DNA from: Spirogloea muscicola
Lineage: Eukaryota > Streptophyta > Zygnematophyceae > Spirogloeales > Spirogloeaceae
NCBI GenBank assembly: GCA_009602725.1
Contig: WELB01000080.1
Span: forward strand, 249,433 to 298,552
Direction: 5' to 3'
DNA length: 49,120 bases
The notes under the pieces are model-generated. The model was not told the origin of the DNA. It was given only the letters and a program-made list of their open reading frames with translations, and searched no databases. Within the stretch, counting starts at the first letter, position 1; the number at the start of each line of letters is the position of its first letter. Made by a program: the position numbers and the translations under genes. This document shows positions 1-49,120 of this stretch, one piece after another.

Positions 1-198
1 CCGTCCACTCGCGCGCCTTTCTCGTTCTTTGTTCATTCTTTTTTGGGCTGGCTTGTCCAGCCCCTATCCTCAATGGGCGAGCCCTTTCTTCCACTCGCGC
101 GCGGGCCGTGCTCTTGTTGCTGCTTCCGGGTCCGTCTGCCTGCATCTTTTCCAGCTTCGAGCTACTCTGACCTGATGTTGCTCACCCGCGGGTATTGA
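1..198 (+). mobile_element. LINE 3' tail plus truncated RT C-terminus (copy 1)
   Basis: Begins with the 3' tail of one element copy: a hairpin with arms GGGCTGG (45-51) and CCAGCCC (57-63), followed by the tail motif CAATGGGCGAGC. A 5'-truncated copy of the ORF end comes next: about 111-198 encodes residues like HSRAGRALVAASGS and, after a frameshift, the family ending YSDLMLLTRGY and a stop at 196-198. Seen directly. The LINE assignment rests on longer copies elsewhere in the window. Confidence 0.65.
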
Positions 199-740
199 GC
201 TTCCTGTGGTTTCGTCATGTCTCGTTGTCTAGATGCCTAGCTGTGTGTTTCCCTTCTTTTCGGCACCTGTTGTAGCTCTTTGGATTTTGTCCATTCTTTT
301 TTGGCTGGCTTCTGCTAGCCCCTCTCTTCTATGGGCGAGCTCATCCTTCTGGGCTGGCCTCCTTGTGTACCGGATGCGCTTGGCCGCCTCGCTGCAGCGG
401 TCGATGTCCCGCGCGCTGCACCTGCGGGCCGGCAGAGCCCTCGCTGCTGCCTCTGGCTCTGGCCAGGGGACCCACTTCCAGGAGCCTAGCGTCTCTGACC
501 TGAGGCTGCTTAGCAGGGGTTACTGAGTGATCCGTAGCTGCTTTGTTTCTTTGTGTGCTCGTTTTTCTTAGCGCTTCCCCTGGCCCCCTTCTCGTACTTT
601 GTCCATTCTTTTTTGGGCTGGCTTTTCCAGCCCCTATTCTCAATGGGCGAGCACTTTCTTTCTTGTCAAACTTATCGGGCTGGCTTTTCCACAGCCCCTA
701 TCCTCAAAGGGCGAGCCCTTTCTTTCTTTCTTCCTTTTCC
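199..740 (+). mobile_element. LINE copy 2: RT C-terminal relic with 3' tail hairpins
   Basis: Three modules in head-to-tail order. First, a tail with a degenerate hairpin at about 303-323. Second, about 356-526, an open stretch reading VYRMRLAASLQRS and ending SDLRLLSRGY plus stop, the conserved end of the RT ORF. Third, a tail at 527-660 with a perfect 7-bp hairpin (615-621/627-633), then a second hairpin at about 675-700. 5'-truncated copies inserted next to older tails would give this order. No intact ORF is present. Confidence 0.65.
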
Positions 741-789
741 TTTTGACTGCTCAAGGACGATGTACGTAGCCTTACCCGGCTCCTTTCCA

Positions 790-1340
790 CCAGCTCCCCG
801 GGCGCGTCTGAGTGGCTCAACGCTCTGCCAATATACGAGTGCCTTCGGCTCACAGAACCTGTTTCGCACAGCGCTGCACCACTACCTCGGCCCTCCCCCC
901 CCTTGCTTGGCTGCCATCCGCCAGTGTGAGTGTGGCCACATTGCCGATGACAAGCTCGATCTAGCTGCTCATATGCTGAAATGAGTTGAGGAAAAACGTA
1001 TTGAGGGGGGTGAGCGCACTGCCTCCCACGACTTGCTCAGGGACACTATGTTTGGAATTGTGCGAGAGGCGGGGTATCATTCGGCGATGGAGGTATCCGG
1101 CATCATGCCAATCTCCTCAAGGCGCGGTTAGCCATACTTGTGGCGTCTGGACGTGGTCGCCACCCCCCGGGTCGGTGGGCCTCGTCTGCTCCTGGACGTG
1201 GTACTGATCGACGCATACAAGGCTGGCGCACCCACGTCAACCGTGTCTGGCTGGGCCACGTCCAGCGCGGAGCGCAAGGAGCGGCACTACCAGGACCATA
1301 GGTTTCCGAGTTATGAAGCCCTGTTTAGTTTGCCCTAGAC
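790..1340 (+). mobile_element. LINE relic: cysteine-rich C-terminal part of reverse transcriptase
   Basis: Three frames carry successive parts of one ancestral protein. About 840-978 encodes a region with a C-x-C-G-H...H zinc-type motif (CECGH). About 1010-1120, another frame, reads RTASHDLLRDTMFGIVREAG. About 1138-1290, a third frame, reads LDVVATPRVGGPRLLLDVV and ends in SAERKERHYQDH. From memory, this order (zinc motif, 'HD..RD' helix, 'DVV' beta strands, 'ERKxxxY') is the region after the RT and before the C-terminal helices in many non-LTR elements. Frameshifts make it a dead copy. Confidence 0.6.
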
Positions 1341-1405
1341 TCTGCTGACAATGTATCGGCTTGAACTGGCCTCCATTTCATTTCATGCGCCCCGCGCGCC
1401 TTCCC
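1330..1405 (+). repeat. Dispersed 75-bp repeat, copy A
   Basis: A block beginning TTTGCCCTAGACTCTG and ending in ATGCGCCCCGCGCGCC recurs almost unchanged at about 4655-4735 and, more diverged, at about 2536-2615. It lies between retroelement fragments and is probably another part of the same element or of a companion repeat. No coding signal was recognised. Confidence 0.6.
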
Positions 1406-1639
1406 CCCCTCTTTTCACAGCCCTTGTCCCTTTGGCGCAGGTCAGGGAGAGTTGTGCGAAGGCCACCCGACATACCCGCCTGCTAGCTATCAGACTTGCA
1501 TCCACTGACTAGAGGTTACCGAGAGTCCCCTTGCTGATGTCTTAGTCATTTTCCTTCTGTCCTTCGCACTCCGGCTCCTTCGAATATTATTCATTCCTTC
1601 GGGCTGAACTCTCCCAGCCACCAATTAATCTGACCGCGC

Positions 1640-2165
1640 TTGTCTTCACCCGAAAGAAGAAGTGGCTCCTAATGGGGGAAAGGGCTGAGATCAGCCAGCC
1701 CGAATAAAGAAATGACAAGGTTCAAAGGGACCAAGCTACCGAGGGGCCAAGAGCGCTATCTCAGGACAGGCGTAGGATGAACCACTCAATAACTACGAGG
1801 GAGCCGCAAGTCCGAAGTATTAGCTGCCGAGAACAACTTCCCTGACGAAAGCCAGAGGCTGCAGCGAGAGCAAAGCCAGCACACAGGTGCAAGGCGTGGG
1901 CCATGGACGGCTGAAGGGATGAGAAGTTGCATACGGTAGACTTGGGCTAACGAGCCAGCGGCGTTGAAGTCAGCCTGCTCACGCTGCCGGCGGGACACAG
2001 CGCGCCGCGTGAGCCTGGCTAGCAGGTCGAGCCACCCGAAAGGATACAAGGCCGTGGCTCGAGGGCTCCCCGTCCTGCTTTGCTGTGACAGAAACAGCAG
2101 CCACTCAAGGCAATGGCTGTGAGAGGCCAGCCCTGAGGTATGTACAAGGTCTTAGTGAGAGAGAG

Positions 2166-2220
<55 letters not shown>

Positions 2221-2330
2221 ACTCTTCCAGTAGAGGGCTGAAAGGACCGAAAGCCGTGGTTACGGTACTGGATGCCTTCTGGAAACAGCGCAACCAAATT
2301 GACTGGTGGCTGTGAGAGGCCAGCCCAAAA
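1640..2330 (-). mobile_element. LINE copy, minus strand, with (GA)n tract and hairpin
   Basis: On the minus strand, 1786-2049 reads RLTRRAVSRR, then DFNAAGSLAQVYRMQL, and ends TSDLRLPRSY and stop, the family's ORF end in a diverged form. A (GA)n tract at about 2155-2216 and a hairpin related to TGGCTGTGAGAGGCCAGCC at about 2304-2330 lie beside it. The part between 1500 and 1786 is degraded tail-like sequence. Confidence 0.5.
2155..2216. repeat. (GA)n microsatellite
   Basis: About 60 bases of nearly pure GA dinucleotide repeat, broken by a single AA. It creates long Arg-Glu/Leu-Ser reading frames on both strands that are not genes. Confidence 0.95.
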
Positions 2331-2694
2331 GAATGGACAAGGTCTGGAAACGGGTTCTCTAACCAATTAAGCTAATGAAGTTCTGACATTGAAGTTCTCA
2401 GCTCTCAGTTCTGGGGCATCCCTAGCCCCTTCACACTTTGTACATTCTTATTTATGGGGTGGCCTCTCCCAGCCACCGCTCTCTCTCTGTTACCTTCGGC
2501 ACCTTAGCATAGGGCTCCGATTTACATAGCCTTGTTTATCCTGCACTGGATTCTGCCTGACATGTATTGGCTTCAACTGGCCTCCCGTTGCTTTCATGCG
2601 CTCCGCGCGCCTTCTCCTGTTCTCGCCTGGAAGCGATTGCTGGGGCGACCGCTCGTCATTGGCAAGCCCTGCGGGGGCAGCCCGGGCTCGCCTA

Positions 2695-3310
2695 TTGAGG
2701 ATAGGGGCGGGAAAAGCCAGCCCCAAAAAAGAATGAGCAAAGTACGAGAAGGGGCCCAGGGAAGCTCTAAGAAAAATAGGCACATAAAGAAACAAAGCAG
2801 CTACGTATCACTCAGTAACCCCTGATAAGCAGTTTCAGGTCAGAGACGCTAGGCTCCTGGAAGTGGGTCCCCTGGCCAGAGCCAGAGGCAGCAGCGAGGG
2901 CTCTACCGGCATGCAGGTGCAGCGCGCGGGCCATAGACCTCTGTAGCGAGACGGGCAAGCGCATCTGGTACACCTGCGCTAGCGACCCGGCTGCAGGAAA
3001 GTCCACCGGCTCCCCATGGAAGCGGCGGACGATGACGTAGCGGGCGAGCTGGTTGAGCAACTCGAGCCACCGAGCGCCCAACGCCCCATGCGTGTCGATC
3101 GCCAGCGGGCAGAACTCGTCGGTTGAAAGAGTCCGCCGTGGCGGCTGCCGTCGCCGGGTGGCGACGAATTCTGCCAAGTGGTCACCCAGTTGGTGATGAA
3201 TTCGCGGCCCCGGCGATAGATGTACACGGGGCTTGCGGCAGCCGCTGTCTGGATATCCTCCAGGAAAATTGTTTCCGGCAGCTAGTCTGTCGGATTTGAG
3301 GCTCCTCACT
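2695..3310 (-). mobile_element. LINE copy, minus strand: RT C-terminal helices plus 3' tail
   Basis: One of the longest relics. On the minus strand, 2812-3309 contains CPLAIDTHGALGARWLELL, then QLARYVIVRR, FPAAGSLAQVYQMRLPVSLQ and the ending SDLKLLIRGY plus stop at 2812-2814. The pattern '(F/C)PLAIDTHGALG...' followed by an 'SLAQVYQMRL...' helix matches the very C-terminus of many non-LTR RT proteins (recalled family knowledge). Its tail continues to lower coordinates with the hairpin at about 2700-2730. Being on the minus strand, it shows that copies inserted in both orientations. Confidence 0.65.
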
Positions 3311-3424
3311 TGTAACTACTGAGTGGTCCATCCTCCCATCCTCCCCCGTTCTGACATCGCATCTTCAGGCCCCTTCGTGGCTGCTTAGCATTCTAGGCCC
3401 CTCCGTCAATTTGCCCCTTCAAAC

Positions 3425-4178
3425 CTTAGTCAATTCTTTTCGGGCTGGCTTTTCACAGCCCTTGCCCCCATTGGGAGAGCCACTTCTTCTGATTTTCTCC
3501 AGCGGCTAGCCCGTCAGGCCAGTGATCGGCGGCCGGGTCTGCCAGGGGCGATGCCCGGCTTCAACGCCGCCGGTTCGCTCGCCCACGTATTCCGCATGCG
3601 CCTGGCATTTCGTTCCAACGCTCTCTGCGGCTACAAGGTGGCAGTGGAAAACACGACAATCATGCCCATCCAGCGGGGCGCCGACAGACAGCTTCACACC
3701 CGCCGCGCTGACCTAGTTGCCATCCGCCCGGAGGAGGTCCGCGTCTCATCGCAGATGTGGTGACTGCAGATTGCATTTACTCCGCCAACCCCGCAAAGTC
3801 GGCGACACTCGCCAGGCACGCGGTCGCTTTGGCGGCTCGGAGTAAGGAGCGCAAGTACGCTGAACATCCCCAGGCGATGCCTTCGCGGCCCTGGCCATTG
3901 ACGTACACGGGGCCTTTGGCAGTGGCTGGTTGGATCTCCTCCAGCGGCTTGCCCGGCAGGCCATCAAGCGGCGGCCGGGTATGCCGGGCTTCAATGCTGC
4001 CGGCTCCCTCGCTCAGGTATTTCGACTGAGGCTGGCAGTCTCGCTCTGGCGCTGTTTGGCTCATGCGGTCCACTCCCGCGCTGGCCGCGCTATGGCTGCT
4101 GCCTCAGGGTCTCTGCAGAGTGCCGCTTTTCCTGCTTCGTGTTATTCTGATTTGCTGCTGCTCACTCGTGGATACTGA
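3425..4178 (+). mobile_element. LINE copy: longest plus-strand RT C-terminal relic
   Basis: A tail hairpin (about 3438-3462) precedes an ORF relic. About 3660-3860 encodes RRADLVAIRPEEVRVSS, then VVTADCIYSANPAKSA and a stretch ending ARSKERKYAEHP. A second frame at about 3880-4178 encodes ALAIDVHGAFGSGWLDLL, GFNAAGSLAQVFRLRLAVS and the ending SDLLLLTRGY plus stop. Read against the other copies, this covers the last 200 or so residues of the RT protein with one frameshift. The family FNAAGSLAQVxRxRL core is shared by five copies. Confidence 0.7.
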
Positions 4179-4830
4179 GCATCCACCCGCATTTCCCTCT
4201 GCATTGTCTTGTGCTTTGTATCGTAGTCCTTTTTCGGCATCTTTTCTTCTTAGGCTTTGGATATTGTCAATTCTTTTTAAGGTGGCTTTGTCAGCCCCTC
4301 GTCTCTACGGGCGAGCACTTTCTTCTCTAGCCTACGCCGTCCATACACGAGCGGGCCATGTTGTGGCTGCTGCCTCTGGGTTTTGGCGGAGTGCCTCTTT
4401 CCCTGCAACGAGCTACCCTGACTTGATGTTGCTCACTCGCGGGTACTAAGTTTCCCTCTGCATCGTCTCGTGTTGTGTAGTGTTGTCCTTGTTCAGCAGC
4501 TAATTCCTTTGCGCGCTCTAAGTAAGGCCTCCGGCTTTCGTGGTGGCGCTCCAGCTCCCCAAGTTAGCTTGTGGGATTTGTTTGTGCTCACCCCCCTGGG
4601 TACTGATGTCACCTTAGGCACCTTACTTTAGGTCTCCGTCTTATGTTGCCCTGTTTAGTTTGCCCTAGACTCTGCCTGAACAATGTATCGGCTTGAATTG
4701 GCCTCCATTTCATTTCATGCGCCCCGCGCGCCTTCTCTCTTTTGGCTTTGGACATAGTCCGTGCTTTTTGGGCTGGCTTTGCCAGCCCCTCTTCTCTATG
4801 AACGAGCACTTTCTTCCCAGCCACCAGTCA
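4179..4830 (+). mobile_element. LINE 3' tails and two further truncated ORF ends
   Basis: The tail of the preceding copy carries a hairpin at about 4280-4300. A truncated copy at about 4331-4449 follows (AYAVHTRAGHVVAAASGF... ending LMLLTRGY and stop). A further diverged end at about 4550-4606 and a tail hairpin at about 4768-4788 with CGAGCACTTTCTT come after it. The 75-bp repeat (about 4655-4735) is embedded here. Confidence 0.6.
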
Positions 4831-5044
4831 ATCTGGCCGCGCTTTCTCTCTTTCTTCTGGTGGTGGGGCTGCGCTCCTAATGTCTGGCAGCTCTGGAGCC
4901 TCGGCCGGGCATCAGTCCGGGCCTTCCTCCTCAAGTGCCACGCAAGCACCCAGGGCACGCGAGTGGTCGCCCCACGGAGGTCGCACACCTCCACGTGGCA
5001 AGCCGAGCTGGCCCCGCACCCTCCCTACCCGGTTGTCTGCTTCT

Positions 5045-5047
<3 letters not shown>

Positions 5048-5083
<36 letters not shown>
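5048..5083. repeat. (CT)n microsatellite with one N
   Basis: About 36 bases of CT repeat ending in an unresolved base at about 5084. It sits just upstream of the sulfotransferase gene and marks the edge of the retroelement cluster. Confidence 0.95.
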
Positions 5084-5373
5084 NCCAACCCCTCCTTTCT
5101 CCCACCCTCATGCTCGCGCTGTCCTTTGGGAACATGGTCGCCAGCGCCCGCTGCTGCACTTTCGCGAGCCCTGCGGTCGTCCGAGGGAGGCCGTGCCCAA
5201 GGCCCCGCGCTCTGCTCCCCGCCCCTCTCGCAGGCCGCCGCTTATGCTCTCGCGGGTGCGCTCTGCGCCTTCCCGCCGGCCGGCTTCCAGCGGCCATCGT
5301 TGACGACCGATGGTCGTCAATCAGAAGCGCAGGCTGCCGTTTCCCGAGCCTCGTGGCAGCGGCAACCTCCTCC

Positions 5374-6784
5374 ATGGATCCGCCGGCTGCTGCCAGCTCA
5401 CTGTCGGCGGCGGCGCCGGCGCCGAGTGGCGCTGCCATTCTCGACTGGGCAGCGCCGCTGGCCTGCCCCCGCGGCGACCGCTGCGCCGGCGGCGAGTGCG
5501 AGCGCCTCCACCTCTCGCTCCAGGACGCCGCTGCCGGCTGGCGCGACCCCGCCGGCCGGCCCAAGACTGTCATCTGTGCCGGGCCCGAGCGCTCGGGTAA
5601 CCACCCCTCGCCAGCGCCTCTCCTCCGACCCGCCTTCGCTGGCCACTCCGCACCGCTGCCGCTGCCGCAATTACCACATTTTGTGGCTGATTCGGAAGAG
5701 CAACTGAGTCTATGCTGGCTATCTTGCTCAACAGACCACCCTGATGGTGGAATCTACTTCACATTTCAACATTCTTATTTTGAAGCTCAATTGAGTTGAC
5801 ATCGCTTGGGCGTAGGCTCCACGTGGCTCTTCAATGCTGTGCGCCTGCTGCTGAGCGGCACTGGCGAGCGCACGCACGCATACTGGGTGCACACGCTGAC
5901 CGACGCCAAGCTGCGGGAGCGGGGCCTGGGCCGCGACGGCGGCGCCGGCGCCCACCTGGTCGTGAAGACGCACAAGTGGTCCGGCGCCTGGGACACGCGC
6001 TCGGCCGACGCCATCTTCCTGACGGACCGCGACGTCTGCAGCGTTGTCGAGTCATACATGCGTGTCGGGTGGCTCCCCCACAGCATGCCGTGAGTTCTGG
6101 ACCCACGCCTAGCCACCCAAGTCCTGAGAGCAACGTGAAGCTACCGGCCCCTCCATTGCTAACGGCAGCTGCTGGCGTTGTTGCCAAAGCTAGTTGAGTG
6201 GACTGGTGTTGGCTTGCGTGTCTTGAGGAGCCTGCCAGCTCAAGTGCCATCTCTGACAACGATGATGTCGCTGTCCATTTCAAAGTGACCTTCAACAGCG
6301 GGCGTCTGGCTTGCCTTCTCCAGGTACCTGAAATCGTTCATGAGCAGTTATGCAGTTGACCATGCGCGCTGGAAGGCAGTGTCGACTGCCATCGTACCAT
6401 TCAACGACTTGGTCGACACTGGTGGTCGTGAGCTTGCATGGCTTGAGCGCTTCGCTGAGCTGCTCGGCATTGAGGCCGACTACTCGCGGATCTCGGAGCA
6501 GATCCGCGCACTCCCCGTTCCTGCAGGTAAACCTATTGATCGGCAGAATGCTGGCTAGCCTGCAGGACCGGCAGCTCCGGCACTGAGCCCAGCAGGCACT
6601 CGGCTGTGGTGTTGCAGGCAGCGGCCCTGACCCCGTCACGAAGCTGTGGCCGAAACACATCGGTGGCAATGGAGGTGGTCGACGCGCTGAGGCCCTCTCG
6701 CTTGCAGAGTGCCAGGAGCTCCGAGAGCACTACCAAGTGGCGCTTGCTGCAGCACCTACCGCTGAGCTAAATTCTGACAGCTGA
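5374..6784 (+). CDS. Sulfotransferase-family protein with N-terminal CCCH motif
   Basis: Four exons (5374-5596, 5816-6089, 6324-6526, 6618-6784; 288 aa) with GT-AG introns in compatible phases. The PAPS-binding 5'-phosphosulfate loop is at residues 70-79 (GPERSGSTWL) and is itself split by intron 1. The 3'-phosphate-binding region is at 140-156 (LTDRDVCSVVESYMR), with the expected RD and Ser residues. The reaction would be transfer of sulfate from PAPS to an unknown acceptor. Residues 31-46 have the spacing C-x5-C-x4-C-x3-H, as in plant CCCH zinc fingers, which is not usual for this family. No signal peptide or clear membrane segment is seen, so a cytosolic or nuclear place is possible. The start at 5374 is the first methionine close to conserved sequence; the frame is open further upstream. 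Substrate unknown. Confidence 0.8.
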
Positions 6785-7780
6785 GATTCTCTCAGGATTG
6801 GTAGCTAGATGAGGTCGCGCTCATTGCCAGCACTCATGGGTGTCGCGTTGCTGTCAATTTGCTGGCTGTTATGGCTGCTTCATGCTGCCAATCGGCAACA
6901 ACGCCACACCTACCAGCAGTGACCATGGCAGTGTGCTCCACATGCTTGGCATGTGATTTTGAGGGCCGACTCTTACGGCCGCTCTAGCCACCACAAATCA
7001 CCTCCTTCTAAGAGGGCCCGCCCGGCGCTCTGTTGCTGTTGCCACTGCCATCATCGCCATCGGACAGCCATGACTGCAGCCGTGCTGAGTGCACCCGTTG
7101 AAGGCTTTCGTACTCTGATGCTGCAGCTTGCACCACAGCCACCCTGGCGTCCCTGGCCCCTGACGCCTCCGCGCTTTCACTGACCAAATTAGAAAGTGGT
7201 GGACCTGAACGGTTGCCGCCAGCATAGGTTCCATGAGTCTCTGCTCTCCCACTTGAAGTGTTACTTCGCCAGTCTCTGGGCCCGGCAAATATAGCGCTAA
7301 GCCTGTGCAAGACACAGGGGGCCGACACGGACGAGTCAAGTGTGTGCAACTGCCAACAATACATGAAATTCCATGCATGTTTGTACTTGCTTGTAGTGAT
7401 TTGTACTGTGCTGAGGGTGCTTCAATGCGCAATATTGTGCGCTTCCCTCCATGTGGCAAGTAAGGCAATCAACAAGATATGTTATCGTGTCACTTGCTAG
7501 CGGCAAGAGGAGATGAGACCTAGATGTTTAGAGTACCGAACCTGGAAGCAACACCAATCGGGGGTTGCGCTGTTGTTGTTGAAGCAGCCTCGGCCACTGA
7601 GGGCATGCGATGGCCACCAACAGCGTACCTCATGGTCGCCGCGGGGCTGTTACTTGCCGCAAGGCAAGGCGTAGGACATGCCATTGTTATCGAGTCTGCT
7701 TAGCTGCTAGCAAGGGCAAGAGGGCACGGCCACAGCACAAGAGCGGAGCTCCCCATTGCAGCTGCAGCTTGGCAGGAGCC
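6785..7780. other. Intergenic, no recognisable gene
   Basis: About 1 kb between the convergent sulfotransferase and BORCS8-like genes. It must hold both 3' UTRs. ORFs of up to 156 codons on the minus strand (about 7000-7470) show no domain, no conserved motif and no splice pattern that I could join to a neighbour. Confidence 0.5.
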
Positions 7781-8377
7781 TCACTTGGCGGCAATGCTGC
7801 TGCCGCCTGGCTTGGGCGTCAGCCGTAGCGCCTCGCAATTCTGAATGCAGGCCAGCATGGCATTGATGGCGGGGGGCCCCACGCCCTTCATGGTCCGCAC
7901 GGAGGTCGCGGCAGCTCGCACGTCCTCCGTAGCGTACACGGCCTCTGCAGTGGTCTCTTGCACGGTGTCCTGCGGTACACTTCCAGACAAAGGTATTGTA
8001 ACAAGAGCTTGGCGCAAGCGATTACAATCAAAGAGTTGGGGCGTCAAGGGCATATGCTTCAGTCCTTCAAGTCGATGTAATGGCCTTCAGATGCAGGGTA
8101 TGGTGCTCAATCACGTAGGCAAGGGAACTTGTCAATGTATGGGGCTCAGTTATCGTCCTTTACACGGGCATTGAAGTAATTACTGATGTATTATTGAAGT
8201 GATGAGTGAGAAAGCGACGTCTGGAGGGGCGGGCGCAACCCTGAGGGCGACAACAGCGGGCGTGGCCTTGAGTGCATGCTGCTGCACGTAGTAGAGCCCA
8301 ACGGACGGCTTGTTCGCCAGCTGCTTCAAGATGTCCGCCAGCTTATTGTACACTGCGCTGGCCGCCACAGCCGCCAT
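7781..8377 (-). CDS. BORCS8-like (MEF2BNB) BORC complex subunit
   Basis: Two exons on the minus strand (8377-8240, 7969-7781; 108 aa). The N-terminal half has KLADILKQLANKPSVGLYY, close to the 'LANEPSVALYRLQEHV' core that I recall for animal BORCS8; the second exon has AEAVYATEDVRAA and a helical C-terminus, and the length agrees with about 119 aa in human. BORC sits on the lysosome surface in animals and couples ARL8 to kinesin; the role in an alga is unknown. I chose 8377 because the product then starts like the family and has a strong start context (GCGGCCATGGCGG). The frame stays open to a methionine at 8557, giving 60 more Ala/Ser-rich residues. The donor GTTGCG is atypical but keeps phase 0. 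Confidence 0.7.
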
Positions 8378-8864
8378 GGCCGCCGCCGCAGCAGGGCAAG
8401 GAGATGTTATGGGCATGCTGCTGGTGACACTGCAGAGCTTGGCAGCAATGGCTACCACCGCGCTGAAGCTTGCGTCGAGGCTACGTTCCTGCTCACCCTC
8501 CTGCAGCTGCTCGGGATGATTGAAGCGTGCCGTTGTGGGCAGTGCCACTGCGGCCATCAGCCTGTCACTGAGACTGCGACTAAGTTAGGTGGCTCCTGCA
8601 GGCTGCTGGCGACTGCACCGGTGCGTGCTGCGCCTGAGCCCGACCCCTGCTTTTCTCCGATAGTCGTGAACGAGCGAGCTAGGCGTGACGAGAGCGAGAG
8701 GCCAGAGCGGGTGGTGGGGGGGTCGGAGGAGGGTGGGGGTAGTGATGGGAGTGGGGGGGTGGAGATAGAAAATTTAAAAAAACAGAAATGCGGCTGCTGA
8801 TATTAAAGAATCGGCTGTGAACTGCCAGCCAGATGCATACAGGTGTTCATGACGGAGCCAAATG

Positions 8865-9270
8865 CTAGGATAGAAGGTGAGAAGAAGCACCACTTCCAAA
8901 CGAGTAAAAGAAGACTTTCCAGCTGCCTCTGGCTCTGGCCATTGAGGATAGTGGCTGGACAAGCCAGCCCAAAAAAGACAGGGGACCCACTTCCAGGAGC
9001 CCAGCATCTCTGATCTGCGGCTGCTTAGCAGGATAGGGGCTGGACAAGCCAGCCCAAAAAGAAGAAGGTGCTCGCCCATTGAGAAAGAAGGTGCTCGCCC
9101 ATTGAGAAGAGGGGCTGGCAAAGCCAACCCAAAAAGAATGGACAATGTTCGTGCTGGGCATGGCTACTGGCTTCCGTTGCTTCCGCGGCTGTTCTCCAGC
9201 TCCCCAAGTTAGTATGTCGGATCTGCATGTGCTCAGTCGTAGGTACTGTAATCCCCTTTGAACCTTGTCC
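8865..9270. mobile_element. Scrambled LINE fragments on both strands
   Basis: A plus-strand ORF-end fragment (AAASGSG... to SDLRLLSR, about 8918-9030) is interrupted at about 8940-8978 by a reverse-oriented copy of the element's own hairpin. Further reverse-oriented hairpins and CTCGCCCATTGAGAA motifs occur at about 9030-9140, and a diverged ORF end (MSDLHVLSRRY) at about 9213-9248. This is a pile-up of short, nested insertions. Confidence 0.6.
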
Positions 9271-9328
9271 TCCTTTTTGGGCTGGCCTTTCCTAGCCACC
9301 TTCTTAAATTGGGGTTCAAAGCCAAAGC

Positions 9329-9480
9329 CAGGGGTTACTGAGTGTCTCGTAGCAGCTTTGTTTCTGTTACTTAGCGCTTCCCCTGGCCCCCTTCTCGTAC
9401 TCTGTTCATTCTTTTTCGGGCTGGTTGTTCCAGCCCCTATTCTCAATGGGCGAGCACTTTCTTCTTCTTTCCAGCAGTGG
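9329..9480 (+). mobile_element. Young LINE 3' end, 138 bp identical to the copy at 44483
   Basis: From CAGGGGTTACTGAG to CACTTTCTTCTT the sequence is the same, base for base, as 44483-44620. It holds the last codons of the RT ORF with its stop, the 3' tail and the perfect hairpin (9418-9424/9430-9436). Identity over 138 bp between loci 35 kb apart points to recent movement from one source copy. Confidence 0.75.
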
Positions 9481-9649
9481 GCGATGGCTGTGATTGGCGA
9501 GCCCAGGAGAAAAGAAAGCGGCTGCTGGTACCAAAAGAGCGGCTGTAAGTGGCGTGAAAAAGGGAGTGAACAAATCTCGGACGAGTAAGCTTCCAATTGG
9601 GGGCGAGGACGAAGAAAAGCCAGCCTACGAAGCAGTAAAAAGCGCGAGA

Positions 9650-9683
9650 GAGCGAGAGACAGAGAGAGAGAGAGAGAGAGAGA
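9650..9683. repeat. (GA)n microsatellite
   Basis: About 30 bases of GA-rich repeat upstream of the CD2BP2-like gene; it gives a false Arg-Glu-rich frame. Confidence 0.9.
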
Positions 9684-9968
9684 ACGCTCGCGAGCGGCCA
9701 CTCAGGGGGCGAGAGTGGGGAGAAGCAGAGACGAGCGCGACAGCGCAAGCTCCAAGCCGAGCGAGGTTGCCGTGACCAAAGCCCACGTAATTGGCGCCGC
9801 CGTCTGCGCCTGCTGTGCCGCTGGCAGTGCAACAGGGGCGGTCTTTGCGGCAGCAGCTGCGGCAGACAAGCCAAGCGCAGCCCAAGGCCGTCTCGCCCGC
9901 GCCACTGGCAGGCAGCCCAGCAGCTGCAGCGCTCCTTGCAAGCCTTTGGTCCCCCAGTTCTGCCTGCC

Positions 9969-12785
9969 ATGGCTGGCATGGGCCCGCAGCTAGAGGGCTT
10001 GCTGGGCACGGACCTGGGCAAGAGGGCAGCGCGCGCCGAGGGCCGGCGCGTGCACTTCACCGGCGACGGCGGCAGCGAGGACGACGATGAAGATGAAAAC
10101 AACGGCGGCAGCGAGGCCGGCAGGTCCACACCAATTGCCTCAACAGCAAACACGTCGCGCCTCCATGGTATTTCTTGTCGCTGTCATTCATGACGCGAAG
10201 CTCCAGGACAGGCCATGGCATGAGAGCTGGAGTCAAGGTCGCCCAGCTGTGCAGGGCGAAGCAGCCGCGGTTCCCCAAGGGCAAGAAGCAGCGAGCGGCC
10301 TCGGCGTCAGGCGCGGATGACATGGAGATGGGCGTCGTGGCCGGCGAGGAGGAGGGCCCTATCAGGGACTTTGACCCCGATGTCGCCGCGAAGCAGCGCG
10401 CAAAGCGGCGCAAGGAGATTGCGGTCGACCTGCAGACCAACGAGGACACATCCGTCCCGGACGACATTGCTGGCGCGGAGGAGGAGCTCGAGGTCGCGCC
10501 CTGCCCTGTGACGACACACCATGTCCCTGACCCCGGAGATGCTCCATGCACGAGAGGTTTGCGAGCTCTTCACACTGATCGGGTCTCTCGATGCTGCGCG
10601 ACGGCAGGCGCCCAGCGAGGACGAGGCGGCGGAGATCGAGCCCTTCAACCTGAACAAGGAGCGCGAGGAGGGCTACTTCGACGCCGAGGGCAACTACGTG
10701 GAGTACAAGGTGGACCGCGACGTCAACGTAAGGCCGGACGCCCACGCCCTCCTCTGCTCTTGAAGCTCCCAGCAGCTGACCCGCAAGCAGAGACACGACG
10801 CTCTGTCAAATATTCCAATCCTGTGTCGTCATGGTCTCTCTCTCGTGGATGTTGAAGTCGGTTATGCTTAAATGGTGGTGGGATCTGCAGGACGCGTGGC
10901 TCGACAGTGTGGAGGTGGACACATCATTGGCCAAGAAGGCTGCCGCCCGTGCAGCGGCCCAGGACGTGGCCGAGGAGGAGCTCTCAGCGGAGGAGGTCGC
11001 CGCAACCAAGCGGCGTATTGCCACGGCCCTGGAACCCAGGGAAACAGTAGGCTGCCAAGACATTGAGCCCAACAATAAGAGTTTAGGGTTTAGGGTTTGG
11101 GGCTTAGGGTTTAGGAGGTTAGGGTTGGGGTGCAGGTGTGATGCAGTGCAGTTAGCCTGTCTTTATGTGTACAGCATATCAGAAAATTAGCTCATTGTTG
11201 CCAACATGGAGTGAGAAGTTGCACCCCTGATGCACAAGCGTCTCCTCGATTGTTTATATGTCGCGCATTACTTTGTCGCGCATTACTTATTGCAGCCGAG
11301 GTGCGAGCTTGCGCAGGTTCTTCAGGCCCTCAAACGACTAGGGGGGCCGCGCAGTGGCTCGGGCAGGGGCCGGGGCAAGGCTGAGCGCCTGCATATGTCG
11401 GAGGCGCAAAAGGCAAGATTTGACCAGCTTACCGACGACGCTATCAAGCTCATGGACCGTGGCGAGTACGGTGGGCATCCTTTCAGATACATTGCCATTT
11501 CCAAGTCTTATTGCTCAGATTTGTGCTCCTTGGCTTTTCATGGCTCCAGTTGTATTGCTTACTTGTGTCCGCCGTGGTTAACAGGTGTATACTCCGAGAA
11601 GCGCGAGACATTCCTACGAGAAGCTGGTGAGCGCTTCAATTGTCAATGATTCAGCACTGATGGACCGTCCATTCTGTATGACCAGGTGGTTGGCATGCAT
11701 TTACACAAGTCTCACATGCTTATGCCAGAATCCTACAAAGGATTCAGTCTCCACATATTTTGCTTAACACATATGTGCAGAGGGGTACGAGGCCCTGGCT
11801 CGAGCAAGAGCAGGGCCAGTGGACTCCAAGGATGACATGTTTGGTGACGATGACAACGACAATGATGGTGACACAAAGGTGGCCGCTCTGGCACCGCAGC
11901 CGTCCAGCAGCGAGATGAGCAAACCAAGCCAGGCGAAGCGCGCTCCGTTACAAAGGGCTGCCATGGACGCCCCGGTAGACGCGGGGCGAGCAGGTGTGGA
12001 TGGGACAAGCACCAGCTCAACGGTGCCCCAGTCAAGCAATGGCCAAAGTGAGGCTGGATCCCACCTGGCTAGCTTGACGCGACTACCAAATGAGCGTGGG
12101 CGAAGAAATGGTGATATAATTCAATTGCTTGATTGACAGTGGAGACTGCGACTGTGCATCAACTTAGATTTGGTGAATTCCTGACTTCAAGTCGTCGTTG
12201 GTATAGCGCTCCTAGCTTTTGCAGGTAGTGGTGCTCCCCCATCCGAGGGCTCGGGCTACGTGTTGGACGAGAGCTCTGGGTATGTTTCCGTGCTGTCGAG
12301 CTTGAAGTGGTCAAAGTCGGTGACACTTACTCAGCATAGCAACAGGCATTCGTAGCTTCTGTTGAAGGCTCACTATATGAGGATTGATAGTGCTCAAGCA
12401 GGTCTGTGTCCTATTTCAATCTAGATAATTTGCAGTATCTAAGGTAGGACCATCCAGATGATGCGGTCCAAGTCCTCAACGTGACACTGTTACAGTATAA
12501 ACATGGGCCAAGTCTGCTGACACTGACGCTCATCTGCACACAATCCACATGTGCTCCAGATACTATTTCAACGCTGCGGTTGGCTACTACTACGACGCCA
12601 GCAGCAGTCTCTTCTGTAGCGCGGCCACTGGGCTCTGGTAAGCCTTTCCCTTGACGCAGATCAGTTGAGATCCACGATCAAGGGGTTGTGGCCAGCTGCT
12701 GACGCTGATGCAGGTTATGGTACTGGTCATGTCTTGCAGGTACCGTTATGACGAGGACACGAGCACGTACATGGAGGTCACATGA
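9969..12785 (+). CDS. CD2BP2/LIN1-like U5 snRNP protein
   Basis: Ten exons: 9969-10123, 10255-10492, 10608-10727, 10891-11046, 11296-11470, 11585-11626, 11781-12047, 12225-12279, 12560-12637 and 12740-12785 (443 aa), all GT-AG and in phase. The diagnostic block is at residues 142-162 (EPFNLNKEREEGYFDAEG), followed by DAWLDSV at 172, as in human CD2BP2 (U5-52K) and yeast LIN1. A middle helical part (QALKRLGG, then VYSEKRETFL) also matches. The N-terminus is basic then acidic (RRVHF...EDDDEDEN), typical of the family. The last 55 residues are aromatic-rich (SSGYYFNAAVGYYYDASSSL, then GLWYRYDE), like the plant members and OCRE-type repeats, not an obvious GYF domain. It would act in nuclear tri-snRNP assembly. 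The intron 2 ends are the least certain. Confidence 0.85.
11081..11130 (+). repeat. Interstitial plant-type telomere-like repeats in an intron
   Basis: About 50 bases made of imperfect TTTAGGG units (GTTTAGGGTTTAGGGTTTGG at the start) inside intron 4 of the CD2BP2-like gene. The unit type is that of most green algae and plants. Confidence 0.85.
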
Positions 12786-13672
12786 AGTCCTGGTGACTAC
12801 CTTGCGGGTCCTGCTTTGTCTTCAAGCCCTCAGGACTGGGCACCACTAGGCCGGAGTGTGACTTTGCTATCTGGCTTGTCGTGCTCAAGTTCTTGGCACC
12901 CTTGCAATGCTCGGCTGCGATCGAAAGTGGATGTAGTGCAGCACTTTAGGACTTGAATGCATTGCAGACGACTGTACAGAGCATTACACAGCAGTCTGGA
13001 GTCGCTCATCGGCTGGCAGCCATAACGTTGAGTCCTGAGGTAAATGAGCATGTTGAAGCGTGGTTAAGATGAAGCATCTCACATTCTGCACCCAGATGCT
13101 TATTTGTTGGGAACTGCTCATTCCACAGCAGCACAGAGGCTTGCACAGGCTCTTCCTTGTCCAACTACTCGTATTGGTACTAGACGCTGCTGTGGTCAAC
13201 GAATACCGGCTGCGGCCTTGCCATGACCTGTTTGCGCTTGGCATTGCGACTCTTTAGTTACCGCATTTGTAAATAGTCAATAACAGACCGCTGTAGGTCC
13301 CTTTGCATAGCGCAGACAGCTCTCTGTCCTAGAGTATCGCAAAGGCCGGCTATGCACCATGACTAGCAGCGGTGTCTCAACAATGCCAAAGCAGTGTCGT
13401 TGTGAACAAGCTCAGGGCAAGCCCAAAGCGCCACACTCAATGGGCCTGTGGATGTGCAGCAAACATGGCCACTTGCTGTTTTACTGATATGAATTGAGGT
13501 GGGGGCAGCCCTCTCATGCTCGCTTGAAGCTCCAGTATGTCGTATATTGCCTCCTGAGCTTGTTGAGGCCTTCCAGAGCACAGCCGCCAACGCCCACTGT
13601 GACCGAGATGCGGCAGCCGCCGCCGAGGCTGGGCGGTCCGACGGCGGCGGCGATGGTGGTCGAGCTACGACG
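12786..13672. other. Intergenic, no recognisable gene
   Basis: About 890 bases between two plus-strand genes. It should contain the 3' UTR of the CD2BP2-like gene and the promoter and 5' UTR of the OTU gene. Nothing else was recognised. Confidence 0.5.
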
Positions 13673-16510
13673 ATGACCAAGAAGAAGGCCAGAGCGGCCA
13701 AAGGGGGGAAGTCGAGTCCCAGCGCAGGCGCCGCCGAGGGCGCTGCCGCCACCAGCAAGTCGGCGCGCAAGGCTGGCCCTGCGAAGAAGGTGCGCTGGAA
13801 TTTGGCCACCAAATGCAGCAAACCCATCGCAGTCTGGGCTCGAGAGATCGTCGGCAGAGCAACACGAGAGAGACGCCATCGTAGTGGGCGCCCAGTTCGA
13901 GCGTCCGGCTCGGCTCGGCTCGGCTCGTGTCGAGCTTGTCGTCGGCCTCGTCTGGCGACGCAGAAGGTGCTCTCGCTGATGTTGAGGCAGCGGTGCTGAC
14001 GTTAGAGCGCTTTGCCTTGAGCCTGCGGCGGCGCCAGAGGGGCGGCCGGCCGAGCGACACCGGCGCCTTCCGGGACCAGCTTCGAGTGCTCGGCCTTGGC
14101 ATCCGGGAGGTCGCCGGCGATGGCAACTGCTTCTTCCGGTGCGCGTCGTTCTGGGTGATGTTGGGTTTGCAGCGACGGGTCTGGCGGCGTGTACAATTGT
14201 CTAACCTGCATCGCAGGTGTTGCCACATGGTTAGCTGCAAGGAATTTGCACCTGGAATTATTGCATCTTAATCCTGCACAATACATGCCCTTATGTTGCA
14301 GAGCCGTTGCGGACCAGCTGGAGGGGTCCGAAGACGGGCACAGCAAGTACCGCCAGGACACCGTAGATTTCATGGAGGTACAGAGCTGCGACAGGGGCTT
14401 TATAAGTCGGCCTTGACATCAGTCCTGCTACCATGAGGCTTGCAGGACGACGTGCTGTAACTTGGCCCCAATGCATGGCCTGTCGTGGGCACTCGTGTGA
14501 GGGATGGCTCCTGCTTGACGTGAATCAGTAACCACCCTGAGCAGGCGAACAGGGAGCAGTTTGAGCCCTTTGTTGAGGACGACGAGCCCTTTGACAAATA
14601 CTGCAAGAGCATGCGGGAGGATGGCGCCTGGGCCGGCCACATGGAGCTGCAGGCGCTGTCTCTCTTGAGGAAGTGTAACATCTGCATTCATCAAGTATGC
14701 TATCACTGATTAGTGTCGGGATCACCTACTGTCTAGATTCAGCTCATCCACACCTTGTGCTCAGAATGAAGCAAGGAGTAGCAAGAAAAGTGGTCAGTAG
14801 AGTGGATGCTCCCATAGCAGTACCATGGCGGCTCATGAGAACACCGTCGTGGTCCAGATAAAGCCGCGAGCTCCTGATCTGAACACATGGGAGGCGCTCA
14901 CTTTGTGGCCAGCTGAAGTCTCCCCGCTGGAACATACGCAATTTCGAAGTTCCAGCGGCACGGACAATTCACCTGTATGTTGACATCTGCCCTTTCCTAC
15001 TGGGTGTGTGCTACTTGTGAGGCTACTCACCTGTAGCTGAAGTCTCTTGGCCTTGTTTGTGCAGTCTGGGCTAGAGATAGTAGCTGCGTTACCTGAGTAT
15101 ACCGAAGTCCACCTCATTACAGAGCAGCTGTAAATCCTCATGGATTTACAGCTTTGTCTCTCAGTCTTTGACATCAGCCCGCTTGACCACAGCATCACTC
15201 CTAAACTTACATCTGTGGTCTGTGGCCACTCCTGCCACCAGAGCCTACCATGACAACGAGCACTACAACAGCATCCGTAAACTGGGTGATGATAGCTCTG
15301 TGGCGGCTGAAGACATCCTCATTGAGGTTACAATCTGATCTGGCTGAATGACTATGACTCAATGTTGGCATTCTTTGGCATTGCAATTGGCAACTCATGC
15401 TGGCATATAACCCCCCTCTATGAGCAACTCTGGTTTAAGTCCTTGACATCGAGTGGTCAGATGCAATTTTCGTGGGCGACTCGACATGATGTTTGTGAGA
15501 GCTTGCTGCTCGGACAATTGGGTTGTATTTGGCGTGAATCGAGCAGCTTGCACAAACAGCTCCTCACAGGCTGCAGATTGTCTTTGTGGCAGGCTGATGT
15601 GCTTGAATCCACGAAGCAATCGACAGACAAGGTCATGAAAGGCATCCGGGTTAGCAAAGTCAAGAAGGTAGCAGAAGTTGGTAGAAGGAAATCTGATTGT
15701 AAAGGCGAAGCTAAGCAATCAGAAGCAACTTCAGTGGACTGCCATCTTCATGCCGTCGAGGCTATGGGCCAGCCTCTTGGAGACGACAGAGAGAGCAGAG
15801 AAGGCAACTTCTCAGCTACTCAGCTGGTCCAAGTTGATGAGGGAGTGGAAGCTCCAAGAGCTGCAGAGGCGGGAAACGAGAAGGTTAAGCGAGTCGTATT
15901 GCTTAATGACATTGCCCAGTACTGATAGGATGACTGTCAGAATGTACTTTCCATATACCAGGCTTGTGCTGAACAATAGGTGATCACACCTAAATAATAA
16001 AGGGTGCAGCTCATACGTCTTGCCTGCATCTGAGTAAGCTCTGCTTGATGCGCTGGGTGTGCTTGCATGATATTTGCAGGAAGCGGCTAGGAACAAGGCT
16101 TGTCCGTGTGGATCCAGGAAGAAATATAAGGCCTGTTGTGGCTCAGCCCAGGCCAAGGGTCTGCTAAGGTGTGCCACCTAGGCAGTAAACTTGCTCGAAT
16201 CAGTAGCCATTGCTGCTTATCTGTTGTGTTGGGGTCTTTGTCAAACCAAACTATCTGCCAATCTTTACCCAGGTGGGCTTTGGTTATTGGCAAAAGGCTG
16301 GTCTTGACGAGTGCTACTTTGGGGCCTTGCATGAGGCCTGTTACTAAGGCTGCTACACAATGAATTTTGTGCAGTAAAAGCGGAGCAGGAGTGAGCAACA
16401 AGGAGAGAAAGCAACAAGCTCGAGCACAGAAAGAAGGCTTCACTGACAATAGCAAGGGCAAGACTGTCAAGACGAGTGAGCCCCTTGATGTGGGCTCGCT
16501 AACTATCTGA
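13673..16510 (+). CDS. OTU-domain deubiquitinase with SEC-C motif (OTU7/OTUD3-like)
   Basis: Nine exons: 13673-13789, 14038-14138, 14302-14377, 14545-14694, 14913-14974, 15242-15326, 15593-15883, 16080-16168 and 16375-16510 (368 aa). The OTU catalytic loop is DGNCFFRAVADQLEG (Asp67, Cys70) and the catalytic His is in YHDNEHYNSIR (His176); EQFEPFVEDD and WAGHMELQAL are the family's middle blocks. A SEC-C zinc motif follows at residues 302-314 (CPCGSRKKYKACC). The basic N-terminus and the ending PLDVGSLTI resemble Arabidopsis OTU7 (SEC-C and OTU family). It would cleave ubiquitin chains in cytosol or nucleus. The start is the first in-frame ATG. The end of exon 7 (15883) and the start of exon 2 are the least certain junctions. 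Confidence 0.88.
15126..15153. repeat. Perfect 12-bp hairpin in OTU gene intron
   Basis: Arms AGCTGTAAATCC (15126-15137) and GGATTTACAGCT (15142-15153) with a 4-base loop, inside intron 5 of the OTU gene. Function unknown. Confidence 0.7.
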
Positions 16511-17238
16511 GAAGCTCTGGGAGCTGAATTAGACATGACGCCAGGAGTTCCTCCTGATCGCCACCCAATCTGTCAATGATGTCCGTGCAACATCATTGGC
16601 GGACCCAAAGTCACGTTTTCTATGTCGTCACCGTGTCTTGCTACCTTCTAGTGCTGCTTTGGATGAGTTCTTCTTCCTGTTCCTGCTATGCTCTTTAAGA
16701 AAATGCAGCATTGACAAAATGCTTGCTTAAAGAGGTTGATAGCAACTCCGAAGGCCTACATCGTGGACTCGCACGCATGATGTGTATCAGAATGGCAGTT
16801 TCCAACATGCGATGACCAGAACTTGCTGCACATTGCCTGCGCATTAGCTGGAGGAGCTTACCATGCTATGCTAAAATGCACATTTGTTCCAAAATTGATG
16901 GCAGCTCTACTAGTGAAAGTCGGCTTGTCAATTGCAGTAACATTGTCATATTTACAGTGTCTTCTGATCTTAGTGCTGAAAGGCATGTACTACAGCATGA
17001 CAACTCCATGCCGATTATGGTCAGCCAGCCAGCCAGCATGGGCTGCAAAAATGTGGACTTAACACAGTCTTCTCAAGCAATCTCAAATGAATTACGGGGG
17101 ACAGACTACGACATCCAGCAACCTTAGCTCACACTAAGCTCGGCTGACTTTCCCCATGCAAATTCGTGGTCTCCATGAGAGGGCACCACCAGCTCACTGC
17201 GGCTGCTGCAGTGCGCCGCCACCCTCGCGACCCAGCTG
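16511..17238. other. Intergenic, no recognisable gene
   Basis: Lies between the ends of two convergent genes. AT-richer than the coding parts. No domain or RNA gene recognised. Confidence 0.5.
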
Positions 17239-17774
17239 CTAGAGCAGCTCGCGGGCGCCCATGTCGGACCTGGCCGCCAACCTGAGCCAGAACAGCGCCT
17301 GCAATTGGGCAGGGCGTAGCAAGCTTAGAACCGCAGACCTTACTGCTAGCCGGCTGGATCACTAGCGAATGGAATTATTGTGATGGCCTTATGAAAAGCT
17401 GTGACTGATCCATACCTCGTTTCATGCCAGCAGCGACGGCCAGGACATGGGGCTTACAGCTGTAAGAGCTTACAGCTGTGGAATTCAGTGGCTAGACGAG
17501 AAGCGCTAAGAGCTTGGAAGGGGGGCCTCACCTTGGCGGCGTCGGGCTGGGCGCCGTAGCCGGCCATGAGCATCTGCGCGAGCAGCAGCTGGCTGGCGGC
17601 GTCCCCCGTCGCCGCCTCGGCCGCCGTGGCCTCGTGCCACCGGGCCGCGCACTCCGCCACCACGGCCNCCGCCGCCGCCGCCGCCGCCGTCGCTTCCGCA
17701 GCCGCGCCTGCGGCGGGCGACGACGACCATGTTAGGCCTCGGGATGCGGTGCCCTGCCAGCGGGTGATGTACAA
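17239..17774 (-). CDS. Small SEL1-like repeat protein
   Basis: Two exons on the minus strand (17774-17532, 17298-17239; 100 aa). The donor AAG/GTGAGG and acceptor TTGCAG join in phase. The C-terminal half reads GDAASQLLLAQMLMAGYGAQ, then PDAAKALFWLRLAARSD, matching the SEL1 consensus (A..LA.MY..G.GV..D..KA..W...AA). The N-terminal half is Ala-rich and includes one N base at about 17668 inside a GCC repeat. The protein is short for the family, so an upstream exon may be missing. Function would be protein interaction; partner unknown. Confidence 0.5.
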
Positions 17775-19704
17775 CTGTCAATCCACCTTTTGCCTCTGTA
17801 CTCTTGCCTTCCCCAGCCCCTACATTCTACTTGGCCATACATGGCCCCCCATCTCTTAATACACACGCATTTTCTTTATGGAGGTTTGCGTGTATTTGGA
17901 AACAAAGGAAGGCCAAACGGCCAAGTACGAAGGGGAGCACATCTAGAGACGTACATCATCTGCAGCAGATTGACCCGCTCGACCACGGGTCAATGCATAA
18001 AGGTCGCTAAACGATGCCTGCATACTGGTTGGCAGATACGAAGCCCTTCTGCTACCAACTAGAGCTCGCCCAGCTTCTATGGGAGAAGTACTTTGTTTTG
18101 CATCTGTGTTTGGCCACTCAGGCCCACGATCACCCAATACACACTCCACCTCCTGAAGTGAACAGCGGAGGTCCCTTTTCCACTTCCGCAAGAATGCGGC
18201 TGCTGATATGTAAGAGAGCGGCTGTGAAAGCCAGCTTGGTGCATAGAGAGGGTAAGCTCCCCTCAGGGTCGCATACAGACCTCTACTTGCTCTGCTGTTG
18301 ATCTACTTTGCTGACCCATCTTCATTGAGCAGGTCGGCTAAGCATCAGGTGACGTACATCTGTAGGTGCTTGTCTTGTACTTCGCAACTGGGGCACTCCT
18401 TCACTCAACATGCGTCTTCTTCCCTCAGCTCAGTGGACTTACCTGTTGCTGACATGAAAGACAGCTTTTCATAAGGAGGCGGTGGCTGTGAAAGGCCAGC
18501 CCAAAGTAGATCTGGATAAGGTCGAAATGGCCCAAATGCGTAAAACCAATCTCTACGCAAGTAGCAACAGTGAGTGGGTGCTCAACAACTCCTAAGCAGC
18601 CGAGTAGCCGACAAGGGTGCTGAGAAACTAGGCCAGCCCAGACTATCAAGCAACGAGCCCCAAAGAGATAGAATCAAATAGAACGGGCGGATAACCTGTT
18701 GCATGCCAGCCCAAACAAATTGAGCAAGATTCACAGGGGCCGGGAAAGGTCATTATCAAGGTCGGACAAGGTCTTCCAATCCCCACCGGAAGCTTGCAAA
18801 ACCACTCAGCTACCTAAGTGGCTACTGCGGGTAGGCACTCAGCAACCTCTGGTCGACAATCCCCAGTTGGAAGTAGTAGCAGGAAAATGAACAGCTCTTC
18901 CAGGACGTGGTGGCTTAAATGAGAGGACTGTGCCCAGTGTGCGGCACTCCGGCGTAGTGTAGGTACACGACAAATTGGCCTATGTATGCACTCAAGCTGG
19001 CATTCAAAGCCACCCGTGAAAACCACAAGCCACTTTCCTTGTGACCACCAATGCTGACGACTGGACGCGCTTGTCTGCCATTGGCGTGCCGATGTAATCT
19101 TCGGAGGTCAAGTTCGGGCCCCAACATTGGCGCTTTAATGAAGTGGCTCCCTCTCCAAGCATCCTTACGTGTACCACCCCACATTTCAAACTGAATCAAC
19201 TCAAAAGGTCCACATTCTCTTGGCATTTAGTGATACTCCGCGATTTTGCCAAGGGAAGCTGTATGATGTCGAGCTGACAACCACAAAAGACTCATCTCCG
19301 TAATCTGATTGTAAAGCACGCCGAAGGACCGCCTGTGTCGCCATGCTCGCAACTCTGAGCTGTGAGCCCATGACGGCCTTCTCTTTGCAGGTGCAGCTTT
19401 GCCAACTTGTTCATCTAGGTAAGTCTCAAAATGTTGTCTCAAAGTCTGCACTAATGAAGCAAGGCTCAACGTGTAGGCAAGCACAGGTAACATGGGCACG
19501 AGTAACCAGAAGTAACAGTAGCCGACCACTGTTTTTTTGCTGTAACGCCATTCGGGGGCCCTGGTCTAAGATGTTCATAGCTCAAGACTACCAGGGCATA
19601 TATTGTCAACCAATGTATTATCCCCAAGCCAGTGCAGCATCCCGGTTTTGGCCCTGCTCTCAGGAGCCCACAGGCACTTGCTGCATGTGTAAGGTCTTCT
19701 TGCC
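17775..19704. other. Gene-poor stretch with retroelement debris
   Basis: No gene recognised on either strand. At about 18478-18505 there is a hairpin-type repeat (GGTGGCTGTGAAAGGCCAGCC) related to the LINE tail, and degraded flanks extend to about 18800. The minus-strand ORF at 18915-19226 has no recognisable motif. Confidence 0.45.
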
Positions 19705-21274
19705 TCATGCCAGTGCAGCATCGCGCTTCTTCTTTGGGCGGTTGCCGCCTGCAAGGATCACGTAGGCGTAGAATGCCAGCATGGCAGCGCTGCAGTGACG
19801 AGGGTACGAGCTTCAATTCTCAGCACAACTGGAGCTCAAGACTGGGTGGCTCGCTAAGTATGCACTGGCGAGAAGCATTTAGCAAGCAAGGAAGCCAACT
19901 TTTAAACAGGAACATGCTCTCACAAATACAGGGTGTACGCACATTGCAGCATAATGATTTGCTTGCCTACGGTGATTGTGCTCTTAGACAGGGCCTTGCA
20001 AGGGCCCTGTCCTATCTGTAAACACCTACAAACCTACGGATTGTATAAGCCACTCACAGCAGCAAATAGAAATGCATGATTTGCCAATGGTCATGCTGAG
20101 GCAAACAAGTTGGCGGCGTACCTAGCGATGGCAGTCACTCCATTTGGAAATGCTGCTCGACTCTGTGAGAAACAAGCAGAGTAGTATGACAAGAAGAGCA
20201 GGTATACTGTTTATGCACGGATGAGGAGCTGCTCCAAAGTGATCAATGAACGGCCTCCCTTGTATATTGATTGCAGAAACTGCAGCTAGCAGATTGCTGT
20301 ATGCTGTCTGCACTGGATCTTAGCAATTGCTGCGTAGTTTGACAGAGCAAGAAGAAATCATGAGGCTTGGAGAGTGTGCCTGTGAGAAGCGGCTCCACTC
20401 TCTGACAACAAGCACGAGGGTGATCGCTGCAAGGCCCCGAGAAGAAAGTGGAGGAGTCTGAGAAATCACAATTTTGCTTCACGAACCCCCAAGCTTTTCA
20501 CAAAGAACGGCAGCAATCTGGCGAATACAAGCAGGATCATCAAGGGTAGGGGCCAGTGCACAGGTGTGAGCTTGACGAAGTATGCATGGCAGGCTGCCAG
20601 AGTTGGTCCAGAATATAAAACGCAGGAAAGGTGGGTCAGGCACCTGCTTGCACAGCGATGTACGCGGTGGACGACGCCCCTCGGCGCCACGTCCGCAGGC
20701 TCCAGAAGCTCGCGCCGAGCACGGCGCCGCCAAGCAGCACGCCAAAGCGCAGGGCGCTGGTGCTGCCAGCGACGTGGAACCCGAGTAGGCCACCGATTAC
20801 CAGCAGCGCTCCTGCTTGCAAACCACCAAAGGATTCCAATTGTACAAAAACTTTTGCGAGCACCGTGCAAGTGAGGCCAGCGAGCACATGGATGGCCAAC
20901 AATGGTGTGCATCACGGACTGGCTCGCGGTGTTGGGCTAACATAGTCACGAACGCCCTCTGTATGCACCTGGCTGGCCTTGACAGCCGCTCTTTAAGACA
21001 TCAGCAGCCGCACTAATGAAAATTTTCTGTTGTGCAATAGAGCACCGTAAGGGATGCCGAGGCAGAAGTCGTGGATCACGGCGCCCCGCGCCACGGCCTC
21101 GTCCGAGTGGCCCTCCCGCGCCGCGTCCGCGACCTCCCTCAGCGGGTCCACGCCACTGAGGTCCTCCGTCTGCGGCGGCGCCTCGGTATCGGCGGGCTCC
21201 ACTGGCGCGGCCAGCGCGTCCGGCACCTCCAAGTCGAGGGGGTCCCGCGGGCCGGGCCCCGCCGCCTGGCCCAT
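19705..21274 (-). CDS. FAX/TMEM14-family membrane protein (fatty acid export-like)
   Basis: Five exons on the minus strand: 21274-21046, 20811-20644, 20426-20380, 20162-20122 and 19789-19705 (189 aa). The family core is read across junctions: HDFCLGIPYGALLVIGGLLG, then GVLLGGAVLGASFWSLRTWR, GASSTAYIAVQAAITLVLVV, AAFPNGVTAIASAAMLAFYA and the Lys-rich end GGNRPKKKRDAALA. Four hydrophobic segments fit the TMEM14 fold; plant FAX proteins move fatty acids out of the plastid or within the ER. No convincing transit peptide is visible; the first 60 residues are acidic and Pro/Ala-rich, more like the ER-type members. Intron 3 would use a GC donor (CAG/GCACAC); the others are GT-AG. High on family, lower on exon 3's end. 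Confidence 0.8.
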
Positions 21275-22345
21275 GCGGCAAGAACGCCATCAATGGTCAC
21301 TGGCGAAAGCAACGAGCGCTCGTCCAATGCAGCGTTAGCTCGTCAAAGCGCTCACCGCAGGTGGCGTCGGCCCCCGCCGCCGCCGCCGACGACGAGGCCG
21401 CGCCGCCGCCGCGGCACATGAAAACTTGGCGCAATCCAGGGCGTTTGTACCATAATGCAACCAACATTGAAGTTTCACACTACGGGAGATTACAAGTGCA
21501 TAAGCCCTTCAAAATCTAGGCGAGACTTCACTCACTGTATCGCACAGCAATGGGGCTTGGGAAAACAAAGACAGCGGTCTCCTCGAGTGCGGCGCCAAGG
21601 CAAAATTGTGGTGCCCTGCTGCCNGGGTCTCTCCCCTTTTTTTTTTTTTCTGACGAAGCTTCGTGTATTTGGCCTTGGCCTGCAGGCGAGAGGGTGTGAC
21701 GGGCGGCCGCGATGCAGCGATCGCGCTGCCAGGCCCATGCATCATGCTCGTGAACCAGCCGAGCAGGCTGGGCCAGCCTCGGCGACGCGCTCGCGGCAGC
21801 TGAAGCTGCGCCAGCCGAGACTCGAGAATGCTGAGACTGCTGTGTTGACCGCTGCTTCGACGGGTTGTGATCCATTTGACGTCTGGACGACTGCTGAGGA
21901 TTGCATGACAATTCTTGCACGACTTGAACTTGCAGTCCATGCACCTTCCACATAGCTGTGGAATGCAGGACCTGTGGCATGCTTCAGTTGGTGGGCGATG
22001 AGTTGCTACACTGTGGAATTATCTCAGATTCTCAATCAGAGCAGGAGATCAAGAGGACTGAAGCCAGACCTCGGATGAGATGCTAATGAAGGACATACAG
22101 AAGCTTTGCACATAATGGTATGGTCGTGCTTAATCAACAGGTACTGTGTGTACAATAACACCCAAAGTTACCAGCCATGCTGAAGCAGGTGGGCAGGTGG
22201 CAAGAAAATCAATTGAATGGAAGTGACGGAATGGTAGTGCAGCTAACACCACCTACTTGTAGCTACGCTATGCTGTTAAGGTGGCAATTCGAGGCCACTC
22301 TTAGCTAATTATCCAGAAACAAATGCCTGGTGCAAGCTCTAAAGC
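21275..22345. other. Intergenic with poly-T and one N
   Basis: Between FAX and serine decarboxylase, both on the minus strand. It holds the GC-rich FAX promoter (about 21275-21425), a T13 run (about 21637-21649) next to an N at 21624, and the decarboxylase 3' UTR. ORFs of 60-150 codons at 21510-21980 have no recognisable motif. Confidence 0.45.
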
Positions 22346-25257
22346 TCACACGTGCTCAGTAGAAGCTGGACTGTGCAAGTGGCAAGCACAATTGGATTCA
22401 CCAAGCACCTCCGCGACACAGGGCGCCACAATGTTCCCATCAGGAAAGCACTTGGCTCGGCTTTCGATGAGCTCGCTCACAAATGTATCCAGCTTCTCCA
22501 CTGAAACGCTTGGCATGACCACTGCATGTGCAATCTTACCCTGCAAGACCACCAGACATGGGAGCAACTTGCACGTATGTTAGAGGCCGGAGCAATTGTA
22601 CAGTGTTCACCACCTCTGACTTCTCACAACCAAAAGCAAAAGCCATTGCAAAAGCAAGGTTCATATGGACATGTGCAGCAAGTGCAACAAGACAGCATGC
22701 ATCAGACGGCACGCAGTCCACTCCAAATGGCAGGCACGCAGACTGACTTGAGCAACCGTCCTCTCAGGTATTTCAAAAGATGTGAGTAATGCAACATGTA
22801 CCTGGCAGGCCAACTGCCACTTGCGGACAAATTCCTCATCCGGTGGCCGCTCAAAGACGACAGTGCTACTGAGCTCATTCAGCATGGCCCCAAAACCAGC
22901 TCTGCGAAGGCGTCCATGTAAGTAGTGTGCATTTCTCAAACAGCGCTGGACCTCCTTCTGAAAGCCACTGCAACCAAAGAAGACATATTGTAAGAACTCG
23001 ACTGCGGAAATACTTCTGCAATTTTCAACTCGGTGCGCTGCGCTGCTCAGTTGTTGGGCAGTTCAGGATGTGAACTGCGTTAATAGCTGGACATGCAATG
23101 ACATCAGTCAAGAAGAACCACTTCTATGCCTCCCATATCATGCAGTCAATGTTTTGTAGTACAGCAGACTCACCGATAGCCCTTCCGATTAAGCGTGTAC
23201 CACAAGAACAGAGGGGCATGGCCATTCCGGCTGCCCATAATGGTTGCATCTCTTGAAGCAAGGTATTCAACAGTCTGCGACAAGGCAGTAATGTGTCTCA
23301 TACGCGTAATCTGCACTCCGCACGGCATGGGACAGCCCACAAACTTATGTCCAGAGACACTGACACTGCCAATTGGCTTCTTGAAGGTCACTTTTGGCGC
23401 CTGCACACAAAGAGTATGCCCTGCTATCAGATTATAGCTCTTCATACTCTCTAAACAGGCAACAAGTTGGCTGTATTGGTTAAGCCTCAATTGTCTTCAG
23501 CTGACACTAGTGCTAACACAGTTCCGAATATTGAGCACTACATACAACTCTTGAGTGCGCAGCAGTTAGGTCAAAAGCAAAAATTCAGAAATCACATCAT
23601 CCACAAGGCTTCACCTTCTTAACAAATGGCATCATAAGGCCAAAGAGGGCACCATCACAGTGAATGTAAAAGCGATCCTCTGAGTATCCCACTTCATTCA
23701 AGGTTTGTATAACCAAGTCTAAATCGTCCACTGCTCCTTTGACAGTTGTGCCTACGCATATGCAACCAAATTATCGGGGGTGTTAGACGCAGTGCAACAC
23801 ACAGGTATGTGCCCAACAGGCCACACAACAGACATCACTACCGGCACTATGTTGGGCACATTCTGGAGTAACATAGGAGCCTAGCGCCAATTTCTCTCAC
23901 TCTCAAATCAATCGTGCGTAGAATATGAAGGTTGTAGCCATCCTCACCAATATTGACATTGAGTATGGCTGGCTTGGCCTTGTTGACTTCCAAGTGCTCC
24001 CGCAGGTCTTTGCAATCAATCTCTCCTGAAAGAAGAGTTTCCACTTTCACAACGTCCATTCGGTACATGCGGGCAGCCTTGAAGACTGAATAATGAGACT
24101 CCTTGGAAGCATAAAGAATGCCATCAGGCAGGATCTCCCTTCTGCGAAGACAGGAAGAGACAATTTGCATGTGAGCTCGTGTAACAGCAGCTTCTCTGAA
24201 GCATTCTGCTCAACATCCAATGAAAGGCAAGGGTGGGACTGACTGCTTGAAACAAGGCTACACTGGAAGATGCAGAAGCCAGTATGAGGACTGTACGCTC
24301 ACCCTACAAGAATGCCATGCAGGTTGCCCTCAGTACCGCAGTTGGTAATGTAACCCCAGTAGTCTCCTCGCTCCAGCTCCCATAGGTGGGCAAACCAATC
24401 AAGGACGCCCACCTCGAACTCGCGCGAGTGCACTCCATAGTTGCTCTCAATGAAAGGGTCTCCAAGATTGTTGATGGAGAAGTGTTGTAGCTCTGACAGA
24501 GCTCCATAGTCAAAGTCAAGGTTATAGGGGTAGCCTGCACAACGAGCACCATTTACAGATTAGGTCAGCAATCAGGATCCTGACCCTTGACTAGCTAGTG
24601 ACAATTACTTGCTTGCACATGCGCACACTATTGGTGCTATACCTGGCTTCGGCTATGACTCAAGAAGCACCCTAATGACAAACACAGCACAATTTGATTG
24701 CAACATCTGCCAGGTCCCATACCCAAGTGGTGCTGCGTCCGCTCCACAAGTGTGTCACGATAGCGCGAGAGCACCCCAGCCATGTACAGCTCCTTGACAC
24801 CAGTGACATCATCGTCCGCCTCCGGCTCGGTGATGAGCAGTGACCGCGCATTCATAGTTCGGGAGTTGAACGAAGTGCTCTTAGCCCTGGTGACAAGCTT
24901 CCCATAGTCCTCGGCGCTGCTTGACCCGTCCGAGCGGGCGTCCGCGTCGTCCGACGAGGTGCCCTCGTCGTCGGCGCCGTTCTCGTACTCCCCGAGCCTG
25001 CCACTCTTGCTCAGCGACCGTAGCAGTTCACTGCCGCTCTCGCCTAGCGACCGCAACAGTTCCTGCTGCGCTTCTGCGGGCATGGTATCGGCAGCGTTCC
25101 CGTTTGCAGCGAGCGTACCCGCTTCCATTCCCATGGTGACTCGCAGGCTGTTCAGCGGCAGCTCAGGAGGCAGCGGCTCGCAGCCGTCGTTTCTCAAGGC
25201 CTTGCTCACCATCGCCTCGGTCGCTTTCTGCGGCGAAAGGGTGGCGCCAGCGGCCAT
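22346..25257 (-). CDS. SDC: Serine decarboxylase (PLP-dependent, group II)
   Basis: Seven exons on the minus strand: 25257-24723, 24534-24303, 24141-23948, 23751-23615, 23400-23174, 22967-22802 and 22540-22346 (561 aa); all junctions are GT-AG and in phase. Core motifs: [59 protein letters not shown], the PLP-phosphate and Asp motif HCDGALFG, and the Schiff-base lysine in [11 protein letters not shown] (Lys385). These are the hallmarks of the plant enzyme that converts L-serine to ethanolamine for choline and phosphatidylethanolamine synthesis (relatives are annotated histidine decarboxylase). The first 170 or so residues are Ser/acidic-rich, longer than in Arabidopsis (about 482 aa total), with no clear organelle signal. 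Cytosolic, likely constitutive. Confidence 0.92.
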
Positions 25258-28200
25258 GGCTGAAAGGCGTGCTGAGCTCCGCCGAATGGCAGTTACGCGG
25301 CCGACAAGGCGGCGGGCTCTTCACGGCGTGCCTGGAGCCGGCTGGCCCTCGGCTCACGCAGACCCTACCGCCTCGGCAGGGCGCGGCGGCCGCGCCGAGC
25401 CGCCTGGCGACTTCCTCGTGGCGCTGCAGGGGCCCTGCAGGACAGGTCCCTCGGGTCCGGCGCCAGCGGCTGTAGCGGCGGTAGCAGCGGCCGCGGCGGA
25501 GGCGGCGGCGGCGAAAAAGCGGCGGGGGCGGCGGCGGGGAGGGGCGCGGCGGCGGCGGTGTGGTCAAGCAGGACTGAGCAGGTCGTGTTATGCTGATTAA
25601 TAAGGAAGGGGTTGCAGAGCGGGAGTCTGGGCAGCGAAAGCCTTCCCGGACTTGCGCAGCTGCTCTCGGCCGCGAGGGACGATATACGCCAATGTCGGTA
25701 TCTATCCAGGCTAGAGCTGCCGTTTGCTGGATTCTGAACCCGGGCCCCCTGTGCATGGATCCGAGCATAGCAGGCAATCCGGCATCCGCAGGATGTGCGG
25801 GGCGGGGGCTGCCGGCGAATCCACGGTACCCCGGATAGTTCCACCTACCAGTGGAGGCCACAAGACCTCAAGCTCGGAGCAGGGGGAAGCCGGCGGGCGC
25901 CGCTTGCGCCGCCACGCGTCCCGCCAGGTGTTCCCCGCCACGTCACGCACGCGCATGGGCACGTGTGCTCACCCCAAAATATCCCCTCTAGCGGCTAGTT
26001 GGGCGACTGCGGCCGCTTTGTACCGTTCAAAGGTTACAGTGATCACCATGTGTCTGCCATGGTTTGACGTCGCTTTTGAACCCCCCATTGGCCATACTCC
26101 TGACTGTTGTTGCTTGTCTTGACGGGTAGCCCCGTCTCGCTTCGACGACCGTTGTAGTAGGCCTCGTTAGACCAGGCGCGCAGTGCGCATGCTATGGAAG
26201 GGAGGCCAAGTCAAGCCAACCCTGCCAACTGCTTCCAAAAAAGCTAGTGCAAGCAATAGTAGACTACAGTGGCTGTGGACCATATATAGCTGACGCCACC
26301 TACGCTTGTCAAACCAGCAATGAGGCGACCATGGCAATGCAAATATGGGCTGTGGCTGGCCATGTACGAGGCTGGAGCAAGAGTGCCGGTGGATGCATCT
26401 GCACTCTGTGCCGGTGCCTCTGAGTGGAGGCGAACATATCATCTGCTACAATGCCCGTGTCTGTTGCTAGACAAACTCGGACATGCAACCTCAGAACCTT
26501 ATAAGCTTGTCCGAATGAAGTTGGACCAGCCAGATGCGATTTGCATCAACAGAATGGCGCAAGCAGACACCGGCTGACTGAGAAAGGCCTTCTGTGCAGG
26601 CTTTCGGAATTCAAGACTTGTGATATTTGACAGACAGGCCTGATGGCGGCACTTGCCCGTGACGGCATGTAGCTTCTTAGCGAGTGGGCAGTGAGGCATG
26701 TGCAGGGAGGCTTAAGGATGTGAAGCCCCGGGAAGGATGAATCAGGTGGTACCCTGGATAGGCAGCGAGGTAGCATTGAACGATGCTGAGAGCTTGATAA
26801 GGTAAGTACATGCCTCTGCAGTGTTGAACGTAGTAATGTGGCTAACTAGAGCTGAGTTACATCTAACTCAGCCTAGTGGGCTGTGGGAGCCTCCCTGTAG
26901 GAGTGCCCCGGCACATCGGGCTGCTTTCCTGAAGCGACCGCGCTGCTCTATTGCGCCCTAGCTATGGCTGCCACCCATCGAGGGTGCCGGTCTGTGTGCG
27001 ACCAGGCGGAGCCAGTGCTAGTCTGGCCTGTGCATGCGGCCAGGTGGAGCTTCTGCTACTCTGGACTGTGCTACCAATACCAGACTGCTTAAACAGCTCT
27101 TCCCATGTACGGCAGTGGCTGTGAGAGGCCAGCCAAAAAGGAATGGGCCTGAAAGGGCTGAAAGGCGCAAGAGCGACAAAGCAACCCTTTCCATGGACGC
27201 TCAATAATCTCCACTCAGGAAATGCAGACGGGAGTAAGTAGAGGGCGGGAAAGCGTCGCCCTGGCGACTTTCCGGAGGGTTTCTTGCTCTGCCAGCCCTT
27301 GTCTTCCACGTTCAACAACCTGAACCTGCTCTTCTGCATCTGGATTTTGTAACTGTCCTTCATGTCCTGCAGCTATCACTTCGTGTCTCGAAGTGGGAGA
27401 ACCGGCAGGTCGTCGTTGTTTTGGCGCAGCTGCGGACACAGACGCAGGCGCACTCAGGATCACGAAGGTTTCAGAGTTACACAAAGACTTGCCTGATTAC
27501 ATACAGAGCCGGTGAGCACTCAGCTCCACCTGGCCGCACACAGCTGGCAAGCACACAGCGCCGCCTAGTTGCATACAGAGCTGTCGCGCGCACAGCACCG
27601 TCTCATCGCACACAGAGCCACATGATTGTTCGCACCAATAATGCAATCTGCCGGGGCCTCCCTTACCTAGGGAGACTCACCGGCCTTGCAGAACGAGCAA
27701 AATGGGTGATTCTGCCGACCCACTGATTCACCATATTTCGGTATTCAACAAGCAGAACCAGCCAACCAGACCAACTCTCTGTCGGCAAGACCGGATCTGC
27801 ATCTGTATTGCAACGACAAGAGAGCAGTCTGCTGGTCATCTGGGAAAGGGCAAACGGCTCGCGCCTAGTAGAGGACTTAGAGAGGAGAGGAGGAGCTGAG
27901 ACCTCTGATCACAATAGACAGAAGCAGGACAAAGAGCAGCAAGAGCAAGAATTCTATGCATAACCTAGACCGCATTGCTGTTGCATGTATTAGCAGAGCA
28001 AGCTGCACACTGCTGAGCTCGTCCTAGAAAGATGGAGATAGTAGCATTGTATGGCATGCACATTGGGCAGAATAGCTAGTTGCCTGCACAAGCAGTCCTT
28101 GCTGAATGTAGAATTGGGCCTACTCACTGTGGCCATCTTGGGAAGCTGCTTACTCCACTACGGAATTTCGCACTGAAGCTTGCAGCAAAACTTGACCCTA

Positions 28201-28769
28201 TCATGCAGTATCAGTCCAATGGACCTACCATAAGATCTCAAACGTTGACCGTACTGACCTGACCACACATCTACAGCTTCTTAGCCTATGTGAGGGAGGA
28301 GAATAATCAAATCTGTCATCACATGCAGCCGTTGCCAGTCAGTCACAAGTAGAAGGTCCTTGTCACCACTTGCAGGCCTTAGAAGTCTTGCCACAAGGAA
28401 AAATATCCACTATTCAAGTAAAGCAAGTCAGAAGTTAATGACCTCCTCCGACATGGATCATAAAGTGGAATCATAGACAATAGAGGAGGTGAAATAAACT
28501 ATTGACCATGTAGTCAACAATAGCTAGCAATGTCTAAGTAGTCAAACGGGTTTCAACCGAGCCGCTTGTCCACCATTTGGAAGCTACGTCAAAGGGGACA
28601 AGAAGCCAGGAAGGTAGCCAAGTAAGAGCTCCACAAGGAGGACGGGGGGCTCTCATACAGACCAATGACTAGATACATCTGCCTTTGGAAAATCATGGCA
28701 GGGAGAACGTCTGCGACTAATGGACGCGAAAAAGGGAGTAGCAAGAGCGAATTGTAGCCTCACATCGGC
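25258..28769. other. 3.5-kb gene-poor region
   Basis: Starts with a GC-rich stretch (25258-25570) that should be the decarboxylase promoter and 5' UTR. After that I see no gene. A LINE-tail-type hairpin occurs at about 27110-27140 (GTGGCTGTGAGAGGCCAGCC) and a weak tandem repeat at 27430-27640. The minus-strand ORF at 26962-27363 runs through the hairpin and is not believed. Confidence 0.45.
27430..27640. repeat. Imperfect tandem repeat, unit about 36 bp
   Basis: Four to five diverged units with a shared pattern of GCAnACAGAGC and GCnCACAGCnCCG (for example starts at about 27492, 27528, 27563 and 27600). Not coding. Confidence 0.5.
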
Positions 28770-31467
28770 TTATGCAACAGCAGCAGGCGCCTCTGTGGGC
28801 TTCATCCACTCACTGGCGCCAGCCTGTGCCACGGCGCTTGTGGTGCCGCCATTGGCTGCAACCATGGCCTGCTTCACAGCCTCAGCAACCTTTTCTTCCG
28901 TCTCGACCTGAGGAGTCCAGAACATCAGTACACCTAGTCAGCTCTGCCTGCAGCCTGTCAGGGCAAGTCAGAGATCCAGTCCTAAGAGCAAAAGTAGATA
29001 TGGTGTGTCCACCAGCGATGAAAGTAACGCTGCTGATGATGACTGAAGACCAGACAAGCAATTGCATACCAGTAGCATTACATCTTGCTCATGACATCGA
29101 AAGACATCAGTGGCCAACTGAGAAGGCCGCCAGAAAAGCACCTTAATCTCCGCCAACAGGGCCTCTGCTGAGATTGCCTTCTTGTCCAGGCCGTTGACCC
29201 CGGCCTTCTGACTTGAGGCTGCTCCAGCCGCCGCGCTCGAGCCTACTGAAGGTGGGACGCTGACTGCCGCCGGCGACGCCCCTTTCCCTACGCCGCTGCC
29301 GGCCCCAAGATCCAAGCCAGCCTTCTTGGCCTTTGCACGACACGATGTACAAGCGTTACATGTTAGGAGGATGTCCAAGTGTCACAAAGTTGCAGCAAGT
29401 AAGACTTATAGCCAAAAAAAGCACTTCAGGAATCAAGAGCCAACTGGAGAACGTCACACCATCAAGAGCACGGCACTACACAGGCCAATATGGTGGCACT
29501 CATGCACCTGCTCATAGAGGGCGTCCCGTTCAGCAACGAGCTGCGCGCATCGATCCTGCAGCTTTGATAGCTCCTGTACACGCATTTGGAGTTTTAAACT
29601 TGTCAGATTCTCAGCAGCGGAAGAAGGCAGCCACCAACACTGACAAGCAGGCAGCCCAGGCACTGCAGCAACGGCGGGCGCACACCATGCGCAGGGCGCT
29701 GTTGTCGCTGGACATGCTGTTCACGCGCTGGCTCAGGTCCTCGCACTCCGCCTGCTTGCGCAATCGCGAACGCCGAGCCGACTCCCGGTTGCTCTGCTTG
29801 CGCCGCTGCCGTTTCACCTCCCGCTCGTCCTGCCGCCCATCCGCCCCGCCATCCACCGTCAGCAGGCGCCATCAGCAGGGCCAAGCTTGTCAGCTGCTGG
29901 CGCACAGTGAGCAGGTCACACAGCGCACTTGCTGTACCTGGTACGGCATGATCCCCATGTCACCGCCCATGTGAGTTCCGCCACCACGGTCCCGCCCTGA
30001 CGTGCCAACCTACCCAAAAGTGGCCGCCATCGCTTGATCAATTGAGAGCAAAAGTCACACAGCCAGCAGTAACATGAGACAGTGCTGCCGGTGTTACCAC
30101 ATCCTCTGCCATCCATGTCCAGCAGAAGCTAGGTCAAGTAGGGCCACAGATCTGCCGATTCATGCTTGAAAGTGCTGGCAGCAGTGGGGGGCACACCGGA
30201 TCACTGCCGCTGGACCCCTCGCTGCCACTGTCCCGTAGGCTGCCAGCAACGGCGTTCGCAAGCCCGCCCGGGGCGCTGCCGTACGGCGTCATGCCGTCAG
30301 GCGGCGTCACATCGCCATTCTCGACACCCTTCCGCCCCGCCACCGCCACAGCTGCTGCCGCGTGGGTCATCCATGGCACACAGAGCCAACAGAGAGCGGC
30401 AACCGCAGCCAGCAGGCGCAGGGAGAGAGGGGGACAATGACCTTGAGCCGCTGGCCCCCACCGCTACCGCCGCCCCCGCCCCCGTTGCTGCCGCCACCGC
30501 CGGCTATGGAGCTGACGCCCCCACCCCCTTCTGGCGCCGGTGGCAGGCCGTACCCATACGAAGACGGTGGCGGAGGCATGCCCAGGTGCGGGTAGTACCC
30601 ATACGGCGGCGTGCCGTACGGCGGCGGCTGCCCATACGGAGGCATGGGCTGTGCAGGATCACCCAAGATGGGATATGGTCAGGGTCAGCACCATCTACTG
30701 ACACATCTGCCATCGTCCGTCGATACCTGCGGGATGCTCACGATAGTCAGCCCCGCGCCAGCGCGAGAGGGTGGCAGCAGGTCAAGGACGAGGTAGAGAG
30801 AGGGGGAAGGGGCTGGCTGGGCTACCTGCGTGCCCCACCCCATGTAGTGGTGGTGCGGCGCGCCGTAGTAGCCACCAGCTGCAGCGTGGGGCGCGCTCTT
30901 GTAGTAAGCCTGTTGGGCCACCACTTGCCACTGGTCAGCACTACAGGCAGCACCTCCAACGGCACTTACTATTAGTGATCAAAGTCAGTGCAGCAATTAG
31001 TAATACATGTCAGTGCAGCATCAGCGCCCACTCTGCTGTCTCCCTCGCGAGCGCTCTGTCACTCTCATGTCTTCTTCCTCCCACTACTTTTGTCTGCCGG
31101 GCTTGTGACGTCCCTGGCGGTCGATTCCATCGCGGCGATGGCCGCGGCGCAGGACTCAGGAGAGGGGGCAGGCTGGAGGACGGTGGCGGGAACGCTGACC
31201 TGCATTGCCGCCTGCCACTCCTGGTAGCTTTGCATGGTGCCCTCCTTGGAGCCATCCAAGGTCCCCGCTGCGCGACAGTAGCAGCGACTCCTCGGCCGCG
31301 TTATCGGACGCGGCGGCGCTCACAGAGATCACGACGGCCAGGAGGGCCGGCGACGGCGCGAGCGTCGCCGGACAAGGTTGCAGCTTTCTGCCGGGTGGCA
31401 GACGCGGCCAGCGCTGCCGGGCGCACGCACCGGCCTTGGCGTCCGCGCCGCCGCCGGAGTCCTCCAT
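28770..31467 (-). CDS. GBF-type bZIP transcription factor (G-box binding)
   Basis: Ten exons on the minus strand: 31467-31431, 31267-31200, 30909-30826, 30648-30442, 30328-30197, 30009-29938, 29829-29686, 29573-29508, 29330-29142 and 28907-28770 (378 aa). The N-terminus has [14 protein letters not shown], then a Pro/Gly/Tyr-rich region ([17 protein letters not shown]), as in the MFMR activation region of plant GBFs. The basic region at 201-226 ([20 protein letters not shown]) has Asn214 and Arg222 in N-x7-R spacing. A perfect zipper follows across an intron: Leu232, Met239, Leu246, Leu253, Leu260, Leu267. It should bind CACGTG-type sites as a dimer in the nucleus. Exon 4/5 boundaries have an equally long in-phase alternative (30468/30354). 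The start at 31467 lies 46 bases from the gap, so more N-terminus may be hidden. Confidence 0.88.
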
Positions 31468-31513
31468 GCCCGGCAGCGCGGGCTTGGCGGCGGGCGGCGA
31501 GGCGGCGGGGAGG

Positions 31514-31957
31514 NNNNNNNNNNNNNNNNNNNNNNNNNNNNNNNNNNNNNNNNNNNNNNNNNNNNNNNNNNNNNNNNNNNNNNNNNNNNNNNNNNNNNNN
31601 NNNNNNNNNNNNNNNNNNNNNNNNNNNNNNNNNNNNNNNNNNNNNNNNNNNNNNNNNNNNNNNNNNNNNNNNNNNNNNNNNNNNNNNNNNNNNNNNNNNN
31701 NNNNNNNNNNNNNNNNNNNNNNNNNNNNNNNNNNNNNNNNNNNNNNNNNNNNNNNNNNNNNNNNNNNNNNNNNNNNNNNNNNNNNNNNNNNNNNNNNNNN
31801 NNNNNNNNNNNNNNNNNNNNNNNNNNNNNNNNNNNNNNNNNNNNNNNNNNNNNNNNNNNNNNNNNNNNNNNNNNNNNNNNNNNNNNNNNNNNNNNNNNNN
31901 NNNNNNNNNNNNNNNNNNNNNNNNNNNNNNNNNNNNNNNNNNNNNNNNNNNNNNNNN
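31514..31957. other. Assembly gap (444 N)
   Basis: Unresolved bases within a very GC-rich divergent promoter region between the bZIP and the epimerase-like genes. Long ORFs that cross it are artefacts. Confidence 0.99.
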
Positions 31958-32419
31958 CGGGCGCAAACCGCGGCGCGCAGTCGGATGCAGCCCATCGGGC
32001 GGCGCCCGCGCGGCCCCGGGCGCCGCTGAGCTGGCGGCGCCCCGCCCACATGGGCGGCTGACCTGGGGATCCCAATCGGATTGCGCCAATGGCGGCGGTC
32101 CGCCGCGCCGCCGTCACCGGCCCCTCCACCACCTCTCGCTAACTTGTGTGCAGGCCCGCGACAGCTAACCGCGCAGGGTTTTCCGCTCCCGCTGCCGGCG
32201 GGCGCAAACGACGTTTGGTTGGTATCCCGGCGACGTCGAGGGACCGATCCGATTGGCCCCCGACGCAACGAGGAGGGAGCCCCCGAGCAGCACTTCACGT
32301 CCCGTCAAAAGGGAAGTCGTAAGCACCCACCCATCTGCAATGGGGCTAACGGCTTCTAGCTTTCGCAGCCGTCCCGTTTGGCCTCGGTAGCCACATTCGT
32401 CACCGCCACTGCCGCCGCC

Positions 32420-35400
32420 ATGGCGGCCGCGGCGGCTAGCCCGCCGCCGCCGGCGCCGCCGCCGATGCGCCGCGGCGCCGCCGGCGGCGCGCTCTTCTGC
32501 TTCGGCCTCGGGTACACGGGCCTGGGCCTGGCCAGCTTCCTGCGCCACCGCGGCGGCTGGTGCGCCACACCCTAGCCCGAGAAGCCGAGCCCCGAGTCCT
32601 GACGCCTGCACCGCCTCCGCCCCCATCCCCGCGTCCTGCGCGACGAGAGCTCCTTCTGTCTGCCGGCCTTGCACGGCGGCGGCCTTGCGGCGGTGGCGCT
32701 TCAATGGGGCTCGCCCAGAAGCGCCGCGCAGGGCCGCCTGGCCTGCTGACGGTGCCTTCACTTGTAAAAGGTCGCGACTCTTGGCCTCCCCAGGCGCCGT
32801 TCGCGGCCCGCAGCCAGAGCCCAGGCCTGGGGCTGCCGCTCCCAGCAGTCATGCTCATGGACGGGCGATGAGTATCTTCAGGTGTAGGGCTCTTCGCAAG
32901 CACTGGGGGGCTGAAGAGCCTGGAATCTAGGCTCCAGGGTTAACGGTCAGTTCAACCTAGAACCTCTAAACCCAGTGCTTGCGAAGAGATTAGGGCTTCT
33001 CGTGAGCAGTGGGGGAATGTCGGGTTTAGGGTTAGGGGCTAGGGTTCAGGGCTAGGCTAACCTAATTCCCTGAACCCAGTGCTTGCGAAGAAGTGCTAGC
33101 ATTCTGGGGGCTGTAAGGAGGTACGCGCTGCAGCGTGACCAGCGACTTTGGACAGCCGTTAGGCATTCGCGTGGCAGAGATGAGCCCCCGGCAGTGGCTC
33201 GCTAGTAGCAGCTCCTTGAACCCTGTCTAGAATCACCCCCAATATGCCAGGACCCTGACAGCGATCCCTTGTGGGAGGGCTGCGCCGCTTTTTGGGTGTC
33301 AGGCAGGTAGTCGGGACGTGCCGCAGTGAGGAGAACGCCGCGGCGCTGGCCCTGCGCGGCTTCCGGGCCTTCCACTTTGACCCTGCAAACGGCCAGCTTC
33401 TTGAGTATGACCTCTGTCATGCTGAGTTCCTGGAGCAGCAGAAGTTAGTCTTGGAGCTGCATAATATACGGCTGTCTTTTCTGCCCTGACTTCTTCAAGT
33501 AGCTGTATGCGCCGACCTCCTGCAGCGGAGAGGGCCTTGAGAGCCTCGGGCGCGCCACACATGTGCTGAGCTCCATCCCGCCGATTGGCAACACTGCTTG
33601 CGACCCGGTGTGCCTCCTCTGCTGCCCGTCAGCATTGGCCTCTCTGCACCATGCCGATAATAAAGTACGCCAGGATTGGCACTGCAGCAACCAGAATGCC
33701 AATCCAGGGCGCACATCCGTAGGTGTCGATTGACCCAAGAGTCATACGCTCTCACTCGCTCAAGGATCATCCTTGACATGCACGAGCCAAGCAGCTGTTG
33801 GCAACAGGTCCTGGCCACCCATGCGCTGGACCTGGAGGTTGCCCATCAAGATCAGATGAAGTGGCTTGGTTACCTGTCCACAACAGGTGACATTTGCCGA
33901 TATTCTTTTCACGGTGCTTCCTGTGATAGATCGACTTGACTATACCAATAATATTCAATGGCAGGACTGCTCGTGTGGTGCTTGCACATACATTGATACT
34001 TGCAATGCCCAGTGTCAAGCTCAGTGAGTTGTTTCGAATGCAATTTCTCCCTGCAGGCGTCTATGGCGACTGGGAGGGTGACTGGGTGGACGAAAGGTTG
34101 ACCAAATGATGCAGAATATGATTGTGAATGATATCATCAAGGCCACAGAACTCTGCATGCTCCTTCGTGAATGCGCTTCTTCTTTTTGAATCTGCATAGT
34201 GTCTCAGTCAGCCCTCAGCTGGTAGGCCCTTTTCCTGATCGTTGCATTGGTGGCTCCCTGTGCAGTTCACTACCACGTCGTGTTGACACAAAGATGGCCA
34301 CCAGGATTGCTGCAGAGGCGTCCTGGCTCGAGTTGGGGCAGAAGCTGGGTGTGCCAGCCCACATCTTCAGATTGGGCGGCATTTATGGGCCCAGCCGGAG
34401 GTGGTCGTTGTTCTCAGTCTGACACCTGAGAACGACTTTTTTGCCTTTGCGATCTGCACTGTCTGGTCACCGCCTGTCAATGGCAAGCTCGCCAGTGCGT
34501 TGTTTGCCACTTGGTTTGTCAATGAGAGGAGAAAGCTCGATGAGTGAATGTTTGGCGGGACAGTCCTGGCACAGAGGTCATCTCATCAGGTAGGTGTTGA
34601 TTGATTGGGTCCACTGCTGCTCAAACATGAAAGGCTCAAGCAGGGCTTTGGTGCTGTTGCAGTGCTTTGGACACAATCGTCAGGCAGAGGGATCAGTGCT
34701 CCGCTGCAATGAGATTGCGGGAGAAGCGGCGGTACACCTCACGCTGCCATGTGTTGGCTATCTGCCAGGTGGTTGCTGCCAGCATGGAGGCTCCCATGGC
34801 CGGGTATGCAGGCTGCCATTGCTGCTGCCTTAGGCTCATGTAGTCATGTTGACATGTCTCTGCTGCTGTCAGCAGTGCAGTTGTCATCACCGTATAAGAG
34901 CTACGGCATGGTCATCCGATACAATCAAATCTGAACTGCTGCTTACCAAAGACTCGTCAATTTGTTGTTGTAGAACAGTAATCTGAAGATCTGGGTCTGT
35001 CCCTGAATGTGTGGAAGAGCTAACTTGCATCTTGTATGTCTTTGTGTTGGGTAGACGCATTTACAACATTGTTGACGACGACCCAGCCCCCCGCAGTGAG
35101 GTCATGGCGTTTGCCAAAACTCTCCTCAATGAAGCGTGCAATGCAGAGCCACAGCAGGAACGTGATGAAAGTCTAATGACAGGCCATGGCAGTAGTTGCG
35201 AGGGCAACTGTCTCAAACAGGCGGCAGTGCGCGAGGGTGAGGCAGTTTGCTTGACTGAGCCTCAAGAAGAATCTCAGCAGGGACACATTGTGGAGAAGAG
35301 GGTGAGTAATGCAAGGATTAAGCTCGAGCTAGGCATGCAGTTTGTGCACCCAGACTATAGGTCGGGGCTTAGAGCGATTGCAGCAGGTGATGCCCGGCCA

Positions 35401-35430
35401 TTTAATTGGTCAGCACAAGGAGTTCGTTGA
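32420..35430 (+). CDS. Extended SDR / NAD(P)-dependent epimerase-like protein
   Basis: Eight exons: 32420-32559, 33303-33404, 33526-33607, 33808-33886, 34057-34096, 34266-34400, 34663-34803 and 35055-35430 (364 aa), all GT-AG and in phase. The Rossmann nucleotide-binding loop is at residues 29-34 (GLGYTG). Other blocks: WQVVGTCRSEENAAAL, THVLSSIPPIGN, MKWLGYLSTTGVYGDWEGDW, VPAHIFRLGGIYGPSRSALD, RRYTSRCHVLAICQ and GRIYNIVDDDPAPRSEV. These match the YeeZ-like SDRs found in cyanobacteria and plant plastids (for example Arabidopsis At1g19690, from memory). The classical YxxxK pair is not obvious: the Tyr is in STTGVYGD and Lys in DTKMATR. The C-terminal exon has an acidic insertion of about 60 residues. 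Good start context (GCCGCCATGG). Substrate unknown. Confidence 0.88.
32892..33091. repeat. Tandem hairpin units with telomere-like loops in intron 1
   Basis: TCTTCGCAAGCACTGGG (32891-32907) is the exact reverse complement of CCCAGTGCTTGCGAAGA at 32971-32987, and that 17-mer recurs at 33075-33091. A degenerate left arm (about 32997-33014) precedes the second copy. So two hairpin units of about 100 bp lie in tandem. The second loop contains GGGTTTAGGGTTAGGGG, a telomere-like stretch. Confidence 0.75.
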
Positions 35431-35671
35431 GATTTGACCACCAATGAATGCCTTGCAGCAGGTGCAGCAGCTAATGCCGGGGGGTTATCAGATTGCTTAT
35501 TGCTCTCGAATGGGCAAATTGGAAAGCACAACACAACTCTGCAAATTTTGTGTATCTGTGCAAGATGCTAGGATCTATTCTAAGCAAGATACACTTGATA
35601 CACATGTTGATGGTGGCCTCCGAAATGCCTGGTACAGTTGTTTGGAAATGAGCTACATGTGACCCAGAAGC

Positions 35672-35771
35672 CGCAAAGCAGTCACAATGGCTGTGAGAAC
35701 AGTATCAGCTGTGCTTAGTCGATTTAGTAGGCTGTACACTTAGGAGTCATGGGTTTACTCCCTGCTTTGCG
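35672..35771. repeat. 10-bp inverted repeat between convergent genes
   Basis: CGCAAAGCAG (35672-35681) and CTGCTTTGCG (35762-35771) are exact reverse complements enclosing 80 bases. This lies in the 3' region between the SDR and TPR genes. A tRNA was considered, but no proper TpsiC arm is present. Confidence 0.45.
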
Positions 35772-35913
35772 CACGCAATGTATGCAAGCTTTGAAGTGCA
35801 CTCTCTTAGTACTGTACATGCCTGTATGTGCTTGGCCAGGCGAATAAACGACAACATGGCATCCTGCAGCACAGCTGCTGCTGAGGGGGCAGCCACGGCT
35901 GAGCTGCTCAGGA

Positions 35914-38900
35914 TCACATCAGGACGCGGCCGAGTCGCACGTCAAGCACAACGCATCGCCCCTCCCCTGGTCGAGCTTCCCGCTTTGCCGCCAAGGCCAC
36001 GTCCTCGTCCCACTCCGGGGCCTCAATATGTTGTGTGCCTTTTGACTCATCCTCACTGCTTTCATCAATGCCTGAAGCAGCATCAGCGCATCCCAAGCTC
36101 TCTGCAAGTGCATTCTCCAGAGAGCCTTCTCCCACCCAACCTTCCTTGGCTGCCTGCCGGAGCCTGTCTGCCTCTGTCTCTCGATTTTTCGCCCAGCCCA
36201 AGACATTAGCACAGCGACCTGCACACCCCAATATCGTAAAATCATGATTGGGGACGCAAGACATTGACATGGAGATCAGTAACTAGAATCTCTTGCCTAG
36301 AGTCTCGCATCGAGAATAATCAGGACATTCTAGACAACTCCGACATGGTGCACCCATCTGACAGCAATGTTGGTGGTAAGAACCCTGGCATCTAAAAACT
36401 TTATTTATGATCGTTTTTTATGATCGTTATGTAGAAAATACAAATTGGACTTGTCTATGACCCACAGTATCTCCACAGCTTAGCTAAACGATAGAGAGGG
36501 CATAGAATAAAAACCTCTAGTCAAAGCTATAACGTCCACAAAATCATCATCCCGCTCAGTATATGCTGCTCACATAGAAATAGCCTCGTGAATATGTCAT
36601 TTCTTGACATAGCCAAAGATTAGCCATGAACTCAATCGATATCGGAAGCTGCACATGCAGCTCCGTGTGACACCAATCTTCTAAGCCCTGCACATGCACC
36701 TCTACCTTTACCCAAGACCCTGATCCTACACTGCACCTATCCAAGGCTCTAGCACCCCAGCCAACTCTAACAACAACATAAACTACATAAAGTCAGGTCA
36801 AGTGGACAAGACGATACCTGAAGGTTCTGATGCACGTAACAGCTCCAGTGCCCGACGATAGAGGCCCTGCTTGACGTTAGGCGCCAGAAGGAACCAGACT
36901 ATAAGGCATTTGCCTTCATGCAAGAATAAAATTTACATAGTGCTGTGTCTTTTTGGATAACAATCATTGCTGGGGTACAGGTGCAAAGCTTATGGATAAA
37001 GAACAGAATGCTGACCTCAGCCATAATGACATCACCAGATCCCCTTGCTCGGCCCCTCTGATCATAGACACTAGCTAGAGCAGCAAGAACCACCCCAACC
37101 CTTGGATGTTTCTCACCTGCATGACATGAAAACATTAATAATTGCAGGCTCTAGCTGCCACGTAGCAGACAATACGGATTAAGTAATAAACTCACCATTG
37201 ATCTCTTCTGCATGGGAGAGTGCCTCTGCCAGCTTCAATTCAGCTTCATCGTATTCGCTGTGCACAATACCATACCCAGAGACCTTGATAAGAGATCTCT
37301 ACTTGCTGATAGCGAACCAAAAACTCATAGTAAGTACACATCACTGCATTCCAAGACAAGTCATTCCTGAACCAATCTGATTGTTGAACAATAAAAGACC
37401 AGCATCTCTCCAAGATAGGACCTACTCCAGAAGCAGCTCAATGAGCCTGCTTACCCAAGATGACACGCTAATTGGCCCAGGCCAGCCAAGGCGCCCATAT
37501 GCACCTCCTCAGGAGCAATGGGTCCAGCAGCAACAGCTGCTTGTGAAGAAGCCGGGGAAGTCATCCTAAGTGCGGTACTGTACAAGTCCCTTGCTCTAGT
37601 CATGTCACCAAGGGCATGAAGGTGCTCCGCATGCATGAGAACTGCAGCAGCTGGATTTCAACAACAAAGGCAGTTGGTACTAACAGCTTCTATCAGCAGA
37701 AGTCATCAAGGACGACAGACAGTGGGAGATGAAGTCCCCAACAGATTTACCTCCACTTATGCTATCAAATGGTCAGCATCCTCAAGTGTGCAAGGCTTGA
37801 TGATAACTAACAATTAGCAACCAACAGGTCGAAGACCACAGATTATTCTCTGTATGAATAATCTGTGGTTCAGATTATTGATTGTGCAAACAGATTGTGC
37901 AAACATGTTGGACAAAGTTACTCTGCATAGTTGGGGAAAAGATTAACCAACCGCTACTACTGGGGGTATCTCCTTCATCGTGCCAAGCTCCTGCTTCCTT
38001 GAAAAGGTCCTCGGCTGTCACAGCATTGAAGCTATTCTGTTATAAGCATCTAACAAGATGTGCAAGTTTTGAAGCACACAGATGCGAATCTAGGCTGCCC
38101 AGGTATCGATTGAAGCAATCGAAGCAAGTCAGCACAGTCATGACCTGCTTGAAGCCTGTGTCGAATGTGCTCAATGAAGCCCATGATTGTTAGAGCTCGA
38201 CCCCGGAGCATTGCCACCAAGCGGTGATCTCCAGTACCACGATCAGCTGTATCAACTAATCGTAGCAAGCACGTCGCATGGCTCATAGCTGCTTCGTCCT
38301 GACAAGCAACAGCTCTTTTAGCATCCCATCACCTACTACCCTTGCCCAGCTATGTCTGTTGCTCTCACAATGATAATTGAGGTCTGCAGCTCAAAGTTCT
38401 AGTCACGTGAAGATGCTCGATCTGCATGTAAGCATGATGATTGGGCGATTGTGACCGCAACCGTTGTCAAGCATCTGGCAGAAGTAGTCAAGAGTAGTAG
38501 TTATAGCAGTAGCACGTGACAACACCGTCCCAACCTGGTGTTGCCTCAAGGCCAGACTAGCCAAGGCTTCCAATGCAGCAGCTGCAATTGAAGGTGAGGA
38601 GTTTAATGTCAGCACTTGCAAATTGATATGATAAGGAAAATATGGCAGCACTTGCAGTAATATTAAAGAAAGATATGAACAGCAACATTCAAGCTCCTTG
38701 TGCAGCTCTTTACATGGCCAAGCACAGCCATACTATTTTTTCACAAACAACCAGGTCTGCATGTCTCTTGTCTTGTATAGCCCATGTTGTAGAATGGATG
38801 CCAGAAGATACTCAAGATACTTGGCCATCAGCAATATGGCAACTCATTGCTCACTGTTACAAGCCAGTGTCAATTATTGCCAAAAGTATAACAATGTTAA

Positions 38901-40022
38901 CGCACCACGAACTTCGTAAGATGCTCGATGAATACCAGCTGCCTTTTCAAGGGCCTCAGCTGCCTCTGCAAAATTTCCTCTGAGGCCATTCAGCAATGTA
39001 CTGGTTAGCTAGTATCGAGGATGCGGTCTTGCAAGACCATGTGGCACAACGCTCTACAATCCTTGTCTTGGTTGTTCTGGCATGGAAGCACACTGTTGTT
39101 GCTGTTACCTCTAAGCAGACCCTGTGCACTAATAAGGACCTTGAAAGCAGAGGTGCAAAAACTTACTGGTCAATACGTATCGTGGCCAGTGCCATCAAAA
39201 TCCGACCCGTGGCACTGCCTGCCGATTGACCATCTTGCACCAAGAACGACAGACCTTGCTCCAGAATTCGCAGGGCCTCTACATAAGGAGCTGCAATGGA
39301 CGGGGCGAAAAAGGATACTAAGGACCGCAATCATGAAAACTGTACAAATTTTCCTTAACTTACAGAGACACAGGTATCTTCGTAGTCCTCCATCACATCT
39401 TCATCTCATTGGCAGCAGGTATGCCCCAGGTGTGCCTTGACAAGTAAGCACAGAGTTGTATTGCTGGCACTATATATCATCCTCATTTGCGAGTTTGCCT
39501 GTGTTTCCTGCGAGCGCTGCATTGATGCCATAGGAGCCCTTGATGCAGTCCTGCAGCAACCGTGTAGTCACAATGAACAGGTGGGAAAGGCATGTGAGGG
39601 GGAAGAGTGTGAAGGTCTCGTAGACCTTTAGAGCGAGAAGCGCGCCAATACTCAATCATCTGGTCGGCCATGGACTCCCCGCCATCCCAGTCCTTCGCGC
39701 CTTCGGAGCTCGCTTGCGTCGCGAGGTGCCTCACACTGTTATATGATGGTGATCCGGCGGCAGAGAATGCTCGGTGGTGGTATCTGAACGAGGCGTGCCG
39801 ACGGGAAGGCTCCGTCCAGGCCGTGCATGGCTGCGATTCCGAGACTGGCAGCCGGCGAGCACATCCCTCTGCTCGCGAGGCCCCGTCATGGCCCGAGGTG
39901 CTCGCCGCACAGTCCGGGTCGGCAACCGGCGGCGAACCAATGGCAGGAGCCGCGGCCAACCTCCACGCCGCCGCGTTGCGCCCGCAGAGCAGCCGCAGGC
40001 CGGTGCGCCTGGCGACGGCCAT
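35914..40022 (-). CDS. TPR-repeat protein with mitochondrial-type N-terminus
   Basis: Eleven exons on the minus strand: 40022-39626, 39290-39167, 39000-38906, 38581-38535, 38298-38145, 38014-37961, 37641-37455, 37257-37196, 37116-37016, 36866-36818 and 36218-35914 (524 aa); every junction is in phase. The first 35 residues (MAVARRTGLRLLCGRNAAAW...) are Arg/Ala/Leu-rich without acids, as in mitochondrial presequences. Helical TPR-like repeats follow: APYVEALRILEQGLSFL, GNFAEAAEALEKAAGIHRAS, LMHAEHLHALGDMTRARDLY, YDEAELKLAEALSHAEEING, EKHPRVGVVLAALASVYDQR and GLYRRALELLRASEPS. 'GEKHPxxxxxLxxLAxxYxxxG' is typical of kinesin-light-chain/TTC19-like TPRs. The role is likely assembly or scaffolding in mitochondria; a TTC19 equivalent is only a guess. 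An acidic tail ends the protein. Confidence 0.78.
37835..37869. repeat. Perfect 14-bp hairpin in TPR gene intron
   Basis: ACCACAGATTATTC (37835-37848) pairs with GAATAATCTGTGGT (37856-37869) around a 7-base loop, inside the intron between exons 6 and 7. Function unknown. Confidence 0.75.
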
Positions 40023-40046
40023 TGTGCCGAGGGAGGCGCGCGAGCG

Positions 40047-40083
<37 letters not shown>

Positions 40084-40505
40084 TGCTGCCGCCGCCGCCG
40101 CCTCCGCGAGAGTCAGCTGCAGCTTCCTGACAGAGAAACGGCTTGTGGACTGGGGGAGCCATCCGCCACGTCACCCGGGGGAGGCCCGGCTCCGGCAGCG
40201 CCTTTCTGCCCCGTGGGTTGCTACCGTCACACTGTCTCGTCAGCACCTCAGCGCATGGGCTTCGATTCAAGTACCCACTTTTCGCACTGACTTTCGCCTG
40301 AACAGTTTATTATTTTCTCCCTCGTGCTGCCCCTGCCGTGCAGCTAGCTGTGCCCCTGTCGAGGCCCCCGCCGTTAAGTTCGCGCTAGCTAAGCTGCGGC
40401 ACTCCCCAGGGCCCCCCACTCCTGGGCATCATTTCCCCGGCGCCGACGGCAGCTGCGCCGGATGGCGCCGCCTCGCCGCCGCCGCGGCGCCGGCCCGCCG
40501 CGGCC
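40023..40505. promoter_or_regulatory. Divergent promoter with (CCG)n tract
   Basis: The 483 bases between the start codons of the TPR gene (minus) and the CoA synthase gene (plus) must hold both promoters and 5' UTRs. A CCG/CAG-type trinucleotide tract runs about 40040-40115. No TATA box or specific site was recognised. Confidence 0.5.
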
Positions 40506-43500
40506 ATGACGTCGCCGCCCGGTACGGCGCGTCTCCGCCTCGCGGCGCCGCCCTGGACTCCACCGCTCCTCGCCTCGCCCGCCGCCACGCCCGCCCGGGT
40601 GACTCGGCCGAGCCTGGGGCCGGCGAGCTGCCGCCTTCGCTGGTCGCCCGCTGCCTCAGCTAGAGGAGCTGGAGAATCTCTGCTTGAGGAAGTCCGTCGA
40701 CCAGAGCGGCAGCCTTCTGGTGAGCCTGACGTTAGAGCACGAGTGAATTCTGCTCTCCGCAGATTGCTGCACTAGCCTTTGACCAGAAACAGTCAACGTC
40801 TTACTTCTGCCCTGTCACTGTGCTGCTTTGCAGCGGCGGTCGTGGCCATGGCGCACGGCGCAGATTCAATGTACGACCAAAAAACCGTGAAGGAGTACCC
40901 GGGCGTCGTTGTAGGAGGCACATTTGATCACCTGCATGAGGGCCACAAGCTTTTGATGAGAAGGGCCCTCCAGCTGGTTGAGGACGAAGGAGTATTTGTA
41001 GTTGGTATCAGCACTGGCAGACTTCTTAGCAAGAAGAAGCTGAAGGAGGTCTGCGTTGCAAATCCTAGCTTGGCAAGATGTTATCACCTCATTTGTCATC
41101 ATTCATGATCTCCTAAAATCTGCAGGACATTGGGTGCATGAAGCATTGTTCATTTCGGTCATCTTGATTGTTAACCTGGATTGATGGCCATCTGGTGCAG
41201 CTGATAGAACCATACGAATTAAGAAGGAACGCTGTTGAGGAGTATGTCAAGCAACGCACGCAGACTATGGGAAAGAGAGTTGAGCTGGACGTACTTCCCA
41301 TTACCGAAGCTGCTCCGGAAAGGGCAGTCTCTAATGCACAAGTTCAGTGCATCGTTGTCAGCCCGGATACTAGAGCTGGAGCTGAAGCTTTCAACAAGGC
41401 CAGACAGATGAAAGGCATGAGCTCTGTAGACGTGAGTGTACTAAACCATTGACTGCCTCAGCATAGGGTGAACATTTCATTTGATCCTTCCCAGTGCAAA
41501 ATGCATGTCAAGCTCTGACAGCCAATGACTCTAAGCTTGAATCAAGGATGGCCGTGCCAGGAACCCACATTCCACATGATGTGAAAGCAAAGGGGACTTG
41601 AACGACATCTCATCGATTGCGCGAATGTTGATAGGCTGACTTGGCAGGTGGTTGTGATTGATCTAGTCATTGACAAAGAGGGACCTCAGAGTGAGCAGCT
41701 GAGCTCCACTTTACTACGCCAAAGGTTACTTGGCACCTTCTTACTAAGGTAGGGTCAAAGGACTGGCTAAGTATGTATCACGACATTCTTGAAAGGTAGG
41801 TGCATTGCTTTGAGTCGAGCACGCCGACCTAAGGACCTTCTGATCATACTGGGGACAATGACAGTTATACATCTATGTCCTCTAATTTGTGTACTTCAAT
41901 TTGAATCATTGGTGGCCATCGAGAAGCTAGTGTCTCATTCATTTTGTGCGCAGAAGCTCAAGCTGCACAGCTCATGTATTGGTTCAGGCCTGCTGCACAG
42001 CGAAGCATGAGGCTTTCAAGGGATACCCTTAGCACTTGGCCTTACCTCATCGGCTTAACTGGAGGAATAGCCTCGGGAAAGTCAACAGTTAGACAAGAGC
42101 TGCAAGCTTTGGGAGCTGAGGTCCTTGATTGCGATGTACTTGGTCACAAGTCATACCAACAAGGCACACCTACTTACAACGCTCTTGTGCAAGCTTTTGG
42201 TCCTGGTATAATACGAGAAGGTGGGATTTCCAGAGCAAGAAGCTGTCACAGAAACTGTTGAAATGCAACAGAATCAAAAGCAGCAAGACTAAGTGAGATC
42301 CTGTGGCAATCATTTGCAGACAACACGGTAGACCGCCAAGCCTTGGGAGCGATTGTTTTTGAAGATCAGCAACAGATGAGCCGTCTGACTTCTATTGTGT
42401 GGCCTGCAATTGGGCAACTCCTCATGGAGCATTGCGAGGAAGCGGCAGTTAGGGGTTGTCTTCTTTGCATAGCAGAAGCTCCTGTGCTCCTGGAGGCAGG
42501 GTGGCAGCCGCTTGTGGATGAGGTGTGGGTAGTGATTGCCCCAGAAGAGGTGGCACGTGGACGGCTCATGAAGAGGAACGGAATCACTGAGCAAGATGCC
42601 CACAAACGGCTTGATAGTCAGGTGAGCAGAACATTGGGATGTGCTTGTTGTCAGGCTGCCAAAAGTAGGGGTGTACATCATTGTACGCTTTTCTCAGATC
42701 TTGATCCGTATTTGTGATCAAGGTGTGTGCTTGATTCTTGAATGGCATGTACTCATGGCTGCAGATGAGTACAGAGGAGAGAGTTATGGAAGCCGATGTG
42801 GTCATTGACAATAATGAATCATTGGAGGCTACAAGAGAGCAAGTGCAAGGTTGCTCTTACAGGAAAGGCTTACGCCTCTGCAATCTTCCTGGTCGGGAGT
42901 CCAGTCATGGGACCCACTATTCTGCAGGTGGGCAGGCCTGATGCGTAGGTTGAGCGTGAAGAAAGAAGTTGCAGAGGAGTGGTGGCAATTAATTGAGGCC
43001 CATCACAGGCAACATCATCGTCATTATCACACCTTTGCCCACCTTCGAAGCCTCTACAATCTGTACAGCAGGTAGATTAATAATGTAACCTGCACGCTGT
43101 TCAGAGATGACAGTTGTTGATGTCTGAGAGGCCCTGTAACAGTTATCCCTTACAATTCATCTTGTGTCAACTTGCTATAAGTAACCTGCTCCCATCCACG
43201 CTGCAAACTTACACACAAGAAGCCGTCCACCGTCAATGTGCAGATATGCCCATTTTGTGGCAGACCCTTGCGCTTTCCACTTGGCCATATTCTTTCACGA
43301 TGTTGTTTATGAGCCCAGAGCCAGCGTGCAGGGCGTGAATGAGAAGGAGAGCGCTGCTCTTTTCCTCAAATTTGCTCGTGCAGCTGGGTTGACTTCAGAC
43401 TTGGTGAGCTGACATCACATCTCTGTGACACATGTGAGCAATTGATGCACATATCAAGCCGCTGAAGAGGTTCCATCAAGATTGCTACGGGCTGTTGTGG

Positions 43501-44263
43501 CAGTAGTTTAACAGCTCGTGATGGTGCATCCTCGTCTGGTGTCTCCGTTGCTATCACTCTGAGCAGATTTTAGTGGCCAGACGCCACATGACAACATTGT
43601 AAGCAGCGTTTGTGAAGTGCTTTGACCTCTCAGCTCCTTGCTCACAAGTTGGCACATGCGCAACATACTCAGAGATAGTAATGTATAAGAACGTTCTGAC
43701 TTCATGCAAACAGGCGGAGAAGATCAACAAGTACATACTGCAGACTTTCAACCATATGGAAGAAATCCAAGTATCTGAGGACTTGGCGCTCTTCCTTGAT
43801 GTTGATCTAGGTTGGCTGCTGTCATCTTTGTGCACGGAGTCATGCTGCCACTACTCAAAGCACGACCAGCCAGCACTTGGTAGATAAGGCAGGCTCTTCC
43901 TGTCATGTAATGATCCTGCTAGGGGCAGGCAGTGAATTATATTAGGCTTTGAGCAGCCCGAGCGTTGATGCTAATGATTAATTACCTCTTACTGCAGCAA
44001 TTTTGGGAGCAGCCAAGAATGACTATGAAATGTATGCGGCCAATATCAGGAGAGAATACATGCACGTGGATGAGGCCGTCTATAAAGAGAAGAGGGCCAA
44101 CCTATTACAGGAGTGGCTTGCCAGGTCACGCTTGTACAGAACGGATATTATTCACCAGGCCTTTGGTGATCAAGCAAAGATCAATCTGACTTGGGAACTG
44201 GCAGGCCTAAGAGACACATCCTCATCGTTGGACACGTTCCTCAATCTCTTGGAAGGAGTCTAG
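40506..44263 (+). CDS. COASY: CoA synthase: PPAT + dephospho-CoA kinase fused to HD phosphohydrolase
   Basis: Eleven exons: 40506-40719, 40834-41048, 41201-41431, 41648-41748, 41988-42220, 42320-42621, 42765-42842, 42905-43071, 43244-43403, 43714-43810 and 43998-44263 (687 aa). Residues 1-70 are Arg/Ala/Pro/Ser-rich, possibly a targeting peptide. PPAT domain: GGTFDHLHEGHKLLMRRAL (H106, H109), LIEPYELRRNAVEEYV, IVVSPDT, SEQLSSTLLRQRLLG. Dephospho-CoA kinase domain: P-loop GLTGGIASGKST (276-287), VLDCDVLGHKSY, EAPVLLEAGWQPLVDEVWVV, EADVVIDNN. The two catalyse the last steps to coenzyme A. HD domain: HHRHYHTFAHL, then AIFFHDVVYEP (H532, D533), NEKESAALFL, LFLDVDLAILG, ANIRREYMHV. Human COASY has the first two only. 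The exon 7/8 join (62-nt intron) is uncertain: reading straight on gives LLLQERLTPL, like the usual kinase end, but needs a frame change near 42845. Alternative: two overlapping genes, the first stopping at 42941. Confidence 0.82.
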
Positions 44264-45290
44264 TTGGCAAGCCATTCTCTTAGGGAAGTACAAGTGCCTG
44301 TCAAACGACCTTCAACTGCAAATTAAATCCCCCCAGCCCGACTTGTGGTTATATCCCAGTCATTGTATGGAGCACAAGAAATGTATAGCAAGTGCCAAAG
44401 CAGCCTTGATGTCATGTAGAGGTCTCAGTGACTTCTGAGATTGGGAAGAAGGGTCTTTTCTAGGTCCGCTGCGGCTGCTTAGCAGGGGTTACTGAGTGTC
44501 TCGTAGCAGCTTTGTTTCTGTTACTTAGCGCTTCCCCTGGCCCCCTTCTCGTACTCTGTTCATTCTTTTTCGGGCTGGTTGTTCCAGCCCCTATTCTCAA
44601 TGGGCGAGCACTTTCTTCTTTTCTAGGTCCGCTTAATGAGTGGCCATTCCAGAAGTAGTAGTCGCAGTCTCTGCTCCAGGCCACTCGGCTTGCTGAATGG
44701 GTGAGCTTGATAGTAGTGGACTTTCAGATACCAAATATAAGTTCTTGTGCCAGTATATAGGATGGCCCTCAGGATGAGCACTGCAGTGCTACGGACGCAT
44801 GCGTCAAGTTCGCACTTGTGACCACCAGGTAGCAGCTACAGTGTGGTGTCAAGCATCCAGATGCATCAGGTGTGCTTACAGCCATGCTATTATCCTCTGA
44901 CTGCAGTTCCTGTAGAGAAGGAATGGTTACTACAAAAAGTTGATAAACTACAGAGCTTAATGTCATGTACTGGACTTTTACGTGAGGCGCCCTAGTGCAC
45001 AGTCATTAGACAGAACTGAGCACCCCAAAGGTGGAGGGTGTTAGCTGAAAGCGGCTACTCGCTTATTTACAGGTAATGAAGAGTCTCGGCTGAGTGGCGG
45101 CTAATGAGCTTGCACAAGAATGGGTGGCTCAGGCTCTCTTGAATACTGCACCTATGTACAATTGCACTGACCACCTATTCAGAGATTGGACCGACGTAAT
45201 CTCTGCTCTGTGAAGGGAATCAGAGCCATGGGGGCTTGCGCGAAGTACCATAAAGGAGGGCGACTGGCCGAAACGAAGCACTGCTCCTTT
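44264..45290. other. Intergenic between convergent genes
   Basis: Holds the 3' UTRs of the CoA synthase and FYVE-SYLF genes and the LINE insertion listed separately. ORFs at 44769-44966 and 45186-45389 have no recognisable content; the latter is the shadow of the FYVE-SYLF 3' end. Confidence 0.5.
44454..44633 (+). mobile_element. Recent LINE 3'-end insertion with 17-bp target-site duplication
   Basis: TCTTTTCTAGGTCCGCT occurs at 44454-44470 and again at 44617-44633, flanking 146 bp. The insert starts with the last codons of the RT ORF (GCGGCTGCTTAGCAGGGGTTACTGA; reads RLLSRGY and stop) and ends with the 3' tail: hairpin arms 44572-44578 and 44584-44590, then CAATGGGCGAGCACTTTCTT. This is the structure of a severely 5'-truncated target-primed reverse transcription product. 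It defines the true 3' end of the element. Confidence 0.85.
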
Positions 45291-47730
45291 TCATGCTGTG
45301 CTCTCCAGGCAGGGCGGCGCTTCCACCTTGGCAAAAAGGCCATCCAGGGCGGCATACAGCGGCGCGGCGGCCCTAGGCCTTGGTACTGAGCCAAGCAGTA
45401 GCTGCGAGCTGGTGATTGACCTATCGCCGTAGAAGCGACAGTTGGCCTCTGACCGCGTCACAGCTATGCTGCTCTCTACGGAGATGCCTATGAAGGCTCC
45501 TGGCACAGCAGCAAGGAATGTCCTTCATGAGCTCAGCTACCAAGGGGTCGAAATAGCATTGGACACTCCTCACTTCACGAAAGACAAGTGATTGATAATT
45601 ATCATACTTCAGCATTGTCACTCTGTAGTGCAGGCATACAATAGAGTGACTCGGGCAGTGCAGAGCTTGTCTAAGCTGCACCTCGCTCTGCAGAAACTTG
45701 AGCCATTGTTGAGGAGGCAAGAGCAGTACCTTTACTGCAGCTGTAGGTATAGCACATGGCTGCCCCGCCATCGCCAGCCCGCAGATCAATCTCCACCGCC
45801 CGGCCCACAAGGCCAGCAGCCGCGCTCAGCCCCGCCCCCACTGACAAGAGCACCATGCCACAGAAAGCCTTGACAGCCTCGTAGGATCTGAGCACGACTA
45901 TGTAGTCTGTGAGCTCGCCGCCAATCTGTGCAGAAACACCACCAGACCAGTCTTGCACATCACATGCCAGCCATGTGATGTGCATGTTTACCCTCGGGGC
46001 CCAGGAACATCAGGTTGATCAAGAAGTAATACTGTAGTGCATGAGCAGCATTGGACAAGCGTAGTCCAGAACAGTAACGAGCAGATACCTGGGCGCCCCA
46101 GCCGATGCCGCAGGTAACCAAGGCGGAGGGCGCCGACCACGAGCCGTCGGGCCGGCGCGCCACCACGAGCCCTGTGCCCAGCTTGTAGGTCATGATGGCA
46201 CCCACCTTGGCCACCGTGACGATTGCCAGCCCCAGCGCCCCTCTCAGGACCGTGTCAGGCAGCGACCGCTCTGGCCTGAGGCTCCCAACCTGCACATCAT
46301 CAGCTAGTGCTTTATGGAGCTGATTTGATTCAGTCCCAGTCGGTAAGGACATCTTAATGGAGACCCCAACTACAACATCCCGTGATGGAGTTATGCATGT
46401 TCATTAAGAACATCCTGGCAACTGCAGCAATTGTCATTGTGGAGCATGTTGCAGCAATGGGGCTTAGCAACTCCATTTCACAAGAGATGTGAAGTTCTTT
46501 TGCTGTAGGTACCGTGGCGTAGCTCCGCAGAGTGCTTGTTGCTTTAAAAATCTCTTCCTGGAGAGACGAGCCAAGGGGGTTGTTGAGCCAGCTTCGGAGG
46601 GAGGACGCATCAGTGACGTCGTAGAGCGCGACCTGAGCCGCGTTGCTGACACGGTCCAGCAGGAGCCTCTGCACAGGCGCCAGTCGCTCGAGGCACGTGT
46701 CGCATACGCGCTGTGGCTCCCGCTCACGAAACTGCACCGGAAGCAGGCACCGTTGGCTGGTGCAGCTACGGCAGAAGACGCCCCCACAGAACCTGGCAAT
46801 GGCAGGGCAACTACATCAGCAGCATTCACGTGGATAATGTACTCCACGGAGATACACTGTGAAGGCTGTCAACCAAACAGCGTCGACTGTAAGCAAGCCA
46901 TGCTATGAAGTTTTGGTGTAGCTCTCCAAGGTCATCGTGATGAAGTTGCAGCCACCTGCAGTGATGCCGGAAGCAGCCGAGCGGCCCAAACGCCGCATCG
47001 CACTGCATGCATGTTGCCGCCGAGCTGTCCGGCATCCACTGGGGGGGCTCTGCTTCTAGCACAGCCCGGACGGCCCGCACGTCATCACCTACACCTGATG
47101 GCAGCACCTGTTGAAAGTGAGATGGAAGAGCTTGCACGTCGCGACCTCTTGCCAGAAGCCAACCTTCTCTATCTAGCAGCCAGAAAGGGTAACAACTTCA
47201 CATGTTATTTTCATTTCCCCATGTTATATAAGCTCACTGTCTCATAGCTCTGGAAGAGCTCCCTGACATGCAATGGTATCTAAGTTGAGTAAGTAGTGCT
47301 GCATGAAGGAGCTCCATTTCAAGTCACCTGTCAAAAGAGGGGGAGCACTGGGGACATGGCAGGCCACAGCTTTCTCGGACTCCTGGTTGCCTCTGCCGGC
47401 CACATCCCTGCCGCTATGTGGCCCCGAGACGGCGACTTTGGCGCCACTCTCAAAGCTAATTGGCAGCTCCTCTCTGTTGGCACCAGCGCCGCGCTTGAAG
47501 ATCTCCAAAGCACCGACCATCACATTCCACAGATTGACCTCCGCCTGCGGCACCCCTGCGAGGCTGCCTCCATGGGCGGACGTCCGACGACCACTGCCTT
47601 TGTCGGTGAACCCGTTGGCAAAGCCCTTGTATTTGACAGCACGGCGACCCTCCACTGTGGCATTCTCAACAACACCGTACCCATTCACATACTCCCTGTC
47701 TTCACGCAGACCTCCAGTGCTGTAGCACAT
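45291..47730 (-). CDS. FYVE zinc finger + SYLF (Ysc84) domain protein
   Basis: Six exons on the minus strand: 47730-47328, 47172-46956, 46792-46513, 46289-46089, 45925-45730 and 45499-45291 (501 aa), all in phase. The FYVE domain at about 180-255 has WMPD, CMQC, the signature RHHCRFCGGVFCRSC (read across an intron) and CDTC. The SYLF domain at about 301-500 has RSLPDTVLRGALGLAIVTVA, KLGTGLVVARRPDGSWSAPS, IGWGAQIGGELTDYIVVLRS, EIDLRAGDGGAAMCYTYSCS and GAFIGISVESSIAVTRSEA, ending PRAAAPLYAALDGLF. The same pairing is known in plants (for example At1g29800). It should bind PI3P through FYVE and other phosphoinositides and actin patches through SYLF, on endosomes. The N-terminal 134 residues are not recognised, and the start at 47730 follows a possible acceptor (GTGCTACAG), so an upstream exon may exist. 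Confidence 0.87.
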
Positions 47731-48063
47731 TCAAGCAGCCAATTGTAAGACCTCTGAGTGGTGCAAAGTTTTGCACCTTGTCAGCACTTTGAGAAGCTTC
47801 AGACGTGCTGAAGCACCTAAGACCCTGTCAGTCATGCAGCCTATGATGTTGTGTGGGCAGGAGGGAGCGACAAGCCTTGCCAGGCTGAGCTCCAGTCGCT
47901 ATAGCGCGCCTCGAGGCCGCCGCCCTTGGGGCGTGCCACCGCCACCCACGTTTCAACCTCCTCATGACTTGGTATGTCGTACGTCAGGGGGCCTCGACCC
48001 CTGCAAATGCACGAGTCCGCATTAGCATCTGCATCAATGATTAAGCGCAGCACAGCTCATTGC
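47731..48063. other. Spacer between two minus-strand genes, possibly with an exon
   Basis: Contains a minus-strand open stretch at about 47890-48010 (LTYDIPSHEEVETWVAVA) preceded by a TTTGCAG acceptor-like sequence. It may be an upstream exon of the FYVE-SYLF gene or a downstream exon of the RING gene; I cannot decide. Confidence 0.35.
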
Positions 48064-49120
48064 TCAGTGGGTTGCCGCTCTCGACGGCACCGCCACCATC
48101 TTCTTAAACTTGTCCGATGCGAGCTGCTGGGCCATGTTTTCGGGCATCCGTGCATCGATTGCAGGCCATGCAAGGAGGTTGCTATCGTGCACTTGTAATC
48201 TTCTAACCCCAGGCCAAGTCTCCGGCGGATGCCATGGCCTGCTCAAAGGCCCAAGAGTGCCCTGACATGCGAGAGTGACCTGCGTGGCAGCCCACCTGAC
48301 GGCCATGTCCGCCACCGCCTGAGCATGCTGCGCTGTAGCTGCACCATGGACAGGAGGCAGAATTTGTGAGCGGGCGTGAACGAGCACACGCCCTGGCTCA
48401 CAGGCCGGGGCGCCTGCACTCGACATTGTACTCGATGGGGTGCCCAAATTGGCAAAGTGCGGACAATTGGTAAAGTGGGCTCTGCTTCTGCAGCAAGACT
48501 CAAGGACTGTCAAGACGCTTGGCGGCAAAAGCTGATGTGCAATGCTCCGCCATTCATGGACCCCGACCTGCGTGCCGTTCAGCCTCCGCGATGGCGAACT
48601 GGGCGGCGGCGGTGGCCGTGGAGGCGCGCGCCAGCGCGTCCCGCAGCTCGGTGTTGAGGCCCAGCGCCAGGCCGGGATCGAAGGCCGTCCGGCACAGCGG
48701 GCAGACTGGGAGGCTGGCATGGCTCTGGACCTGGGGGTGGCGCCACCGCGGGCCAGTCAGTCGATGGCGTCATCTGCCGGGCGTCAGCGTCACCTGACGT
48801 CGGTTCTAATGGCGCTGCTGAGGTCAGGCTGCTGCGGTTGCTGGAGGCCGTCATGACCGCCACGACGAGGACGGCGCCACTGGCAAAAGGCGGCGGCGGC
48901 GGCGGCGACGACGTCAGCGCACTCTCTGGAGGCAGTCGAGGCAGCCGTTGTGGCCGCAGGGCAGCGACGCGGGGCCGCCGTACGTCCCCAGCGCCTCCAT
49001 GCACATGGAGCACGACGGCGCACCATCCCCGGGCGGCGGCGGCGGCGGCGGCAGAGCCGGGCGCGGCTGCTCGCCGCGGAGGCGTTCTATGGCCGCCCTC
49101 GCGACGCCGCCGCCGCCGCC
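48064..49120 (-). CDS. RING-finger (C3HC4) protein, 5' part outside the window
   Basis: Partial at the window edge. Exons on the minus strand: (49120)-48923, 48730-48568 and 48338-48064, in phase. The C3HC4 RING is split by an intron: CSMCMEALGTYGGPASLPCG, then HNGCLDCLQR, and in the next exon VQSHASLPVCPLCRTAFDPG. The following LNTELRDALARASTATAAAQ resembles the helix after many plant RING domains. An Ala-rich helix and a tail ending SRAATH and stop follow if the last exon is read to 48064. The likely role is an E3 ubiquitin ligase. A poly-Pro run precedes the RING. Only the RING is firm; the 3' end is uncertain. Confidence 0.65.
49020..49120. repeat. GGC/CCG trinucleotide tracts in RING exon
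   Basis: Two short GGC/GCC runs (about 49032-49056 and 49105-49120) that encode the poly-Pro and poly-Gly stretches of the RING protein on the minus strand. Confidence 0.7.

Follow-up and report, generated by a model that had tools for sequence, protein, structure and literature searches.

The + strand of the window (the whole 49,120-nucleotide stretch of Spirogloea muscicola DNA analysed here) encodes, at 40506-44263, PPAT, then a dephospho-CoA kinase (CoaE), then a complete HD domain, as read from the exon translations and an alignment of the HD part. The explanation that we favour, with a probability of roughly one half, is that this is a COASY-type PPAT-DPCK carrying an extra C-terminal HD metal-dependent hydrolase with a proofreading or house-cleaning role, present as three homeologs, with no other CoaE locus detected in the genome. 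The order of the parts, their domains and catalytic motifs, the single frame in two of the homeologs and the constraint on the HD part can be read directly from the sequences.

Results

Gene structure and the COASY-type moiety

The gene model comprises ten exons and nine GT-AG introns, whose GT-AG ends are kept in all three genomic copies. Exon 1 (40506..40719) encodes an N-terminal stretch of ~71 codons rich in Ala, Pro, Arg and Ser, which is probably targeting-peptide-like. It is in frame with PPAT through the intron 40720-40833 (GT-AG in 3/3 copies), its sole indel across the copies is an in-frame loss or gain of 3 bases in C49, and its dN/dS is 0.61-0.82. PPAT (PF01467) begins in exon 2 (40834..41048), which contains GGTFDHLHEGH, continues through exon 3 (41201..41431), which has phase-0 splices and conserved GT-AG ends, and finishes in exon 4 (41648..41748), which holds SSTLLR and a COASY-type linker. 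The HEGH and SSTLLR sequences present in these translations correspond to the HxGH- and SSTxxR-type motifs of PPAT. The dephospho-CoA kinase (PF01121) occupies exon 5 (41988..42220), with the P-loop GLTGGIASGKS, and exon 6 (42320..42621), while exon 7 (42765..43071) encodes the last part of the kinase, a linker and the first part of the HD domain. The remainder of the HD domain lies in exon 8 (43244..43403), which contains FFHDVVYEP, exon 9 (43714..43810), with ILQTxNH, and exon 10 (43998..44263), which carries the rest of DVDLAILG (a motif spanning exons 9 and 10), the C-terminal helices and the stop codon TAG at 44261-44263; all ten exons are on the + strand.

The spliced protein of one of the other two copies, C48, scored 52 bits against PF01467 and 162.7 bits against PF01121, and passed the cut-offs of NF001985 (106 bits; cut-off 104) and TIGR00152 (164.9 bits; cut-off 65.55). 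The CoaE domain is joined to PPAT in the same chain by a COASY-like linker, and in C48 the linker, from the counterpart of exon 4 onward, and the kinase C-terminus are homologous to mouse COASY (2f6r; E 1.1e-56). The PPAT and kinase part is, on these sequence grounds, a COASY-type bifunctional CoA synthase with both activities predicted.

Three homeologous loci

Exon matches to chlorophyll a/b-binding proteins, 68 in all, mark the genome as that of a photosynthetic eukaryote. Six CoaE matches were found in it, all at three loci, C80 (the contig of the window), C48 and C49, and the 12 matches to the HD exons were confined to the same loci, although a missing match is no proof of absence. The three copies are collinear, with 84-89% DNA identity over the gene and beyond, and thus look like homeologs. 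Divergence among them is 6-7% in exons versus 15-18% in introns. For the HD part, dN/dS is 0.22 (window-C48), 0.26 (window-C49) and 0.37 (C48-C49), so the HD of the window copy displays no sign of relaxed constraint. The corresponding values for PPAT and DPCK are 0.20-0.26, with the exception of PPAT between the window copy and C48 (0.76). The 22-codon linker, with dN/dS of 0.32-0.80 from few changes, adds no support of its own.

The junction between kinase and HD domain

In C48 and C49 exon 7 is 314 nt long and runs, without a stop or an intron, from the C-terminal helix of the kinase into the start of the HD domain. The helix reads VRHAWLLLQERL in C48 and VQRAWLLLQERL in C49, and the C48 sequence is aligned to VEKAWNLLQKRL at the C-terminal end of mouse COASY; in both copies the kinase thus runs to its C-terminus in the same frame as the HD domain. 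The predicted trifunctional products, of 710 (C48) and 709 (C49) residues, consist of the targeting-like N-terminus, the COASY-type PPAT-DPCK and the HD domain, in that order. At the level of predicted proteins the PPAT-DPCK-HD fusion is therefore well supported in two homeologs.

The window copy differs at this point. Its exon 7 measures 307 nt, and a three-way alignment revealed that 7 bases are missing after about 42848 (between 42848 and 42849, + strand) relative to both homeologs. As a result, TGA 42939-42941 closes the kinase frame, and an ATG for the HD frame lies at 42941. The two frames, PPAT-DPCK with 490 residues and HD with 217, overlap at this stop and start (TGATG, 42939..42943, + strand). 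There is no further stop or frame break in the window-copy exons. The preliminary description had proposed a three-domain CoA enzyme built from exons with matching phases; the order, the domains and the + strand stand, and the enzyme itself is found in a single frame in C48 and C49, whereas in the window copy the phases fail at the kinase/HD junction and the coding sequence is frame-shifted. The kinase end near 42941, noted in the preliminary description, proves to be a by-product of this frameshift; both C48 and C49 read through it.

The 7-base gap is recent, or tolerated, or an error in the assembly. An assembly error, which would make the window copy an ordinary third trifunctional gene and is compatible with the favoured explanation, is a possibility that we hold tentatively: every HD exon keeps an open frame and shows no loss of constraint, but the gap lies outside a homopolymer. 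It is improbable, in comparison, that the window copy produces PPAT-DPCK and HD as two cistrons of one transcript, leaving the fusion unused at this locus. The TGATG overlap would suit such an arrangement, and bicistronic nuclear loci are described in green algae (PMC11892635); however, both homeologs are single frames, and leaky scanning past a frame of 490 codons would be unlikely. When GT...AG pairs of at least 20 bases were considered at the window-copy junction, an 86-base intron, 42850-42935, was a candidate route joining both frames. In the homeologs these bases encode protein and contain no indel, so the intron is unnecessary there, and it stays a possible route in the window copy alone.

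The HD domain and its bacterial relatives

The putative metal ligands H30, H34, H62, D63, D126 and D128 are present in all three algal copies. In an alignment with 129 non-algal rows (126 of them different), H30 and H34 are invariant, D126 is kept in 125 and D128 in 126; the H62-D63 pair is also found in 129/129, partly by construction since the HD motif was the search pattern of the collection scans. R27, three residues ahead of H30, is present in the alga and in 125/129 relatives, and an Arg at this distance before the first His is given as a mark of phosphohydrolases within the HD superfamily in PMC8177086. H111, which occurs in 87/129 rows, is a candidate for the additional His that a second metal site, as in YqeK, would have. 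These residues support the prediction that the algal domain is a metal-dependent phosphohydrolase of the HD superfamily.

Searches of Pfam and NCBIfam gave no credible model match for the algal HD domain, nor was a model specific to its bacterial family found in these databases. The algal HD displays 27-33% identity to proteins in eight plasmid records and one phage record, and 30-39% identity to the best 80 of 571 bacterial relatives, to which the counts out of 80 bacterial loci given below refer. The three algal HDs as sole queries detected no relatives in the collection scans; with seven relatives added as queries, the scans did find them. Most of the bacterial HD ORFs (best 80 of 571) are ~190-270 residues long, a size that points to stand-alone proteins; we take this family to be COG4339. 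PF01966 (HD) was matched by 12 of 46 bacterial members at E ≤0.1 (best 1e-4). A profile of the family matched the solved HD proteins YedJ (3gw7; E 0.0004) and BH2835 (3dto; E 0.0037), and YqeK was absent from the four matches of that search.

YedJ and BH2835, the nearest solved sequence relatives, are presumably close to YpgQ. The latter is given as a dNTP diphosphatase in PMC8177086. These relationships, the predominance of stand-alone HDs among the best 80 of 571 and a relative fused to CYTH (CYTH-HD, locus L069) would all fit a general nucleotide sanitiser, such as a dNTP/NTP diphosphatase or an Ap4A hydrolase, that is merely tethered to PPAT-DPCK. We consider this unlikely, as the repeated joins to CoaD and CoaD-CoaE described below would be unexpected for a general enzyme.

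A structure model of the bacterial relative L018 (pLDDT 97.3) has as its closest solved folds the catalytic domains of class I cyclic-nucleotide PDEs (216/217 residues aligned, Z 16.5, rmsd 3.8 Å), although helical folds achieve high or middling Z scores by chance. YqeK was not among the fold matches shown for this model, an absence that excludes nothing. The motif YH[NT]xxH also resembles the PDE motif YHNxxH, and the HD domain might accordingly be a phosphodiesterase, for example of cyclic nucleotides, that acts in regulation instead of repair. The best Foldseek match of the L018 model, however, had an E of 0.02, with none reaching 0.001, and at E 0.1 the 10 Pfam families to which 46 members of the HD family gave matches did not include PDEase_I, making this role very improbable.

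Joins of the HD family to coaD

The CoaD of locus L068 was used to query 123 loci containing relatives of the HD domain, comprising 80 bacterial (best 80 of 571), 36 viral and seven plasmid or phage loci. A CoaD ORF was present in eight of the 123 and was fused or adjacent to the HD in seven. In L068, from a Parcubacteria metagenome-assembled genome, the HD is fused to a bacterial CoaD (TIGR01510, 141 bits; cut-off 103.3). The HD adjoins coaD in three related Verrucomicrobia (L021, L025 and L064), whose CoaDs are 71-79% alike, and in one viral contig (L104); in two related viral contigs (L112 and L114), with HDs that are 85% alike, it adjoins a CoaD-CoaE fusion gene. In the eighth locus, L066, coaD lies 3.3 kb from the HD. 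The TIGR01510 cut-off was exceeded by the CoaD part of all eight loci, and that of TIGR00152 by the CoaE part of both L112 and L114. No CoaE or eukaryote-type PPAT was found near the HD genes of the 80 bacterial loci (best 80 of 571) by phmmer with algal queries, and it took the L068 CoaD as query to reveal bacterial CoaD, so the algal queries alone would have misled. One further alignment containing CoaD was set aside, its CoaD rows having 12-17% identity to the first row.

The association is rare and not a general property of the family. An adjacent coaD is missing in 76/80 bacterial (best 80 of 571), 33/36 viral and 7/7 plasmid or phage loci. All of 14 further Verrucomicrobiota loci lack a CoaD ORF in the stretch examined (~2 kb on each side of the HD, about 4.5 kb cut). 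A scan of 288 Verrucomicrobiota genomes gave 15 with an HD among the matches listed, one of which (G385) has coaD beside it, the other 14 being the loci just given. Among 379 Patescibacteria genomes six contain a match to the HD part; one has the CoaD fusion and the other five have no CoaD ORF at their HD loci. Of the further viral scans, two gave only two contigs that were already in the set; another gave eight loci, two of them on new contigs (L160 and L162), which both lack CoaD.

Under a rough Poisson estimate that assumes gene numbers, finding 4/80 bacterial loci (best 80 of 571) with the link has a P of 1e-7, or 8e-4 if the Verrucomicrobia trio is counted once. For the viral loci the rough chance P is 0.013, or 0.08 with the related pair counted once, on the generous assumption that each contig carries coaD. 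In a quick tree of the HDs, in which 59/126 inner branches have support below 80, the coaD links need four changes, or five including the alga. The algal HD does not group with coaD-linked HDs in this tree; it groups, with support of 85, with the bacterial L014 and L081, neither of which has a CoaD ORF in the stretch examined. The three Verrucomicrobia have another coaD besides the linked one, which is thus an extra paralog and may not be the housekeeping PPAT; in the Parcubacterium no CoaD match other than the linked one was found. In the model of the L068 fusion, pLDDT is <50 for most of the CoaD part, so the packing of its domains is not readable from the model.

The proposal that a hydrolase has been joined to CoA synthesis, made when the locus was first described, is supported by the ligand residues that the HD domain keeps. 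Although most relatives are without it, the CoaD-HD join in some bacteria and viruses strengthens the putative functional link between this HD family and CoA synthesis.

Discussion

CoA synthesis is universal, and we know of no established proofreading step for its adenylylation. In the explanation that we favour, PPAT and the kinase would make CoA, and the tethered HD domain would hydrolyse a phosphoanhydride bond in incorrect or damaged compounds that the PPAT and DPCK active sites produce, such as analogues of dephospho-CoA formed with dATP or with another NTP. Alternatively, the HD domain may clean nucleotide substrates; the model in both cases is what YqeK does for NadD. That it acts on a product or substrate of PPAT or DPCK we infer by analogy. 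At the locus in the window, the HD protein might be made separately, reached through the 86-base splice 42850-42935, in the process of being lost, or split by nothing more than an assembly error.

The analogy is with NadD-YqeK, in which, according to PMC9426524, the adenylyltransferase makes wrong dinucleotides that the HD domain hydrolyses, the diphosphatase activity having been tested. The same paper describes a strain with an inactive HD that showed no growth defect, which counts against the favoured explanation. It is on this precedent that proofreading or house-cleaning is preferred; next come a phosphatase acting on 4'-phosphopantetheine and a general nucleotide diphosphatase. By the same analogy, the HD domain would be at least as likely to proofread nucleotides or the adenylylated product as to remove a phosphate from a pathway intermediate, the role suggested in the preliminary description.

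The phosphatase alternative supposes that the HD domain drains or cleans the substrate of PPAT by dephosphorylating 4'-phosphopantetheine, or its S-oxidised form, in the manner of DUF89/PANK4. PPAT is the step common to all of the linked partners, and DUF89 has already introduced the idea that the CoA pathway may carry an attached phosphatase. Set against this, the HD part is not a DUF89 domain, the C48 protein having no match to PF01937 at E up to 1, and the genome has four DUF89-like matches, one of which shares its strand with pantothenate kinase exons and lies 2.2 kb downstream of them, so the job may already be filled. We therefore view a phosphatase as a minority prospect, on a par with the nucleotide sanitiser.

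The algal fusion, together with the same hydrolase joined to the same pathway step in some unrelated bacteria and viruses, suggests that coenzyme A has a quality-control or clean-up enzyme built into its synthesis. A bolder version, which we advance only tentatively, combines two propositions: that the HD hydrolases are dedicated to proofreading or repair in CoA synthesis, where they would play the part of YqeK, and have been joined to PPAT on several occasions (in the alga, Parcubacteria, Verrucomicrobia and viruses) despite the different PPAT families of alga and bacteria, and that the locus in the window represents a natural split of the trifunctional enzyme into two overlapping frames. A hydrolase family joined to PPAT in several separate places is a direct, testable candidate for CoA proofreading. 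Such a role would extend the short list of metabolite-repair enzymes and would explain what is done by a bacterial HD family for which the searches of Pfam and NCBIfam found no dedicated model. The three homeologs, two fused and one split, offer a natural comparison.

A literature search, with most subscription papers beyond its reach, found no paper on COASY or CoaD joined to HD (PPAT-DPCK-HD, CoaD-HD) and none on COG4339. In the available portion of PMC7824862 HD enzymes are mentioned in jumbo phages, together with none of the queried CoA terms. The COASY fusion, the HD superfamily and adenylyltransferase-HD fusions are already known; the PPAT-DPCK-HD and CoaD-HD combinations are new to the papers covered by this search, and databases may already contain the architecture.

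Among known systems, the COASY of animals (mouse 2f6r) shares with the Spirogloea protein a PPAT of the eukaryote/archaea type that precedes CoaE, and the linker and C-terminal helix are homologous as well; the comparison covers PPAT onward, and of the two only the Spirogloea protein has the HD domain after the kinase. The stand-alone bacterial HDs (~200 residues) represent the same domain at 27-39% identity, but are mostly unfused (best 80 of 571 loci), whereas the algal domain is fused to COASY. The pantothenate kinase-DUF89 proteins of plants and PANK4 also attach a phosphohydrolase to a CoA-pathway enzyme, from a different fold family and at a different step. The CoaD-HD fusion of L068 and the HD/coaD gene pairs join the same HD family to PPAT, although that PPAT is a bacterial CoaD and not the eukaryote-type enzyme of the alga, and their HDs are not sister to the algal HD in the quick tree. 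While the NadD-YqeK fusion of mycoplasmas (PMC9426524) belongs to the NAD pathway, has no kinase domain between its parts as in the alga, and contains a YqeK domain, a family to which membership of the algal HD was not detected, it is the closest precedent: a nucleotidyltransferase of a cofactor pathway fused to a hydrolase of the HD superfamily.

The gene encoding the PPAT, dephospho-CoA kinase (DPCK) and HD domains is present in three genomic copies, on C80 (the window), C48 (L005) and C49 (L006). These loci are collinear and display 84-89% DNA identity, introns and flanks included, a pattern that, judged from sequence, makes the genome look like three subgenomes or merged haplotypes. In the region 42848-42943 the window copy lacks 7 bases that are present in both homeologs and, because of this gap, the PPAT-DPCK and HD frames meet in a TGATG stop-start overlap. 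A run of GCC/GCT-type triplets lies 5' of the gene, at window 40040-40110.

Elsewhere in the genome, C142:236081-241134 contains pantothenate kinase exon matches and, 2.2 kb downstream on the same strand, a weak match resembling DUF89, a phosphatase family that differs from HD in fold. This locus is possibly a PanK-DUF89 fusion of the plant type, so the CoA pathway may bear an attached hydrolase at each end.

In a Variovorax ORF (L069:4350-5534) a CYTH domain (PF01928) precedes an HD domain of the same family as the algal one. Patescibacteria ORFs of 371-386 residues (L134, L138-L141) are read as CoaD, the bacterial PPAT, followed by a putative CoaE-like P-loop domain. In two contigs classified as viral by IMG/VR (L112:4941-6658 and L114:4941-6834), an HD gene is located immediately 5' of a fused CoaD-CoaE gene.
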